From positions 744,001 to 808,000 of the forward strand of contig NZ_PJBB01000003.1 of assembly GCF_002836595.1 (NCBI RefSeq): a stretch of DNA of 64,000 bases, in the 5' to 3' direction. The DNA comes from Tenacibaculum sp. Bg11-29 (lineage in GTDB: Bacteria > Bacteroidota > Bacteroidia > Flavobacteriales > Flavobacteriaceae). The notes beneath the pieces were generated by a model that saw only the letters and a list, made by a program, of their open reading frames with translations, did not search any database and was not told the DNA's origin. The position numbers were made by a program, and so were the translations under genes. This document shows, in pieces, positions 1 to 64,000 of this stretch. Numbering within the stretch: position 1 is the stretch's first letter; every line of letters begins with the position of its first letter.

Positions 1-143
1 AAGACCGCTGTAATTAATATTCTCAAAGCTCCTAATTGAATAGGTGTTAACCCAACTAATGCTTTTTTTATTAAAATAAAAGAACTTCCCCAAACTAGTG
101 AAAGTATTATTAAATACAACCATTTACGCTGTTGACTACTCAT
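1..143 (-). CDS. EamA/DMT-family membrane transporter, N-terminal part (truncated by window edge)
   Basis: The reverse strand reads from an ATG at 143 to the window start without a stop, giving 47 residues. After a short polar start there is a hydrophobic helix with LVWGSSFILIKKAL, then LTPIQLGALRILI. This is the typical first-helix pattern of EamA/RhaT-type drug/metabolite transporters of the inner membrane. The substrate cannot be told from this fragment. It is divergent from the lipoprotein gene at 233, so the 90 bases between them should carry both promoters. Confidence 0.75.
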   Translation of the reverse strand, partial: MSSQQRKWLYLIILSLVWGSSFILIKKALVGLTPIQLGALRILITAV

Positions 144-202
144 TTTCAATTCAATTAAGCACAAAATTCGTGTATTTATATCTATAAACTCAATTTTATT
201 GA

Positions 203-210
203 TAAATTTG
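203..210 (+). promoter_or_regulatory. Bacteroidota -7 promoter element (TAAATTTG)
   Basis: TAAATTTG matches the TAnnTTTG consensus and lies 22 bases before the lipoprotein start codon. No clear -33 TTG is visible at the right distance. Confidence 0.5.
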
Positions 211-232
211 CCTGATAACCCAATAATCTAAA

Positions 233-724
233 ATGATGAAAATTCAAAAAATAGTATTAGCCTTAGCCCTTGTTAGTTTTTTAGCAGTTGGATGTAAAAA
301 TGAAGCAAAGAAAGAAGATGTTAATAAAGAACAAAAAACTGAAGTTGCTGCTAACACAAAAGAACTTTCTTTAAACATTTCAGGAATGACTTGTGAAATA
401 GGTTGTGCTAAGAAGATAGCTTCTGATTTATCAAAAAAAGAAGGAGTTCTAGATGCTAAAGTTGTATTTAATGATAGTATTGCTACCGTAAAATATGACA
501 GTAACATTACGAATAAAACTGATTTAATTGCTTTTGTTGAAGGAATTGGTAGTGGTGACATGTATAAAGCTTCTGAAACAAGTAAAAAGGCATGTACAGC
601 AAAAACTGATGCCGAAAAAGAAGCTTGCAAAAAGAAAGCAGCTTGTAAAAAAGGAAAAACTGACGAAAAAGCTTGTGCTACAGATTGTAAAAAAGAGTGT
701 TGTGCTGAAACAACTAAAGCATAA
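233..724 (+). CDS. Heavy-metal-associated (HMA) domain lipoprotein with Cys-rich tail
   Basis: Exported lipoprotein of 163 residues. A hydrophobic signal ends in the lipobox LAVGC (Cys near residue 21). A single HMA-like fold of about 70 residues follows, with the metal motif GMTCEIGC near residues 51-58. The spacing is CxxxC rather than the classical CxxC, a form I associate with Bacteroidota sequences. The last 45 residues are Lys-rich and hold eight cysteines, ending in a CC pair, which suggests extra soft-metal or copper binding. Two ATGs are adjacent (233 and 236), so either could start it. It is followed by a strong terminator and so is probably monocistronic. Role inferred: periplasmic metal binding or buffering. 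Confidence 0.8.
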   Translation: MMKIQKIVLALALVSFLAVGCKNEAKKEDVNKEQKTEVAANTKELSLNISGMTCEIGCAKKIASDLSKKEGVLDAKVVFNDSIATVKYDSNITNKTDLIAFVEGIGSGDMYKASETSKKACTAKTDAEKEACKKKAACKKGKTDEKACATDCKKECCAETTKA

Positions 725-745
725 TTTATTTTTAAAATAAAAATC

Positions 746-772
746 AAGCTCCTCATTTGAGGAGCTTTTTTT
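746..772 (+). terminator. Rho-independent terminator
   Basis: A perfect 9-bp stem AAGCTCCTC / GAGGAGCTT with a 4-base loop is followed by a T run. It closes the HMA lipoprotein gene. Confidence 0.9.
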
Positions 773-784
773 ATGTGTTTATCT

Positions 785-792
785 TATCTTTG
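785..792 (+). promoter_or_regulatory. -7 promoter element (TATCTTTG) of ctaA
   Basis: Exact TAnnTTTG match 17 bases before the ctaA start, giving a very short predicted 5' UTR. Confidence 0.6.
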
Positions 793-809
793 TAAAAACT
801 TTTCTTCTG

Positions 810-1826
810 ATGAAAAAACACTTTCCGCTCATAGTAAAAATCAGTTTAATTTCTGTGTATCTTATTTTTTTAGCAGGCTCAGTAGTTCGTATGACAGGTT
901 CTGGAATGGGATGTCCTGATTGGCCAAAGTGTTTTGGGTATTATATTCCCCCAACCTCTGAAGAGCAAATTACTTGGCTACCGAATACGGATTATGAAGA
1001 AGGAATGATTATTGTTAAAAATGAGAAATTATTTGTTGCTGAAAACGATATAAAAACCACAAATGAATTTAATAATAATAACTGGACAACATACACGAAG
1101 CACAGTTATGCAAAATTCAATAAATTGCATACCTGGACAGAATATATCAATAGGTTATCATCTGCTTTAGCTGGAATTCCGTTTTTGTTTCTAGTTTTTG
1201 TTTCTACTAAATTTTGGAGAGAGAAAAAGCTAATCACATTATTATCATTCGGAGCTTTCTTTTTAATGCTTTTTGAAGCTTGGTTAGGAAAAACAGTTGT
1301 TGATACGAATTTAAAACCAACCATTATCACTATTCATATGGTAGCTGGCTTGGTAATTGTTGCCTTGTTATTGTGGTTACTATTTATTGTTTCTGATCGT
1401 AAAAAAACAACTTATAAGCATAACTCTTTACTTAGCAAATTAGTAATTATTTCTGCAGTTTTTTCACTCATTCAAATTGCTTTAGGAACTCAAGTTCGAC
1501 AGTTTATTGATGAACAGGTAAAACTTTTTGGTTTCGATAACAAACACTACAGTTTAATGAATCCTAATTTTAAATTCTACTTTCACCGTTCATTTACTAT
1601 TGCAATTGTACTTGTAAACTTAGGCATATTTTACTTAAATCAGATTAAAGGTTTAGGTTACAAATTAATAAATTGGATTGTTTTCTTGATTTCACTAGAA
1701 ACCGTTACAGGTATTTTAATGTATTATGCCGAATTCCCTTTAGGAACTCAAGCAATACATTTACTCTCTGGAGCAATTTTATTTGGATTGCAATTTTATT
1801 TATGGTTGCAAAGTAGAAAGGTTTAA
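810..1826 (+). CDS. ctaA: Heme A synthase, COX15/CtaA family
   Basis: Inner-membrane protein of 338 residues that converts heme O to heme A for aa3-type cytochrome oxidases. The N-terminus has the family signature SVVRMTGSGMGCPDWPKCFG. Four candidate heme-ligand histidines sit in HTWTEYINRL, HMVAG, HRSFTI and HLLSG, at the ends of membrane helices, as expected for this eight-helix family. Between helix 1 and the first His there is a polar periplasmic loop of about 60 residues. The gene stands alone with its own promoter and converges on the leftward gldD group. Identification by signature is firm; activity is inferred. Confidence 0.93.
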   Translation: MKKHFPLIVKISLISVYLIFLAGSVVRMTGSGMGCPDWPKCFGYYIPPTSEEQITWLPNTDYEEGMIIVKNEKLFVAENDIKTTNEFNNNNWTTYTKHSYAKFNKLHTWTEYINRLSSALAGIPFLFLVFVSTKFWREKKLITLLSFGAFFLMLFEAWLGKTVVDTNLKPTIITIHMVAGLVIVALLLWLLFIVSDRKKTTYKHNSLLSKLVIISAVFSLIQIALGTQVRQFIDEQVKLFGFDNKHYSLMNPNFKFYFHRSFTIAIVLVNLGIFYLNQIKGLGYKLINWIVFLISLETVTGILMYYAEFPLGTQAIHLLSGAILFGLQFYLWLQSRKV

Positions 1827-1834
1827 AATCTGCT

Positions 1835-2356
1835 CTATTTAATATTATCTAAAATAATTTTAGATATATTTTTATTTTGTGTAGATATTGTATAATAAGT
1901 ATTTATATCAATTGTCATTTTTAAAAGCACTTCATTTTCTTTTTGAAGAATAAGATCCGCTTTATAATTTTGTTTTCTATATCTGAATAAATGATCATCC
2001 CATCCTTTAAAATTATTGATATTGTATTGACAAACAACATCAAAATCTTTAAAATTAAATTTCTTTTTTGGAATGGAATTCATATCTGCTTTTAAAGGAT
2101 TGAAATCTGAAAGATTGTAATTAAACTTCGTTTTAATTCTTTCTTTTTTAAATTGCTTTTTTATTTTTTTTGTTAAATCTAAATAATAATTTATTAAATG
2201 AGCGCTCCCATTAAACTCAAATAAAATTGATTTAGGAACTTTATAGTTCTCTGCCTTATCTAAGTTGGCAACTTTTACACCTATTTTAAATCTCTCACCT
2301 TCTTGTGAAAGACAAATTGATGTAATAAATAATAATATTACTAAATATTTTTTCAC
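1835..2356 (-). CDS. Hypothetical secreted protein downstream of gldD
   Basis: 173 residues with a clear signal peptide (MKKYLVILLFITSICLS) and no lipobox Cys, so probably periplasmic or secreted. The mature part is Lys/Asn-rich and predicted soluble. I do not recognise a family. It lies 16 bases after gldD on the same strand, so it is probably the last gene of the mutY-ssb-gldE-gldD group. A role in gliding or type IX secretion would be guesswork. Confidence 0.6.
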   Translation of the reverse strand: MKKYLVILLFITSICLSQEGERFKIGVKVANLDKAENYKVPKSILFEFNGSAHLINYYLDLTKKIKKQFKKERIKTKFNYNLSDFNPLKADMNSIPKKKFNFKDFDVVCQYNINNFKGWDDHLFRYRKQNYKADLILQKENEVLLKMTIDINTYYTISTQNKNISKIILDNIK

Positions 2357-2372
2357 CTCTCTTTATTTAAAT

Positions 2373-2924
2373 TTACCGTTCCCATTCCAAGGTTTCTAGC
2401 ATTTGAATCATATCTTTCTTAATATATTCAACAGCTGGTAAAATAGAGTCGTAATTAGGTTTGGTATAAAAAAACAGTGAACCTTTTAAAAAGTGTTTTG
2501 TACTATCAGTAACATGAAACTGTATTTGTGAAGCGGCATTACCCGAAATTTCACACATTTTCCCGTACACCTTTTTATCAGTATCAGCATAATCCCTCCA
2601 AGAAATATTATCTGCTTTAACGGTGTGTTCCAATACTAGTTTTTCTGCTTCAATTAACAACTCTCGTAAGTTGTTATTGATTGGTCGATATGTAATATGA
2701 ACAGATGCTTTTAGCTCTGGATATTGAATTTTTAACCAATTTTTTGGTAAACTTTTAATCGCAGCATTTTTTGATACATCAAAACGATAAGGTCTACTTT
2801 TATTTAATTTATTATAACCCAACTCAGGATATTCTAAACTTAAATACCCTCTAGGCTTTGGTAAAACATCCTCACCACAACTTATTAATAACACTACCGA
2901 TATCAATAATAAAAATTTACGCAT
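2373..2924 (-). CDS. gldD: Gliding motility lipoprotein GldD
   Basis: 183-residue lipoprotein with signal and lipobox LLISC. The mature protein starts EDVLPKPRGYLSLEYPELGY, the highly conserved opening of GldD. In Flavobacterium johnsoniae GldD is required for gliding and for type IX secretion; its exact biochemical task is unknown. Its start overlaps the end of gldE by 8 bases, so the two are co-translated. The conserved gldE-gldD pairing supports the call. Confidence 0.92.
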   Translation of the reverse strand: MRKFLLLISVVLLISCGEDVLPKPRGYLSLEYPELGYNKLNKSRPYRFDVSKNAAIKSLPKNWLKIQYPELKASVHITYRPINNNLRELLIEAEKLVLEHTVKADNISWRDYADTDKKVYGKMCEISGNAASQIQFHVTDSTKHFLKGSLFFYTKPNYDSILPAVEYIKKDMIQMLETLEWER

Positions 2925-4245
2925 TCCTTGTTGTTTTTACTTGTTTTATACGCTTTTTATCTAACGCTTCAATAGTAAACGTATAAATACTAAAGTTTAT
3001 TTTCTCTCCTTTTTTAGGAAACTTACCAAATACTTCTAAAATAAAACCTGCTAAGGTTTCACTCTCTCCTTTTGCTTCTTCAAATTTCTCTTCCTCATCA
3101 TCATCTAATACTCGACAAAAGTCTCTAATAGTAATCTTTCCTTCAAAAATATAGTTATTCTCATCAATCTTAGAATACGTTAAATCATCATCATCAAATT
3201 CATCATTTATATCACCCACAATCTCCTCTATAACATCTTCTAAAGTTACAATTCCACTAGTCCCACCATATTCGTCAACAACAATTGCTAGGTGTTTTTT
3301 CATTTCTTGAAATTCACTTAACAAGTCGTCTAATTTTTTATTTTCAGGAACAAAAAAGGCTTCTCGTAGCAATTTTTGCCATTTAAAATTCTTTTCGTTT
3401 AAATAAGCCAATAAATCTTTTGCATATAAAACACCTCTAATATTGTCTACATTTTCGTGATACACAGGAATTCTTGAATATCCGTTTTTTAAAATTATTT
3501 TTAAAACCTCCTCGTATGATGTATCATCTGCAATAGCACAAACATCCGTTCTTGGCTTCATAATTTGTACAGTTTCTGTATTTCCAAAACTTACAATTCC
3601 TTCTAAAATTTTTTGTTCTTCTTTTGTAGTTGCTCCACTAGAAGTTAATTCTAAGGCTTGCGATAAGCGTTCTACTGAAAGATTATTGTTTTTATTTCCT
3701 AGCTTATTTTCAACTACACTAGTTAATCTTATAAGCGGTGTACTTAAAGGTGTTAAAAAAAAACTTAAAGCTTTTATAGGCTTTGCCATAAAGCTAGCAA
3801 ACAGCATCGATTTTCTTGTTGCATATACTTTTGGTAATACCTCTCCGAATAATAAAATTAAAAAAGTGATTAATACAATTTCAATTAAAAAAAGTACAGA
3901 TACCTTAAACAGGTATAAATCTAACTGATAATCTAGTCCAGAAAATAACACTTTTCCAATACTAGAAAAAAGCAATACAATAAGAATATTAATAAAGTTA
4001 TTTGTTATTAAAATTGTACCTAGTAGTTTTTTAGGGTTTTTAAGGAGTTTTACAACCGTATTTTCTTCTTTTGATGAAGATGAAAGAGCATCTAGCTGGG
4101 TTTTTGAAATAGAAAAAAAAGCTACTTCAGCTCCAGAAACTAAAGCAGATAAAACTAATAAAAAAAGTAACACTAAACTATTGACCATAGTCAATAAATC
4201 AATGTTTGGTAACGCTAAAAACAAGGAGTTGGGGTCTGTATCCAA
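2917..4245 (-). CDS. gldE: Gliding motility-associated protein GldE (CNNM/HlyC-CorC family)
   Basis: 442 residues. The N-terminal third has four hydrophobic segments (DUF21/CNNM membrane domain, about residues 15-190). A CBS pair follows, including MKPRTDVCAIADD and HLAIVVDEYGGTSGIVTLEDV, then a C-terminal CorC_HlyC domain. The layout resembles CorC-type ion transporters, but the position directly before gldD identifies GldE. It is thought to support or stabilise GldD at the inner membrane. The gene lies 19 bases after ssb. Confidence 0.9.
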   Translation of the reverse strand: MDTDPNSLFLALPNIDLLTMVNSLVLLFLLVLSALVSGAEVAFFSISKTQLDALSSSSKEENTVVKLLKNPKKLLGTILITNNFINILIVLLFSSIGKVLFSGLDYQLDLYLFKVSVLFLIEIVLITFLILLFGEVLPKVYATRKSMLFASFMAKPIKALSFFLTPLSTPLIRLTSVVENKLGNKNNNLSVERLSQALELTSSGATTKEEQKILEGIVSFGNTETVQIMKPRTDVCAIADDTSYEEVLKIILKNGYSRIPVYHENVDNIRGVLYAKDLLAYLNEKNFKWQKLLREAFFVPENKKLDDLLSEFQEMKKHLAIVVDEYGGTSGIVTLEDVIEEIVGDINDEFDDDDLTYSKIDENNYIFEGKITIRDFCRVLDDDEEEKFEEAKGESETLAGFILEVFGKFPKKGEKINFSIYTFTIEALDKKRIKQVKTTRNA

Positions 4246-4264
4246 TTGTTAAATTTTAAATAAA

Positions 4265-4696
4265 CTAAAATGGTAAATCATCTTCTTTTTGAGGAGTAAT
4301 ATTAAATGTTTCGGTATTTTTTTCAATAGGATTAATATTAGATGGTGTATTATTAGGATCCTTTTTTGTTGATAAAAAAGTCATCTCTTGCACCTGAATT
4401 TCTGTTGCATATCGTTTTTGCCCATCTACCTCATATTGACGTGTTTTTATACGGCCCTCACAATAAACTTTATCTCCTTTTGTTAAATATTTTTCACAAA
4501 TTTCAGCTAATTTATTACGCACCACAATATTATGCCACTCTACATTCGTTATTTTTTCTCCTGTTTGGCGATTGGTATATGTTTCGTTAGTAGCTAAAGG
4601 AAAACGACCAACTGAGTTACCTCCTTCAAAATAATGCATTTTTAATTCATCACCTAAATGACCTATTAAAATAACTTTATTTATTGTTCCCGCCAT
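4265..4696 (-). CDS. ssb: Single-stranded DNA-binding protein
   Basis: 143 residues. The OB-fold runs over about the first 105 residues (start MAGTINKVILIGHLGDE, core WHNIVVRNKLAEICEKYLTKGDKVYCEGR). A short flexible linker and the acidic tip DDLPF, the docking site for SSB partner proteins, end it. It binds and protects ssDNA in replication and repair. It sits between mutY and gldE on the same strand and has its own -7 element at 4719-4726. Confidence 0.95.
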   Translation of the reverse strand: MAGTINKVILIGHLGDELKMHYFEGGNSVGRFPLATNETYTNRQTGEKITNVEWHNIVVRNKLAEICEKYLTKGDKVYCEGRIKTRQYEVDGQKRYATEIQVQEMTFLSTKKDPNNTPSNINPIEKNTETFNITPQKEDDLPF

Positions 4697-4718
4697 AGTT
4701 TACATATTTGTGTAAAAT

Positions 4719-4726
4719 CAAATATA
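4719..4726 (-). promoter_or_regulatory. -7 promoter element (TATATTTG) of ssb
   Basis: On the reverse strand TATATTTG matches the consensus exactly, 23 bases upstream of the ssb ATG. Confidence 0.6.
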
Positions 4727-4735
4727 CAAATTTTA

Positions 4736-5773
4736 CTATCTCTTGTTTAAAAAATCGTTTAAAAAATTATCTATTAATACTGGTACTGGAAACTCCTTAA
4801 TTACATCCCAAGAAACAGTTTTCTTTTGTACATTTTCAATTTTTACAACCCAAAATTTTGTAAACAAATGTTGATGTGAAAGCTTATGAACTATCTCTTT
4901 TGCATTAAATAACGACACTAATGTTTCTTCAGGGAAAAGTAAAGAAAACTGCTCATTAGAAACCAAATCTATTTCAGAAATTGACTCTTGAGTTTCTATA
5001 AGTGGAAATTGATATAAGCCTTGCCAAATTCCTTTTCCTTCTCTTTCTTCAATAATTGTTTTATTATTCGCTGTAACTGTAACTAAAAAATTAAAATATC
5101 TTTTTTTAATTTTAATTTTTTTCTCTTTTACAGGAAGCTCTTTAACTTGTTTTTTTTCTAAAGCAATACAACTATTAGATAATGGACAACAATCGCATAA
5201 CGGATTCTGAGGCTTACATTGTAATGCACCAAAATCCATAATAGCCTGATTATAGGTGCCTGGTTGAGATTCATCAATTAATGTTTGCGCCAACTCTTTA
5301 AATTCTTTTATTCCTTTTGCTGAATTAATTGGAGTGCTAATTCCAAAATAACGAGACAAAACCCTATATACATTACCATCAACAACAGCAACTGGCTCAT
5401 CATAACAAATTGATGCTATCGCAGAAGCTGTATAATCTCCTACTCCTTTTAACTTCAATAATTCTTTATAATTCTTTGGAAAAACTCCATTAAGCTCATT
5501 CGCAATATACTTTGCTGTAAAATGTAAATTCCTGGCTCTTGAATAATATCCTAATCCTTGCCATAGTTTAAGCACTTTACTCTCTTCAGCTTTTGCCAAA
5601 TCGAATACAGTTTCAAACGTTCTTGTAAACGTTAAAAAATAAGGTAAACCTTGTGCAACTCTCGTTTGCTGAAGCATAATTTCGCTCAACCAAACAAAAT
5701 ACGGATCCTTAGTTTTACGCCAAGGCAAATCCCTTTTATTGTTAAAATACCATGTTAAAAGCTGCTCGTTCAT
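4736..5773 (-). CDS. mutY: A/G-specific adenine glycosylase MutY
   Basis: 345 residues. It removes adenine mispaired with 8-oxoguanine. It shows WLSEIMLQQTRV with the catalytic Glu, the helix-hairpin-helix LKGVGDYTASAIASI, the catalytic Asp in AVVDGNVYRVL, and a [4Fe-4S] ligand set in CKPQNPLCDCCPLSNSC (Cys spacing 6-2-5). A NUDIX-like C-terminal domain (about 230-345, GIWQGLYQFPLIE) recognises 8-oxoG. It is the first gene of the leftward ssb/gldE/gldD group. Confidence 0.95.
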   Translation of the reverse strand: MNEQLLTWYFNNKRDLPWRKTKDPYFVWLSEIMLQQTRVAQGLPYFLTFTRTFETVFDLAKAEESKVLKLWQGLGYYSRARNLHFTAKYIANELNGVFPKNYKELLKLKGVGDYTASAIASICYDEPVAVVDGNVYRVLSRYFGISTPINSAKGIKEFKELAQTLIDESQPGTYNQAIMDFGALQCKPQNPLCDCCPLSNSCIALEKKQVKELPVKEKKIKIKKRYFNFLVTVTANNKTIIEEREGKGIWQGLYQFPLIETQESISEIDLVSNEQFSLLFPEETLVSLFNAKEIVHKLSHQHLFTKFWVVKIENVQKKTVSWDVIKEFPVPVLIDNFLNDFLNKR

Positions 5774-6003
5774 AAATATTATAAAAATTTTATGTTTCTA
5801 TATTTCCTATCATTAATTACTCATCAACCACCCCATTTTATTAGCAAATAAATTAAATTTTAATAAAAATTAAGATTTAAGGTAGGGTAAACAAGCTTAA
5901 AACTGTTAATATGATATCATAATCAGCAAGAATTTCAGTAAAAACCCTATTGCTGCTAGATAAAAGCGGGAATTTACAAATACTAATTCAAATATTTAAT
6001 TTT

Positions 6004-9000
6004 ATGCACAAAATTACAAAAACACTTATACTGTTTTTTATTTTAGCTTTCCAACTCACTTATGGGCAGGAAAATCTGACTATCACAGGTGTAGTCTCAG
6101 ATAAAGCAGGACCTTTACCTGGAGTTACAGTTTTAATTAAAGGTAGTACTAGAGGTACCGAAACTGATTTTGATGGAAAGTTCTCCATTAAAGCAAAACT
6201 AAACGACGTACTATCTTTTAGCTTTGTAGGAATGGCAACTACCGAAAAAGTGATCACCTCTAATACTTCTATTAACATCACAATGATTGAGGATATGAAC
6301 ATCCTTAATGAAGTAGAAGTCGTAGCTACAGGTTACGATAAAATTAATAAAAAAGCTTTTACAGGTTCCGCTGTTTCTGTTGGTTTTGCTGATTTGAAGA
6401 TTGATGGAATCACGGATATTTCTCGTATGCTAGAAGGTAAAGCAGCAGGGGTAAATATTCAAAATATTTCTGGAACATTTGGTGCCGCTCCAAAAATTAC
6501 GATTAGAGGGTCTTCTTCTATCTTTGGTAATAACAGCCCACTCTATGTAATTGATGGTGTTGTACAAGAAGATATCGTTGAAACAAATCTAGATCAATTA
6601 GCATCAGGTAATGCAGAAACATTAATCAGCTCATCTATTGCTGGAATTAATGCTAATGATATTAAAAAAATTGATATTTTAAAAGATGCTTCAGCAACTT
6701 CTCTTTATGGAGCAAGAGCTAGAAATGGAGTAGTTGTAATTACAACTAAATCAGGACGAAAAGAAAGTCCTATGAAAATATCTTATTCTTTAGAACAAAC
6801 TGTTAGAGACATACCTAGTTACTCGCAATACGACATATTAGACTCTAAAGAAAACTTAAGTGTTTTAAAAGAACTAGAAGCTAAAGGTGCTTTAGAATTA
6901 CCAAGTATTGCTCAAGCTAGATATGGTGGAATCTACTATATAATGGCTGACAGGATAAATACTTATGACGAAGCTACAGGGAAATTTTTATTAGAGAATA
7001 CTCCTGAAGCTAAAAATCGTTTTTTACAACAATATGAATCGGCAAACACGAATTGGTTTAAACAACTATTTAGACAATCGTTAACTCAAAATCATTCTTT
7101 AAGTTTAAGTGGTGGTGGAAAGAATAACGCTTTCTATTCTTCATTAAGTTTCTTTTCAGATCCAGGATGGTCTATTGCTGAAAAAGTAAGTAGATTAACA
7201 TTTAATGTAAAGAATACATTTTACCTTTCTGATAAACTTAACGTTACACTATCATCTAATGCTTCTATAAGAAAACAAAAAGCACCTGGTACTTTCGAAA
7301 GACAAACAGATAATTTTACAGGAAGTTCTTCTAGAAATTTTGACATCAACCCTTTTAGCTACGCCTTAAACACTTCAAGAACTTTAAGACCTAGAGATAA
7401 TAATGGTAATTTAGAGTATTACAGAAACAACTGGGCTGATTTTAATATTTTAGAAGAAACTAAAAACAACTCTATAGACCTTAATTTAAGAGATATAAAG
7501 TTTCAAATAGATGCTTCTTATAAGTTTTCTGATAAAATAACATATGATTTTAATGCTGCTGCTAGATATGTAAACAGTACTAGAGAACATAACGTTAAAG
7601 AAAGATCTAATGTTGTAAAGGCTTACAACTCTAATGAGACTACTATTGTAAGAGATGCTAACATTTTTTTATATCAAGACCCTAACAATCCTGATGCAAT
7701 CCCTGTACCTGTACTTCCAGAAGGAGGTATTTACACCAAAAATGATAATTACTTAACAACATTTTATTTAAGAAATAGTTTTTCTTATAATGATACATTT
7801 AATGACAAACACAACTTAAATGTTTTATTAGGTCAAGAAATGAGATATGTAGACAGGGAAAGAAATAGCTTTACAGGTTATGGTTTACAATTTGACAACG
7901 GATATGTTCCTTTTACTGATTCTAGAATCTTAGATAAACTAATATCTGAAGGAGGGAATTACTTTAATATCTCTCAAGAAAGAGAAAGAACTGTAGCTTT
8001 TTTTGGAAAAGCATCATATGGTTATGATAGTAAATATATATTTTCTTTAACAGGAAGATATGATGGATCAAATAGACAAGGTAAAAGCTCAAGTTCTAGA
8101 TGGCTACCTACAGGGTCTGTTAGTGCAAAATGGAATGTTAGCGAAGAGGATTTCTTAGCAAACTCAAATACTATCAGTAATTTAAGTTTAAGATCATCAT
8201 ATGGTCTTGTTGCAACACCTGGTTCTGCAACTAATGCTGCTGCAATATTTCGTAGTCAAATAACTGATAGATTATTACCTGGAGACAGAGAAAGTTATTT
8301 GAATATAACTGAATTACAAAATTCAGAATTAACATGGGAAAAGCAATATGAACTTAACCTAGGACTAGATGTAGGTTTTATGAATAATAGAGTTACTTTA
8401 TCTGCTGATGTATATTCAAGAGATATTTTTGACAACATTGACTTTGTAAGAACTTCAGGAATTGGTGGAGAATTTATAAAACAAGGAAATAATGCTGATG
8501 TAAAAGTAAAAGGTTTGGAACTTAGTTTAAACACAAAAAACATTGTTACAGATAACTTTACATGGTCAAGTTCTTTCAATTTCTCTTATTACGATCAAGA
8601 AATTACGAAATTACAAAATCGTCCAATTGTTTTCGATTTAATTGACGGTACTGGTGGTAACATAGAAGGATATCCAATAAACGCAATGTTCTCATTTGAT
8701 TTTAATGGGTTAGACAGCCAAGGATATCCTACTTTTAAATTACCAACTAATAACAATACTAGCGGAGGTCCTGATTTTCAAGAAACAGAAAACATTACTG
8801 ATTTCTTAGTTTATGAAGGATCGGTTGACCCTAATATTTCTGCTGGAATTTCAAACAACTTCTCTTATAAGAATTGGAACTTAAACGTTTTAATAACTGG
8901 TGCCGGAGGTAATAAAATAAGATTAAACCCTTTATATTCGAATAACTACTCTGATACAAACGTTTTTTCTAAAGACATAAAAAACAGATGGGTACTACCT

Positions 9001-9354
9001 GGAGATGAAAACTTTACAAACATCCCTGTAATTACAGGATTTGATTCAAATGAAGGAGACCCATTTAGAAGCTCATTAAGCAGACTTTACAATGCTTATA
9101 ACTACTCTACGGTAAGAGTAGCTGATGGAGATTTTGTTAGAATGAAAAACATCTCTTTAGGATATACATTTGGTAAAGATGTAACAGATAAATTAGGTTT
9201 ATCAAGTTTTAACGTTAAATTTCAAGGAACAAACTTATTTTTATTGTATTCTGACTCTAGATTAAACGGACAGGATCCTGAATTTTATAATACTGGTGGT
9301 GTAGCTCTTCCTATAAGAAGACAGTATACTTTTTCTTTAAATATTGGTATATAA
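6004..9354 (+). CDS. SusC/RagA-family TonB-linked outer membrane transporter
   Basis: 1116 residues from the ATG at 6004, which begins a proper signal peptide (MHKITKTLILFFILAFQLTYG); in-frame codons before it lack one. A carboxypeptidase-regulatory-like domain comes first (DKAGPLPGVTVLIKGSTRG). The plug domain follows with the SusC hallmarks PLYVIDGV and DILKDASATSLYGARARNG, then the C-terminal beta-barrel. It imports an energy-demanding ligand across the outer membrane with its SusD partner. It heads a four-gene operon. No glycoside hydrolase is linked, so the ligand need not be a glycan; peptide or protein fragments fit the linked peptidase. Confidence 0.92.
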   Translation: MHKITKTLILFFILAFQLTYGQENLTITGVVSDKAGPLPGVTVLIKGSTRGTETDFDGKFSIKAKLNDVLSFSFVGMATTEKVITSNTSINITMIEDMNILNEVEVVATGYDKINKKAFTGSAVSVGFADLKIDGITDISRMLEGKAAGVNIQNISGTFGAAPKITIRGSSSIFGNNSPLYVIDGVVQEDIVETNLDQLASGNAETLISSSIAGINANDIKKIDILKDASATSLYGARARNGVVVITTKSGRKESPMKISYSLEQTVRDIPSYSQYDILDSKENLSVLKELEAKGALELPSIAQARYGGIYYIMADRINTYDEATGKFLLENTPEAKNRFLQQYESANTNWFKQLFRQSLTQNHSLSLSGGGKNNAFYSSLSFFSDPGWSIAEKVSRLTFNVKNTFYLSDKLNVTLSSNASIRKQKAPGTFERQTDNFTGSSSRNFDINPFSYALNTSRTLRPRDNNGNLEYYRNNWADFNILEETKNNSIDLNLRDIKFQIDASYKFSDKITYDFNAAARYVNSTREHNVKERSNVVKAYNSNETTIVRDANIFLYQDPNNPDAIPVPVLPEGGIYTKNDNYLTTFYLRNSFSYNDTFNDKHNLNVLLGQEMRYVDRERNSFTGYGLQFDNGYVPFTDSRILDKLISEGGNYFNISQERERTVAFFGKASYGYDSKYIFSLTGRYDGSNRQGKSSSSRWLPTGSVSAKWNVSEEDFLANSNTISNLSLRSSYGLVATPGSATNAAAIFRSQITDRLLPGDRESYLNITELQNSELTWEKQYELNLGLDVGFMNNRVTLSADVYSRDIFDNIDFVRTSGIGGEFIKQGNNADVKVKGLELSLNTKNIVTDNFTWSSSFNFSYYDQEITKLQNRPIVFDLIDGTGGNIEGYPINAMFSFDFNGLDSQGYPTFKLPTNNNTSGGPDFQETENITDFLVYEGSVDPNISAGISNNFSYKNWNLNVLITGAGGNKIRLNPLYSNNYSDTNVFSKDIKNRWVLPGDENFTNIPVITGFDSNEGDPFRSSLSRLYNAYNYSTVRVADGDFVRMKNISLGYTFGKDVTDKLGLSSFNVKFQGTNLFLLYSDSRLNGQDPEFYNTGGVALPIRRQYTFSLNIGI

Positions 9355-9373
9355 TAATAAAAAACAAGTAATT

Positions 9374-10873
9374 ATGTTAAAAAATAAAATAAAATTTCTT
9401 TTTTTATCACTAACTTTTTCTTTTTTAAGTTGTAGTGATTATTTATCAGAACAACCCGACAATAGGACATTGATTGATTCTAAAGAAAAAATATCATCTT
9501 TATTAATTGGTGCATATCCAGCAGGAAATTACCAGTTAATGGCAGAACTAATGTCTGATAATGTAAGTGAAAAAGTGATCACTGGAGGTGATCAAATTGA
9601 TCTTGAAATGTATCAATGGCTAGACACAAACTCAGATAATAGAGATACACCTGCTGCCTACTGGAATAACTGCTACAAAGCTATATCGCAAGCAAATCAG
9701 GCATTAGCTTCAAGTAATGAGCTTTTAGCATCAAATCCAGAAGCAATTCTTAATGGTAGTTTAGATTTAAGAGCACAAATGGCTGAAGCTAGAATAGCTA
9801 GAGCTTATGCACATTTTATGCTAGTAAACTTTTGGGCTAAACCTTATGATCCAGCTACAGCGTCATCAGATTTAGGTATTCCTTACGTTTTAGAGCCTGA
9901 AACTAATTTAATTAAAGAATACAAGAGAAACTCTATTGAAGAAGTATATAACTTAATAGAAAATGATTTATTACTAGGTCTAGTATCTTTAGAAAATACT
10001 TATGAGGAGCCAAAATTTCATTTCACAAAAGATGCTGCAAATGCTTTTGCTGCTAGATTTTTTCTATACAAAGGTGATTGGGCAAAGGCTATTGAACATG
10101 CTAACAAAGTAATTTCAAACCCATCTTCTGAGATTAGGGATATGATTGCTAACGGTAACTTAACCTATAGTCAAAATCAAAGAAATTACGCAAGTGCTCT
10201 TGAAGCGACTAATTTATTAATTGGATCAACATCTTCTTTATGGGCAAGAAAATTTGCTGGTTCACGTTTTGGACTTAGTAACTCTAAAGCAAATCAATTG
10301 TTCTTCGGTGGTTCAGGTAACCCTTTTGGAAAAGGTTGGGCATACGGTGTTTTTGGAAACGACCAAGTGTTTAACTTACCTAAATATGAAGAGTACTTTA
10401 AAATAACGAATCAAAGCGCTGGTATTGGACAACCTTTTCTTGGTATCGTTTTATTTGATAAAGATGAAGTTTTATTAAACAGAGCAGAAGCTTATGCTAT
10501 GATGGGAAATTACGCTAGCTCTTTAAACGATTTAAATACTTTTTTAAGTAAAAAAACGTCAGGTCATGATCCTTTAACAGATCTTCTAACTGAAGATATA
10601 CTAACTACTATTTATCCTGTAATTGCTGATGAATACACTCCTTTTTATACACTTACAGATAAGCAATCTTCATTTATAAAAGGAATAGCTGAATATAGAA
10701 GAAGAGAGTATTATCATGAAGGATTAAGATGGTTTGATGTAAAAAGGTATCAATTAGAAGTAACCCACATATTTAATGATTCTCCTATTGTTTTAGCTAA
10801 AAAAGATAATAGAAAAGAATTACAAATTCCTCAAACAGCACAAAATTTTGGAGTTTCACCTAACCCTAGATAA
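9374..10873 (+). CDS. SusD/RagB-family outer membrane lipoprotein
   Basis: 499 residues from the ATG at 9374, where a lipoprotein signal begins (lipobox FLSC, then SDYLSEQPDN). The SusD fold is visible in the TPR-like helices (AEARIARAYAHFMLVNFWAKPYD) and in the C-terminal EYRRREYYHEGLRWFDVKRY. It acts as the surface lid that captures ligand for the SusC barrel. The start is 19 bases after the susC stop, and the next gene starts one base after its own stop. Confidence 0.92.
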   Translation: MLKNKIKFLFLSLTFSFLSCSDYLSEQPDNRTLIDSKEKISSLLIGAYPAGNYQLMAELMSDNVSEKVITGGDQIDLEMYQWLDTNSDNRDTPAAYWNNCYKAISQANQALASSNELLASNPEAILNGSLDLRAQMAEARIARAYAHFMLVNFWAKPYDPATASSDLGIPYVLEPETNLIKEYKRNSIEEVYNLIENDLLLGLVSLENTYEEPKFHFTKDAANAFAARFFLYKGDWAKAIEHANKVISNPSSEIRDMIANGNLTYSQNQRNYASALEATNLLIGSTSSLWARKFAGSRFGLSNSKANQLFFGGSGNPFGKGWAYGVFGNDQVFNLPKYEEYFKITNQSAGIGQPFLGIVLFDKDEVLLNRAEAYAMMGNYASSLNDLNTFLSKKTSGHDPLTDLLTEDILTTIYPVIADEYTPFYTLTDKQSSFIKGIAEYRRREYYHEGLRWFDVKRYQLEVTHIFNDSPIVLAKKDNRKELQIPQTAQNFGVSPNPR

Positions 10874-10874
10874 A

Positions 10875-11726
10875 ATGAGAAAAACACAGATATTTATAAC
10901 TTTAGTTTTATTAATTGTACTACAGTCTTGTAATACAAAAGAAGCGCTAATAGAAGGTAGTGATATAGACACCTCAACACCTTTTCTTAACTCAACAGAT
11001 ATATGGTTGAGAGATAATTACACTACTCCATACAATATAGAGGTATTATATAATTGGAATAATAGTAGAGTAGATTATAATAGATATTTATACCCTCCTA
11101 CTTTAGAAAATATTTTACCAGCTATGGAAGCCATAAAAACAATATGGCTTGATACTTATAATGAAGTAGCTGGTAGTGATTTCGTTAAAAAAATAGCTCC
11201 TAGAGAAATTTTAATGGTAGGTGGTATTAATTTAAACCAGTCAGGTACTATAACATTAGGTTTAGCCGAAGGTGGAAAAAGAATTACTTTTTTTAACACT
11301 GATTTGGTAGATCTAAAAGACAGAGCTAGTTTAACCCGTTTTGTTGCAACAATACAACACGAATACTGTCATATAATAAATCAAACAGTCCCTTTTGATG
11401 AGCAAGCTTACAAAACAATCACTCCTTCTGGCTACACAGCTCAATGGTTTAATGAATCTATTGCTGATTCTAGAGAATTAGGTTTTATAAGTGCTTATGC
11501 AAGGTCTAATGAAGTAGAAGACTTTGCTGAAATGGTAACAGCAATGTTATCAAATGACAGTGTTGCTTACAACAACATTATTGATGCTATATCTAGCCCT
11601 CAAGGAAAAGCTGATATTAGAGCAAAAGAAGTAATCGTAGCTAACTATTTTAAATCAGAATTTAATCTTGATATCTACGAATTGCAAAGAGTTGCTGCTG
11701 AAAATGTTTTAAAAGTTTTAAATTAA
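10875..11726 (+). CDS. Putative zinc-binding metallopeptidase lipoprotein (Peptidase_Mx1-like)
   Basis: 283 residues. Signal peptide with lipobox LQSC, so probably lipid-anchored and likely surface-exposed like SusD. The HExxH zinc motif is present as HEYCH within TIQHEYCHIIN. A downstream FNESIADSRELGF may supply a third ligand or the Met-turn region. The family is a recurrent companion of SusC/SusD pairs and DUF4302 proteins. A single base separates it from the susD stop, which implies tight translational coupling. Whether it processes the imported ligand or its own partners is not known. Confidence 0.8.
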   Translation: MRKTQIFITLVLLIVLQSCNTKEALIEGSDIDTSTPFLNSTDIWLRDNYTTPYNIEVLYNWNNSRVDYNRYLYPPTLENILPAMEAIKTIWLDTYNEVAGSDFVKKIAPREILMVGGINLNQSGTITLGLAEGGKRITFFNTDLVDLKDRASLTRFVATIQHEYCHIINQTVPFDEQAYKTITPSGYTAQWFNESIADSRELGFISAYARSNEVEDFAEMVTAMLSNDSVAYNNIIDAISSPQGKADIRAKEVIVANYFKSEFNLDIYELQRVAAENVLKVLN

Positions 11727-11736
11727 AAAATTAAAA

Positions 11737-12951
11737 ATGAAACAATTAATTAAAAATAGTTTTTTAGCAATAATATTATTGCTAACACTACAGTCATGTG
11801 ATGACAACGAAACTGAACTTCTCTTTAATGATGTACCTGCTGTTCGTTTAGAAAAACAAGCAAAAGAACTTCAAGATTTATTAAAATCATCTACTGATGG
11901 ATGGAAAGCCACCTATTTTACTGATGATACTCAACTAGGAGGGTACTCCTATTTATTTAAATTTACAGATAATCAAATCGTCGAAATGGCTTCTGATTTT
12001 GGAGGCAATGATAATGTTACATCTAGTCAATGGGCACTTCAAATAGGTGCTACACTAAAATTATCTTTTACAACTAAAAATAAAATTCACGAATTGTCAG
12101 ATTCAAATAACTCTCCTGATACTGACCTAAGAGGTCAAGGATATAAAGGAAGTTTTGAATTCTTATATTACGGTACAGAAGGTGATGATATAATTTTTAG
12201 AACGAATAGAGATTTCATAGAATTAAGATTTACCAAAGCGGATGCAAATGATTGGTCTAATATACCTACCCATAAAGACATATGGGAAAGCTTTCCTAGC
12301 TCTCATTTAGCTTATAAAATAGGTAATGAAGTAAGTAATTTTTCATATTCGAATATTAGAAGATTCGCATCAAATACTGATACCAATACCTCAACAAGTG
12401 GATTTGGAGTAGGATTTACACCTCTTGGTGTAACTATTTCACCTGCTATTGATGTAGAAGGAACCTTATATAGAGAGTTCATTTTAAGTGATGATAAAAG
12501 TAAACTAGTATCATTGGATGGTAATTTTGAAATTGAATTCATAAAGTTACCTTTTGATCTTACTGTAGCTTTAAGAACTCTAGTTGACCCTGTTTTTGCT
12601 TCTCAATCTTTTATTGATTCTTATAACCAAGTAAATGCAGTACATCAAACAATATTTCCTCAATTTCCATTATCTACTATTATTTCTTTAGGAGACTCTA
12701 ACATTCAGTATGGTTTAGGTCCATTCGTAGCAAGACATGGAATCTTTTTCTCTGGAATTTTAGGAAGCCCTGATTTGTTAGGTGTATCTAAATTGTCACC
12801 AGGTCTTAATTGGCAATTTGTAGGCCATTTAAACCCTATGGTTGATCTTATTGTTACTAAAGCACCTTATAAAGTAGAGTTATTAACACCAACAGTTACA
12901 AGGCTTACAAGTGATAGTGATCCTAATTTTTGGTTTATACTAGTTCCTTAA
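11737..12951 (+). CDS. DUF4302-family lipoprotein
   Basis: 404 residues with lipobox LQSC and Asp/Asn after the Cys. The segment RLEKQAKELQDLLKSSTDGW followed by GGYSYLFKFTDN matches the pattern I associate with DUF4302, a Bacteroidota family encoded next to SusC/SusD and Mx1 peptidases. Function unknown; probably a surface ligand-binding accessory. It is the last gene of the operon, closed by a strong terminator. Confidence 0.75.
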   Translation: MKQLIKNSFLAIILLLTLQSCDDNETELLFNDVPAVRLEKQAKELQDLLKSSTDGWKATYFTDDTQLGGYSYLFKFTDNQIVEMASDFGGNDNVTSSQWALQIGATLKLSFTTKNKIHELSDSNNSPDTDLRGQGYKGSFEFLYYGTEGDDIIFRTNRDFIELRFTKADANDWSNIPTHKDIWESFPSSHLAYKIGNEVSNFSYSNIRRFASNTDTNTSTSGFGVGFTPLGVTISPAIDVEGTLYREFILSDDKSKLVSLDGNFEIEFIKLPFDLTVALRTLVDPVFASQSFIDSYNQVNAVHQTIFPQFPLSTIISLGDSNIQYGLGPFVARHGIFFSGILGSPDLLGVSKLSPGLNWQFVGHLNPMVDLIVTKAPYKVELLTPTVTRLTSDSDPNFWFILVP

Positions 12952-12973
12952 TATTATTATAAAAATAAAAATA

Positions 12974-13006
12974 AAAAAACCGAGATTTAATAAATCTCGG
13001 TTTTTT
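12974..13006 (+). terminator. Terminator of the susCD operon
   Basis: CCGAGATT / AATCTCGG stem (12980-12987 and 12993-13000) flanked by an A run before and T6 after. It could work in both directions. Confidence 0.9.
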
Positions 13007-13017
13007 ATATTTTAACC

Positions 13018-13048
13018 TTTTGGGTTATATATAATTATCTTATATTTG
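13018..13048 (+). promoter_or_regulatory. Promoter of the HU gene
   Basis: TTTTG at 13018-13022 and TATATTTG at 13041-13048 with an 18-base spacer fit the flavobacterial -33/-7 consensus. The start codon follows 39 bases later. Confidence 0.75.
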
Positions 13049-13087
13049 CAGCCTCATTTCAAAAATTAAATTCAAAATACATATAGA

Positions 13088-13378
13088 ATGACAAAAGCAG
13101 ATATTGTATCTAAAATTTCAGATAAGAGCGGAATTGAAAAAATGGATGTATTAGCGACTGTTGAAGCCTTTATGGACGAGGTAAAAGATGCGTTAGAGAG
13201 TGGAGACAATGTATATTTAAGAGGTTTCGGTAGTTTTATTATTAAAACAAGAGCAGAAAAAACAGGTAGAAATATTTCAAAAAATACGACTATTAAAATA
13301 CCTGCTCACAACATACCTGCTTTTAAACCATCAAAAGTATTTACTGAAGGTGTTAAGACCAAAGTAGCTGTAAAGTAA
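13088..13378 (+). CDS. hup: HU-family DNA-binding protein
   Basis: 96 residues, standard length. Start MTKADIVSKISDKSGI, the helical core, and the beta-arm region with YLRGFGSFIIKTRAEKTGRN and NTTIKIPAHNIPAFKPSK are typical of HU/IHF proteins. It is a small basic nucleoid protein that bends and compacts DNA. Strong promoter upstream and a hairpin downstream suggest high expression. It normally sits close to mutY in flavobacteria; here the susCD operon lies between. Confidence 0.93.
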   Translation: MTKADIVSKISDKSGIEKMDVLATVEAFMDEVKDALESGDNVYLRGFGSFIIKTRAEKTGRNISKNTTIKIPAHNIPAFKPSKVFTEGVKTKVAVK

Positions 13379-13397
13379 TTAAAAAAGTATTAATCAG

Positions 13398-13421
13398 AAA
13401 CCTTTATAATAAAGGTTTTAC
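13398..13421 (+). terminator. Weak hairpin after hup
   Basis: AAACCTTTA / TAAAGGTTT, a perfect 9-bp stem with a 3-base loop but without a good T run. It may attenuate read-through into the 29-residue peptide gene. Confidence 0.45.
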
Positions 13422-13436
13422 AAAACATTTCAAATT

Positions 13437-13526
13437 ATGCCAAGCGGTAAAAAAAGAAAGAGAGCTAAAATCTCTACACACAAAAGAAAGAAAAGAGCAA
13501 GAGCAAATCGTCATAAGAAAAAGTAA
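13437..13526 (+). CDS. 29-residue, highly basic conserved peptide
   Basis: A 30-codon frame starting MPSGKKRKRAKISTHKRKKR and ending RHKKK. It has no acidic residue; 18 of 29 are Lys, Arg or His. The sequence resembles a tiny basic protein I recall beside the RNase E/G gene in other Bacteroidota, and such composition is typical of ribosome- or RNA-bound peptides. It lies between hup and rng, and its stop codon sits inside the terminator stem at 13521. Function not known; a ribosome-associated role is inference. Confidence 0.75.
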   Translation: MPSGKKRKRAKISTHKRKKRARANRHKKK

Positions 13527-13543
13527 GCTAACGCTTACTTTTT
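13521..13543 (+). terminator. Terminator overlapping the stop codon of the basic peptide
   Basis: AAGTAAGC / GCTTACTT, a perfect 8-bp stem with loop TAAC and a following T run. The TAA stop (13524-13526) is inside the left arm. Confidence 0.8.
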
Positions 13544-13675
13544 CATTGCTTCTATAGCCAATTAAGTTCATTGACATTAAGGTTTTAACACCTTAAAACC
13601 GGTATACAAAATACCTGTTTACAAATTTTAATCCGTCTTCGTAAAATTTTACGTAGGCACAAAACTATATTCAGA

Positions 13676-15214
13676 ATGAAAACAGAATTAATAATTCGTT
13701 CAAATTCTTCTGATATTGATTTCGCCCTACTAAGAGATGGTAGACTTATTGAATTAAACAAAGAAACAAGCGACAACAAGTTCTCAGTCGGAGATATTTT
13801 TCTAGCCAAAATAGGAAAAGTAATGACTGGTTTAAATGCCGCTTTTGTAAATGTTGGATATCCTAAAGATGGTTTTTTACATTACCACGACTTAGGGCCA
13901 CAAGTACAGTCTTTAAATAAATTCATTAAGAAGGTAAGCACAGGTAATTATAAAGAATTCACTTTAAAAAACTTTCGCTCTGAAAACGACATCAATAAAG
14001 ACGGAAGTATTAACAACGTACTAAAATCAGGTCAAAATTTATTAGTACAAATTGTAAAAGAACCAATTTCTACCAAAGGACCGAGAATCAGTTCGGAACT
14101 ATCAATAGCTGGTAGGTTTTTAGTTTTAGTTCCTTTTTCTAACAGAGTATCTGTATCTCAAAAAATAGCAGATCCAAAAGAAAAAGAACGTTTAAAAAAA
14201 TTAGCAAAAAGTATCAAACCAAAAGGGTTTGGACTTATTTTACGTACTGTTGCCCAAAACAAGAAGGTAGCAGAACTAGATAAAGATTTACAAAATTCAC
14301 TTGAACGTTGGGAGAAAATGTGCAATAGTATTGCAAATCAAAATACTCCAACAAAAATATTAAGTGAGTTAAACAGAGCATCTTCTATTTTAAGAGATGT
14401 AATGAACGATTCTTTTACAAGTATTGTAACCAATGATGAAACTTTAATGATTGAAATTAAAGAGTATTTACAAGAAATATACCCTGAAAAGGAAAGTATT
14501 GTAAAACTACATAACTCTGATACTCCAATTTTCGAGAAATTTGGTATCGAACGTCAGATAAAAACATCGTTTGGTAAAACAGTTTCTATGAGCAAAGGTG
14601 CGTATTTAGTTATTGAACACACCGAAGCTTTACATGTTATTGATGTTAACAGTGGTAATCGCTCTAATAAGGCTTTAAGCCAAGAAGAAACTGCTTTAGA
14701 AGTTAACTTAATTTCTGCTACTGAAGTAGCGCGTCAGTTACAACTGCGTGATATGGGTGGGATTATTGTTGTTGATTTTATTGATATGAAAACAACTGAA
14801 AACAGACAGAAATTATATCAACATTTAAAAGATGCAATGTCTTTAGATCGTACAAAACATAAAATATTACCTCCGAGTAAGTTTGGTTTAGTACAGATTA
14901 CAAGACAACGTGTACGACCTGAGTTAGAAATAAAAACACGTGAACCAAATCCGAATAAGAATGGAGAAGTTGAAGCTCCTATTGTTTTAATCGACAAAAT
15001 AGAAGTTGAACTCGAACGCCTAATTAATAGCGGTAAAAATTATAAAGAAATTACATTAAATGTACATCCTTTTATAGCTGCTTATTTAACAAAAGGTGTA
15101 AATTCTATTCGTTTTAAATGGTTTGTACAACACAAAAAGTGGATTAAAATATTACCTAGAGATGCTTATCAATACCTACAGTATAAATTCTTTTTAAAAA
15201 AGAATAGTAAGTAA
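13676..15214 (+). CDS. rng: Ribonuclease G/E family endoribonuclease
   Basis: 512 residues, the short RNase G-like form without the long RNase E scaffold. An S1-type RNA-binding region is near residues 35-125 (VGDIFLAKIGKVMTGLNAAFVNVGYPKDGFLHYHDLG). The magnesium-binding Asp pair is visible in HVIDVNSGNRSNKA and GGIIVVDFIDM. It processes rRNA and decays mRNA. Start MKTELIIRSNSSDIDFALL is the normal family start. It is preceded by a 150-base leader with no obvious -7 element and is followed by a terminator. Confidence 0.93.
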   Translation: MKTELIIRSNSSDIDFALLRDGRLIELNKETSDNKFSVGDIFLAKIGKVMTGLNAAFVNVGYPKDGFLHYHDLGPQVQSLNKFIKKVSTGNYKEFTLKNFRSENDINKDGSINNVLKSGQNLLVQIVKEPISTKGPRISSELSIAGRFLVLVPFSNRVSVSQKIADPKEKERLKKLAKSIKPKGFGLILRTVAQNKKVAELDKDLQNSLERWEKMCNSIANQNTPTKILSELNRASSILRDVMNDSFTSIVTNDETLMIEIKEYLQEIYPEKESIVKLHNSDTPIFEKFGIERQIKTSFGKTVSMSKGAYLVIEHTEALHVIDVNSGNRSNKALSQEETALEVNLISATEVARQLQLRDMGGIIVVDFIDMKTTENRQKLYQHLKDAMSLDRTKHKILPPSKFGLVQITRQRVRPELEIKTREPNPNKNGEVEAPIVLIDKIEVELERLINSGKNYKEITLNVHPFIAAYLTKGVNSIRFKWFVQHKKWIKILPRDAYQYLQYKFFLKKNSK

Positions 15215-15234
15215 GGCAATCTTATTATGAAATA

Positions 15235-15266
15235 AAAACCCGTTTCAATAGAAACGGGTTTTTTTT
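15235..15266 (+). terminator. Terminator after rng
   Basis: AACCCGTTTC / GAAACGGGTT stem (10 bp) with a 4-base loop and a long T run. The reverse orientation has fewer T, so it mainly serves rng, possibly also the convergent patatin gene. Confidence 0.9.
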
Positions 15267-15271
15267 ATGTT

Positions 15272-17461
15272 CTAAAACCAAAAACCTAAATTAAATAGCC
15301 AATATTTTTTATTATGATTTGGAGACCAGGAATATTTTAGCTCTATCGGTCCTAAAAAACTTTCCATTCCATAACCTAAGGCATACCCAGATTTAATATT
15401 ATCAAATAAATTATCTACCGTAAAAACGTTCTCTTCTACCCTAGCATAATTAGCAATAAATGTTGCATATTGCTTCTCTAAAAATTGATATCTTAAATTA
15501 ATTTCTAACTTTAAATAAGATTGATTATTTAAGCTACCTGTATCGTAGCCATAAAAAGAAGTAAAATTATTAATGTAATTTTTATTATATCCCCCCAAAC
15601 GATAATCAAACATTTCTGATAATTTTTTACCTAAGGTATAACCCGCTTCTCCAGTATACTGAAGAGTTAATTTTTTATAAAAAGTACTTGCAAATCCTAT
15701 GGTACCTTTTACTTGGGAAAATTGCTGAAAAGGCTCACTCATTTGAGCTAATTTAGATAATTTATTATTTCTATCTGACCACATGAACCATTTAAAATCC
15801 AAATTTGCATAAAATCCTTTTGTAGGAAACATTTTTTTATCATAAGTATCTAATTTTAAAAAAGAATAAATATTTAAATAATTACTCTTATCAAAAAAGG
15901 TCTCAACTCCATTCGTTAGAATATTTTCTGAAGACGCATGTAACGTTTTATGCTCCACACCTATCCCTAATGCAAATTTTTTATCAAATGTTGTTTTTAA
16001 ATATAAAGAATTCGTAAAATCATTATATTTTATATTAATAAGATTACTATCGAATAAAAATTCGCTTTTAAAAGAATTATATCGAGACCTAAAACCGTAA
16101 CTAGGCTTTATTCCGTGATCTATAAAATACTGAAAGTCATATCGAATTCTATCACCTATCGCAACATCAAAAGATAATTCATCATTTTGAGTTATTATTT
16201 TTTTATGATTATAATTTAATAATACACCTGACTTGTATAATAGGTCATAATGCAAACCGAACCTTACATAAGATTTTATTGATTCTTCTTTTACAATTAA
16301 CTCAAGTTTTTTTCCTTCAAATGACTTCATAAAATGATAATCTATCCTTCTAAAGTTTTTTGTAGCTGTTAGTGTATTTATTTTTTTAGAAATGTCTTTA
16401 TAAGACACACTATCTCCTTCACGTAATTGTAACTTACCTAAGATATAATTATCTGTATAATTTTTATTTCCTTTAATAATGATTCTATCGACTAAAAACC
16501 TCCCCTTTCTTAAGTTTAACACTTGAGGTTTCTTTTTGTTTATTTGAAGCTTAGCAATACTATCAAATACTATTCTAAAAGGCTTAGCTGCTTTTATTCC
16601 CTCTTGTATAATTTCATCTTTTTTATCAAAAGATATTACACTATACTCAATTATATCAGGGCGAATATAAAAATTTAACAAACGAATTTGTTCATCTGAT
16701 TTTTTATACATCTGAAAATTAACGATTTGCAATAATAAAGAAGCTATAGAAGACAATTCTTCTCTTTTTAATAACTGACCCTGAACACTTACACCAATTA
16801 TTAAGTCCATCTTTTTTTCCCTCATGATGTCTACCGGAAAATTATTGACAACACCTCCGTCGACCAATAGTTTTCCATCAATTTCAACAGGATTTAATAA
16901 TGAAGGAAAAGCTGCACTAGCTCTTAATGCCAAAGGTAATGATCCTTTTTCCAAGACAACTTCCTTACCGGTTTCAATATCTGTAGCAACACAATAAAAA
17001 GGGATTGGAAGCTTCGTGAAGTCTCGAACCTCATCAACAGGAGCTAATAATTCTGTTAAAAAATTCAATACATTTTGCCCCTTTGATAAACCTAAAGGCA
17101 ATCCCAATTCTCCCTTTTTTATAGGTAAAGTAAATGCATATTTTTCACCATGTTCCTTACTAAAAAAAGGTCGTTGATTTCTAGATACTTTATCGATCAT
17201 CAGATTTTTAAAATCAACTTTTCTAATTATATTTTCAATTTGACCCGCAGAATACCCTGATGCATACAATCCACCAACAATAGCCCCCATACTAGTACCG
17301 CCTACATAATCAACCTGAACTCCAGCTTTTTCTAATTCTTTTAATATACCTATGTGTGCAAAACCTTTAGCGCCCCCCCCGCTTAGAACAAGTCCAACTT
17401 TTGGTTGACTTTGTGCTAATATAATCACTGGAAAAAACAATATAATTAACAACTTTTTCAT
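15272..17461 (-). CDS. Patatin-like phospholipase fused to an Omp85-type barrel
   Basis: 729 residues with a signal peptide. Patatin domain about 20-290: oxyanion motif SGGGAKG, nucleophile GGTSMGA, catalytic Asp in DGGVVNNFP. A POTRA-like segment (about 310-380, FLVDRIIIKGNKNYTDNYILGKL) and a C-terminal beta-barrel of the BamA/surface-antigen type follow, ending in Phe as outer-membrane proteins do. This is the architecture of type Vd (PlpD-like) proteins. It is probably an outer-membrane-anchored phospholipase; whether the lipase faces outside or is released is unknown. Its ATG overlaps the uvrC stop by 4 bases. Confidence 0.88.
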   Translation of the reverse strand: MKKLLIILFFPVIILAQSQPKVGLVLSGGGAKGFAHIGILKELEKAGVQVDYVGGTSMGAIVGGLYASGYSAGQIENIIRKVDFKNLMIDKVSRNQRPFFSKEHGEKYAFTLPIKKGELGLPLGLSKGQNVLNFLTELLAPVDEVRDFTKLPIPFYCVATDIETGKEVVLEKGSLPLALRASAAFPSLLNPVEIDGKLLVDGGVVNNFPVDIMREKKMDLIIGVSVQGQLLKREELSSIASLLLQIVNFQMYKKSDEQIRLLNFYIRPDIIEYSVISFDKKDEIIQEGIKAAKPFRIVFDSIAKLQINKKKPQVLNLRKGRFLVDRIIIKGNKNYTDNYILGKLQLREGDSVSYKDISKKINTLTATKNFRRIDYHFMKSFEGKKLELIVKEESIKSYVRFGLHYDLLYKSGVLLNYNHKKIITQNDELSFDVAIGDRIRYDFQYFIDHGIKPSYGFRSRYNSFKSEFLFDSNLINIKYNDFTNSLYLKTTFDKKFALGIGVEHKTLHASSENILTNGVETFFDKSNYLNIYSFLKLDTYDKKMFPTKGFYANLDFKWFMWSDRNNKLSKLAQMSEPFQQFSQVKGTIGFASTFYKKLTLQYTGEAGYTLGKKLSEMFDYRLGGYNKNYINNFTSFYGYDTGSLNNQSYLKLEINLRYQFLEKQYATFIANYARVEENVFTVDNLFDNIKSGYALGYGMESFLGPIELKYSWSPNHNKKYWLFNLGFWF

Positions 17462-19254
17462 TCTTTTTCTTTTTGATAAAATTTGTGTATCTTTTGAGCT
17501 CTTGAGAGCCCCACTATTTCTTTTAACTCATCAAAGGTAGCCTCTTTAACTCGTTTAGCAGATTTAAACTTACGCAATAGATTAGTTATTGTCTGATTTC
17601 CAATATCAGGAATCTGTTCTAATTCTGACTGAATAGCACTTTTACTTCGCTTATTTCTATGAAAGGTAATTCCAAATCGGTGTGCTTCGTTACGTAAAAA
17701 TTGAATTATTTTTAAACTCTCTGATTTTTTATCTAAGTATAAAGGAATTGAGTCTCCTGGGTAATAAATTTCTTCTAAACGTTTAGCAATACCAATAATC
17801 GCAATCTTTCCTCGCAAACCTAAAACATCCAAACTTTTTAACGCCGACGACAATTGCCCTTTTCCTCCATCAATTACAATTAACTGAGGCAATGGTTCTT
17901 TTTCTTCTAACAATCGTTTGTAGCGACGAAAAACAACCTCTTCCATAGAGGCAAAATCATCTGGTCCTTCTACCGTTTTAATATTGTAATGACGATACTC
18001 TTTTTTACTAGGTTTACCGTCTTTAAAAACTACACAAGCTGCCACAGGATGCGTTCCTTGAATATTTGAATTATCAAAACATTCAATATGGCGAGGCTCT
18101 TCATGCAAACGCAAATCTTTTTGCATTTGGCTCATAATTCGTTTTACATGACGCTCTGGATCAACAATTTTAATTTGTTTAAATTGCTCCATACGGTAAT
18201 ACTTCGCATTACGTTCTGATAAATCAACAATCCTTTTTTTATCACCCAATTTAGGAATTGTAACTTTAATGCTTTCTCCTAAATTCACTTTAAAAGGAAC
18301 ATATACTTCTCTTGATAATGAATTAAATCGATTACGTGTTTCTACAATAAACAACTCTAATAATTGCTTATCTGTCTCTTCTAATTTCTTTTTTATTTCT
18401 GTCGTATATGATTGTACTATTGATCCATTCATTACTTTAAAAAAATTAGCGTAACCATGAGTATCATCAGAAATAATAGAAAACACATCTACATTGTTTA
18501 TTGACGGGTTTACAATTGTTGATTTTGCTTGATAATTTTGTAACGACGCTAATTTATCTTTAATTTTTTGTGCTTCTTCAAATTTCATTTGAGAAGCAAA
18601 ATCGAGCATTATATTTTGTAATTTCTCTAAACTTTCTTTAAAGTTTCCCTTAATAATACTTCTAATCGCTCGAATCTCATCTTGATAATTATCTTCGTGC
18701 TGGTATCCTTCACAAGGCCCTTTACAATTACCTAAATGGTATTCTAAACAGACTTTATATTTATCAGCATCAATTTTTTGCTGACTTAAATCGTATGTAC
18801 ATGTTCGTAGCGGATACAGTTCTTTTATTAAACCCAAAAGCGCATGTACCGTTTTCATATTGGTGTAGGGACCAAAATATTCCGAGCCATCTTTAATAAC
18901 TCTTCGGGTAGAAAACACACGTGGAAAACGTTCTTTTTTTATGCATATCCACGGGTATGATTTATCATCTTTTAATAAAACATTATAACGCGGTTTGTAT
19001 TTCTTAATTAAGTTGTTTTCAAGTAACAAAGCATCCGTTTCTGTATCAACAACTACATGCTCAATACGAACAATTTTTTTTACTAAAATTCTCGTTTTTC
19101 CATTCTCATGAGTTTTTGTAAAATAGGACGAAACTCGCTTCTTTAAATTTTTAGCTTTACCTACATAAATAATTACATCTTCCTTATCAAAATATTGATA
19201 AACTCCGGGTAAATTAGGTAAGGTTTTTATTTGAAGTTCTAATGATGTTGGCAT
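17458..19254 (-). CDS. uvrC: Excinuclease ABC subunit C
   Basis: 598 residues from the ATG at 19254 (MPTSLELQIKTLPNLPGVYQ), chosen over an upstream in-frame ATG because the family starts here. GIY-YIG domain with IIYVGKAKNLKKR, a UvrB-binding UVR motif (MKFEEAQKIKDKLASL), the RNase H-like C-terminal nuclease (HIECFDNSNIQGTHPVAACV, VIDGGKGQLSSAL) and terminal HhH motifs (IPDIGNQTITNLLRKF). It makes both incisions in nucleotide excision repair. Co-transcribed with the patatin gene, an arrangement without clear functional meaning. Confidence 0.95.
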   Translation of the reverse strand: MPTSLELQIKTLPNLPGVYQYFDKEDVIIYVGKAKNLKKRVSSYFTKTHENGKTRILVKKIVRIEHVVVDTETDALLLENNLIKKYKPRYNVLLKDDKSYPWICIKKERFPRVFSTRRVIKDGSEYFGPYTNMKTVHALLGLIKELYPLRTCTYDLSQQKIDADKYKVCLEYHLGNCKGPCEGYQHEDNYQDEIRAIRSIIKGNFKESLEKLQNIMLDFASQMKFEEAQKIKDKLASLQNYQAKSTIVNPSINNVDVFSIISDDTHGYANFFKVMNGSIVQSYTTEIKKKLEETDKQLLELFIVETRNRFNSLSREVYVPFKVNLGESIKVTIPKLGDKKRIVDLSERNAKYYRMEQFKQIKIVDPERHVKRIMSQMQKDLRLHEEPRHIECFDNSNIQGTHPVAACVVFKDGKPSKKEYRHYNIKTVEGPDDFASMEEVVFRRYKRLLEEKEPLPQLIVIDGGKGQLSSALKSLDVLGLRGKIAIIGIAKRLEEIYYPGDSIPLYLDKKSESLKIIQFLRNEAHRFGITFHRNKRSKSAIQSELEQIPDIGNQTITNLLRKFKSAKRVKEATFDELKEIVGLSRAQKIHKFYQKEKE

Positions 19255-19329
19255 ACAACGAAAATACAATTTTATACAGATAGTTCAATTGCTATATGTA
19301 CATTTACAAGAATATTTATTTACTACACA

Positions 19330-21099
19330 ATGCAACAACCTTTTCCTTTTTATAAAGAAGAAATAAACAACTTAAATAGTGAATTATTTAGTCTTAAAAA
19401 ACAATTAAGAACAACGAGTATTTTACGTCTTTTAACATTTTTAGGTATTTCATTTTCAATTTACCTGGCTATTACAAAAGCTAATTTATTTTTTGGTATT
19501 AGTTTTATTTTAATAATCTTTTTTGTTTATTTAATAATAAAACACACCCAATTACAACAACAAAAAAGACTTACGGATGCTAAACTGACTATTAATAAAA
19601 CTGAAGTTGATGTTTTAGAGGGAAGATACACACATTTAGATGATGGAAAAGAGTTTATAAACCCAGAACATTATTTTAGTAATGATATAGATTTGTTTGG
19701 TATCGGTTCATTCTTTCAATATACAAACAGAACTGCTACAAGCGAAGGAAAAAAATTATTAGCTAGTACTTTAACAAGCAACGATATTCATGCTATAGAA
19801 GAAAGACAAGAAGTTGTAAAAGAACTGGCTTTAAAAGCAAAATGGCGTCAACATTTTACTGCTGTTGCTAGTTTAATACAAACAAAAACATCAATACCGG
19901 TTATTGTAAATTGGGTGCATTCTTATCAACAAAAACTACCTCCTTTTTTAATACTATTTTCGTATGTTTTTTCAGTAACATCACTTGCTTTAATTGGTTT
20001 ACTTAGTTTTAGTATTATTCCTTTCTCAGTTGTATTAATCTGTTTTTTTATCGGCTTATCTATTACCGCATTTTATATTAAAAACACACAAGAATTAGCT
20101 ACAGAAACAACTAGAGCTAAAGAAACATTTAATCAATATTATCAATTATTAGCCCAAATAGAAAATGAAGAATTCACAAATTCAACATTAAAAAACAAAC
20201 AGAAAAAAATTGAACAAGAAAACAAAAAAGCATCTACCATATTTCAAGAATTTTCTAAAAACCTAGATGCTTTCGACCAACGAAATAATATGATTATTAT
20301 GATATTTGGTAACGGACTTTTTCTTTGGGATATTCGCAGTGCTATTAAAATAGAAAAATGGATTTCAACTTACAAAAACACTGTAGAAGAATGGTTTAGT
20401 GTTGTTTCTTATTTCGATGCACAAAATTCCTTAGCAAATTTCGTTTTCAATAAACCAGCATATATTTTCCCTACTATAACTAAAGAAAAAGCAGTTTTAA
20501 ATGCTGTAAACCTAGGACACCCTTTATTAGATGCTACAAAAAGAATAGATAATGATTTTATAATAGATAATGAACATTTTTTTATCGTTACAGGAGCAAA
20601 TATGGCTGGGAAGAGTACTTTTTTAAGAGCTGTTTCATTAGCGATTGTAATGTCTAATACTGGCTTGCCAATTTGTGCTGAAAAAGCAATATACAATCCT
20701 ACAAAACTAATTACTAGTATGCGAACTTCTGATTCGTTAAGTGATGATGAATCGTATTTTTATGCTGAATTAAAACGTTTAAAATTTATAGTAAACGAAA
20801 TTAAAACAGAGAATTATTTTATCATTTTAGATGAAATTTTAAAAGGAACAAATAGCAAGGATAAAGCAATTGGTTCAAAAAAATTCGTTGAAAAGCTCAA
20901 TAAATCAAAATCTACAGGAATTATTGCTACGCACGATGTAAGTTTATGTGATTTAGCGAAAGAATATTCGACTATTAAAAATTATTATTTTGATGCCGAA
21001 ATTATAGATGATGAATTGCATTTTGATTATAAAATGAAAAATGGAGTTTGTAAAAACATGAATGCTTCCTTTTTACTACAAAAAATGGAAATTATTTAG
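19330..21099 (+). CDS. Membrane-anchored MutS-like ATPase
   Basis: 589 residues. The N-terminal half holds two pairs of hydrophobic helices (about residues 33-72 and 205-250). They bracket a soluble stretch with a MutS-core-like helical region (YFSNDIDLFGIGSFFQYTNRTATSEGKKLL). The C-terminal third is a MutS domain V ATPase: Walker A GANMAGKSTFLRA near residue 420, SMRTSDSLSDDESYFYAE, Walker B FIILDEILKGTNSKDK, and IIATHDVSLCDL. There is no mismatch-recognition domain, so it is unlikely to be mismatch repair. The family is found in Bacteroidota; function unknown. It is divergent from uvrC with 75 bases between. Confidence 0.82.
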   Translation: MQQPFPFYKEEINNLNSELFSLKKQLRTTSILRLLTFLGISFSIYLAITKANLFFGISFILIIFFVYLIIKHTQLQQQKRLTDAKLTINKTEVDVLEGRYTHLDDGKEFINPEHYFSNDIDLFGIGSFFQYTNRTATSEGKKLLASTLTSNDIHAIEERQEVVKELALKAKWRQHFTAVASLIQTKTSIPVIVNWVHSYQQKLPPFLILFSYVFSVTSLALIGLLSFSIIPFSVVLICFFIGLSITAFYIKNTQELATETTRAKETFNQYYQLLAQIENEEFTNSTLKNKQKKIEQENKKASTIFQEFSKNLDAFDQRNNMIIMIFGNGLFLWDIRSAIKIEKWISTYKNTVEEWFSVVSYFDAQNSLANFVFNKPAYIFPTITKEKAVLNAVNLGHPLLDATKRIDNDFIIDNEHFFIVTGANMAGKSTFLRAVSLAIVMSNTGLPICAEKAIYNPTKLITSMRTSDSLSDDESYFYAELKRLKFIVNEIKTENYFIILDEILKGTNSKDKAIGSKKFVEKLNKSKSTGIIATHDVSLCDLAKEYSTIKNYYFDAEIIDDELHFDYKMKNGVCKNMNASFLLQKMEII

Positions 21100-21156
21100 G
21101 TGTTTATTTCTAGTAAACTATGATAAATGGCAGGAAATAGTTGAATCATTAAACCG

Positions 21157-21164
21157 TATCTTTG
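21157..21164 (+). promoter_or_regulatory. -7 promoter element (TATCTTTG) of moaA, almost touching the ATG
   Basis: Exact TAnnTTTG match ending only 4 bases before the moaA ATG, so the transcript would begin at or within a base or two of the start codon (leaderless or nearly so). Confidence 0.6.
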
Positions 21165-21168
21165 TTAT

Positions 21169-22161
21169 ATGAGTAAACTTATTGATAATTTTGGTAGACA
21201 AATCAGCTATGTTCGACTAGCTGTAACAGATCGCTGTAACCTTCGTTGCCAGTATTGTATGCCTGCTCATGGTATTGATATTGTTCCTAGAAAAGAATTG
21301 CTCACCTACAAAGAAATGTACCGTCTTATTCGTGTACTTACCGAGTTGGGGGTTAACAAAGTTCGCTTAACAGGTGGTGAGCCTTTTGCTCGTAAAGATT
21401 TTATGTCGTTTTTAGAAATGTTGTCTTATAACGATTTGTTAGAGGAGATTAATATTACCACAAACGGAGCATTAGTTTCTAAACATATACAAACGCTCGA
21501 AAAGCTAGAAAAAGTTAAAAACATCAATTTAAGTATTGATAGTTTACATGCTGATAAATTTGCTGAGATTACACGTCGAGATGTATTTACCGAAGTATAT
21601 AAAACTTTTGAATTACTAGAACAAAGCTCATTGAATTTAAAGCTAAATGTTGTCGTGCAATCTGGTTTTAACACCAATGAAATTAATAATTTTGTTGGTT
21701 TAACAAAAGATAAAAATATTGCTGTTCGTTTTATTGAAGAAATGCCTTTTAACGGAAAAGGACAACGAGAAATTAAAGAAAACTGGAATTACAACAAGAT
21801 TATAGAAGAAATAAAATCTAAATACACCGTAGAAAATATAATCTCAGAAAAATCATCTACTTCACGTAATTTTTCAATAGAAAACCATCAAGGAACTGTA
21901 GGTATTATCCCTGCATTTACACGTACTATTTGTAACGATTGTAATCGAATTAGAGTTACCTCAACAGGTACTTTTAAAAACTGTTTGTTTGATGATGGCG
22001 TTTTTAACTTGCGCGACTTTATTCGTAACGGAGCAAGTAATGATGATTTAAAAGAGCTTTTTTTATCGCTCACAAAAGAAAAACCTGAAAACGGTTTTAT
22101 AGCAGAAGCAAATCGTAAAAAAGGAAGTGTTTCTGAAAGTATGAGTACTATTGGCGGGTAA
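21169..22161 (+). CDS. moaA: GTP 3',8-cyclase MoaA
   Basis: 330 residues. Radical-SAM enzyme for the first step of molybdenum-cofactor synthesis, acting with MoaC to give cyclic pyranopterin monophosphate. The SAM cluster motif is DRCNLRCQYC (Cys 23, 27, 30), with the SAM-binding TGGEPFARKD. The second cluster is CNDCNRIRVTSTGTFKNC near the C-terminus. The chain ends in the Gly-Gly tail (STIGG) that is needed for activity in the family. It heads the molybdopterin gene group. Confidence 0.95.
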   Translation: MSKLIDNFGRQISYVRLAVTDRCNLRCQYCMPAHGIDIVPRKELLTYKEMYRLIRVLTELGVNKVRLTGGEPFARKDFMSFLEMLSYNDLLEEINITTNGALVSKHIQTLEKLEKVKNINLSIDSLHADKFAEITRRDVFTEVYKTFELLEQSSLNLKLNVVVQSGFNTNEINNFVGLTKDKNIAVRFIEEMPFNGKGQREIKENWNYNKIIEEIKSKYTVENIISEKSSTSRNFSIENHQGTVGIIPAFTRTICNDCNRIRVTSTGTFKNCLFDDGVFNLRDFIRNGASNDDLKELFLSLTKEKPENGFIAEANRKKGSVSESMSTIGG

Positions 22162-22176
22162 ATATTATAATTTATA

Positions 22177-22443
22177 ATGAAACAACTACAAAACAAAAGG
22201 TTTAATATAAGTGCTATCATCTTAGCATCAATAATATCATCTTTTATATTTTTGTTTTTCCCACATTTTAGAATCTTTTACTACATACTATTTATGTTTC
22301 TATTAGCTCTTATAACCATAGGGTTATATCTAATATCATACAATATTAAGCAAACAAAAAAATACTCTTGGGTTATTTCTTTTCTAGGGATAACATACAT
22401 TCTTTTCTATGGGGTAAATTACCTTTTATATTATATAAAATGA
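22177..22443 (+). CDS. Small membrane protein inside the molybdenum-cofactor operon
   Basis: 88 residues with about three hydrophobic helices (around 11-30, 34-55, 65-86) and a basic N-terminus. No family recognised. It starts 16 bases after moaA and its TGA overlaps the moeA ATG (ATGA), so it is very probably translated as part of the operon. A membrane role in Mo-cofactor chemistry is not established; it may be a lineage-specific passenger. Confidence 0.65.
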   Translation: MKQLQNKRFNISAIILASIISSFIFLFFPHFRIFYYILFMFLLALITIGLYLISYNIKQTKKYSWVISFLGITYILFYGVNYLLYYIK

Positions 22444-23678
22444 CAATAGTACAAGAAGCAAAAAATATAATACTACAAAACACTTTAGATTTCGGAATTG
22501 AGCAAATTCCGTTTATGGAATCTGTCGGACGCGTTTTAAAAGAAACTATTGTTGCCGATAGAGATTTTCCCCCTTTCAATCGTGTTGCAATGGACGGAAT
22601 TGCAATTAACTACATCCGTTTTAAAAACGGGCAACAAAGTTTTAATATTGAAGGAATTCAACCTGCAGGAAGCAAGCAATTATCTATGCAAAGTTCAGAA
22701 AATTGCATTGAAGTAATGACAGGTGCTGTATTACCAAATAATTGTGATACCGTAATTAGATATGAAGACGTTACTATAAAAAATGGAATTGCAACTATTA
22801 CTGTTAATAGCATTAATGACAAGCAGAATATTCATACAAAAGGAAAAGACAAACAACAAGGTGATCTTTTAATTAAAGAGAATATCGTTATTTCTCCTGC
22901 AGAAATAGGAGTGATTGCTACTGTAGGAAAATCAACAATAAAAGTAGCAAAACAACCTAAGGTAATGATTGTATCTACTGGTGATGAACTCGTAGATGTA
23001 AACGAAATTCCTTTAGATTTTCAGATTAGAAGATCTAATGTATACACGCTAGTTTCATTATTAGGTAAATTAAACATTCCTTCAGAAACTGCCCACATAA
23101 CTGATAATAAAACTGTTCTAAAAGAAAAGATAGCAAGCTATTTACAAGAATATGATGTACTGTTATTTAGCGGAGCTGTAAGTAAAGGAAAATTTGATTT
23201 TTTGCCCGAAGTATTAGCTGAACTGGATGTAGAGAAACTGTTTCATAAAGTAGCACAACGTCCAGGCAAACCATTCTGGTTCGGCATCTCAGATGCTTTA
23301 AATATGAGTGGACAGGATGTTTATCAGGATAAAGGAAATAATAAGGCAATTGTCTTTGCTTTCCCCGGTAACCCAGTTTCTACTTTTGTAAACTGCTTAG
23401 TTTATTTCTATGCTTGGTATTATAAATCTGTAAATATAAAACAACATGAAGAAACTGCTATTTTAGCTAGTGACATTGTATTTAAGCCCAATTTAACATA
23501 CTTTTTACAAGTGAAATTAAGTTATCGTTTTGGACATTTAACAGCAACTCCAATAAAAGGAAATGGCTCAGGAGACTTGGCTAGCTTAGTAGAAGCAGAT
23601 GGATTTATAGAAATTCCCAAAACCGAACAAATTGAATTTAAATCAGGAGCTGTTTTTCCTGTAATTAGATATAAATAA
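22440..23678 (+). CDS. moeA: Molybdopterin molybdenumtransferase MoeA
   Basis: 412 residues from the ATG at 22440 (MTIVQEAKNIILQNTLDFG). Inserts molybdenum into adenylated molybdopterin. The motifs PFNRVAMDGIAI, VMTGAVLPNNCDTVIRYED, VSTGDELVD, LFSGAVSKGKFDF and AFPGNPVSTFV follow the expected order. The last 70 residues form the C-terminal beta-barrel domain. Translation is coupled by ATGA overlap to the small membrane protein gene. Confidence 0.95.
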   Translation: MTIVQEAKNIILQNTLDFGIEQIPFMESVGRVLKETIVADRDFPPFNRVAMDGIAINYIRFKNGQQSFNIEGIQPAGSKQLSMQSSENCIEVMTGAVLPNNCDTVIRYEDVTIKNGIATITVNSINDKQNIHTKGKDKQQGDLLIKENIVISPAEIGVIATVGKSTIKVAKQPKVMIVSTGDELVDVNEIPLDFQIRRSNVYTLVSLLGKLNIPSETAHITDNKTVLKEKIASYLQEYDVLLFSGAVSKGKFDFLPEVLAELDVEKLFHKVAQRPGKPFWFGISDALNMSGQDVYQDKGNNKAIVFAFPGNPVSTFVNCLVYFYAWYYKSVNIKQHEETAILASDIVFKPNLTYFLQVKLSYRFGHLTATPIKGNGSGDLASLVEADGFIEIPKTEQIEFKSGAVFPVIRYK

Positions 23679-23878
23679 CATATTTCGATATTAATTTGAT
23701 TTTCATATCGGGCATCAAATTCACTCGATGTGACAATATCATATTAAATTGAAATAACAATTCAGTATCATAATACAACTTGTCAGTTCGAGTGGTTTTA
23801 TTGAAATGGAAATAAAAGTGTATTGAGAACTCGTATTCTATCAAAATTTATTTTTAACTCACTTGATATAAAAATTAA
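23679..23878. other. Intergenic stretch with a decayed repeat-like sequence
   Basis: No gene found between moeA and moaC. Around 23779-23835 lies GTCAGTTCGAGTG with AGAACTCG 50 bases later, which looks like an old intergenic repeat. No further copy was noticed in this window. Confidence 0.4.
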
Positions 23879-24352
23879 ATGAACAATTTCACACACATAA
23901 ACGAAAAAAATCAACCTAAAATGGTTAATGTTTCTGATAAAAAAATCACGAAACGAACTGCTATTGCAAAAGCAACCATGTTTTTAGGTTCAGAAATTAT
24001 TTCTCACTTTAAGAATGAAGATTTAATTACTAAAAAAGGCCCCGTTTTTCAAACTGCTATTATTGCTGGTATTCAAGCTGTAAAAAAGACATCAGATATT
24101 ATTCCAATGTGTCACCCTTTATTAATTAACGGGGTAGACATTGATATAAACATCATTAACAACGAACATATAGAAGTTTTTTGTGAAGTTACTATCGAAG
24201 GGAAAACTGGTGTTGAAATGGAAGCTTTAACAGGTGCATCTGCAACATGTTTAACAATTTATGATATGTGCAAAGCTATCAGTCAAAAAATGATAATTAA
24301 AGACGTTAAATTAGTAGAGAAAACTGGAGGTAAGTCAGATATTAAAATCTAA
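23879..24352 (+). CDS. moaC: Cyclic pyranopterin monophosphate synthase MoaC
   Basis: 157 residues. Start NNFTHINEKNQPKMVNVSDK, the core KGPVFQTAIIAGIQAVKKTS, the active-site region PMCHPLLINGVDID and GKTGVEMEALTGASATCLTIYDMCKA are diagnostic. It converts the MoaA product to cyclic pyranopterin monophosphate. A 200-base gap separates it from moeA, so it may have its own promoter. Confidence 0.95.
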   Translation: MNNFTHINEKNQPKMVNVSDKKITKRTAIAKATMFLGSEIISHFKNEDLITKKGPVFQTAIIAGIQAVKKTSDIIPMCHPLLINGVDIDINIINNEHIEVFCEVTIEGKTGVEMEALTGASATCLTIYDMCKAISQKMIIKDVKLVEKTGGKSDIKI

Positions 24353-24407
24353 CCTCCCTACCCAAACAAGGTAATTTCAGATACTACAACTACTAAAAAA
24401 AGGCAAA

Positions 24408-25520
24408 ATGAAAAAACATCAAAAACATACAAATATTTCAAAAAAACACAGCGATAATTTTGCACCTAACGAAGTGGCTATTTTAGGAACAAAATGTGGT
24501 ATTATAGCTGATTTAGTCACTACCGTTTCTAATAAATTATCGAATTATAACCTTGGATATTTTGATGCTTCACACGCTAAAGATGTTCCGAAAAACACTT
24601 TCTCTACGTACACCTTTCATCATAAAGGAAATCTTCAAATAAACACAAATTCATCTATAAATAAATACGAACAGCGATTACAATTTTACAATCACGATTT
24701 CGTTTTTATTAATGGAAATCATTACCAAGGTGATAAACAAATTTTAATTTTAGATGATGAAAAAGAAGCTTCAGTAAAAAAACGTTTAGAGCAATTAACC
24801 AATATTCAGTTCATCATAAAATTAAATAAAGACACTCCATATTTTGATTGCTTAATAGAAAAATTCCCTAACATTAAAAACATAACTTCTTATACTATCG
24901 ATCAAATTGAAAAAATTACAAATCACATAAAAAGTTTAATTCAAGAACATATTGCGCCTATAAATGGTTTAGTGTTAATTGGTGGTAAAAGCACCCGAAT
25001 GGGAACTGACAAAGCCGAATTAAATTATTTTGGTAAAACTCAAAAAGAGCATGTAAAAGAGCTATTAGAAAAATGTTCATTACCTACTTTTTTTTCTATT
25101 CAGCAGCCCTCAGAAAAAGATAATGAAATTCATGATGTTTTTTTAAACTTAGGGCCATTTGGCGGAATTTGTTCTGCTTTTCAACAAAACCCTAATACTG
25201 CATGGTTAGTCATGGCTACAGATATTCCTTTTGTTAATGAAGAAATTATTAAACTTTTATTAGAAAATAGAGACCCTAGTAAAATAGCAACGACTATTAA
25301 AGGAAAAGAAAAAGAGTTTCCAGAGCCACTAATTACCATATACGAACCTAAGGCTTACGGAAAATTATTACAATATTTAGCACAAGGCTATTCTTGCCCT
25401 CGTAAAATGTTAATTAATTCTGATGTTAAAATTGTAGAAATTGATGATGATTTTATCAGAAACATTAACACTCCAGAAGAATTTGAAATTGCCTCAAAAG
25501 AGATTCAAAAGAATACATAA
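24408..25520 (+). CDS. mobA: MobA-type molybdenum cofactor guanylyltransferase with degenerate MobB-like N-terminus
   Basis: 370 residues in two parts. The C-terminal part (about 185-370) is a MobA nucleotidyltransferase: INGLVLIGGKSTRMGTDKAEL is the GTP-binding signature and WLVMATDIPFVN the metal-binding DxP region. The N-terminal part (about 20-180) can be laid over MobB by order of segments (AILGTKCGIIADLV, DFVFINGNHYQGDKQI, a closing helix). It lacks a GxxGxGKT P-loop, so it should not bind GTP as MobB does. The comparison with MobB is by eye. Attaches GMP to molybdopterin to make the dinucleotide cofactor. Confidence 0.82.
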   Translation: MKKHQKHTNISKKHSDNFAPNEVAILGTKCGIIADLVTTVSNKLSNYNLGYFDASHAKDVPKNTFSTYTFHHKGNLQINTNSSINKYEQRLQFYNHDFVFINGNHYQGDKQILILDDEKEASVKKRLEQLTNIQFIIKLNKDTPYFDCLIEKFPNIKNITSYTIDQIEKITNHIKSLIQEHIAPINGLVLIGGKSTRMGTDKAELNYFGKTQKEHVKELLEKCSLPTFFSIQQPSEKDNEIHDVFLNLGPFGGICSAFQQNPNTAWLVMATDIPFVNEEIIKLLLENRDPSKIATTIKGKEKEFPEPLITIYEPKAYGKLLQYLAQGYSCPRKMLINSDVKIVEIDDDFIRNINTPEEFEIASKEIQKNT

Positions 25521-25558
25521 GACTACTAAGATGTACTTCTAACTAATATAAATAATTA

Positions 25559-25595
25559 ACCTATATCACAATAAAATTTTTAATGTGATATAGGT
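25559..25595. terminator. Bidirectional terminator between mobA and katG
   Basis: ACCTATATCACA / TGTGATATAGGT, a perfect 12-bp inverted repeat with a 13-base AT-only loop between two convergent genes. Confidence 0.7.
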
Positions 25596-25615
25596 ATTAA
25601 ACACTAACTAATCTT

Positions 25616-27901
<2,286 letters not shown>

Positions 27902-27923
27902 TTAAATAGATTAAGTTATGCTA

Positions 27924-27931
27924 CAAACTTA
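27924..27931 (-). promoter_or_regulatory. -7 promoter element (TAAGTTTG) of katG
   Basis: Reverse-strand TAAGTTTG, exact consensus, 26 bases upstream of the katG ATG. Confidence 0.55.
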
Positions 27932-28200
27932 AATAAGATAAATAAATGATTTAATAATTTTTGATAGAAATAACTTATAGTTGTATGTTTTGAATATTCT
28001 TTTGATATCAAAGAAAAAGCATGAATTACAAAAATTAACAAACTACATCTTAGAAAGACTTTTTATTCTTTGCAATTGTAAAGTAAAAAATTGCATTCCA
28101 AATTTAGAGTTGCTACAAGATAGTTCAAAAATGATACTCTTTATAAGTCTGGAATATTCTCCAATAAATTTATTGGTATGTATTAAGATTAAACTATAAT
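27932..28200. other. AT-rich intergenic region without a convincing gene
   Basis: A 72-codon frame can be read at 27981-28199 (+), but its Cys/Ile/Leu/Lys-rich composition, lack of a recognisable motif and lack of upstream signals make it doubtful. It could be debris of an old gene. Nothing else is visible. Confidence 0.3.
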
Positions 28201-28202
28201 AA

Positions 28203-28231
28203 AAAAGCTTCAACCAGTTGTTGAAGCTTTT
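28203..28231. terminator. Bidirectional terminator downstream of tRNA-Leu
   Basis: AAAAGCTTCAAC / GTTGAAGCTTTT, a perfect 12-bp stem with a 5-base loop. On the reverse strand it ends in a T run just past the tRNA 3' end. Confidence 0.85.
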
Positions 28232-28235
28232 CTTG

Positions 28236-28317
28236 TACTCGAGGCGGGAATCGAACCCGCACGTCTTGCGACATTGGATTTTGAATCCAACGTGTCTACC
28301 AATTCCACCACTCGAGC
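28236..28317 (-). tRNA. tRNA-Leu (CAA)
   Basis: Reverse-strand cloverleaf of 82 nt: acceptor GCTCGAG pairs with CTCGAGT, anticodon stem TTGGA/TCCAA around loop TTCAAAA (anticodon CAA), a long variable arm as in class II tRNAs, and T-loop GGTTCGATTCC. The 3' CCA is not encoded. It stands alone between katG and prs. Confidence 0.95.
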
Positions 28318-28393
28318 ATTATTTAGGTTTGCAAAAATATAAAATATTTTAATTAATTCGATTAAAATAAGTTTTAAACTCTTAAAATAGTTT

Positions 28394-28401
28394 TACTTTT
28401 G
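28394..28401 (+). promoter_or_regulatory. -7 promoter element (TACTTTTG) of prs
   Basis: Exact TAnnTTTG match, 39 bases before the prs ATG; no good -33 TTG. Confidence 0.55.
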
Positions 28402-28440
28402 CCCTTTCAACAACACTAACTATAAATACCTTTTTTACAA

Positions 28441-29382
28441 ATGGCTACAGATCAATTAAGCCCAAAGATTTTTACTTGTTCCCAAAGTATCGAATTAGCA
28501 GAAAAAATTGCTAAAGAATACGGTGTAGAACTTGGTAATGTAAAAACAACGCATTTTAGCGATGGTGAATTTCAACCAGCGTTTGAAGAATCTATACGAG
28601 GAAGAAGAATATTTCTTGTTGGCTCAACATTTCCATCAGCAGATAATTTAATGGAAATGTTATTAATGTGTGACGCTGCAAAACGTGCATCTGCTAGACA
28701 TATTACAGCTGTAATGCCTTATTTCGGATGGGCACGTCAAGACAGAAAAGATAAACCACGTGTAGCTATTGGTGCTAAATTAGTGGCTAAATTACTAGAA
28801 GAAGCAGGAGCAACTAGAATTATGACCATGGATTTACATGCTGACCAAATTCAAGGTTTCTTTGAAAAGCCGGTAGATCATTTATTTGCCTCTACTGTTT
28901 TTCTACCATATGTAAAAAATCTACAGTTAAACAACCTTACTATTGCTTCTCCTGATATGGGAGGATCAAAAAGAGCATATGCTTATTCTAAATATTTAGA
29001 AAGTGATGTTGTAATTTGTTATAAACAACGTGAAAAAGCCAATATCATTTCTCATATGGAATTAATTGGTGATGTAAAAGGTAAAAATGTAATTCTTGTT
29101 GATGATATGATTGACACAGGAGGAACTCTTACCAAAGCTGCCGATTTAATGATAGAGAGAGGTGCCTTAAGTGTACGTGCAATTTGTACACACCCAATAC
29201 TTTCTGGTAATGCATATGAAAGAATTCAAAATTCGCAATTAACGGAACTAATTGTTTCAGATACAATTCCTTTGAAAAAGAGTGTTTCTAAAATAAAAGT
29301 AGTAACTTGCGCCACTTTATTCGCTGATGTAATGCATAAAGTGCATGATAATACATCTATTAGCGGACAATTTTTAATGTAA
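28441..29382 (+). CDS. prs: Ribose-phosphate pyrophosphokinase
   Basis: 313 residues, normal length. It makes PRPP from ribose 5-phosphate and ATP for nucleotide, His and Trp synthesis. FSDGEF, YFGWARQDRKDKPR (ATP loop), MDLHADQIQGFF and the PRPP-binding VILVDDMIDTGGTL are all intact. First gene of a prs-rplY pair, with pth just after. Confidence 0.95.
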   Translation: MATDQLSPKIFTCSQSIELAEKIAKEYGVELGNVKTTHFSDGEFQPAFEESIRGRRIFLVGSTFPSADNLMEMLLMCDAAKRASARHITAVMPYFGWARQDRKDKPRVAIGAKLVAKLLEEAGATRIMTMDLHADQIQGFFEKPVDHLFASTVFLPYVKNLQLNNLTIASPDMGGSKRAYAYSKYLESDVVICYKQREKANIISHMELIGDVKGKNVILVDDMIDTGGTLTKAADLMIERGALSVRAICTHPILSGNAYERIQNSQLTELIVSDTIPLKKSVSKIKVVTCATLFADVMHKVHDNTSISGQFLM

Positions 29383-29408
29383 ATAAATTTTAATAAATAA
29401 AAGAAGTA

Positions 29409-30002
29409 ATGAAATCAATTACAATCAACGGATCACAAAGAGAAAGCGTAGGTAAAAAAGCAACTAAAGCCTTACGTAATGCTGGAAAGGTTCCTTGCGT
29501 ATTATACGGAGGAGACAAGCCTGTTCACTTTTCAGCAGAAGAAAAATCGTTCAAGCCTTTAGTATTTACTCCTAACGTATTTACTGCTTCGATTGAAATC
29601 GATGGTAAAAAATATAGCGCTGTTTTACAAGACATACAATTTCACCCAGTAACAGATAGAGTTATACACGTAGATTTTTATCAGATATTTGATAACAAAG
29701 CAGTGACAATGAATATTCCAGTAAAATTAACAGGAACTTCTCCTGGTGTTTTAAATGGAGGTGCTTTACGTTTTACTAATCGTAAATTAAAAGTAAAAGC
29801 ATTACCAGCTAATTTACCAGATTTTTTAACTGCAGATATTTCAGATTTAAAAATTGGAGGTAAATTATCTATATCATCTTTATTTAATGATGACTATACA
29901 TTTTTACACCCAGACAATACTGTTGTTGTTCAAGTAAGAACTTCTCGTAATGCTACTGAAGAAGAGGAAACTGAAGAAGCTACTGAAGCTGTTGCAGAAT
30001 AA
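29409..30002 (+). CDS. rplY: 50S ribosomal protein bL25, CTC family
   Basis: 197 residues, the long CTC form. The N-terminal 5S-rRNA-binding domain includes [25 protein letters not shown]. The C-terminal beta domain ends in an acidic tail of repeated Glu/Thr/Ala. It lies 26 bases downstream of prs and is followed by a strong terminator. Confidence 0.94.
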
Positions 30003-30022
30003 TATTTGCACACATAATTTAT

Positions 30023-30052
30023 AAAAGCGTTACATTTTGTAACGCTTTTTTA
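30023..30052 (+). terminator. Terminator after rplY
   Basis: AAAAGCGTTAC / GTAACGCTTTT stem with a 5-base loop and a T6 tail. Confidence 0.9.
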
Positions 30053-30132
30053 TTTTACTATTTTTAAAAAATTAAGAATTTGCATCTTATTTTTTTAAGA
30101 TTTGGTTTTAAAACAACATAAAAGAAGAATTT

Positions 30133-30699
30133 ATGAAAAAATTTTTAATTGTAGGACTAGGTAATATTGGCGAAAAATATGATAACACACGCCATAATAT
30201 AGGGTTTAAACTAGTAGATGCTTTTGTAAAAGAGCATGATGCTAGTTTTACAACTGAAAAACTAGGAGATGTTGCCAAATTAAAAATTAAAGGAAAAACT
30301 GTAATTGTTTTAAAACCTAGCACCTATATGAATTTAAGCGGAAAGGCTGTTATGTATTGGATGCAACAAGAAAATATTCAAGTAGAAAACTTGTTAGTAA
30401 TTACAGATGATTTAAATATTGATTTTGGTAAACTACGCATAAAACCTAAGGGAAGTTCAGGTGGACATAACGGATTGAAAGATATTCAGGATAAATTTAA
30501 TACAGGTGCATACCCGCGTTTTCGTTTTGGTGTTGGTGCCGATTATGGTAGAGGTCGCCAAGTAGATTATGTATTAGGAGAATGGAGTAAAAATGAAGAA
30601 AGTGAAATGATTGAGCGCATTCCAACATCAGTTAAAGTAATTACTTCTTTTATTACAGCTGGAATGGCCAATACAATGAACGATTTTAATGGGAAGTAA
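30133..30699 (+). CDS. pth: Peptidyl-tRNA hydrolase
   Basis: 188 residues. Recycles peptidyl-tRNA released from stalled ribosomes. GLGNIGEKYDNTRHNIGF holds the catalytic His (the usual Pro in GLGNPG is Ile here). LKPSTYMNLSG, ITDDLNIDFGKLRIKPKGSSGGHNGLKDI and RFRFGVG are the remaining conserved blocks. It follows rplY, a common pairing, although a terminator separates them. Confidence 0.94.
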   Translation: MKKFLIVGLGNIGEKYDNTRHNIGFKLVDAFVKEHDASFTTEKLGDVAKLKIKGKTVIVLKPSTYMNLSGKAVMYWMQQENIQVENLLVITDDLNIDFGKLRIKPKGSSGGHNGLKDIQDKFNTGAYPRFRFGVGADYGRGRQVDYVLGEWSKNEESEMIERIPTSVKVITSFITAGMANTMNDFNGK

Positions 30700-30861
30700 T
30701 CGATTTATTTAATTCCCAATATTTTATTAAACGTTCTTATTTCACATTTATAAAAATTTACAAATATTTTAAATAGATCTTTCATAATTATATAATTTAT
30801 ACTAATAAGTACATAAGCTTGACTATATGTTACAAATTAATTTAAAAATATTCAATATTAT

Positions 30862-31311
30862 TTAATTATCAGAAGCAAACCATTCTGCAAAACTAGAATC
30901 TGTTTCTTGTAATTTAATTGCCTGAAGCTTAATGTTTTTAGGAAGTCTATTCTTAATTTTTTCTACAAAATCAATTACCATCATCTCACTAGTTGGCTGA
31001 TAATCTACTAAAATAACATGATGTCCTCTATCTTTTAGTTCCTTAGCTAACTCAACATGTGGCGTGTTTTTGTTAAAAACTGTTGCATGATCAAAAACAT
31101 CAACAATTTCCTCTTTTACAACCTTTTTGAGGTCTGTAAAATCAATAACCATCCCAAATTTCACATTTGATGCATCTGCAATCGGTTGTCCTATAACAGT
31201 TACAGAAAGCTTGTAACTATGACCATGAACATTTTTACATTTTCCGTCATATCCATATAAGGCATGACCTGTTTCAAAAGAAAATTGCTTTGTAATTCTA
31301 ATATTGCTCAC
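30862..31311 (-). CDS. queD: 6-carboxytetrahydropterin synthase (QueD/PTPS family)
   Basis: 149 residues. Zinc-binding His in FETGHAL and in NVHGHSY, catalytic Cys in GKCKNVHGH, and DFTDLKKVVKEEIVDVFDHATVFN with a catalytic His. Enzyme of queuosine/7-deazaguanine synthesis. The start is GTG at 31311, which overlaps the TAG of the upstream 31-residue frame by one base, implying translational coupling. Last gene of a leftward group starting at the MATE gene. Confidence 0.88.
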   Translation of the reverse strand: MSNIRITKQFSFETGHALYGYDGKCKNVHGHSYKLSVTVIGQPIADASNVKFGMVIDFTDLKKVVKEEIVDVFDHATVFNKNTPHVELAKELKDRGHHVILVDYQPTSEMMVIDFVEKIKNRLPKNIKLQAIKLQETDSSFAEWFASDN

Positions 31312-31406
31312 TATCTTTTAAATTTTTTATTACTTCTATATTTATTATAAAAATACACTATTGCTACTCCTGCTGCTAAAATGGCAAATAAATAATCTCC
31401 TCCCAT
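31311..31406 (-). CDS. 31-residue single-helix membrane peptide
   Basis: ATG at 31406, stop at 31311. Starts MGGDYLFAILAAGVAIVYFY, then a basic tail (NKYRSNKKFKR). One transmembrane helix with the positive end predicted inside. Its stop codon overlaps the GTG start of queD by one base, which argues that it is really translated. No family recognised. Confidence 0.6.
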   Translation of the reverse strand: MGGDYLFAILAAGVAIVYFYNKYRSNKKFKR

Positions 31407-31419
31407 AATTTATATCTTA

Positions 31420-31593
31420 TTATTCGCCGAAAGTACGAATTTGTTTTACAATTTTTGTTAATAACCAAACGAAACCTACAGAAAGAACAACTCCTATAAG
31501 AACAGATAGTGTCGGATTATGATATATCCATTTCCCTACTTCATACCCTGCCTTATAACTTTGAGTATCTTTTATATCTTGAATTAAAAACAT
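31420..31593 (-). CDS. 57-residue membrane protein
   Basis: ATG at 31593, two bases after the enoyl-CoA hydratase stop. An amphipathic N-terminus (MFLIQDIKDTQSYKAGYEVG) is followed by one hydrophobic helix (PTLSVLIGVVLSVGFVWLL) and a basic tail. It is 13 bases from the next small frame, so the genes form a continuous reading chain into queD. No family recognised. Confidence 0.6.
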   Translation of the reverse strand: MFLIQDIKDTQSYKAGYEVGKWIYHNPTLSVLIGVVLSVGFVWLLTKIVKQIRTFGE

Positions 31594-31595
31594 AT

Positions 31596-32363
31596 TTATT
31601 TTTTAAACCTTGCTAGTGCCTTTTTAGTAGCGTCAGACAATACTAATTTACCTGATATTTCTGCTCTCTCTGCCAATAACTCTTGCCAGTGCTCAGTATC
31701 TTTCCACAACACTTTTTTCATTTCAGATAATGCTTCTGTATTATACGATGCTAATTTCTCTGTAAAAATAGCTAATTCTTTATCTAAATCGCCAATAGAC
31801 TCAAAAACACGTGCATATAAACCTTTCTCTTTTGCCCAATACGCATTTTTCCAACTAGTAGCATCTAGTGTTAATTCTGCTAAACCACTAACACCTATTT
31901 TACGTTCTACCGCAGGTGCAATTACAAATGGACCGATACCTATAGTAAACTCAGAAAGCTTAATAGAAGCATGCTCTGTTGCTAAAACATAATCACAAGC
32001 AGCCGCTAAACCAACGCCTCCGCCAACAGTTTTACCTTGCACGCGACCAACAATCAATTTAGAACAACAACGCATTGCATTAATTACATTTGCAAAACCA
32101 GCAAAAAATTGTTTCCCCTCCTCTAAAGTATCAATTGCTACTAACTCATCAAAAGAAGCTCCCGCACAAAAAGCACGATCACCTTCCGATTTTAACACAA
32201 CAATAGCTACATCATCATTATTTGATAGCGTATCAAATTCATTCGCTAAACGTCTTAGCAATTCACTCGGAAATGAATTACTTGCTGGATGCCCAAATTC
32301 AACTATCGCAATATTATTATCAATGTGAGTATATAAACTTCCGTTTTCTCTGGTTGTAGTCAT
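31596..32363 (-). CDS. Enoyl-CoA hydratase/isomerase family protein
   Basis: 255 residues, crotonase fold. GDRAFCAGASFDEL forms the oxyanion-hole region, and GKTVGGGVGLAAACDYVLATEHASIKLSEFTIGIGPF is the second conserved block with a candidate catalytic Glu in LSEF. The precise CoA substrate is not evident. Lies 23 bases after the MATE gene on the same strand. Confidence 0.88.
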   Translation of the reverse strand: MTTTRENGSLYTHIDNNIAIVEFGHPASNSFPSELLRRLANEFDTLSNNDDVAIVVLKSEGDRAFCAGASFDELVAIDTLEEGKQFFAGFANVINAMRCCSKLIVGRVQGKTVGGGVGLAAACDYVLATEHASIKLSEFTIGIGPFVIAPAVERKIGVSGLAELTLDATSWKNAYWAKEKGLYARVFESIGDLDKELAIFTEKLASYNTEALSEMKKVLWKDTEHWQELLAERAEISGKLVLSDATKKALARFKK

Positions 32364-32386
32364 TGTTACTTATTTTATTTTCAAAA

Positions 32387-33721
32387 TTACTCTTTTTGAG
32401 AACGAGATAAAAACGTATTTCTAAATTTAAGAATTAAAGGAACCCCCCTAGCTATTATCCATGCAAAAAAAGCAATCCAAATCGCATATAACTTATAACC
32501 CAAAGAATCCAAGATTAATAGAACTGGAATAAATACGAATGCTGTAGATAACAATAATACATTTCGTAAATATTTCATTTCTCCCATTCCTTTAAACATT
32601 CCATCATAAATAAAGACAATGGAACAAATAGGCTGCATTACAAGAATAATCCAAAAAGTAGCATAAAACTCTTCCAAAACTTGTTGTTCCTTTATAAATA
32701 CGCTTCCTATATAATCATAAAACAAAAATCCGAAAAGCGCTAGAACCGCTCCAAAAGCGAGTCCATAAATAATTAAGTTGTTTGCTAGTTTTACTAAAGT
32801 TGTATATGATTTTGCTCCTAATAACTTACCAGACAATATATTTCCTGCAGATGAATACCCGTCAATCATAAAAGCCCCCATCAACCATAAATTAAACCCT
32901 ATTATATAGGCGGCTATGTATTCTTTACCGTAAGAGGCCGCATAAGAAGTTGCAAAATATAATGCTGTATTTAAAGCGATGGTACGAACAAATAAGTTTA
33001 AAATCATAGTTATAAACCTTGGAATCTCTTTATTAAAAGGCAAAGTAAATTTTAATGATATTTGTGTTTTAGTTAATAATAAATACCCTGCTACAATAGC
33101 CATAATAATTTGTGCAATTACACTGGCATAAGCAGCTCCTTTAATATTCATTGCTGGTATATACCCTTCAACACCATATACTAAAACAATATCTAATAAG
33201 ATATTTATAACAGTACCGATAATGGCGATTAACATTGGATACATAGTGTTTTGCAACCCTCTAAACGTACCAAAAACTGCGATTACAAATAGTGTAAACG
33301 GAAAACCAAAAACACGTATTTTATAATACTCAATCGAATATTCTAAAATAGTACCAGAAGCATTATAAAATTGAAATATTTCTTTTGTAAACGGATAACT
33401 AATTCCTAAAATAAACAAACTCGTTATTAATACGATTACAATAGCTTGAGCCGGTAAATTTTTAACCTCATCTAATTTATTAGCACCTATATATTGAGAA
33501 ACAATAGATGAAATTCCACTACGTGTTTGCCCGAATACCCAAATAAGCATCGACAAAAAAGCGCCAACAATACCAATTGCAGCAATACTTTCAGTGGCAT
33601 TTACATTTACATTACCTACAATCGCTAAATCTGTAGTAGACAATAAAGGCTCTGCAACTCCTGCGATTAAAGCAGGGAAAGCTAATTTATTAATTCTTTT
33701 AAAACTTATATCTTGTAACAT
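32387..33721 (-). CDS. MATE-family efflux transporter
   Basis: 444 residues, about twelve hydrophobic segments. The N-terminus (FKRINKLAFPALIAGVAEPLLSTTDLAIVG) and the repeated half in the middle (VRTIALNTALYFATSY) fit the MatE double-domain. Probably exports cationic compounds by Na+ or H+ antiport; substrate unknown. First gene of the leftward group ending in queD. Confidence 0.9.
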   Translation of the reverse strand: MLQDISFKRINKLAFPALIAGVAEPLLSTTDLAIVGNVNVNATESIAAIGIVGAFLSMLIWVFGQTRSGISSIVSQYIGANKLDEVKNLPAQAIVIVLITSLFILGISYPFTKEIFQFYNASGTILEYSIEYYKIRVFGFPFTLFVIAVFGTFRGLQNTMYPMLIAIIGTVINILLDIVLVYGVEGYIPAMNIKGAAYASVIAQIIMAIVAGYLLLTKTQISLKFTLPFNKEIPRFITMILNLFVRTIALNTALYFATSYAASYGKEYIAAYIIGFNLWLMGAFMIDGYSSAGNILSGKLLGAKSYTTLVKLANNLIIYGLAFGAVLALFGFLFYDYIGSVFIKEQQVLEEFYATFWIILVMQPICSIVFIYDGMFKGMGEMKYLRNVLLLSTAFVFIPVLLILDSLGYKLYAIWIAFFAWIIARGVPLILKFRNTFLSRSQKE

Positions 33722-33772
33722 ATAACAAGCTTTATAATAACTCGATTAGGTATCGAAAATTATTAACAATAA

Positions 33773-36385
33773 TCATTTCTTCTTCACCAACATTCGCTTA
33801 ATTTCATTCAACTTCATTAAAGCTTCAATAGGTGTAAGTGTATCAATATTTGTGGCTAAAATTTCTTCTTTAATATCTTCTAACAAAGGATCATCTAATT
33901 GAAAAAAGCTCATTTGCATTTCTTCATGCTGTGTTTCTTTTAAAACTTCCTTAACCTCTTTATGAGTATTATTCTTTTCTAATTGTTTTAAAATTTTCTG
34001 TGCTCTATGAATTACCATATTCGGCATTCCTGCTAATTTTGCTACATGAATACCAAAACTATGATTACTTCCACCGGCAACCAACTTACGCAAGAAAATA
34101 ATACTGTCTTTTAATTCTTTTACAGATACATTAAAATTTTTAATTCGCTTAAATGTAGTTGTCATTTCATTTAACTCATGATAATGCGTTGCAAATAATG
34201 TTTTTCCTTTTGATGGATGCTCGTGTAAATATTCAGCAATAGCCCAAGCAATAGAAATACCATCATAAGTAGAAGTACCACGACCAATTTCATCTAATAA
34301 CACCAAACTACGTTCTGAAATGTTATTTAAAATAGAAGCTGTTTCATTCATTTCTACCATAAAAGTAGATTCTCCCATCGAAATATTATCACTCGCACCT
34401 ACTCTTGTAAAAATTTTATCTACAATACCAATTCTTGCATTCTGCGCAGGGATGTAACTTCCCATTTGTGCTAATAGAACAATTAAAGCTGTTTGACGCA
34501 AAATTGCTGATTTACCCGACATATTGGGGCCTGTAATCATAATGATTTGTTGCTGATTACGATTTAAAACAACATCGTTTGCTATATATTCTTCGCCAAT
34601 TGGTAATTGCTTTTCTATTACTGGATGACGTCCATTTTTAATTTCTATATCTGTACTATCATCCATTATCGGACGCACATAATTGTTATCCATTGCTAAT
34701 TGTGCAAACGATAATAATACATCTATCTTGGCAACATTTTGAGCATTCTGTTGCACTGGTTTTACAAAACCGATAATAAACTGCACTAATTTTGCGAAAA
34801 TTTCCGTTTCTAACTGCTGAATTTTCTCTTCGGCTCCTAAAATTTTGGCCTCATATTCTTTAAGTTCTTCCGTAATATAACGCTCCGCATTTACTAATGT
34901 TTGTTTACGAATCCACTCTTCAGGAACGCTGTCTTTATATCTATTTCTAACCTCAATATAATAACCAAATACATTGTTAAAGGCAATTTTTAAACTTGAT
35001 ATTCCTGTTAGCTCAATTTCACGAGCCAACATGTTATCTAAATATTCTTTTCCTGAATTAGAAATATTTCTTAGTTCATCTAACTCAGTAGAAACTCCAG
35101 CTGCAATAGCATTTCCTTTATTAATATTTACAGGAGCTTCTTCTAAAACAGTTTCGATAATTTTATCAATTAATAGTTTACAATCGTGTAATTGTTTTCC
35201 TATTTCTTTTACTGTTTTATTTTCACTTTTTTCAGCAGCTTCTTTTATTGGAAGAATTGCTTTTAATGAGTTCTTTAACAACACTACTTCTCGCGGAGAA
35301 ACCTTGCTAGTTGCTACTTTCGAAATTAATCGCTCAATATCAGAAATTTGTTTTAACTGATAAATAACTGTTTCGAAAAAAGCATCATTATCTATTAAAA
35401 ATTTCACCAATTCATGACGTTGTTGTATTTGCTCTAAATCTTTTAAAGGTAAAGCTAACCAACGTTTTAATAATCGTCCTCCCATAGGAGAAATTGTTTT
35501 ATCAATAACATTTAATAAAGACACAGAGTTTACAGAATTCCCGCCATATAATTCTAAGTTTTTAACCGTAAAGCGATCCATCCATACATAATTATCTTCA
35601 GCAATTCTGCTTATTGATTGTATGTGCTCTATTTTATTATGCTGTGTTTCTGATAAATAATACATCGCTGCTCCACCCGCAACAATACCTTGTTCAAGTT
35701 CTTCAACTCCAAACCCTTTTAAGTTCTTAACCTTAAAATGATTACTTAGTAATTCACTACCATATTCTTTTTGAAAAACCCAATCTTCTAAATAAAATGT
35801 ATGAAAACGATTCGTGAATAATTCTAAAAAACGTTGTTTATGCTGCTTTTCTACTAAAACTTCACTTGGCGAAAAGTTTTGCAAAAGTTTATCTATATAT
35901 TCTTCGTTTCCTTGGGCAATTAAAAACTCTCCTGTAGAAACATCTAAAAACGAAACTCCAACTATTTTTTTACCAAAATGTACTGCTGCTAAAAAATTGT
36001 TCGACTTCGATTGTAAAACTTCATCATTTAAAGCAACACCAGGAGTAACCAATTCGGTAACACCACGTTTTACAATGGTTTTTGTCATTTTAGGATCTTC
36101 TAACTGATCGCAAATAGCAACTCGTAAACCAGACTTTACTAACTTAGGTAAATACGTGTTTAACGAATGGTGCGGAAAACCTGCCAGAGCAGTTTCGCTT
36201 TCGCTACCAGCACCTCTTTTTGTTAAAACAATTCCTAAAATCTTAGATGCTTTTACAGCATCTTCACCAAAGGTTTCATAAAAATCACCTACCCTAAAGA
36301 GCAACATTGCATCCGGATATTTAACTTTAATTCCGTTGTATTGTTGCATTAGTGGCGTTACCTTTTTTGCCTTTGTTTTTGCCAA
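33773..36385 (-). CDS. mutS: DNA mismatch repair protein MutS
   Basis: 870 residues, full length. The mismatch-binding start ([34 protein letters not shown]) keeps the Phe-x-Glu motif as FYETFG. Connector, lever and clamp domains follow. The ATPase has Walker [14 protein letters not shown], Walker [17 protein letters not shown] and [11 protein letters not shown]-terminal helical extension of about 60 residues ends it. It recognises mismatches and starts repair. Confidence 0.97.
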
Positions 36386-36512
36386 TTTTTAAGATTTTTT
36401 CAATTAGTTTTGCGAAGATATGAAAAGCGTTATTGTTGTTATATAATTCTATTTAATTATTTGACATCATGATTACTTTAATTCAGAATTTGAATAGTTA
36501 TTAAAAAACGTA

Positions 36513-36595
36513 GGTAATTACGAGAAAGAATGACGAAGTAATCTCTCGATTCGGACTCAGTAGCAAAAGATTGCTTTCCTTTGGTCGCAATGACG
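36513..36595. repeat. Long palindromic repeat, diverged copy upstream of the trmH-like gene
   Basis: Between mutS and the trmH-like gene: ATTACGAGAAAGAATGACGA, AGTAATCTC, then AGATTGCTTTC and GCAATGACG. It is an 80-90-base imperfect hairpin of the same family as the copies at 37153-38340. Confidence 0.8.
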
Positions 36596-36619
36596 AAATA
36601 AAATTATAATATAGGTTAC

Positions 36620-37150
36620 ATGAGAAAACTAAAAAATAATGAGTTAGGTAGAATTACAGTTAACAAGTTTAAGCAAACCAAAAAAACGCCCATTATTGTA
36701 GTCCTAGATAACATTCGTAGTTTAAATAATGTGGGGTCTGTTTTTAGAACTTCTGATGCTTTTTTAATTGAAAAAATATATCTCTGCGGAATTACAGCAA
36801 CTCCGCCTAACAAAGAAATTCATAAAACAGCTTTAGGCGCTACCGAATCTGTTGCTTGGGAACATGTTGAAAACACAATTGATTTGGTTGAAAAACTAAA
36901 AAAAGATAACGTTAAAATTTTGGCTATCGAACAAGCTGAGAATAGCACTATGCTAAATAATTTCACTCCAGAACCTGACCAGAAATATGCAGTTGTAATG
37001 GGTAATGAAGTAAAGGGAGTACAACAAGAAGTGGTTTCTGCTGCCGACTTTTGTATTGAAATACCTCAGCTAGGTACCAAACACTCTTTAAATATATCAG
37101 TAAGTTGTGGAATCGTGCTTTGGGATTTATTTAATAAAATTACTTCATAG
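36620..37150 (+). CDS. SpoU/TrmH-family RNA 2'-O-methyltransferase
   Basis: 176 residues, SPOUT fold without an extra substrate-binding domain. Motif 1 NNVGSVFRTSDAF, motif 2 VVMGNEVKGV, motif 3 IPQLGTKHSLNISVSCGIVLWDLF form the knotted SAM site. The target RNA (tRNA or rRNA) is not determined by the sequence. The last 99 bases exist again at 38766-38864, where almost all changes are silent, suggesting that a segment inserted at the gene's 3' end. Confidence 0.88.
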   Translation: MRKLKNNELGRITVNKFKQTKKTPIIVVLDNIRSLNNVGSVFRTSDAFLIEKIYLCGITATPPNKEIHKTALGATESVAWEHVENTIDLVEKLKKDNVKILAIEQAENSTMLNNFTPEPDQKYAVVMGNEVKGVQQEVVSAADFCIEIPQLGTKHSLNISVSCGIVLWDLFNKITS

Positions 37151-37152
37151 CG

Positions 37153-37430
37153 CATCATTACGAGAAAGAATGAATAAAGTAATCTACTAATTAGGAACTC
37201 AAAACACAAAGATTGCTTCCTGCTAGTCGCAATGACGGAACGATTAAAATAACAAAACTAACACTGCTCGTCATTACGAGAAGGGACGACGAAGTAATCT
37301 CTAACATTTAGAACTCAATAACAAACAGATTGCTTTATTCTTCGCAATGACGGAAAAGTTAAAATTGTAAAAAAAATAACACTGCACGTCATTACGAGGA
37401 GGAACGAAGTAATCTCTACAATCGGAACTT
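37153..37430. repeat. Palindromic repeat cluster, left part (2 full copies and 1 half copy)
   Basis: Copies at 37153-37237, 37269-37352, and a left half at 37387-37430. Each full copy has outer arms CGTCATTACGAG / CTCGCAATGACG (approximate) and inner arms ACGAAGTAATCT / AGATTGCTT, forming a hairpin of about 84 bases. The half copy lacks its right arm and runs into the leader of the GIY-YIG gene. Confidence 0.9.
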
Positions 37431-37481
37431 ACAACTTTTAAAAAATTGTTTTACATTTTATAATAACGTAAATTGTAAAGC

Positions 37482-37778
37482 ATGAAAAACCCTTGCATAT
37501 ACTTCTTAACGAATAAAAACAATACTGTTATTTATATTGGGGTAACATCAAACTTAATAAAAAGAATTTACGAACATAAAACTGATAAACATAAAGGTTT
37601 CACGTACAAATACAACTGTAATAAATTGGTATATTATGAAGCGTTTACTTCTATCACCGATGCTATTACCAGAGAAAAAAAATTAAAATCAGGTAATAGG
37701 AAAAAGAAAGAAAATTTAATTAATAAAGAAAATTCTGATTGGCTAGATTTATCCAAAGATTGGCTATTTAATTTCTAA
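37482..37778 (+). CDS. Single-domain GIY-YIG nuclease embedded in palindromic repeats
   Basis: 98 residues, essentially one GIY-YIG domain: CIYFLTNKNNTVIYIGVTSN (YFL..YIG), the Arg in NLIKRIYEHK, and LVYYEAFTSITDAITREKKL with a candidate catalytic Glu. This is the small UPF0213/YhbQ-like class. A full palindromic copy begins immediately after its stop codon (CG at 37779) and a half copy precedes the gene. That arrangement recalls the association of RAYT transposases with REP sequences, but with another nuclease fold. A role in moving or maintaining the repeats is inference. Confidence 0.85.
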   Translation: MKNPCIYFLTNKNNTVIYIGVTSNLIKRIYEHKTDKHKGFTYKYNCNKLVYYEAFTSITDAITREKKLKSGNRKKKENLINKENSDWLDLSKDWLFNF

Positions 37779-38340
37779 CGTCATTACGAGAGAGGTACGA
37801 ACGAAGTAATCTCTATCTTCAGAACTCAATAACAAACAGATTGCTTCGTGCCTCGCAATGACGAAAAGATTAAAACTATAACAACAAAATTAACACTGCA
37901 CGTCATTACAAGAAGGAACGACGAAGTAATCTCTAACATTTAGAACTCATAATAAACAGATTGCTTCGTGCCTCGCAATGACGGAAAGATTAAAATCGTA
38001 ACAACAAAAATAACACTGCACGTCATTACAAGAGAGGTACGAACGAAGTAATCTCCAACATTTAGAACACATAACCAATAGATTGCTTCGTGCCTCGCAA
38101 TGACGGAACGATTAAAATAACAAAAATAACACTGCTCGTCATTACGAGAGAGGCACGAACGAAGTAATCTCTATCTTCAGAACTCAATAACAAACAGATT
38201 GCTTCGTGCCTCGCAATGACGAAAAGATTAAAACTATAACAACAAAATTAACACTGCACGTCATTACAAGAAGGAACGACGAAGTAATCTCCAACATTTA
38301 GAACACATAACCAACAGATTGCTCCATTCTTCGCAATGAC
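37779..38340. repeat. Palindromic repeat cluster, right part (5 copies)
   Basis: Copies at 37779-37863, 37901-37983, 38021-38105, 38137-38221 and 38259-38340. The stems are long: GAGGCACGAACGAAGTAATCT faces AGATTGCTTCGTGCCTC in the best copy. The spacers also repeat (AACACTGCACGTC, AAAACTATAACAAC). The pair at 37779-37983 recurs at 38137-38340, a 358-base tandem duplication. Confidence 0.9.
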
Positions 38341-38417
38341 AAATAAAAAACACAATAACATTTGTTTTTTCGATTATTTTAGTATTAATTTATACTTCAT
38401 TTAAAACCCAAATTATT

Positions 38418-38600
38418 ATGTTAGAAAATTTAAAGCAATTCGAAATTAAAAAAGAAAAACAAGTAACAATTACTGGTGGTACTACTGGAGGTGGTCAAGG
38501 AGGTGGTCAAGGAGGTGATGGTTTTACTACCACTCCTACTACTGGTGGTGGTGGTGATGGTAATAATGGTGGCGATGGCTTAATAACTGGCGGTCATTAG
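38418..38600 (+). CDS. 60-residue peptide with GG-type leader and glycine-rich core
   Basis: The N-terminal part, MLENLKQFEIKKEKQVTITG then G, looks like the double-glycine leaders of Bacteroidota natural-product or bacteriocin precursors (pattern LxxFEIxKEEQxxIxGG). The remaining 39 residues are mostly Gly, Thr, Gln, Asp and Asn (for example GGGQGGGQGGDGF) and end GGH. A C39-type peptidase transporter would be expected to cleave after the GG, but none is encoded in this window. Followed by a 20-bp perfect hairpin. Possibly a secreted signal or matrix peptide. Confidence 0.7.
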   Translation: MLENLKQFEIKKEKQVTITGGTTGGGQGGGQGGDGFTTTPTTGGGGDGNNGGDGLITGGH

Positions 38601-38619
38601 AAATGAGTTATCTATTATT

Positions 38620-38662
38620 TATAAATTTAAAGGCATCATAGTATGATGCCTTTAAATTTATA
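38620..38662. terminator. 20-bp perfect hairpin after the GG-leader peptide
   Basis: Arms 38620-38639 and 38643-38662 are exact inverted copies (inner part GGCATCAT / ATGATGCC) with a 3-base loop. An A run follows on the + strand. It is an efficient block or an RNA stabiliser. Confidence 0.7.
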
Positions 38663-38765
38663 AAAAAACTTTAAATTACATACCCTAAGTTATATTATAA
38701 ATATAGCATCTTACTCTTATTTTATAGCAAAAATAAAAATGCAAACATTATAACACTCCCATTAC

Positions 38766-38864
38766 TGTATTAAAATACCTCTACTAGGCACCAAACACTC
38801 TCTAAATATATCCGTAAGTTGTGGAATCGTGCTTTGGGATTTATTTAATAAAATTACTTCGTAA
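38766..38864 (+). pseudogene. Displaced second copy of the 3' end of the trmH-like gene
   Basis: Bases 38766-38864 repeat 37052-37150. The frame keeps GTKHSLNISVSCGIVLW and ends ITS-stop. Changes are mostly silent (for example TCA to TCG and TAG to TAA at the very end), with two amino-acid changes near its start (IKIPLLG for IEIPQLG). No start codon and no 5' part. It marks the right end of a 1.7-kb insertion. Confidence 0.85.
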
Positions 38865-38986
38865 GTAACTATTTGAGGTGAAAATGAACCAAGCAACTTA
38901 TTCATTTAGAACTATAAAGAAAATATTTTTTTTACGATTTACTAATGAAAATAAAAAACTACTACTTTAAACTAATAATAAATTAA

Positions 38987-39050
38987 TGTAAAAATTAGCA
39001 TTTTTTTTGTTGTTCTCCAATAAACCCTTTAATTTAGGGATCTAAATTAA
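38987..39050 (+). promoter_or_regulatory. Degenerate copy of the array promoter upstream of the 52-residue peptide
   Basis: TTTTTTTTGTTGTTCTCC (core from 39008) resembles the array motif TTTTTTTGCGGTTATCC. A weaker first repeat starts near 38987, 21 bases before. TAAATTAA at 39043 could be a poor -7 element, 35 bases after the second motif. By-eye similarity only. Confidence 0.35.
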
Positions 39051-39088
39051 CTCCCCCACTAAAAATTTTAATTAAAAATCTATTAACT

Positions 39089-39247
39089 ATGGAATACAAA
39101 AAATTACAAAAAGTGGAAATGTCATCAACTCCTGAACCAAACAATCCTGAACCAATTAACCTAGATCCAATTACGCCAGATACTGGTAATGATGACCCTA
39201 CTACTGGTGGAGGTGATGGTGGTAGCCAAGGAGGCGATGGTAAATAA
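39089..39247 (+). CDS. 52-residue Pro/Asp/Gly-rich peptide upstream of the sensor kinase
   Basis: Starts MEYKKLQKVEMSSTPEPNNP, continues with a Pro/Asp-rich stretch, and ends TTGGGDGGSQGGDGK. The Gly-rich tail is similar to that of the 60-residue peptide (GGGQGGGQGGDGF), so the two are probably related. No cleavable GG leader or signal peptide is clear. It lies directly before a terminator and the TPR sensor kinase, the position typical of a signal-peptide gene. Confidence 0.7.
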   Translation: MEYKKLQKVEMSSTPEPNNPEPINLDPITPDTGNDDPTTGGGDGGSQGGDGK

Positions 39248-39257
39248 ATTTATTTAT

Positions 39258-39288
39258 AACACCTTGTTTAAATACAGGGTGTTTTTTA
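39258..39288 (+). terminator. Terminator between the 52-residue peptide and the sensor kinase
   Basis: AACACCTTGT / ACAGGGTGTT (10 bp, one G-T pair), 6-base loop, T6. The kinase ATG follows only 5 bases after its end. Confidence 0.85.
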
Positions 39289-39292
39289 TTTT

Positions 39293-41263
39293 ATGCTTAA
39301 ATATTTTCTCTTTTTTTATTCTCTCTTTTTTATTCAATTTTCTTTTTCACAAACTGAAAAAATAGACTCTGTTTCCTTTTTTTTAAAAAAAGCGGATAAT
39401 CTTTACGGGGCAAAAAAAATTCCTTTTCTTAAAAAAGCTGTTTTTTTTGCTAGTCAATCTAATATTGATTCTTTAATAAGAAAAACAAATATTGAATTAG
39501 GTCTTCATTCTTTTTATAATAACTTAACAAAAGATCTTGTTTTTGCCAATAAAAACCTCAACAAACTCTTTTTAAAAACCAAGGATTCTACTTTATTAGC
39601 AAAACACTTGCATTTTAAAGCATTAGAGCAAAAAAAATTATTAAACATTGATAGTACTTTTTTTTATTATCATCAATCTAAAAACATTTCTAAACAACTA
39701 AAAGACTCCTTAGCCGTTGGTCGCCGTTTATTAAGTATTGCTCTTTTACAAAAAAAATCAAAAGATTATTTAGGAGCAGAAATTAGCTCTATAGAAGCAT
39801 TACAGTATTTGGAGCCTATTCAATCAAATATTTATTTAGAAAGGGCTTACAATGTTTTAGGTTTAGTTTCTGAAGAATTAAATCAAAAAAAAGAAGCTCT
39901 TAAGTATTACACAAAAGCTCTTAAAAACAATAGAATAAATAATAATGATATAGAGTATTTATATATAATTAATAACCTAGGACTTTTACACCAGAATGAA
40001 AACAAATATAAAAAAGCTATTTCATATTTTAAAAAAGGATTGGCTTTTAATAATATTAAAGAAAAACATCCTTTTCAATATACCCTATTATTAGAGAGTT
40101 TAGCCTATAGTGATTATAAATTAGGTAAAAAAGCAGATGTTTTAAAACAGTATAATGAAGTATTAAATATAAGAAAGCAATTAAATAGTCTCAATAGTAT
40201 TAGTACTACCCATATTAACATTTCAAATTACTACAAAGATTTAAATCAAATACAAAAAGCGAAACACCATTCTAGCCAGGCACTAAAATATGCCAAGCAA
40301 ACAAATAATAATAAACGCTGGCTAGAAGCTTTAGAAAACCTTTCAGAATTAACAACAGGAGAGCAATCAAAAAAATATTTACAACAATACATTAAACTTA
40401 ATGATAGCCTGTTTGATAAAGAACGGCAATTAAAAAATCAGTTTGCTAAAATTAGATACGAAACTGATAAAAAAGAAAAAGAGAACGTTGTTTTAAAATC
40501 TGAAAATGAAAAGAAACAAGTAGAAATAGTTTACCATAAACAACAACAAACTATTGGATGGCTGGCAGCTGCAAGTGGTTTATTATTATTTGGGGTAAGT
40601 GTTCTTTTTTTCTTTTTTAGAAGAAAAAAATTATTATACCGAGCGCAGTTAGAAAGAATAGCGGCTAGAGAGCATGAACGCCAACAGATTGCTAAATCAC
40701 TACATGATGAAGTAGCCGGAGACCTACGCTTATTACATCAAAAATTAGAGAAATCGAATTTATTAGAAGAAGCCAAAAAATTGGATGCTGTTAAAGAGAA
40801 TGTTCGTAACCTATCACATCAATTAAGTAGTATTAGTTTTGATAAAGTTTCTTTTAGAGATCAAATAATTAATTTAGTGAGTGATTATTTTGAACTCGAT
40901 TTTAGAATAAAAGTAAGTGGTTTACAAGAATATAATTGGATTACTATAAATGATTCAATTAAACGATTATTATATTTAAGCACTCGTGAGAGTATACAAA
41001 ACTGTAAAAAACACGCTAAAGCTAGTAAAATAGTCATCGATTTTGCTATACAGAAAAATTATGTACTTTTGAGCATTACAGATAATGGCATCGGTTTCGA
41101 CGCTAATATTAGTAAAAAAGGAATTGGTTTACAGAACCTGCAAGAACGTGTTGAGGAGCTAAGCGGCTCTTTAGATATTAAAAGTGAGGTAGGTAACGGA
41201 ACCAAAACCAGTATTCAAATCCCCTTAAATGCCTGGACAAACAAAAATACTATTAGTCGATGA
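39293..41263 (+). CDS. TPR-domain sensor histidine kinase (HisKA_3/NarL-type)
   Basis: 656 residues. Signal peptide MLKYFLFFYSLFFIQFSFSQ, then about 350 residues of tetratricopeptide-like repeats (for example ERAYNVLGLVSEELNQKKEA, YNNLGLLHQN-type units) predicted outside the cytoplasm. One coiled linker and one membrane helix (TIGWLAAASGLLLFGVSVLF, about 421-441) follow. Dimerisation box EHERQQIAKSLHDEVAG with the phospho-His at 471, then a HATPase domain with N-box RESIQNCKKHAKAS, ITDNGIGFD and GIGLQNLQERVEEL. TPR domains often bind peptides, which fits the adjacent small peptide genes; the ligand is inferred. The 3' end overlaps the regulator gene by 35 bases. Confidence 0.9.
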   Translation: MLKYFLFFYSLFFIQFSFSQTEKIDSVSFFLKKADNLYGAKKIPFLKKAVFFASQSNIDSLIRKTNIELGLHSFYNNLTKDLVFANKNLNKLFLKTKDSTLLAKHLHFKALEQKKLLNIDSTFFYYHQSKNISKQLKDSLAVGRRLLSIALLQKKSKDYLGAEISSIEALQYLEPIQSNIYLERAYNVLGLVSEELNQKKEALKYYTKALKNNRINNNDIEYLYIINNLGLLHQNENKYKKAISYFKKGLAFNNIKEKHPFQYTLLLESLAYSDYKLGKKADVLKQYNEVLNIRKQLNSLNSISTTHINISNYYKDLNQIQKAKHHSSQALKYAKQTNNNKRWLEALENLSELTTGEQSKKYLQQYIKLNDSLFDKERQLKNQFAKIRYETDKKEKENVVLKSENEKKQVEIVYHKQQQTIGWLAAASGLLLFGVSVLFFFFRRKKLLYRAQLERIAAREHERQQIAKSLHDEVAGDLRLLHQKLEKSNLLEEAKKLDAVKENVRNLSHQLSSISFDKVSFRDQIINLVSDYFELDFRIKVSGLQEYNWITINDSIKRLLYLSTRESIQNCKKHAKASKIVIDFAIQKNYVLLSITDNGIGFDANISKKGIGLQNLQERVEELSGSLDIKSEVGNGTKTSIQIPLNAWTNKNTISR

Positions 41264-41906
41264 CCATCAGTTAATTCTTGAAGGTATTCTTTCGTATTTG
41301 AAAGATATTGATAATTTACACATAGAAACAGTAAATTCTTGTGATGAAGCACTCTCAAAAATAAAATCAAACCTTGCCGACACGCCATTTCATATTCTTT
41401 TTACTGATTTAAGTTTCGATAATAATGATGGTAATGTAATTTTAGACGGTGGTGAAGCTTTAATAAAAGCAATTCAACAAGAGGGAATTAATATTAAAAC
41501 AGGCGTAATTACTGGTCATTCAGAAACCAACCGTGTGTTTAATGTTATACACAATTTAAACCCTTCTGCTTATATTTTAAAAGGAAATTGTAATACAGAC
41601 GAATTAACGTTTGCAATACAAAAGATGCTAAAGGGTGAAGTATATTACACTCATAAAATACATCAAAAGCTTTTAAAAAGAGCTTTGGTAGAAATTCAAA
41701 TGGATGATATTGCTATTCAGATATTAAAGGAACTACCTAAACATGCTAAAATAAACAACTTAGAAGGTTTTATTAAAAAAGCAGATGGCACTTTAGTTAA
41801 GGTACGATCTATAGAAGGTAAACTTGCAAAACTTCGTACCGATTTACAAGCACATAACAATACCGATTTAGTTCTAAAGGCCAAGGAGTTAGGTATTTTA
41901 GATTAA
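41229..41906 (+). CDS. Response regulator with divergent LuxR/NarL-like output domain
   Basis: 225 residues. Receiver domain KILLVDDHQLILEGILSYL with phospho-acceptor Asp at about residue 60 (ILFTDLSFDNND), a Thr-to-Gly-type switch at VITGHSE, and Lys in AYILKGN. The C-terminal 70 residues (DDIAIQILKELPKH to TDLVLKAKELGILD) align by eye with LuxR helix-turn-helix domains, best at the last helix. The recognition helix is unusual and carries an insertion. It overlaps the kinase gene. Its immediate downstream neighbour is the array of nine repeat-containing promoters, its most likely targets. Confidence 0.85.
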   Translation: MPGQTKILLVDDHQLILEGILSYLKDIDNLHIETVNSCDEALSKIKSNLADTPFHILFTDLSFDNNDGNVILDGGEALIKAIQQEGINIKTGVITGHSETNRVFNVIHNLNPSAYILKGNCNTDELTFAIQKMLKGEVYYTHKIHQKLLKRALVEIQMDDIAIQILKELPKHAKINNLEGFIKKADGTLVKVRSIEGKLAKLRTDLQAHNNTDLVLKAKELGILD

Positions 41907-41980
41907 TTTTTGCGGAAAACCACACGTTTTTTTGCGGTTATCCCTTTTCCCAACCGAAAACCTAGCTATATCTTTGCCTA

Positions 41981-42063
41981 AGAATGTTAAACCATTCTGG
42001 GGAAATTCTAAAAAAAAAGAAAAATTAAAATAAACCTTTCAGTTAATTCTGGAAGGTTTATTT
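41981..42063 (+). ncRNA. Predicted small RNA, array unit 0 (diverged)
   Basis: Repeats at 41911 and 41933, -7 TATCTTTG at 41969-41976. The transcript opens with a small hairpin (AGAATG / CATTCT), contains CTGGGGAAATTC and ends with AAACCTTTCAG / CTGGAAGGTTT. Directly follows the regulator stop codon. Confidence 0.7.
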
Positions 42064-42157
42064 ACTTTATGAACCTTTTATTAAGATACAGAAAACCACA
42101 CGTTTTTTTTGCGGTAATCCCTTTTTTTAAACAAAAACTCTATTATAGATTTGCAGC

Positions 42158-42246
42158 ATCAAGTTTTCGAAGATATGGGGATATAACGAAAAATGATATT
42201 TAAGGGAAAAATTAACCTTCTAGATATTTCTAGAAGGTTTTTTTTA
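42158..42246 (+). ncRNA. Predicted small RNA, array unit 1
   Basis: Second repeat at 42110, -7 TAGATTTG at 42146-42153, core ATGGGGATATAACG, terminator 42214-42245. The first repeat has decayed (ACAGAAAACC). Start position estimated from the -7 element. Confidence 0.75.
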
Positions 42247-42342
42247 TTTAAAAACTAATAAACAATACATTATGCGGTAATCCACACTTTTTTTTGCGGT
42301 TATCCCCTTTTTAAAACAAAAGGTCTATTATATATTTGCAAC

Positions 42343-42427
42343 ATCAAGTTTCGAAGATATGGGGATATAACGAAAATGATATTTAAGGGAAAATCAACCT
42401 TCTAGATACTTCTAGAAGGTTTTTTTA
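42343..42427 (+). ncRNA. Predicted small RNA, array unit 2
   Basis: Repeats at 42273 and 42295, -7 TATATTTG at 42331-42338, core ATGGGGATATAACG then TTTAAGGGAAAA, terminator 42396-42427. Confidence 0.8.
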
Positions 42428-42523
42428 TTTAAAAACTAACAAACAATATATTATACGGTAATCCACACTTTTTTTTGCGGTTATCCCCTTTTTAAAACAA
42501 AAGGTCTATTATATATTTGTAAC

Positions 42524-42608
42524 ATCAAGTTTCGAAAATATGGGGATATAACGAAAATGATATTTAAGGGAAAATCAACCTTCTAGATACTTCTAGAAGG
42601 TTTTTTTA
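42524..42608 (+). ncRNA. Predicted small RNA, array unit 3
   Basis: Repeats at 42454 and 42476, -7 TATATTTG at 42512-42519, terminator 42577-42608. Nearly identical to unit 2. Confidence 0.8.
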
Positions 42609-42705
42609 TTTAAAAACTAACAAACAATATATTATACGGTAATCCACACTTTTTTTTTGCGGTTATCCCCTTTTTAAAACAAAAGGTCTATTATACATTT
42701 GTAAC

Positions 42706-42790
42706 ATCAAGTTTCGAAAATATGGGGATATAACGAAAATGATATTTAAGGGAAAATCAACCTTCTAGATACTTCTAGAAGGTTTTTTTA
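42706..42790 (+). ncRNA. Predicted small RNA, array unit 4
   Basis: Repeats at 42635 and 42658 (23 apart because of one extra T), -7 TACATTTG at 42694-42701, terminator 42759-42790. The 36-base distance to the -7 element is kept despite the extra T. Confidence 0.8.
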
Positions 42791-42886
42791 TTTAAAAACT
42801 AACAACCAATATATTATACGGTAATCCACACTCTTTTTTGCGGTTATCCCCTTTTTAAAACAAAAAGTCTATTATACATTTGTAAC

Positions 42887-42970
42887 ATCAAGTTTCGAAA
42901 ATATGGGGATATAACGAAAATGATATTTAAGGGAAAATCAACCTTCTAGATACTTCTAGAAGGTTTTTTA
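42887..42970 (+). ncRNA. Predicted small RNA, array unit 5
   Basis: Repeats at 42817 and 42839, -7 TACATTTG at 42875-42882, terminator 42940-42970. Confidence 0.8.
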
Positions 42971-43066
42971 TTTAAAAACTAACAAACAATATATTATACG
43001 GTAATCCACACTCTTTTTTGCGGTTATCCCCTTTTTAAAACAAAAAGTCTATTATACATTTGTAGC

Positions 43067-43153
43067 ATCAAGTTTTCGAAGGTATGGGGATATAACGAAA
43101 ATGATATTTAAAGGGAAAATTAACCTTCTAGACATTTCTAGAAGGTTTTTTTA
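43067..43153 (+). ncRNA. Predicted small RNA, array unit 6
   Basis: Repeats at 42997 and 43019, -7 TACATTTG at 43055-43062, core TATGGGGATATAACG, terminator 43122-43153. An extra A in the second G-rich block shifts any short frame relative to units 2-5. Confidence 0.8.
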
Positions 43154-43250
43154 TTTAAAAACCTAAATAATATCAAGTTTTGCATAAATCCACATGTTTT
43201 TTTGCGGTTATCCCCTTTTTAGAACAAAAAATCTATTATACATTTGTAAC

Positions 43251-43338
43251 ATCAAGTTTCGAAGATATGAAGGGTATAACGAAAATGATATTTAAGGGGA
43301 AAATTAACCTTCTAGACATTTCTAGAAGGTTTTTTTTA
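43251..43338 (+). ncRNA. Predicted small RNA, array unit 7
   Basis: Repeats at 43181 (weak, TGCATAAATCC) and 43203, -7 TACATTTG at 43239-43246, core ATGAAGGGTATAACG instead of ATGGGGATATAACG, terminator 43306-43338. Confidence 0.75.
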
Positions 43339-43365
43339 TTTAAAAAACTAAAAAACAGCAAGTTA

Positions 43366-43431
43366 TGCGTAAATCCACATGTTTTTTTGCGGTAATCCCC
43401 TTTTTAAAACTATTCTTTTACAATACCTTTA
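43366..43431 (+). promoter_or_regulatory. Array unit 8 promoter driving the 33-residue peptide
   Basis: Repeats at 43366 (TGCGTAAATCC) and 43388 (TGCGGTAATCC), 22 apart. TACCTTTA at 43424-43431 stands where the -7 element is expected, again 36 bases after the second repeat. Confidence 0.75.
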
Positions 43432-43481
43432 CAGTGTTCTTTTGAACAAAAAATAAGGGGATTAATTAAATATTTAAAAAA

Positions 43482-43583
43482 ATGGGGATTTTTTTACTAA
43501 AAAAAACTGCAAGTATTTTAAACGGAGTTTTATCAGCATTATCAGAATTAGGTAAGGGAGCTGGTTACGCTTTAAAACACTAA
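43482..43583 (+). CDS. 33-residue amphipathic peptide encoded by the last array unit
   Basis: ATG at 43482, TAA at 43581. Starts MGIFLLKKTASILNGVLSAL, ends GKGAGYALKH. A short hydrophobic start is followed by an amphipathic, Gly/Ala/Ser-containing helix with several small-residue pairs and net positive charge. The size and pattern are like leaderless bacteriocins or small membrane-active peptides, but no family is recognised. Its first codons, ATGGGGAT, are shared with the core of the non-coding units, where the frame stops at once (ATGGGGATATAA). The 5' UTR has a GTTC/GAAC hairpin and a GGGGAT copy. Confidence 0.7.
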   Translation: MGIFLLKKTASILNGVLSALSELGKGAGYALKH

Positions 43584-43608
43584 TAGTAGTTACTTAACAA
43601 AAGGTTTA

Positions 43609-43644
43609 AAACCTTCTTGATAAAATTATCAAGAAGGTTTTTTA
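43609..43644 (+). terminator. Terminator of the 33-residue peptide gene
   Basis: Inverted repeat AAACCTTCTTGAT / ATCAAGAAGGTTT followed by T6. It is a longer relative of the array hairpins (CCTTCTAGA / TCTAGAAGG). Confidence 0.88.
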
Positions 43645-43697
43645 TTACCCTAACTTTAAATTGTAAATTGCTGTTTAATTTTTACATTCTATATTAA

Positions 43698-45179
43698 ATG
43701 GCAAAATATATTGTTGCATTAGATCAAGGTACTACAAGTTCTCGCTCGGTAATTATTAACGAATCACAAGAAATAATTGCGATGAATCAGCAAGAGTTTA
43801 CCCAAATTTTCCCTCAATCTGGTTGGGTTGAACACAATGCTAACGATATTTTAACTACGCAACTTTCTACACTTAAAAAAACAATAAACCAGGCAAATAT
43901 TCACCCTTCAGAAATTGCTGGTATTGGTATAACAAATCAAAGAGAAACGACTGTTATCTGGCATAAAAAAACAGGAGAGCCTATATACAATGCTATTGTT
44001 TGGCAAGACAAACGAACAGCTAATATTTGTGAACAATTAAAAGAAAAAGGGCTAGAAAACCATGTTCGTAAAACTACAGGTTTAGTAATAGATAGTTATT
44101 TTTCAGCAACTAAAATAAATTGGATTTTAAATAATATTGAAGGAGCAAGATTAGAAGCTGACAAAGGAAATTTATTATTCGGTACTATAGATACCTGGTT
44201 GCTATGGCATTTAACCAACGGTAAAGTTCATGCAACTGATTACAGTAATGCTTCTCGTACCATGTTATATGATATTAAAAAACTTTGTTGGGATAAAAAA
44301 CTATTAAAAGAATTAAACATCCCTATTTCAATGTTACCAGAAGTAAAACCTTCGTCTCATTACTTTGGAGATTATGAACTAGAAGGGCATCAAATTCCGA
44401 TAACAGGAATCGCTGGAGATCAACAAGCAGCACTTTTTGGGCAAGCCTGTTTTAATAAAGGAGATGCAAAAAACACCTACGGCACAGGTTGTTTTATGTT
44501 AATGAACACTGGTGAGAACCTTGAATATTCTAAAAATGGATTATTAACAACAATCGCTTGGGGAATTGATAACAAAATATATTATGCCTTAGAAGGAAGT
44601 GTATTTATTGCAGGATCGGCAATTCAGTGGTTACGAGACGGGTTACAAATTATAAACAACGCTGAAGAAAGTGAAACTTTAGCAAAAAGCATAAAAGATG
44701 AAAATCCGGTATATGTTGTTCCTGCTTTTGCAGGTTTGGGTGCTCCTTATTGGGACATGTATGCTCGTGGTGCTGTTTTCGGATTAACTCGTGATACTGG
44801 TAAAAATCATTTAATAAAAGCCACTTTAGATTCACTCGCCTATCAAACTAAAGACATATTAGATGTAATGCAAAAAGATAGCGAAGTTGAACTAACTTCA
44901 TTAAAAGTAGATGGAGGCGCTTGTGCTAATGATTATTTAATGCAATTTCAATCAGATATTTTAAATACAAAAGTAGAAAGGCCTGAGGTTATTGAAACCA
45001 CCATTATGGGCGTTGCTTATTTAGCAGGTATAAACGTAGGGTTGTGGAAACAAGAAGACATCTTAAATAAACGAAAAATTAACAATACATTTTCTCCTTC
45101 ATTTCCTGAAGAAAAAAGAGATAAATTATATAAAAAATGGCAAAAAGCTGTTGAACGAACTAAAAATTGGATAGATTAA
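43698..45179 (+). CDS. glpK: Glycerol kinase
   Basis: 493 residues, usual length. It phosphorylates glycerol with ATP to sn-glycerol 3-phosphate. [14 protein letters not shown] (ATP site), [53 protein letters not shown] and [13 protein letters not shown] are all present. No glpF or glpD is linked in this window. The PNPOx-like gene follows after 6 bases. Confidence 0.95.
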
Positions 45180-45185
45180 AAAATT

Positions 45186-45728
45186 ATGGGAAAGTTTAAC
45201 AATAAAATTACATCAAGGATTCAAAAATTTATAGAAGCTCAAAAAATGTTTTTTGTAGCAACAGCACCTAAAAACGGACGTATAAGTTTATCTCCTAAAG
45301 GAATGGATACTTTTCGTGTATTAAACCAAAATCGTATTGCTTGGTTAAGCCTTACTGGCAGTGGTAATGAAACCTCAGCTCATTTATTAGATGATAACAG
45401 AATAACAATTATGTTTTGTGCTTTTGAAGGAGCTCCTAACATTTTACGCTTATACGGAAAAGCAAAAGAGATTTTACCAAACGACCCTGAATGGGACGAC
45501 TTAATATCACAATTTCCAAAATTAGCAGGAACACGACAAATATTTGATGTAACCATTGAAAGCACACAAAATTCTTGTGGAATGTCGATACCTTTTTACG
45601 AGTACAAAGAAGAACGCAATCAATTATTAGATTGGATTGACGAAATAGGTGAGAGTGGTGTTAAACAATACTGGGAAGATAAAAACAGAACTAGTATTGA
45701 TGGGTTAGATACTAAACTTAAAGAATAA
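45186..45728 (+). CDS. Pyridoxamine 5'-phosphate oxidase-like flavoprotein
   Basis: 180 residues, split-barrel FMN-binding fold: FFVATAPKNGRISLSPKGMDTFRVL, IAWLSLTGSGNETSAHLLDD and ITIMFCAFEGAPNILRLYG. The family binds flavin or related cofactors and often has no defined substrate. The 6-base spacing suggests it is co-transcribed with glpK. Confidence 0.82.
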   Translation: MGKFNNKITSRIQKFIEAQKMFFVATAPKNGRISLSPKGMDTFRVLNQNRIAWLSLTGSGNETSAHLLDDNRITIMFCAFEGAPNILRLYGKAKEILPNDPEWDDLISQFPKLAGTRQIFDVTIESTQNSCGMSIPFYEYKEERNQLLDWIDEIGESGVKQYWEDKNRTSIDGLDTKLKE

Positions 45729-45809
45729 GTTTGGTTTGATTTTACTAAACCTTTATATAAATCATTGAAACATAATTATATTATTAAAGTTAGATAAAAT
45801 TAAAACTCA

Positions 45810-46649
45810 ATGAAAGTAATTACATTACCGGATGAACTAAATTTCAATTCATCTCTCTCTATCTCTGTTTATGATTATGAAAGCGCTAAAGAAATCTCTA
45901 AGCAACAAATCTTACTAAACAAAAACACTTTTAGTTTTCTTCAAGAAGGAACAAAAGAAGTTTTTTTTGATAACTCTTCCTTTGCAATAGATAATTCTCA
46001 ATTCCTATTGATGAAATCTGGACATTGTTTAATGACTGAAAAGCTCTCTAACGTTGCAGGTTATTACAGAAGTATTCTATTCTTTTTTTCTAATGAAGAC
46101 GTTTTAAAATTCATAAGGAAGTTTGAACTTAGCCCAACTGACTCAAGGAAACTGTATTCTACGTATTTATTTACTTATGATTCATTTATAAAAACATTTG
46201 TGGATAGTCTTTTAGGAATTTCTAAACTTTCATCACCTATTCAAAAAAACATTTTAGACGCTAAGTTTGAGGAAATAATGTTATATCTCATTGAATTTAA
46301 AGGAGTCAGTTTTTTATATTCCATAATTAACAATAGTGACAACCAAAGTCAAAGGTTTATTCAAACAATAGAGAGTAATCAATTAAATAAACTAACAATA
46401 AAAGAACTTTCTTTTCTATCAAATATGAGTGTATCAACATTCAAAAGAGAATTCGAAAAACACTTTCAAAACTCACCAAGTAAATGGTTTCGAAAGAAAA
46501 GACTTGAACATTCTGCCTTCTTACTAAAAAACAAATCAAAAAGACCATCTGATATCTATGAGGAAATTGGATATGAAAATTTATCAAGTTTCATTCAGGC
46601 TTTTAAGCTGAAATTCGGGGTTACCCCAAAACAGCATCAATCAAATTGA
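45810..46649 (+). CDS. AraC-family transcriptional regulator
   Basis: 279 residues. The N-terminal ~170 residues form an unassigned sensor domain. The C-terminal double helix-turn-helix is clear: LTIKELSFLSNMSVSTFKREFEKHF and PSDIYEEIGYENLSSFIQAFKLKFGVTPKQH. It may control the adjacent PEBP gene, 88 bases downstream; that is inference. Confidence 0.88.
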   Translation: MKVITLPDELNFNSSLSISVYDYESAKEISKQQILLNKNTFSFLQEGTKEVFFDNSSFAIDNSQFLLMKSGHCLMTEKLSNVAGYYRSILFFFSNEDVLKFIRKFELSPTDSRKLYSTYLFTYDSFIKTFVDSLLGISKLSSPIQKNILDAKFEEIMLYLIEFKGVSFLYSIINNSDNQSQRFIQTIESNQLNKLTIKELSFLSNMSVSTFKREFEKHFQNSPSKWFRKKRLEHSAFLLKNKSKRPSDIYEEIGYENLSSFIQAFKLKFGVTPKQHQSN

Positions 46650-46705
46650 ACTTTTATCAACACTTTTTGAGCTGTATCAAACACAAAATTTACTAGTATC
46701 TCTTA

Positions 46706-46713
46706 TAATTTTG
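46706..46713 (+). promoter_or_regulatory. -7 promoter element (TAATTTTG) of the PEBP gene
   Basis: TAATTTTG matches the consensus, 24 bases before the ATG at 46738. Confidence 0.55.
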
Positions 46714-46737
46714 TTCTCTAACGAAAAAACAAACATT

Positions 46738-47295
46738 ATGAGAAAATCAAATTTTATAATAGGGTTACTAATCACCTTATCAAGCACAGTCTTTGGCCAA
46801 AATACGTTTACCTTGTCTAGCAATGATTTGGGTGGAGAAGCTACTATTAACGCAGAATTTAACGGGTTTGGTTGTACTGGAGAAAATCAATCTCCACAAT
46901 TATCTTGGAAAAATGCACCTGAAGGAACTAAAAGCTTTGCAGTAACTATGTATGACCCTGACGCACCAACTGGAAGTGGATGGTGGCACTGGGTAGTCTT
47001 TGATATTCCAGTAAGCACTAATGAATTAATATCTGGCGCTGGAAACACAAAGCTAAATCTAACACCTGAAGGAATTATTCAAAGCGTTACAGACTATGGA
47101 GTGAATGGTTATGGTGGACCTTGCCCTCCAAAAGGGCACGGTTTACATCAATATATAATTACAGTTTACGCATTAAAAACAGGCAAACTTGGATTAAATA
47201 AAAGTACTAATCCTGCTGTAGTTGGATATTACTTATGGAATAACACATTAGCTAAGGCTAGTATCGTAACATATTATCAGAGAGATAAGAAATAG
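46738..47295 (+). CDS. Secreted YbhB/YbcL-type PEBP (Raf kinase inhibitor-like) protein
   Basis: 185 residues from the ATG at 46738, which starts a signal peptide (MRKSNFIIGLLITLSSTVFG) ending near Gly-Gln. Conserved PEBP segments: GENQSPQLSWKNAPEGTKSF, MYDPDAPTGSGWWHWVVFDIP, YGGPCPPKGHGLHQYIITVYAL. It is a phospholipid/anion-pocket fold; bacterial roles are poorly known. Signal peptide indicates a periplasmic location. Confidence 0.88.
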   Translation: MRKSNFIIGLLITLSSTVFGQNTFTLSSNDLGGEATINAEFNGFGCTGENQSPQLSWKNAPEGTKSFAVTMYDPDAPTGSGWWHWVVFDIPVSTNELISGAGNTKLNLTPEGIIQSVTDYGVNGYGGPCPPKGHGLHQYIITVYALKTGKLGLNKSTNPAVVGYYLWNNTLAKASIVTYYQRDKK

Positions 47296-47321
47296 TTAAC
47301 TTAAGACATCTAAATATAAAA

Positions 47322-47352
47322 CGGTTTGAGCGTACACTCAAACCGCTTTATA
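47322..47352 (+). terminator. Hairpin after the PEBP gene
   Basis: CGGTTTGAG / CTCAAACCG (9 bp) with a 6-base loop and a moderate T-rich tail. Confidence 0.7.
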
Positions 47353-47530
47353 TTTAATTAAGTGTGTTGCCCACTAAAAAGCAAGTGCGTTTTAATCTCC
47401 TAATGCTCCTATACAAACCGTAAGCGAAACTCAAAAAAACTATTTATTTAGAACATATTGTTTTTCAACATTATTATAAATAGGTGCAATTTTATTAAAA
47501 CTTCCGCATCTTTGCCCCAAATTAGGTATT

Positions 47531-48202
47531 GTGGATTTTAAAGACAAAGAACTTATCATATTCGACTTTGATGGAACGCTTATTAATAGCATTCCAGATT
47601 TAACATTGGCTATAAATAAAATGTTATCTCATTACAATTTATCATCATTAACTGTAAAACAAGTTACTCCCTTTATTGGCAATGGTGCAAAACCTTTGGT
47701 AAAAAGGGCACTAGAATATTCAATAAAAGATGAAGAAATCTCGAAAGAACTTTTAGATGAAGCTTTCGAAATTTATTTTTCAGCTTACAAAGAAGTTACT
47801 TGTGATGAAACATATATGTATGCTGGTGTTTTAGAAACATTAAACTATCTAAATGAAAAAGGATATAAAATGGTGATTTGTACTAATAAACCTTTTGATT
47901 TTGTTGAACCCATTTTAGATAAATTGTCAATTAAACATTTTTTTAAATGTTGGGTTGGAGAAGATTCTCTTTCAGAGAAAAAACCTAATGCTATGCCACT
48001 TTTTCACTTAGCCAACGAAATGAATACGACTATTGAAAAAAGTATTATGGTTGGTGATTCTAAAAATGATATTCTTGCAGCACAAAATGCTAGTATGGAG
48101 AGTATCGGTGTGAGTTACGGATACAACTACAACGAAAACATTTCTAACTATAATCCTACCATAGTCGTCGATAGTTTCAGTGATTTACAAGCGCTTTTTT
48201 AA
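47531..48202 (+). CDS. Phosphoglycolate phosphatase-like HAD hydrolase
   Basis: 223 residues. It begins with GTG at 47531; an upstream CATCTTTG (47507-47514) is close to the -7 consensus. HAD motif I IIFDFDGTLINSI, motif II VICTNKPFD, Lys in SEKKPNAMPL, motif IV MVGDSKNDILAAQNA, with a helical cap after motif I (DLTLAINKML) as in Gph. It dephosphorylates small phosphate esters, probably 2-phosphoglycolate. One base separates its stop from the FAD oxidoreductase ATG, so they form a coupled pair. Confidence 0.85.
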   Translation: MDFKDKELIIFDFDGTLINSIPDLTLAINKMLSHYNLSSLTVKQVTPFIGNGAKPLVKRALEYSIKDEEISKELLDEAFEIYFSAYKEVTCDETYMYAGVLETLNYLNEKGYKMVICTNKPFDFVEPILDKLSIKHFFKCWVGEDSLSEKKPNAMPLFHLANEMNTTIEKSIMVGDSKNDILAAQNASMESIGVSYGYNYNENISNYNPTIVVDSFSDLQALF

Positions 48203-48203
48203 T

Positions 48204-49637
48204 ATGAGTAAAATTTACAATGTCGGTATTATAGGAGGTGGAGTTTCTGGCGTTGTTATAGCATTAGAATTAGCCAAATATGGGGTTGACAATATTCTAT
48301 TCGAACAAGAAAAAAGTGTTGTAAATGGTCCTCCTTTCTGCCATTTACATGCGGGTGGAAATTTATATCCTGATATCTCTGATGAGGAATGTAAAACACT
48401 CATGAAACAATCAATAGATATGGCGCGATTATTTCCGCAATCTATTGACGAAAGACCTACTTTTATTAGCGTTCCTACATCAGAAAAATACGAAGTAAAT
48501 AAAATTGAGAAGCGCCTTAAAATGTTAGTTGAGTATTACACCAAATTAATAAAAGAAGACTCTTCTAATGAAATTCTTGGTGCTCCAAAAGATTATTATA
48601 AAAAATACACTAAAGACGATTTAATTGTTTTAGCGGAACAACCAACTGTTAAACATCCTAATTCACCTGATGAGTGGATGTCTAATACTGTTAAGTTAAT
48701 TGATCACAAAAAATTAAAAACGCCTGTATACTTAGTTCAAGAATATGGATGGAATCTTTTTAGGCTAGGAGCTCAAGCTCAATTAGCTCTAAATAAAACT
48801 GAGAAATGTAATCTAAAAACAAATACCAATGTTACGAATATTAAAGATGTTCGAAATAAAAACTTAGATTATAACTGGGAAATAACGACTAAAGACACAG
48901 TATATAAAGTAAAATATTTAGTAAATTCCTGTGGGTTTAAAACAGGAAAACTTGATAATTTTTTACATTTAAATGCAAAACGCTTAATTGAATTTAAAGC
49001 TGCTTATGTTTCTAAATGGCAGCCCATTTCAGGTTTAATTCCAGAACTTATTTTTCATGGTGAACGTGGAACACCAAATGGAATGGTACAGCTTACTCCT
49101 TATTGTGAAGACTATTATCAAATTCATGGAATGACAGAGCATATTACCTTATTCAAAAATGGATTGATACAATCTAAAAGTAATGAACCACAACCTGAAT
49201 TTAATGATGCTATTAATCAAAAATTAGATCATGGTTGGAAAAAAGATGAAATAGAAACAAGAACTGAAAATGCTATTAAACTGGTTACTAAATTTGTTCC
49301 CACATTTAAATCTGCAACGACTGGTGGAATTCCATTTTACGGAGCACAGCAAATTCATGGCGATAATCCAAATTTAAGAGTTGGTGAAGTTAGTTTTCCT
49401 TATAAAACATATGCAAGAAGCGAAATTATTAAGGCTTCATCTGCCTTAACTGTTGCAAATAAAATAACACATAAAATTCAGGAAGAAAAAATTATTCCTT
49501 TAATTCCTAAAAGCTTAAATCGAAATTCATTATTAGATAGTGTTTCAAAGCATGAAATTGATAAATTGGCGAGTGAACTAGCTATTCAACGTGGTTATCC
49601 AGAAGCACTATCTCGATTGGTTATTGAGAGAAAATAA
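48204..49637 (+). CDS. FAD-dependent oxidoreductase of unknown substrate
   Basis: 477 residues from the ATG at 48204 (MSKIYNVGIIGGGVSGVVIA), where the dinucleotide-binding GxGxxG motif begins at once; in-frame codons before it overlap gph. FAD ribose-binding Glu in ILFEQE. A conserved block VNGPPFCHLHAGGNLYPD follows, and later NSCGFKTGKLDN. The length and layout recall FAD-dependent dehydrogenases of the DAO/malate:quinone class, but the substrate is unknown. Coupling with a phosphoglycolate-phosphatase-like gene suggests a hydroxy-acid such as glycolate; that is a guess. Confidence 0.72.
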   Translation: MSKIYNVGIIGGGVSGVVIALELAKYGVDNILFEQEKSVVNGPPFCHLHAGGNLYPDISDEECKTLMKQSIDMARLFPQSIDERPTFISVPTSEKYEVNKIEKRLKMLVEYYTKLIKEDSSNEILGAPKDYYKKYTKDDLIVLAEQPTVKHPNSPDEWMSNTVKLIDHKKLKTPVYLVQEYGWNLFRLGAQAQLALNKTEKCNLKTNTNVTNIKDVRNKNLDYNWEITTKDTVYKVKYLVNSCGFKTGKLDNFLHLNAKRLIEFKAAYVSKWQPISGLIPELIFHGERGTPNGMVQLTPYCEDYYQIHGMTEHITLFKNGLIQSKSNEPQPEFNDAINQKLDHGWKKDEIETRTENAIKLVTKFVPTFKSATTGGIPFYGAQQIHGDNPNLRVGEVSFPYKTYARSEIIKASSALTVANKITHKIQEEKIIPLIPKSLNRNSLLDSVSKHEIDKLASELAIQRGYPEALSRLVIERK

Positions 49638-49693
49638 TTATACTATTTTTAAAAACACTGATAAAAATCATATTTTAAATAAATACATACTAC

Positions 49694-49701
49694 TACTTTT
49701 G
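49694..49701 (+). promoter_or_regulatory. -7 promoter element (TACTTTTG)
   Basis: Exact TAnnTTTG match 17 bases before the 44-residue membrane peptide. Confidence 0.6.
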
Positions 49702-49718
49702 AAATAAAATTAGATAAT

Positions 49719-49853
49719 ATGATACAACTGGTTAATTTACCTCTAGTTTCTTGGACAAATGGAACTATTATGATAGCCATTTTTGGATTTGTTTGCTTAG
49801 GATTAGTTGCTACACTTTTAATTCTTATAAATAGTGGTAAGAAAAAACAGTAG
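49719..49853 (+). CDS. 44-residue single-helix membrane peptide
   Basis: Starts MIQLVNLPLVSWTNGTIMIA, one hydrophobic helix (about 17-38), and a basic end SGKKKQ. It has its own promoter-like element and a long hairpin downstream, so it looks like a real, separately transcribed small gene. No family recognised. Confidence 0.6.
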   Translation: MIQLVNLPLVSWTNGTIMIAIFGFVCLGLVATLLILINSGKKKQ

Positions 49854-49886
49854 TAATTTACATATATAGTTTTTAATAGTTGATTT

Positions 49887-49939
49887 AGAAGAAGTGCTCT
49901 TTTTATGTGTTGGTGGTTTAACTCTAGAGCACTTCTTCT
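49887..49939. terminator. 14-bp hairpin with a 25-base loop
   Basis: Arms 49887-49900 (AGAAGAAGTGCTCT) and 49926-49939 (AGAGCACTTCTTCT) are exact inverted copies, followed by TATTTATATTT. Likely terminator of the 44-residue gene. Confidence 0.65.
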
Positions 49940-50287
49940 TATTTATATTTATTCTGTAAACCGAAATTAGTAACTAATACAAAATATTTGTATAGATAAT
50001 TAAGTTTCGATATTCATTGAATATCCTTTACACTTCACCTCTACCTTCTTTATAATTCAGTATATATTACGCTGTACTTAATGAAATTTTTGACAAAAAA
50101 ACATTACACATTAGCCTCAATGAAATGATAAAAATCATATTATTAACAGACACATTAAGTTATATTTGAAGTATTAGTCAAATTAAAACCATTTAACCAA
50201 CTAATTCATAATATTAAAACAAATTATATATTTGTAAAATAATAACTTAAGTAGTTTTTTTTATTTAAAAAATTTTGACTAAAAGTA
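49940..50287. other. AT-rich gap with one isolated promoter-like element
   Basis: No gene seen. TATATTTG at 50227-50234 is an exact -7 consensus; nothing coding follows it, only the tandem repeat array. Confidence 0.45.
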
Positions 50288-50625
50288 ATTTTTGAAGGAG
50301 CTCATCTTAGATACTGGGGGGTTGACATTTTGAGTACTTCTTCTTTATTTATTACTATTTAGGTAAAATAAATAGACCTATATACCAAAACCTTAAACAT
50401 CACCGTTACTTAATAAAAGTACTAAGATTATTTTTGAAAAGGCTCATCTTAGATACTGGGGGTTGACATTTTGAGTCCTTCTTCTTTATTTATTACTATT
50501 TAGGTAAAATAAATAGACCTATATACCAAAACCTTAAACATCACCGTTACTTAATAAAAGTACTAAGATTATTTTTGAAAAGGCTCATCTTAGATACTGG
50601 GGGGTTGACATTTTGAGTCCTTTTC
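50288..50625 (+). repeat. Tandem 142-bp repeat (two full and one partial copy)
   Basis: The core CTCATCTTAGATACTGGGGG starts at 50301, 50443 and 50584 (steps 142 and 141). In copies 2 and 3 TATTTTTG, a -7 match, lies just before AAAGGCTCA. After a G5-6 loop comes TGAGTCCTT with a T-rich tail, so each unit reads like a promoter, a 45-base hairpin RNA and a terminator. The third copy ends at the gcdH stop and can also serve gcdH as terminator from the other strand. Confidence 0.85.
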
Positions 50626-51804
50626 TTATTTAAAAGCGTTTAAACCCGTAATATCTAATCCTGTAATTAATAAATGAACATCGTGCGTTCCTTCATAAGT
50701 AATTACACTTTCTAAATTCATGGAATGCCTCATTATAGAATATTCCCCTGAAATACCCATAGCGCCTAAAATTTGCCTTGCTTCTCTAGCTATTTTTATC
50801 GCCATATCAACATTATTACGTTTTGCCATTGATATCTGTGCAGAAGTTGCACGTTCTTCATTTTTCAAAACACCTAACCTCCATGTTAATAATTGTGCTT
50901 TTGTAATTTCTGTGATCATTTCTGCTAACTTTTTTTGTTGCAACTGAAATTGACCAATCGGTTTACCAAATTGCATACGTTCTTTAGCATAACGTAAAGC
51001 TGTATCGTAACAATCCATCGCAGCACCAATAACGCCCCAAGCAATACCATAACGAGCAGCATCTAAACACAATAAAGGTGCTCCTAATCCTGATTTGTTA
51101 GGTAATAAATTTTCTTTAGGCACTTTTACATTATCAAAAATAAGCTCACCTGTAATTGATGCTCTTAATGACCATTTATTATGTGTTTCTGGAGTAGAAA
51201 AACCCTCCATACCTCTTTCTACAATTAATCCATGAATACGACCTTCTTCATTTTTCGCCCACACCACAGCAACATCACAAATCGGAGCATTAGAAATCCA
51301 CATTTTTGCACCATTTAATACATAATGGTCACCCATATCTTTAAACTTGGTTTCCATACCTGATGGATTACTTCCATGATTTGGCTCAGTTAAGCCAAAA
51401 CTTCCCATCCATTCACCAGAAGCTAATTTTGGTAAATATTTTTTCCGTTGCGCTTCGTTACCATAATTATAAATAGGCCCCATTACTAACGAAGATTGTA
51501 CCGAAGCTGTAGATCTAATTCCGCTATCGCCACGCTCTAACTCTTGCATAATTAGTCCATAAGAAATTTGATCTAACCCTGCACCACCATAATTTTGCGG
51601 AATATAAGAACCAAAAGCACCAACCTCAGCTAAACCAGGTATTAATTGCATTGGAAATTTAGCCTCTTGTGCTGCATCTTCAATAATTGGAGATATATTT
51701 TTCTTAACCCATTCACGAGCCGTATCGCGCACAAGTTTATGTTCATCTGTTAACAAATCATCAGTTTGGTAATAATCAGGAGCTTGAAATAAATCGGGTT
51801 TCAT
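50626..51804 (-). CDS. gcdH: Glutaryl-CoA dehydrogenase-like acyl-CoA dehydrogenase
   Basis: 392 residues. FAD enzyme of lysine/tryptophan breakdown that oxidises and decarboxylates glutaryl-CoA to crotonyl-CoA. FGLTEPNHGSNPSGM is the acyl-CoA dehydrogenase signature, RMQFGKPIGQFQLQQKKLA the second. The catalytic Glu is in the C-terminal TYEGTHDVHLLITG, a form typical of glutaryl-CoA dehydrogenase. Divergent from rnpA with 140 bases between. Confidence 0.87.
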   Translation of the reverse strand: MKPDLFQAPDYYQTDDLLTDEHKLVRDTAREWVKKNISPIIEDAAQEAKFPMQLIPGLAEVGAFGSYIPQNYGGAGLDQISYGLIMQELERGDSGIRSTASVQSSLVMGPIYNYGNEAQRKKYLPKLASGEWMGSFGLTEPNHGSNPSGMETKFKDMGDHYVLNGAKMWISNAPICDVAVVWAKNEEGRIHGLIVERGMEGFSTPETHNKWSLRASITGELIFDNVKVPKENLLPNKSGLGAPLLCLDAARYGIAWGVIGAAMDCYDTALRYAKERMQFGKPIGQFQLQQKKLAEMITEITKAQLLTWRLGVLKNEERATSAQISMAKRNNVDMAIKIAREARQILGAMGISGEYSIMRHSMNLESVITYEGTHDVHLLITGLDITGLNAFK

Positions 51805-51890
51805 AAGTTTATTTTAAAATTAATTACTGACTTTATATGTGTTGATGATTGATAAATTACTTATCGTGGTTATATTTAAAAGTATTCCTT

Positions 51891-51898
51891 CAAAAATA
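51891..51898 (-). promoter_or_regulatory. -7 promoter element (TATTTTTG), possible gcdH promoter
   Basis: Reverse-strand TAnnTTTG match 87 bases before the gcdH ATG. Confidence 0.4.
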
Positions 51899-51930
51899 CT
51901 CAAAAAAATGGTTTTTAGTATCCATTTATG

Positions 51931-51938
51931 TATGTTTG
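51931..51938 (+). promoter_or_regulatory. -7 promoter element (TATGTTTG) of rnpA
   Basis: Exact consensus ending 6 bases before the rnpA ATG, so the 5' UTR would be nearly absent. Confidence 0.6.
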
Positions 51939-51944
51939 TAATAC

Positions 51945-52328
51945 ATGAGATTTACGTTAGGACAACAAGAGCGCTTAAAAAGCAAAAAGTTAATAGGCAA
52001 ACTGTATGAAGAAGGAAAATCTATAAAAGTTTTTCCATTTCGAATGGTATATATTCAAACAGAACACACTTCTAGATTCCCTGTTCAAGTTGGAGTTTCA
52101 GTTCCAAAAAGAAATTTTAAAAGTGCTGTTGATCGAAACAGAATAAAACGCTTAATGCGAGAAACTTACCGGAAAGAAAAGCATATTGTTTACGATGCGG
52201 TAAACACCCCTCATGTCTTTATGATTTCATATATTGCAAGAGATGAATGGAACTACGCCGATTTAGCGCGTAAAATGAAGCAATTATTAACACTTTTTAT
52301 AGCAGAAACCACCGAAAATGAAAAATAA
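51945..52328 (+). CDS. rnpA: Ribonuclease P protein component
   Basis: 127 residues. Start LGQQERLKSKKLIGKLYEEG, then the signature GVSVPKRNFKSAVDRNRIKRLMRETYR. It helps the catalytic RNA mature tRNA 5' ends. It overlaps the S41 peptidase gene by 11 bases. It is not next to rpmH/dnaA here, as is usual in Bacteroidota as far as I recall. Confidence 0.95.
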   Translation: MRFTLGQQERLKSKKLIGKLYEEGKSIKVFPFRMVYIQTEHTSRFPVQVGVSVPKRNFKSAVDRNRIKRLMRETYRKEKHIVYDAVNTPHVFMISYIARDEWNYADLARKMKQLLTLFIAETTENEK

Positions 52329-53943
52329 AAAAGCACTTTTTTTTGGTTCCTTAATTGTTATTTCAATTTTATTTTCTTTTCAATCTCGTTTTTTTGAAAT
52401 TGCTAAACAAATAGAAATTTACAACAACTTATTTAAGGAGTTAAACATTAATTATATTGATGAAATTAATCCTGGAGATTTAACAGACAAAGCTATTAAA
52501 AACACGCTTAAAAACTTAGACCCTTATACTAATTTTTTTAACGAACAAGATGTAGAAGATGCGCGTATTCGTCGTGAAGGAGAGTATGGAGGCATTGGTA
52601 TTTCAACCTTATACACAAAACAAGGTATTGTTATTTCTGAAGTTTACAAAGGTTTTCCAGCTGATAAGGCTGGTTTAAAAGCTGGCGATATTATTACACA
52701 TGTAAATGATCAAAAATTATTAGATTTTGAGAAAAGTCAATATTCACAAATGGTTAAAGGAACACCTAATAAGAAAATTTCTTTAACCCTTAACAGAAAT
52801 GGGGTTTCTCAAAAAGCCGATCTAAAACTAGATAAGATAATTGTGAATCCGGTGCCTTTTTATGACATGATTAATGCTGACACTGGTTATATTATTTTAA
52901 CAAAATTTACAAGTCAAAAAGCAACACAACAAGTTTCTAAAGCTTTTAAGGAATTAAAAGGTAAAGGAATGAAAAAACTAGTTTTCGATTTACGTAGCAA
53001 TCCTGGTGGCTCGTTATATGACGCAGTAAATATTACCAACCTATTTATTCCGAAAGGATTAAAAGTTGTTGATACACGAGGGAAAATTAAAAAAAATACC
53101 AGAACTTACAATACAAAGAATGACCCTTTAGATGCTGAAATACCAGTAGTTGTTTTAATAAATGGTCGCTCGGCATCAGCTTCTGAAATTGTCTCTGGTG
53201 CTTTACAAGATTATGATCGTGCAGTTGTTATGGGTGAACGTTCTTTTGGTAAAGGTTTGGTACAACGTTATTTTAATCTAAACTATGGTACTCAAATGAA
53301 AATAACTATTTCTAAATACTATACTCCAAGTGGTCGATGTATTCAGGAATTAGATTATGATAATAGAGATCCTAAAACAGGGGAAGTTCCAAAGTTTTCT
53401 GACGGAACAGTGAATTTATTTACTACGAAAAACGGACGAACAGTTTATGATGGCGGTGGAGTAACTCCTGATGTAAAAATGAATTTTTCTAAAAAAACAA
53501 TCGAAACAAAAAAGTTATTAAAATCGAGAACTATCTTTAATTTCGTAACAGATTTTACGAATAAAAATAAAGAACTAGTCACTGATGGTTATCTTTTTAA
53601 ATCTGCTGATTTTAAAAAATTTGAAAACTACTTATTAAATAAAGACACTGCTTTTGTAACTAAAGAAGAAAAGTTATTTAAAAAAGCATATAAATCAGTA
53701 AATAACAACACAAATATTTCAAAAGAATACAATGTAATTCTTCAAAAATTAAAAAAGTCTAAAGTTCAGAAAATAGCTAGCAACGAAGATCTTTTATCTA
53801 AAAAAATACAAAACGAAATTGTAAAAAGATACGTGTACAAAGAAGGGATGTTTAAACATCAACTTCAAAACGATGAAACCATTAATAAAGCTGTAAATTT
53901 ACTTAATAATCAAAAAAAGTATACCGCTATTTTAACTAAGTAA
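52318..53943 (+). CDS. S41-family C-terminal processing peptidase
   Basis: 541 residues. A membrane anchor or signal sits at the N-terminus (KALFFGSLIVISILFSF). A PDZ domain is near residues 85-175 (GGIGISTLYTKQGIVISEVYKGFPADKAGLKAGD). The tail-specific protease domain carries the Ser in NGRSASASEIVSGALQDY and the Lys in GERSFGKGLVQ. It is a periplasmic processing protease. Overlap with rnpA implies coupled translation. The C-terminal ~130 residues are Lys-rich and helical. Confidence 0.92.
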   Translation: MKNKKALFFGSLIVISILFSFQSRFFEIAKQIEIYNNLFKELNINYIDEINPGDLTDKAIKNTLKNLDPYTNFFNEQDVEDARIRREGEYGGIGISTLYTKQGIVISEVYKGFPADKAGLKAGDIITHVNDQKLLDFEKSQYSQMVKGTPNKKISLTLNRNGVSQKADLKLDKIIVNPVPFYDMINADTGYIILTKFTSQKATQQVSKAFKELKGKGMKKLVFDLRSNPGGSLYDAVNITNLFIPKGLKVVDTRGKIKKNTRTYNTKNDPLDAEIPVVVLINGRSASASEIVSGALQDYDRAVVMGERSFGKGLVQRYFNLNYGTQMKITISKYYTPSGRCIQELDYDNRDPKTGEVPKFSDGTVNLFTTKNGRTVYDGGGVTPDVKMNFSKKTIETKKLLKSRTIFNFVTDFTNKNKELVTDGYLFKSADFKKFENYLLNKDTAFVTKEEKLFKKAYKSVNNNTNISKEYNVILQKLKKSKVQKIASNEDLLSKKIQNEIVKRYVYKEGMFKHQLQNDETINKAVNLLNNQKKYTAILTK

Positions 53944-53988
53944 CATCAATAACAAAATTTGTATATTTTAAGTTTATAAAAAATAGAT

Positions 53989-55668
53989 ATGTCAAAACCC
54001 AATCATAAAGAACGTACCAGAGCCCAAGAATCTACCAATGCTATAGAAAAATTATATATTTCTATGCGACACTTATTTAGTCGTGGTTTTTATAAACCAA
54101 TGGGTATTTCTGGAGAAACATTACGTAAATCATTATTACAATTAAGACCAGAAATTTATGGGTCAATCGCAGAGAACAAAACCGAATTAAACGGTTTAGT
54201 TTATATTATTGAACGACTTCCTGAAGGTATTGAAGAATGTCAATTCATTAACTTAACTGCTGATGAAGGTTACCGAAATTCAAAATTCAAAACAATTGTT
54301 CCTCCAAAAAGAAGAAGAAATTGTTACCGTATTGACAAGGATCAAATGAATATTGAAATTACACGTGGTCGTTCTGAAATTTATGATATTCTTACGCACC
54401 TTACTTTTTTATTTATAGAGTCTCATAAAATTAAAGATCGTGTTCTTATTGAAAACGGAGAGGGTTTTATTAGAGAGTGGCTTCATTTAGAAGATATTGT
54501 TATATACAACAAAACACTTACCGACGAAGAAAAAGATGTGGTAGTTGTACATCTTGGTAATATTTTAGGAAGAACTTACGACGAGGTATATGATGCATAT
54601 AATACGTTTGCTTCTGAAGAAAAACCAAACAGGTTTTTTCATTTAATATATTGGTTAGGTAAACTTGCTATAAACGAAACTGTAAATGAAGAAAAACGTT
54701 CAATAAAATTTAGTTCTGTTTTAATAGAAGAAATTGGGCATCATTTTTACGGTGAAATTTGGGCTAACAACATTAAGAAAAACCTTATAGATAATGGTTT
54801 AATAGAACGTCCTATTCATATTATTAGTGCGAATATGCACAGTGTTATGAATAGTATTTACGGGCAAAATGCATTACCGAAAGAAGTTAAAAAGCACAAA
54901 GGCTTTGAACTTTTTGAAGTATTAAGTAATGCCAACAGCCAACCTTTACAAAAAGCAGTTAAAAACCATGCTTCAGAAAACGGGTTGATTTACCTAAAAG
55001 ATACTTCTGGTACAAATATTAATGTTCAGATTATTGATACTGAAAAAATAGATTTTGATACTACTTCATTTAAAAAAGTGAATTCAGTAGGAGAGAAGCC
55101 TGTAATTATAGTAATGGATTATGCTTTTGGAGAGCAAGCATATGAAACTATGGACGAATTACTAAAACCATACAAAACAGCTAAGAAAACAACTCATTTA
55201 GATGTTGTTTCTGTTTCTATAATGGGAAAAGCTGGTATTTTAGAGGGTGGAAAAGGAGACATTATGATTCCTTCTTCACATATTTTTGAAGGTACTGCAG
55301 ATAATTATCCGTTTAAAAATGAATTAGCAAAAGAAGATTTAGAAGGCTTTGGTGTTCAATCTTTTGATGGAGCTATGGTTAGTGTACTAGGAACTTCTTT
55401 ACAAAATAAAGATTTACTAAAATTCTTCCATGATTCTACTTGGAATGTTATTGGTTTAGAAATGGAGGGAGCGCATTACCAAAAAGCAATTCAAGCGAAT
55501 TCTAAAATTAGAGGAAATGTACGAGAAGATATTAAAGTACGATATGCTTATTATGCCTCTGATAACCCTTTAGAAACAGGAGCTACTTTAGCATCAGGTG
55601 GATTAGGAATGAGTGGTGTAACCCCCACCTATGCAATTACACAAAAAATACTAGAGCAAATATTTTAG
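53989..55668 (+). CDS. Protein with a nucleoside-phosphorylase-like C-terminal domain (DUF6909-like)
   Basis: 559 residues, cytoplasmic. The first ~300 residues form a helical region I do not recognise beyond Bacteroidota homologues (QLRPEIYGSIAENKTELNGLVYIIERLP). The C-terminal ~190 residues have features of the purine/uridine phosphorylase fold: SIMGKAGILEGGKGDIMIPS and VIGLEMEGAHYQKAI, the latter like the MEGA nucleoside-binding motif. I recall the family as DUF6909. It may bind or cleave a nucleoside; no substrate can be given. Confidence 0.65.
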   Translation: MSKPNHKERTRAQESTNAIEKLYISMRHLFSRGFYKPMGISGETLRKSLLQLRPEIYGSIAENKTELNGLVYIIERLPEGIEECQFINLTADEGYRNSKFKTIVPPKRRRNCYRIDKDQMNIEITRGRSEIYDILTHLTFLFIESHKIKDRVLIENGEGFIREWLHLEDIVIYNKTLTDEEKDVVVVHLGNILGRTYDEVYDAYNTFASEEKPNRFFHLIYWLGKLAINETVNEEKRSIKFSSVLIEEIGHHFYGEIWANNIKKNLIDNGLIERPIHIISANMHSVMNSIYGQNALPKEVKKHKGFELFEVLSNANSQPLQKAVKNHASENGLIYLKDTSGTNINVQIIDTEKIDFDTTSFKKVNSVGEKPVIIVMDYAFGEQAYETMDELLKPYKTAKKTTHLDVVSVSIMGKAGILEGGKGDIMIPSSHIFEGTADNYPFKNELAKEDLEGFGVQSFDGAMVSVLGTSLQNKDLLKFFHDSTWNVIGLEMEGAHYQKAIQANSKIRGNVREDIKVRYAYYASDNPLETGATLASGGLGMSGVTPTYAITQKILEQIF

Positions 55669-55739
55669 TCGCAGGGCGGCAACCTAACAGGCTTAATCAC
55701 CTGCATTTGCGTTATAAATTTATGAAAAAAAGTACATAA

Positions 55740-55773
55740 TACCTCGACGCATTCTGCGTCGAGGTATTTTTTT
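55740..55773 (+). terminator. Strong terminator
   Basis: TACCTCGACGCA / TGCGTCGAGGTA, a perfect 12-bp stem with a 3-base loop and T7. Confidence 0.95.
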
Positions 55774-55899
55774 CAGTAAAGAATACTTGTATAAGCTGCA
55801 CACAAACAATCATTAACAAATAGTATAACGGAGCACCTAATTTGTGAAAATTATGCAATTTTCAATCATATTTTATGCAAATAGCCTTTTTTCTTACTT

Positions 55900-55907
55900 T
55901 ATATTTG
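55900..55907 (+). promoter_or_regulatory. -7 promoter element (TATATTTG) of purD
   Basis: Exact consensus, 27 bases before the purD ATG. Confidence 0.65.
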
Positions 55908-55934
55908 CACTCACAACACAACAATACAACAACA

Positions 55935-57209
55935 ATGAATATTCTAATTTTAGGATCTGGCGGTAGAGAGCACGCTTTTGCAAAAAAACTTTCTGAAAGT
56001 AACAAAATAAATAAGTTATTTGTTGCTCCTGGTAATGCAGGTACTAGTTCTGTAGCTACAAACATTGCTATTAACCCAACAAATTTTGCGCAAGTAAAAG
56101 AGGTTGTTTTACAACAAGAAATTAACATGGTCGTTGTAGGCCCTGAAGCACCTTTAGTAGGTGGTATTCATGATTTCTTTTTAGCTGATAGCGAATTAAA
56201 AAACATTCCTGTAATAGGCCCTAAAAAAGACGGCGCTTTATTAGAGGGAAGTAAAGATTTTTCGAAGCAGTTTATGATAAAGCATAACATACCAACTGCA
56301 AAATATCAATCATTTACATCGGATACTTTAGCTGAAGGAAAAACTTTCTTAGAAACTTTAGCACCTCCATACGTTTTAAAAGCTGATGGTTTAGCAGGCG
56401 GAAAAGGTGTTTTAATTTTAACTGAGTTAGAAGAAGCTAAGGCTGAGTTAGAAGAAATGCTTGCTAATCAAAAATTTGGAGACGCTTCATCTACTGTAGT
56501 TATTGAAGAGTTTTTAAAGGGTATTGAACTTTCTGTGTTCGTTTTAACCGACGGAAAAAATTATAAAATTTTACCTTCTGCTAAAGATTACAAACGTATT
56601 GGTGAAGGTGATGCTGGTTTAAATACTGGTGGAATGGGTGCTATTTCTCCTGTTCCTTTTGCTACTGATGATTACTTACAAAAAGTAGAAGAACTTGTGG
56701 TAAAACCAACTATTGATGGTTTACAAAAAGACGGTATTGATTATCGTGGTTTTATTTTTATTGGATTAATGAACGATAACGGAAACCCATCTGTTGTAGA
56801 ATACAATGTTCGTATGGGAGATCCAGAAACTGAGGTTGTTTTACCAAGAATACAATCTGATTTAGTAGATTTATTTGAAGGTGTTGCTAATCAAACTTTA
56901 GGTGAAAAATCATACGAAGTTACTTCTCAAACTGCTACAACGGTAATGTTAGTTGCTGGCGGATATCCTGAAGCATACGAAAAAGGAAAAGAGATTACTG
57001 GTTTTAATACTGTTACAGATTCTATTGTTTTTCATGCAGGAACAACAGAAAAAGATGGTAAAGTAGTTTCTAACGGAGGTAGAGTAATGGCGGTTACTTC
57101 TTTTGGTGATTCTATTGAAGAGGCACTTAAAAAATCATATAATAGTATTGATAAGATTTCTTTTGAAGGAATGAATTATCGAAAAGATATCGGATTCGAT
57201 TTGGTATAA
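55935..57209 (+). CDS. purD: Phosphoribosylamine-glycine ligase
   Basis: 424 residues from the ATG at 55935 (MNILILGSGGREHAFAKKL); in-frame codons further upstream run through the promoter. GARS signatures: GPEAPLVGGIHDFF, VLKADGLAGGKGVLI, ATP-grasp loop, NTGGMGAISPVPF, YRGFIFIGLM, EYNVRMGDPETEVVLPR. Second step of purine synthesis, using PRPP made by Prs. Confidence 0.96.
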   Translation: MNILILGSGGREHAFAKKLSESNKINKLFVAPGNAGTSSVATNIAINPTNFAQVKEVVLQQEINMVVVGPEAPLVGGIHDFFLADSELKNIPVIGPKKDGALLEGSKDFSKQFMIKHNIPTAKYQSFTSDTLAEGKTFLETLAPPYVLKADGLAGGKGVLILTELEEAKAELEEMLANQKFGDASSTVVIEEFLKGIELSVFVLTDGKNYKILPSAKDYKRIGEGDAGLNTGGMGAISPVPFATDDYLQKVEELVVKPTIDGLQKDGIDYRGFIFIGLMNDNGNPSVVEYNVRMGDPETEVVLPRIQSDLVDLFEGVANQTLGEKSYEVTSQTATTVMLVAGGYPEAYEKGKEITGFNTVTDSIVFHAGTTEKDGKVVSNGGRVMAVTSFGDSIEEALKKSYNSIDKISFEGMNYRKDIGFDLV

Positions 57210-57216
57210 ATTAAAA

Positions 57217-57250
57217 AAAAAGGAGTTGATTTTATCAACTCCTTTTTTTT
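57217..57250. terminator. Terminator after purD
   Basis: AAAAAGGAGTTGAT / ATCAACTCCTTTTT, 14-bp stem and T run; symmetrical, so it may act in both directions. Confidence 0.9.
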
Positions 57251-57259
57251 GCTATAAAT

Positions 57260-57437
57260 TTGGCTGCGTCATTCAAAACAATATAAAAGTGTTCTTAACG
57301 AAGAAACAAAAGATTACTTCGAATGAAAAATTCTCGTAATAACGTTATTCTTAAAAACCTCATCATTCCTAACGAAGTGAAAGAATCTTTAATTAATAAA
57401 CAAATGATTACTTCTAATTAAAAAACGTTCCTTTCTG
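57260..57437. repeat. Decayed palindromic repeat remnants
   Basis: CGTCATTC, TTAACGAAGAAAC, GATTACTTCG and later CATCATTCCTAACGAAGTG, GAATCTTT, GATTACTTC resemble the palindromic family at 37-38 kb but no longer form full hairpins. Confidence 0.5.
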
Positions 57438-58481
57438 CTACATTGCTTTGTCTAAAGTAAATGAAAATTCAGAACCCTTACCAAACTCACTTTTTAGTAA
57501 AATAGTTTCGTTATGCGCCTCTATAATATGCTTTACAATAGATAATCCTAAACCAGAACCTCCTTGTTCGCGAGATCGACTTTGGTCTACCCTATAAAAT
57601 CGTTCGAATAAACGAGAAGTATGCTCTTCTTTAATTCCTTCACCATTATCGCTTATCTTAATAAGAAACTTATTTGAGTTGTAGTTTTCGATGCTTACCG
57701 TAGTTACACCATCTACCTTACCATACTTTATAGAATTTACAATTAAATTGATTAAAACCTGCTCTATACGCTCTACATCACCTTTTACAAAGCGAGGAAA
57801 TTCGTAAAGACTATCAAACATTAATGTTATGTTTCGTTTTTTAGCTTTCATTTCAAATAAATCAAAAACGTTTTGAACAACTTCTAGAATATTAAAGGTT
57901 TCAATATTCATTTTCATCCCCTCAGTTTCTAACTTAGCAATCATATCTAAGTCTTTAATAATTGAAGTTAATCGCTCTACACCTTTATTGGCTCTTCCTA
58001 AATACTTTGTACGTATCTCTTTATCTTCTGCAGCTCCTTCTATTAAAGTTAAAATATAACCTTGTACTGTAAACAACGGTGTTTTTAATTCGTGTGCTAC
58101 ATTTCCTAAAAAATCTCTTCTAAAAGAATCTCGTTGTGTTAATACTGCTATCTCCTTACTTCTTTCTTCTACGTATTTTTGTACACTTTCCGTTAATGCT
58201 TTAGCATCAGTTGTTACATCTTTTCTTTCTAAATCATTAACATCTAAAATAGAAATGTCTTCATATAGTTTTTTTACTCTTTGATAAATAAAATGCTCCG
58301 CTCTATATTGAATAATTAAAAACGAAATAACAAACATTACAATACCAAAAACAATAACAGCTCCTATACCTAATAAGTTAATTAAAAGAAAGTACGATAA
58401 TAAGGCAATTACCACAGATATTGAGGTAGAATATAATGCCGACCACAATGCGTATCGGTATGTTTTTTTTATTTTTTTCAT
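57438..58481 (-). CDS. PhoR-like sensor histidine kinase
   Basis: 347 residues. Two membrane helices at the N-terminus (about 12-50) with almost no periplasmic loop, so it probably senses through the membrane or a partner. HisKA box RDFLGNVAHELKTPLFTVQGYI with the phospho-His, then a HATPase: LINLIVNSIKYG, KISDNGEGIKEEHTSRLFERFYRVDQSRSREQGG and GLGLSIVKHIIEAH. Lies 120 bases after its response regulator on the same strand. Confidence 0.9.
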   Translation of the reverse strand: MKKIKKTYRYALWSALYSTSISVVIALLSYFLLINLLGIGAVIVFGIVMFVISFLIIQYRAEHFIYQRVKKLYEDISILDVNDLERKDVTTDAKALTESVQKYVEERSKEIAVLTQRDSFRRDFLGNVAHELKTPLFTVQGYILTLIEGAAEDKEIRTKYLGRANKGVERLTSIIKDLDMIAKLETEGMKMNIETFNILEVVQNVFDLFEMKAKKRNITLMFDSLYEFPRFVKGDVERIEQVLINLIVNSIKYGKVDGVTTVSIENYNSNKFLIKISDNGEGIKEEHTSRLFERFYRVDQSRSREQGGSGLGLSIVKHIIEAHNETILLKSEFGKGSEFSFTLDKAM

Positions 58482-58601
58482 TATAAAAATAAGATTTTAA
58501 AAGTGAAGTACTAGGCAACCTAAATTTAAAATACTGTTTTAGATAATTATGGTTTTTATGCATAAAGTTATCTAAAACAGTACGTAACTATTTTTAAACT
58601 A

Positions 58602-59297
58602 TTATTTTTCAGATTCTAAAACAAACTTATATCCAACACCTTTAACGGTTTTAAAAAAGTCGTCTCCAATTTTTTCGCGAAGCTTACGAATATGCACATC
58701 AATTGTACGGCCGCCAACTACTACTTCATTGCCCCAAACACTATCTAAAATTACCTCTCTTTTAAATACCTTTCCTGGCTTAGAAGTTAATAATGATAGT
58801 AATTCGAATTCTTTTCTTGGCAATGCTATTTTTTTTGTTCCTTTAAATACCACATACTCATCTCTATTTATAACAATGTCGCCAACCTTGGTAGTACCAT
58901 CAACACTTTCATCCGTTTTTAAACGTCTTAATAAAGATTTTACCTTGCTTACCAATACTTTTGGCTTTACTGGCTTGGTAATATAATCGTCTGCACCTGC
59001 ATCAAAACCTGCAACTTGCGAATAATCTTCACCTCTTGCAGTTAAAAAAGAAATAATTACATCTTCTAAAGATTTAATGTTTCTAATTTTTTCACATGCT
59101 TCAATACCATCCATTTCAGGCATCATAATATCTAACAATATTAAATGCGGACTTACTTTTTTTGCCTTTGCTACTGCTTCAGCACCGTTATTAGCTGTAA
59201 AAACTTGATAGCCTTCTGATTTTAAATTATATCCTACTATTTCTAAAATATCAGGCTCATCATCAACTAGTAAAATTTTAACATCATTCGTGTTCAT
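58602..59297 (-). CDS. OmpR/PhoB-family response regulator
   Basis: 231 residues. Receiver VKILLVDDEPDILEIVGYNL with phospho-acceptor in LILLDIMMPEMDG, SFLTARGEDYSQVAGFDAGADDYITKP; winged-helix output domain with LPRKEFELLSLLTSKPGKVFKREVIL and GGRTIDVHIRKLREKIG. Partner of the kinase at 57438. The phosphate regulon is a possible target by family resemblance only. Confidence 0.93.
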   Translation of the reverse strand: MNTNDVKILLVDDEPDILEIVGYNLKSEGYQVFTANNGAEAVAKAKKVSPHLILLDIMMPEMDGIEACEKIRNIKSLEDVIISFLTARGEDYSQVAGFDAGADDYITKPVKPKVLVSKVKSLLRRLKTDESVDGTTKVGDIVINRDEYVVFKGTKKIALPRKEFELLSLLTSKPGKVFKREVILDSVWGNEVVVGGRTIDVHIRKLREKIGDDFFKTVKGVGYKFVLESEK

Positions 59298-59320
59298 AGG
59301 TCATTTTATATTGTGTTACC

Positions 59321-59328
59321 CAAAAGTA
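59321..59328 (-). promoter_or_regulatory. -7 promoter element (TACTTTTG) of the response regulator
   Basis: Reverse-strand exact consensus, 24 bases upstream of the ATG at 59297. Confidence 0.6.
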
Positions 59329-59527
59329 ACTATAATATTACAAACCCTGCACGCTACCTTTTAACTTAACATTCATTTAATCATTCATAAACCTTCGCTT
59401 AAATTCGAAAGTAGGTAAATATAAAAGGTAATTATTTTTTTAAGTAAGGTTTTGTACCTTTATAAAAAAAAATTGCGATAAAAATAGTTACCTATAAAAG
59501 TACTGTTTATCGCTACAAAAAGAAAAA

Positions 59528-60244
59528 ATGCTGCATAAAATAAACATCCAAAACATTTTATTTTTAGACATTGAAACTGTTCCTGAGGTGGAATTGTTTG
59601 CCGATTTATCGGAAGAAAAACAAGAATTATACGCTTTAAAAACAGAATACCAACGAAAGGAGGAAGCTACTGCCGAAGCGTTTTATCATCGTGCTGGTAT
59701 TTGGGCAGAGTTCGGAAAAATAATTTGTATTTCGGTTGGTTATTTTATTGATATAAAAGGAGAAAAGCAATTACGAATTACTTCTTTTTTTGGTGATGAT
59801 GAAGCTAGTATCTTAACAGACTTTAAAAAATTACTCGATACTCATTTTAACCAAAACAAACATTTATTGTGCGCGCATAACGGTAAGGAATTCGATTTTC
59901 CGTACATAGCCCGTAGAATGATTATTAACCGAATAAACTTACCTAAAAAGTTAGATTTATTTGGGAAAAAGCCTTGGGAAGTTCCACATTTAGATACTTT
60001 AGAGTTATGGAAGTTTGGCGATTACAAACACTATACTTCTTTACGTTTGTTAACCTCTATCTTAAATATTCCTTCACCCAAACAAGATATTGATGGTAGC
60101 GAAGTAGCCAACGTATATTATAAAGAAAAAAACTTACCGCGCATTGTTGAATATTGCGAGCGAGATACTGTAGCTGTAGCGCAATTGGTGCTCCGTTTTT
60201 TAAACAAACCGATATTAGATCCAAAAAACATTGTTACGATATAA
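59528..60244 (+). CDS. PolB-like 3'-5' exonuclease domain protein
   Basis: 238 residues, RNase H-like DnaQ fold: motif I LFLDIETVPEVELF, motif II LLCAHNGKEFDFPYIARRM, motif III IVEYCERDTVAVAQL, so the DEDD metal ligands are all present. It is a stand-alone exonuclease resembling the proofreading domain of family B polymerases. Probably acts on DNA ends or structured nucleic acid; target unknown. Confidence 0.87.
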   Translation: MLHKINIQNILFLDIETVPEVELFADLSEEKQELYALKTEYQRKEEATAEAFYHRAGIWAEFGKIICISVGYFIDIKGEKQLRITSFFGDDEASILTDFKKLLDTHFNQNKHLLCAHNGKEFDFPYIARRMIINRINLPKKLDLFGKKPWEVPHLDTLELWKFGDYKHYTSLRLLTSILNIPSPKQDIDGSEVANVYYKEKNLPRIVEYCERDTVAVAQLVLRFLNKPILDPKNIVTI

Positions 60245-60395
60245 TTTGTAATTCCCTTTGGTACAATTAGATATATTTATTACATTTATTTCGAAAAATC
60301 ACTAAAGTAATAGTCCCCTATTCTTTTATTTTTAAAATATTAATGATATATACTTTCTTAACGGATACCCGTAAAGGAGTGTGATTGGGGTTGGT

Positions 60396-60468
60396 TAGAT
60401 TTGGTGTGTTAGAGAACGGGGTTAAAAAGGGGCTTTATTGCCCCTATAATCAGGAGTATAACTACTCC
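60396..60468 (+). promoter_or_regulatory. Promoter and two-hairpin leader of the defence operon
   Basis: TAGATTTG (60396-60403) matches the -7 consensus. The 5' leader then has two perfect 6-bp hairpins: AGGGGC / GCCCCT (60428-60445) and GGAGTA / TACTCC (60453-60468), the second followed by TTATTTA. Could be an attenuator. Confidence 0.5.
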
Positions 60469-60520
60469 TTATTTACTGATATAAACAAGCTATCTGTAAT
60501 AAAAGAAACATTCAAACTAG

Positions 60521-61612
60521 ATGACAAAAAACACAGATATATCAGTCAACTCAGGTGTTCATAACAATGTAGGAATGGAGTTCCAGAAACACTGCACTTT
60601 ATATTTACTTTTAGATAACTATCAAACAATAAAAGATAAAAAGTACTTTATTATCTTAGAGCATTTAGAAGACATTGTATTTGGATACATTGATAAAAAT
60701 AATTTACTCGAAGAAATTGAAACATTTCAAGCTAAAAAAGCTACAAACAAATGGTCGTTAAATAAATTACTTGAAATATTAAAAAAAATAACAGAAGTAA
60801 GTCAAACTATTTTAGATGACCCAATACCTAAATCTACTTCGTTTTCACAGACCAATTATTTTGCAACAAATAATACTATTGAATTAAAAAGTGATAAAAT
60901 AAAAAAAGTAACATATACAGAAACTATTAATGAAACAAAATCTGATGTTAAATATTCAGACATAGATGTTAATATTAAAAATAAAATCTTAAAAGGCAAT
61001 AAAAATGTTACTTTCTCAAAAATTGACAAAATTAATATAAAAACACTTTCTTTAAAATTTGTCGATTTAACAAGAACTTCAAGAAATCAAATTGAGCAAT
61101 TATATGGTAAGTCAAAAGTTATTTTCGGAAATGATATAGAAGACCACAAAGCTGCTATTGATACTTTACTTTTTTATCTAAAAAGTATTGAATCTAAATT
61201 TAATCAAGGGGGTATTGCTCTTTTAAGTGATAAAACAAAAAGAATAGAATCTAAGGAAATTAATAAAGTATTTAATTTACTTACTAAAAGAAAACTTGCT
61301 TATGATTTTTGGAGAGAAAAAGAAAAAGAGATTTGTAAAGCTTTAAAAATAACTTTTCTTGATAGAACTCAATTTGAATTACATTACCTAAACAGTTTTG
61401 ATAAATTTAAAGACTTAAATGAAAGCGAACATAAAAAGATTTTCGATTTCATAGAAAATAACAAATCAATTTTCGGAAAACATTATGATGAAGGAGATTG
61501 TATTTTAGAGTTTTATATCGAATTTAATAAAACAAAAACTACAACTTTGAGAGATTTACAATTAAAAGCAGTTGTGTCTGCTGGTTTTATAGAAATTAAA
61601 AGCACAATATGA
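60521..61612 (+). CDS. Cap4/DUF4297-like nuclease, LmuA-type effector candidate
   Basis: 363 residues. A PD-(D/E)xK-type nuclease site is visible near the N-terminus: Glu 47 and Asp 51 in LEHLEDIVFGY, then Gln 70-x-Lys 72 in EIETFQAKKA. The start GMEFQKHCTLYLLLDNY also fits the Cap4/DUF4297 pattern. The remaining ~270 residues are Lys/Ile-rich and unassigned. Overlap of 4 bases (ATGA) with an SMC-like ATPase gene suggests a Lamassu-type pair in which this is the DNA-cutting effector. Family assignment is by motif only. Confidence 0.68.
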   Translation: MTKNTDISVNSGVHNNVGMEFQKHCTLYLLLDNYQTIKDKKYFIILEHLEDIVFGYIDKNNLLEEIETFQAKKATNKWSLNKLLEILKKITEVSQTILDDPIPKSTSFSQTNYFATNNTIELKSDKIKKVTYTETINETKSDVKYSDIDVNIKNKILKGNKNVTFSKIDKINIKTLSLKFVDLTRTSRNQIEQLYGKSKVIFGNDIEDHKAAIDTLLFYLKSIESKFNQGGIALLSDKTKRIESKEINKVFNLLTKRKLAYDFWREKEKEICKALKITFLDRTQFELHYLNSFDKFKDLNESEHKKIFDFIENNKSIFGKHYDEGDCILEFYIEFNKTKTTTLRDLQLKAVVSAGFIEIKSTI

Positions 61613-63339
61613 GCGTAAAATTAGAAATACAAAATATTTTAGTATACAGTGAATTGAATGATAGATATTTCTACACAACATTTGATAATAAATTAAATGT
61701 TATATATGGGAAAAATACAGCTGGTAAAAGCACATTAATTCAACTCATTCTTTATGCGTTTGGCATAAATGATAATAAAATCAAACTTTCTGAAATATTA
61801 ACAGAGGAAATTTTTGTTAGATTAGATTGTGTAATCACAAAAAACAATGAAAAATTAAAATTTACTTTCATTCGTCAAGACGAAACCCTAATTGTAAAAG
61901 ATCCCAATTCTAAAGTAATACGTTTTAATGGTATTGGTAGCGACCAATCTGCTGAGCATATAAAATTAAAAAAATATTTTAATAGCTTATTTGACTTCAA
62001 CCTACTTTTAGAATCAAATAGTGGAATTTCTGAAGCACCAATGGAAACATTGTTTTTACCTTATTATGTTTCTCAAGATGTAGGCTGGGTATATTTGAGG
62101 AAGTCATTTAGTAATTTAACTTTTTACAAAAACTTCAAAGAAGATTTTTTAGATTATTACTTAGGTATAGAAAATGTAATTGATAGAGAAGAAAAAAGAA
62201 AAATTGAAAATGAATTAAGAAGCTTACAACAACAAATGAAATTCTTTTCTGATGTAGAACAGGAAAATCAAGAATTAGAAGTTTCTCAAATAATAAACGA
62301 TTCTCTTGCTGGTAAAGCAAATGAATTAATAATATCTTTATCAAATAATAAAAGTGATTTAATTACTTTAGAAAAAGATTATGTTAATGAATCTAATAAA
62401 TTAACTTTTTATAATCAAAGACTTTCAGTTGTTTCTAAAGTAAAGAGAAATCATAAAAATCAATTTCCTGGAGAAGATTCTTGCCCTACTTGCTCACAAA
62501 TATTACCAGAAAACATTGAAGAAATTTATGAATTTTTCCAAGAAGAGAATGATACTATTTCATTACAAAGTGAACTGAAAGAAAAAATAAAAAATTCTCA
62601 ATCTAAAGTAAATTCAATAAATAAGAAAATAGAGAAATCTCAAAAAGAAATAAACAAAGAATATAGTACATTTAATAAATATTCAGAAAACAAAATAACT
62701 CTAGAAAACTGGATTGAAAACAAAGCAAATATTCAACTTTATGATAATTTGATTAAACAAATTGGAACATTAAAATTAGAAATCGACAAGTTAAAATTAA
62801 AATTAAAAGAATACAAAACTGAAAAAGATATTTATTTTGCAAGGGAAAAAAAGAATCACATTTTTAAATCGGCTTACTTTAAAAATAATATTAATTTAGG
62901 AATACCAAATTTAGAAGAAGATAGATTTAATAAATTATATGAAATTTCAAGCTTTCCTTTTCAAGGTGTTCAATTACATTTAGCAATATTAAGTTATCAT
63001 TTTGCTTTTAATGAACTCTTAACGAAAACTAAAGGAATACATAGATTACCTTTTATTTTAGACAGTATATTTAAAGAAGATATTGAAGGTGGTAATAAAG
63101 AAAAGATATTGAATTTTATAAACTCCAATTTTCCTAAAGACACACAAACAATTTTATCAATCGCAGATGATAAAAATATTGATTCACACATAGAACAATA
63201 TAAGAATGAAATTTTTAAAGATAATGCTCATATGATTTGCATAGGAGATGGAACAGAAGAAAAAGCACTACTAGCTGAAAATGACAATTCTCAGTCCAAA
63301 TTAATCTCTGAAACATACGAAATTATGGAAACAATATAA
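61609..63339 (+). CDS. SMC/Rad50-like zinc-hook ATPase, LmuB-type candidate
   Basis: 576 residues. Walker A GKNTAGKST at about 34-42. Two long coiled-coil arms flank a zinc-hook Cys pair, CPTC (292-295). The second ATPase half has FPFQGVQLHLAILSYHFAFN in the place of the ABC signature and PFILDSIFKED as Walker B, with Asp 485 followed by Ser rather than Glu. This organisation fits the SMC-like subunit of Lamassu-type anti-phage systems. It probably senses foreign DNA and frees the nuclease partner; no third subunit (LmuC) is encoded next to it. Confidence 0.75.
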   Translation: MSVKLEIQNILVYSELNDRYFYTTFDNKLNVIYGKNTAGKSTLIQLILYAFGINDNKIKLSEILTEEIFVRLDCVITKNNEKLKFTFIRQDETLIVKDPNSKVIRFNGIGSDQSAEHIKLKKYFNSLFDFNLLLESNSGISEAPMETLFLPYYVSQDVGWVYLRKSFSNLTFYKNFKEDFLDYYLGIENVIDREEKRKIENELRSLQQQMKFFSDVEQENQELEVSQIINDSLAGKANELIISLSNNKSDLITLEKDYVNESNKLTFYNQRLSVVSKVKRNHKNQFPGEDSCPTCSQILPENIEEIYEFFQEENDTISLQSELKEKIKNSQSKVNSINKKIEKSQKEINKEYSTFNKYSENKITLENWIENKANIQLYDNLIKQIGTLKLEIDKLKLKLKEYKTEKDIYFAREKKNHIFKSAYFKNNINLGIPNLEEDRFNKLYEISSFPFQGVQLHLAILSYHFAFNELLTKTKGIHRLPFILDSIFKEDIEGGNKEKILNFINSNFPKDTQTILSIADDKNIDSHIEQYKNEIFKDNAHMICIGDGTEEKALLAENDNSQSKLISETYEIMETI

Positions 63340-63582
63340 AATACTACAGCTACACCTTATAGCATAGCCCGGATTTAAAGACTGAATGACAAGCCTTTGA
63401 CAAACGAAAAACACCCCCTGTTCCCTTCTAATTTTAAAGAAAATACAAACCAACATTTATCTATTAATTCATTACCAAAAACAATTATTAAAAAAATGTA
63501 AAACGGATAGAATAATTTATTAAATTTAATGCATAAACAATGTAACTAACACTATGCTAGTTTGTTAAAAAAATTGCAAAAT
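63340..63582. other. Intergenic region before the last gene
   Basis: Nothing coding is seen. A slightly GC-richer stretch around 63365-63420 (TAGCCCGGATTTAAAGACTG) differs from the surrounding sequence but shows no clear hairpin. Confidence 0.35.
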
Positions 63583-64000
63583 ATGACAAACCATTCACTT
63601 TTTAATTTTCAAGGAATAGAAGCGGATTTAGAAGCTGCTATAACATCGAGTATATTCGACTTTAAAGATACTGTGGGAGATGCCAAGTTATGGGCTGAAA
63701 CAGATTTAAAAGAAAGAGTAGAGCAAAGCATGCGAGGCTACAGTCAAAGTTTTATAACAAAAGATAAAAACGGCTGTTGTGGTAATATAGATCCGCCAGG
63801 AAGTGGGTTTAAAGTTACTTTCGGGCTTCAAATTCAATTAGCCTATAAAGTACGGTTTAAAGCCAATTTAAACATTGGTTATGGACAACGGTATGGTAAT
63901 TTTGCTGCAAATACATCTTTTCATGTATCGGCATATAATAGCGGATTAGGCGTTGGCGTAGATAAAAGTAATATGGTAGTAGATGTAACTGCTGCGGCAA
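63583..64000 (+). CDS. Unrecognised protein, N-terminal part (truncated by window end)
   Basis: Open frame of 139 codons from ATG (MTNHSLFNFQGIEADLEAAI) to the window end. No signal peptide. A CC pair lies in DKNGCCGNIDPPGSGF, after which the chain becomes beta-rich with many Gly/Asn/Tyr (FKANLNIGYGQRYGNF). Third-position G and C are more frequent than in neighbours, so it may be horizontally acquired. No family recognised; the complete gene may be long. Confidence 0.6.
   Translation, partial: MTNHSLFNFQGIEADLEAAITSSIFDFKDTVGDAKLWAETDLKERVEQSMRGYSQSFITKDKNGCCGNIDPPGSGFKVTFGLQIQLAYKVRFKANLNIGYGQRYGNFAANTSFHVSAYNSGLGVGVDKSNMVVDVTAAA

What the first reader, a model, noticed from the sequence alone, without database searches (positions are those of the whole stretch)
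41907..43644. Tandem array of nine promoter units encoding short G-rich RNAs beside a two-component system
Seen: nine units of about 182 bp, each with two direct repeats, a TAnnTTTG-type -7 element, a short transcript region of about 85 bases and a terminator hairpin with T tail. The hairpins and the TGGGGA core are conserved, but no reading frame is: single-base indels and stops differ between units. This is the pattern of a small-RNA family, not of genes. Known analogies: csRNAs under CiaRH in streptococci and RsmY/RsmZ under GacA. Inference: the adjacent regulator switches on many copies of one sRNA, perhaps to titrate a protein or mRNA through the G-rich core. I do not know this array as a described system.
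Basis: partly seen in the sequence, partly recalled or inferred. Interest (0 to 1): 0.95.

Follow-up and report, generated by a model that had tools for sequence, protein, structure and literature searches.

The report
Regulator-driven array of G-tract small RNAs
Just after a sensor and regulator gene pair, this marine bacterium carries nine copies of a switchable promoter: eight appear to make short RNAs that expose runs of G, one a tiny protein, and the arrangement looks like a way to soak up an RNA-binding protein in an organism that lacks the usual one.

Summary
The array is real. Nine promoters (41912-43643) follow a TPR histidine kinase and a NarL/VraR-type response regulator in a Tenacibaculum genome. 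Each has two imperfect palindromes 22-23 bp apart and a -7 element at a fixed distance. Units 1-8 read as short noncoding RNAs: 5' hairpin, exposed GGGA/GGGG tract, terminator (weak in unit 1).

The promoter follows the regulator gene in 31 of 31 orthologous loci (1-15 copies). GGG[GA] occurs in the first 75 nt of 85 of 87 units from 28 of them; two of the three most distant orthologues lack it. Two relatives alternate RNA and peptide units. A second, paralogous kinase/regulator pair has four such promoters with another operator, also yielding G-tract RNAs; six of seven relatives' loci keep one. No Rfam family matches. CsrA, RRM and Hfq were not found.

Best reading: sibling small RNAs under a two-component regulator, probably working like Gac/Rsm decoys for an unidentified RNA-binding factor. 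Promoter geometry and RNA anatomy rest on comparison; expression, activation, decoy role and partner are inferred.

The parts
39293..41263 (+). Sensor histidine kinase: TPR region, one predicted membrane helix near residues 424-442, HATPase_c; N-terminal signal peptide read by eye
   Evidence: Pfam TPR and HATPase_c; hydropathy
41229..41906 (+). Response regulator of NarL/VraR type; its profile aligns with VraR over receiver and output region
   Evidence: Pfam Response_reg only; profile hit to VraR chains 4gvp/7ve6, positions 3-219; the AlphaFold model was low-confidence and is not used
41912..42059 (+). Unit 1 (type A): boxes 41912-41923 and 41934-41945, -7 41969-41976, GGGG at 41999, terminator hairpin 42032-42059 with weak T tail
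42088..42245 (+). Unit 2 (type B sRNA): boxes 42088/42111, -7 42146-42153, G tracts 42177 and 42204, T run 42238-42245
42274..42426 (+). Unit 3 (type B): boxes 42274/42296, -7 42331-42338, G tracts 42361 and 42387, T run 42420-42426
42455..42607 (+). Unit 4 (type B): boxes 42455/42477, -7 42512-42519, G tracts 42542 and 42568, T run 42601-42607
42636..42789 (+). Unit 5 (type B): boxes 42636/42659, -7 42694-42701, G tracts 42724 and 42750, T run 42783-42789
42818..42969 (+). Unit 6 (type B): boxes 42818/42840, -7 42875-42882, G tracts 42905 and 42931, T run 42964-42969
42998..43152 (+). Unit 7 (type B): boxes 42998/43020, -7 43055-43062, G tracts 43086 and 43113, T run 43146-43152
43182..43337 (+). 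Unit 8 (type B): boxes 43182/43204, -7 43239-43246, G tract 43296 (the upstream core reads AAGGGTA), T run 43330-43337
43367..43643 (+). Unit 9 (type C, peptide unit): boxes 43367/43389, -7-like TACCTTTA 43424-43431, G tracts 43457 and 43484, T run 43638-43643
43482..43583 (+). ORF of 33 codons, MGIFLLKKTASILNGVLSALSELGKGAGYALKH; start codon lies in AUGGGGAU

Best explanation
A two-component system switches on a battery of sibling small RNAs. The NarL/VraR-type regulator binds, as dimers, two palindromes centred near -42 and -64 (counted from a start inferred 5-7 bases after the -7 element), a usual place for an activator that touches RNA polymerase. Units 2-8 each make an RNA of about 80-90 nt: 5' hairpin, exposed GGG[GA] core, terminator. 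The G core is the active part. I propose that it is a decoy for an RNA-binding factor, not CsrA, an RRM protein or Hfq, which otherwise holds G-core mRNAs; the peptide mRNA of unit 9, with the same hairpin plus AAGGGGA leader and an AUGGGGA start, would be one such target. When the kinase is active, many decoys free the target. Copy number sets the dose, so the array grows and shrinks by tandem duplication. Supported by sequence comparison: promoter geometry, linkage to the regulator, RNA anatomy, G-core conservation, peptide conservation. Inferred: binding by this regulator, activation, expression, the decoy action, the partner protein, and any effect on the peptide.
For: GGG[GA] in the first 75 nt of 85 of 87 units (75 of 77 distinct), against 9.1% of 4966 background 75-mers. 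The first such tract is unpaired with mean probability 0.69 vs 0.42 when the rest is shuffled, higher in 60 of 75. The part 5' of the AAGGG core folds better than shuffles: 45 distinct, mean z -2.0, 80% below -1. In 15 aligned type B RNAs the hairpin sequence changes but TTnAGGG is invariant (A at n in 14), and ORFs are not shared. In 11 of 11 RNAs of the mostly single-unit clade a second hairpin has GGG in or beside its loop, partly paired by G-U in a few. Unlinked type B units in one conserved intergenic place in four relatives, two with clear boxes. A second kinase/regulator pair with another operator, same geometry and G-tract RNAs. Wide divergence with fixed G motifs is what a review gives for Csr/Rsm RNAs as opposed to base-pairing siblings (PMC4211561, section 14 read).
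Against: No transcript data. No partner protein known; CsrA, RRM and Hfq models find nothing in this genome. TTAAGGGGAW is not enriched in the genome (16 vs 20 reversed); 15 of the 16 hits lie outside the array in no clear common setting, so a wide target set is not visible with that exact motif. Of the three most distant orthologues, L048 and L050 have the promoter but no GGG[GA] in the first 75 nt, and in L049 the promoter precedes a protein gene. The unit at L051:1363 and the first L019 unit lack the tract. The unlinked unit of G003 has no box pair (score 21), those of G002 and the own genome score just under my cut (26.5 vs 27), and the own one has lost the core. No kinase match upstream in L030, L031 and L049. 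One of seven second-system loci, L160, has no such promoter even with a looser search. Loci are related by descent, so counts are not independent. The loop motif is GGG, not strictly the GGA of Csr.
Confidence: 0.5

Rival explanations
1. Base-pairing sibling sRNAs (like csRNAs): the exposed G tract is a seed that pairs with C-rich stretches of target mRNAs; the array gives dose.
For: Exposed conserved G core between hairpin and terminator; multicopy siblings under one regulator are known to act this way (PMC4507080, passages read).
Against: Outside the short TTnAGGG core and the terminator arm the type B RNAs diverge; the two systems share only GGGGAAA-like cores, little for target choice. No target search was run.
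Confidence: 0.25
2. Peptide-centred system: the RNAs are by-products or remnants of peptide units, and the real output is the 33-residue peptide (secreted signal, antimicrobial or membrane peptide), loosely like Agr with RNAIII and delta-haemolysin.
For: Peptide in 11 of 28 loci, amplified to six linked copies in G002 and five in G003, alternating with RNA units; conserved GKGAGYALKH-like tail; a TPR sensor could bind a peptide (inference).
Against: 17 of 28 loci, including all 13 of the mostly single-unit clade, have RNA units but no peptide in the array; RNA units conserve structure, not coding remnants. Amphipathicity exceeds shuffles clearly only in some copies.
Confidence: 0.12
3. Type I toxin-antitoxin: type B RNAs are antisense antitoxins of the peptide mRNA.
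For: Small peptide beside sRNA genes; in the window pair the predicted duplex is at the 5% edge of shuffles.
Against: RNA and mRNA share the core in the same sense. With terminators trimmed, duplexes reach the best 5% of shuffles in 2 of 8 species pairs and are weaker than the shuffle mean in 3.
Confidence: 0.03
4. Operator decoys: the repeated palindromes serve to titrate the regulator protein, and the transcripts are incidental.
For: Many operators in one place; degenerate box 1 in some units.
Against: -7 spacing is kept in 87 of 87 units and RNA structure is kept; loci with a single unit could hardly titrate.
Confidence: 0.05

Closest known systems
Gac/Rsm and BarA/UvrY-Csr (RsmX/Y/Z, CsrB/C)
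   Same: Two-component regulator activating sibling sRNAs with G motifs in loops or single strands; great sequence divergence with the motif kept (PMC4211561, section 14 read; that GacA/UvrY is NarL-type is recalled)
   Different: No CsrA/RsmA found; loop motif GGG rather than GGA; tandem array of up to 15 after the regulator; a peptide gene carries the same leader
CiaRH csRNAs of streptococci
   Same: One response regulator, several similar sRNAs
   Different: Different regulator class (CiaR is OmpR-type, recalled) and organism; csRNAs target comC mRNA (PMC4507080, passages); in S. pneumoniae two are in tandem and the others at distal sites (PMC4211561, passages)
FopS / RbpB of Bacteroides thetaiotaomicron
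   Same: Multicopy sRNA family in Bacteroidota
   Different: 14 paralogues in that genome; FopS-10 blocks a susC mRNA and RbpB, an RRM protein as recalled, counteracts it (PMC11697453, passages); no RRM match in this genome, no Rfam match of the array
Rfp18 of Flavobacterium psychrophilum
   Same: Structured, conserved flavobacterial sRNA
Agr RNAIII / delta-haemolysin
   Same: Two-component regulator with repeated operators driving a regulatory RNA and a small amphipathic peptide (recalled)
   Different: Here RNA and peptide are separate units in an array; different regulator class (recalled)

Membership tests
Csr/Rsm system | CsrA/RsmA protein in the genome | tested here: not met
   PF02599 finds nothing in G000 while 3 of 14 control genomes ring
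[quoted passage not shown]
   GGG[GA] in 85 of 87 units and mostly unpaired, but some loops read AGGGGTTT or AGGGGCTT without GGA
Csr/Rsm system | sRNA genes activated by a GacA/UvrY-type response regulator | not testable with these tools
   Regulator is NarL/VraR-type by profile and operators sit at activator positions; activation itself needs experiment
CiaRH csRNAs | CiaR (OmpR-type) regulator | tested here: not met
   Best PDB sequence matches are VraR and RcsB; that CiaR is OmpR-type is recalled
CiaRH csRNAs | Base pairing to target mRNA | not tested
   No target prediction run
FopS family | Match to the FopS sequence/structure family | tested here: inconclusive
   No such match at gathering score in the window nor at E<=1 in the array; the paper says the family was deposited in Rfam, but I did not verify that this copy holds it
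FopS family | RRM protein partner (RbpB) | tested here: not met
   PF00076 finds nothing in G000; a Bacteroides control genome rings
Hfq-dependent sRNAs | Hfq in the genome | tested here: not met
   PF17209 finds nothing in G000, rings in 5 of 14 controls
Type I toxin-antitoxin | Antisense complementarity of sRNA to peptide mRNA | tested here: inconclusive
   Duplex energies in the best 5% of shuffles in 2 of 8 pairs, weaker than the mean in 3; no conserved complementarity
Any Rfam family | Match above gathering score | tested here: not met
   Only a tRNA in the window; at relaxed E only sub-threshold hits such as PyrR 34.3 of 54 bits; one weak sub-threshold hit in 10 of the fetched related loci

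The most novel reading that the evidence does not exclude
Tenacibaculum and relatives run a Gac/Rsm-like post-transcriptional circuit without CsrA: at least two paralogous TPR-kinase/VraR-type regulators, with different and drifting operators, feed RNAs that share only an exposed GGGGA(A) core, so a still unknown RNA-binding protein is the hub, and tandem copy number tunes the decoy dose.
Probability: 0.35. Interest if true: 0.9.

Novelty: new variant of a known kind. Interest (0 to 1): 0.74.

Why it matters
Many Bacteroidota are thought to lack Hfq and CsrA (recalled; neither is found in this genome), and how their small RNAs work is a long-standing gap. This gives a defined, conserved sRNA family with a regulator, an operator, a core motif and a co-regulated peptide, with the theme repeated in two paralogous systems. 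The G core is an obvious bait for fishing out the missing RNA-binding partner. The arrays also offer a natural series of 1 to 15 copies for testing sRNA dose.

Tried and rejected
Antisense pairing of type B RNAs with the peptide mRNA: not consistent across species. A micro-ORF in the RNAs: MGI* occurs in the window, L039 and L040; in 15 type B RNAs the longest ATG ORFs differ and two RNAs have none. Complementarity of the RNA core to the promoter's ATCCCC box: by eye it fails in L041, where the boxes change and the RNA core stays. A wide target set by exact motif: not enriched. Weak covariance-model hits (E 1e-4 to 1e-2, also in other families and on both strands) were taken as mostly generic terminators and not followed one by one; one checked hit (G024, E 4e-5) was only a terminator after a gene. 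RNAalifold on the mostly single-unit clade found only the terminator; the G-loop hairpins were then folded one by one. AlphaFold model of the regulator: mean pLDDT 54.6, so no fold search. NCBIfam gave nothing for the peptide. Literature: no description of this array seen in the listings (open-licence PMC only; no preprints); Rfp18's supplement was not available. Regulator-paralogue loci L032-L034, L036, L038 and own-genome L076-L078 showed no G-tract array on reading 0.7 to 1.3 kb downstream.
Full report
What is there. The window comes from a Tenacibaculum-like genome; the closest named relative found is T. ovolyticum DSM 18103, whose regulator is 99% identical. A histidine kinase with TPR repeats (39293-41263) and a response regulator (41229-41906) are followed at once by nine promoter units, then by an FGGY-family kinase gene, probably glpK (domains). 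All nine units carry two 12-bp boxes, mostly GCGGwwwwCCnC, 22 bp apart in seven units and 23 bp in two, and a -7 element 35 bp after the start of box 2. The genome-wide pattern search with this geometry gives 18 sites against 1 for the reversed pattern; the 18 include all nine units, four of them with two mismatches.

The nine units are of three types. Unit 1 (type A) has a GGGGAAATTCT core after a small hairpin. Units 2-8 (type B) have a 5' hairpin, in most a first G tract inside it, a TTAAGGG or TTAAAGGG core and a terminator. Units 3-6 are nearly identical (97-100% in the transcript), so the array grew by recent tandem duplication. Unit 9 (type C) has the same kind of start (hairpin, then AAGGGGA) but goes on into a 33-codon ORF whose start codon sits in AUGGGGAU.

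Relatives. Orthologues of the regulator (57-100% identity) were taken from 23 of 59 genomes searched, the own one included, and from 5 further named genomes (whose 7 loci include two genomes already held): 28 loci. A fixed score on boxes and -7 finds 87 units in them: 15 in G002, 14 in G003, 9 in the window, 1-5 in the others. The threshold of 27 was set after seeing the scores; the highest noise in the part of the output that I could see (it was cut) was 25. The T. ovolyticum array holds a run of N, so its 5 is a lower bound. The first unit starts within about 40 nt of the regulator stop in most loci, about 250 nt in G002. A homologue of the kinase lies upstream in 26 of 30 loci other than the window; L051 was too short to show it (its longer neighbour L017 shows it by eye), and L030, L031 and L049 gave no match in the 1.5 kb held. 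Three more distant orthologues from a draw of 299 family genomes (46-57% identity; the draw held 5 matches, two already known) were scored afterwards: all three have the promoter after the regulator gene. In two of them the following 75 nt have no GGG[GA]; in the third the promoter leads into a protein gene and its GGGA lies in that gene. These three count against the G core being universal.

The RNAs. GGG[GA] occurs in the first 75 nt of 85 of 87 units, 75 of 77 distinct sequences; GGGG in 64 of 87. The background is 9.1% and 3.4% of 4966 75-mers of the window outside the array. The first tract is unpaired with mean probability 0.69, against 0.42 when the rest of the RNA is shuffled; it is higher in 60 of 75 (Wilcoxon 7e-9, but the sequences are related). 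The stretch before the AAGGG core folds better than dinucleotide shuffles (45 distinct stretches of all types, mean z -2.0, 80% below -1; type A of G002 and G003 does not). Among 15 type B RNAs the hairpin is rebuilt from different sequence, whereas TTnAGGG (A at n in 14) and the terminator arm stay. Their longest ATG ORFs share no common peptide and two have none. In the mostly single-unit clade (13 loci, one with two units) a second hairpin places GGG in or beside its loop in all 11 RNAs folded, with different stems and some G-U pairing of the tract. RNAalifold on the automatic alignment recovered only the terminator, so I do not claim statistical covariation for that hairpin.

The peptide. 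It is present in 11 of 28 arrays, in six linked copies in G002 and five in G003, where RNA and peptide units alternate. Fourteen distinct sequences share a GKGAGYALKH-like tail. The profile finds no clear match in the other 298 family genomes drawn (two weak hits, E 0.003, one with a stop) and matches in 5 of 44 relatives. Orphan copies occur outside the array in this genome (C3:1286526, and a weak one at C3:2539681), G002, G003, G012 and weakly G022. Of the seven orphans whose surroundings I read (L084, L085, L119, L120, two in L121, L122), none shows a clear box pair to the eye and six have GGGA or GGGG in the leader; L085 does not. In four of them a Lys-Gly pair is written AAG GGG inside AAGGGGATTC, three of these as TTAAGGGGATTC. 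In 11 genes of the window AAG is 54 of 387 Lys codons and GGG 17 of 222 Gly codons. The four are orthologues or near duplicates, so this is a hint, not proof, that the RNA motif matters to the peptide mRNA.

Beyond the array. A covariance model of type B finds the known units and, at E below 1e-8, unlinked units in G003, G002, G022 and G017, which by eye face the same neighbouring gene. Scored like the others, the boxes of G022 (32.5) and G017 (29.5) pass, that of G002 falls just short (26.5), and G003 has none (21.0). The own genome has a counterpart (box score 26.5) whose core is lost (E 2.5e-4). One more box pair in the own genome lies before a small ORF (C3:1897686, minus strand).

A second system. 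The pattern search also hit four tandem promoters at C3:4007740-4009082. They have another operator (AAGGGAG..CCTCAC type), the same spacing and -7 offset, and would make RNAs with GTCGGGGAAAATTC or GTCGGGGGAAATTC. They lie near a paralogous TPR kinase/regulator pair. Regulator orthologues of at least 64% identity exist in nine relatives; I fetched seven of these neighbourhoods (not G031 and G027). A search that assumes no box sequence, only two similar 16-mers 22 bp apart plus TAnnTTTG, finds exactly one promoter in six of seven. The seventh, L160, gave none, also with looser settings, although its stretch reaches about 3 kb beyond the kinase start. The same search finds none in 66.5 kb of other loci and on average 0.15 (at most 1) in shuffles of the seven loci. 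The box sequence differs between species (AAGTCAnTGACTT, AGGGnAAAnCCCT, AGCCnAAAnGGCT) while geometry is fixed, and all ten RNAs (six plus the own four) have GGG[GA] within 110 nt. The RNAs here are longer and looser than in the first system, and in some no terminator was evident.

How it most likely works. The regulator belongs to the NarL/VraR class by profile; the structure model was too poor to add to this. Its boxes stand where class II activators stand. The kinase's signal is unknown. Noncoding units that share little beyond hairpin, G core and terminator, and a second system that shares only the G core, point to recognition of the core by something common. Base pairing usually preserves a longer seed; protein decoys tolerate divergence (PMC4211561, section 14). 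The genome has no detectable CsrA, RRM or Hfq, so the factor would be new. The peptide mRNA, with the core in its leader and at its start codon, is the natural candidate target. I put 0.5 on this chain as a whole; the first half (regulator-controlled small RNAs) is far more secure than the second (decoys).

Against it. The exact motif TTAAGGGGAW is not more frequent in the genome than its reverse (16 vs 20), so no broad target set shows. No expression data were available. The antisense model was tested and is not consistent across species, though the window pair itself is at the 5% edge. The literature searches showed no description of the array; of the Rfp18, FopS and csRNA papers I read passages only, of the review by the title 'Sibling rivalry' one section and passages, and of PMC9029176 passages.

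Verdict. A real, conserved and, as far as searched, undescribed family of regulator-linked sibling small RNAs with a co-regulated small peptide. It works like known sRNA batteries under two-component systems but meets the full membership test of none of them: a new variant of a known kind, with an unexcluded chance of a CsrA-free decoy system.

Noticed in passing
L075 4581-6131 (own genome C3:4007580-4009130, minus strand): Second tandem array of four promoters with a different operator near a paralogous TPR kinase/regulator pair; its RNAs carry a GGGGAAA core and a six-codon ORF MKKILL*/MKKLLR*.
   Followed up: yes
L157, L158, L159, L161, L162, L163 (promoters near the second regulator): Operator half-sites differ between species (AGTCA, AGGG, AGCC) inside a near-constant frame AAAGTA..TA(C)TAAA(A)GTA..TACC: apparent co-evolution of operator and regulator.
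   Followed up: partly
L079 about 3290-3560 on the minus strand (own genome near C3:2700500): Two further short G-rich candidate RNAs after a box-pair promoter, one a hairpin with a GGGG loop (TTTAAATCC-GGGG-GGATTTAAA); no regulator-type gene among the ORFs of 80 or more residues listed, by eye.
   Followed up: partly
L035 about 1500-1700 (reverse strand reading): A more distant regulator paralogue in G006 is also followed by a candidate short RNA with AGGGGGA and GAGGGGAAATTG and a terminator-like hairpin.
   Followed up: partly
L084, L120, L121, L122: Orphan copies of the peptide in one conserved place before a gene that looks like a uracil-DNA glycosylase (by eye), with a GGGA-type leader but no clear regulator boxes.
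   Followed up: partly
window 37195-38340: Tandem repeats of about 115-120 bp (ACGTCATT..CGCAATGACG motif), unrelated to the array.
   Followed up: no
window 50288-50632: A 141-bp sequence repeated 2.5 times at 96% matches, between two genes.
   Followed up: no
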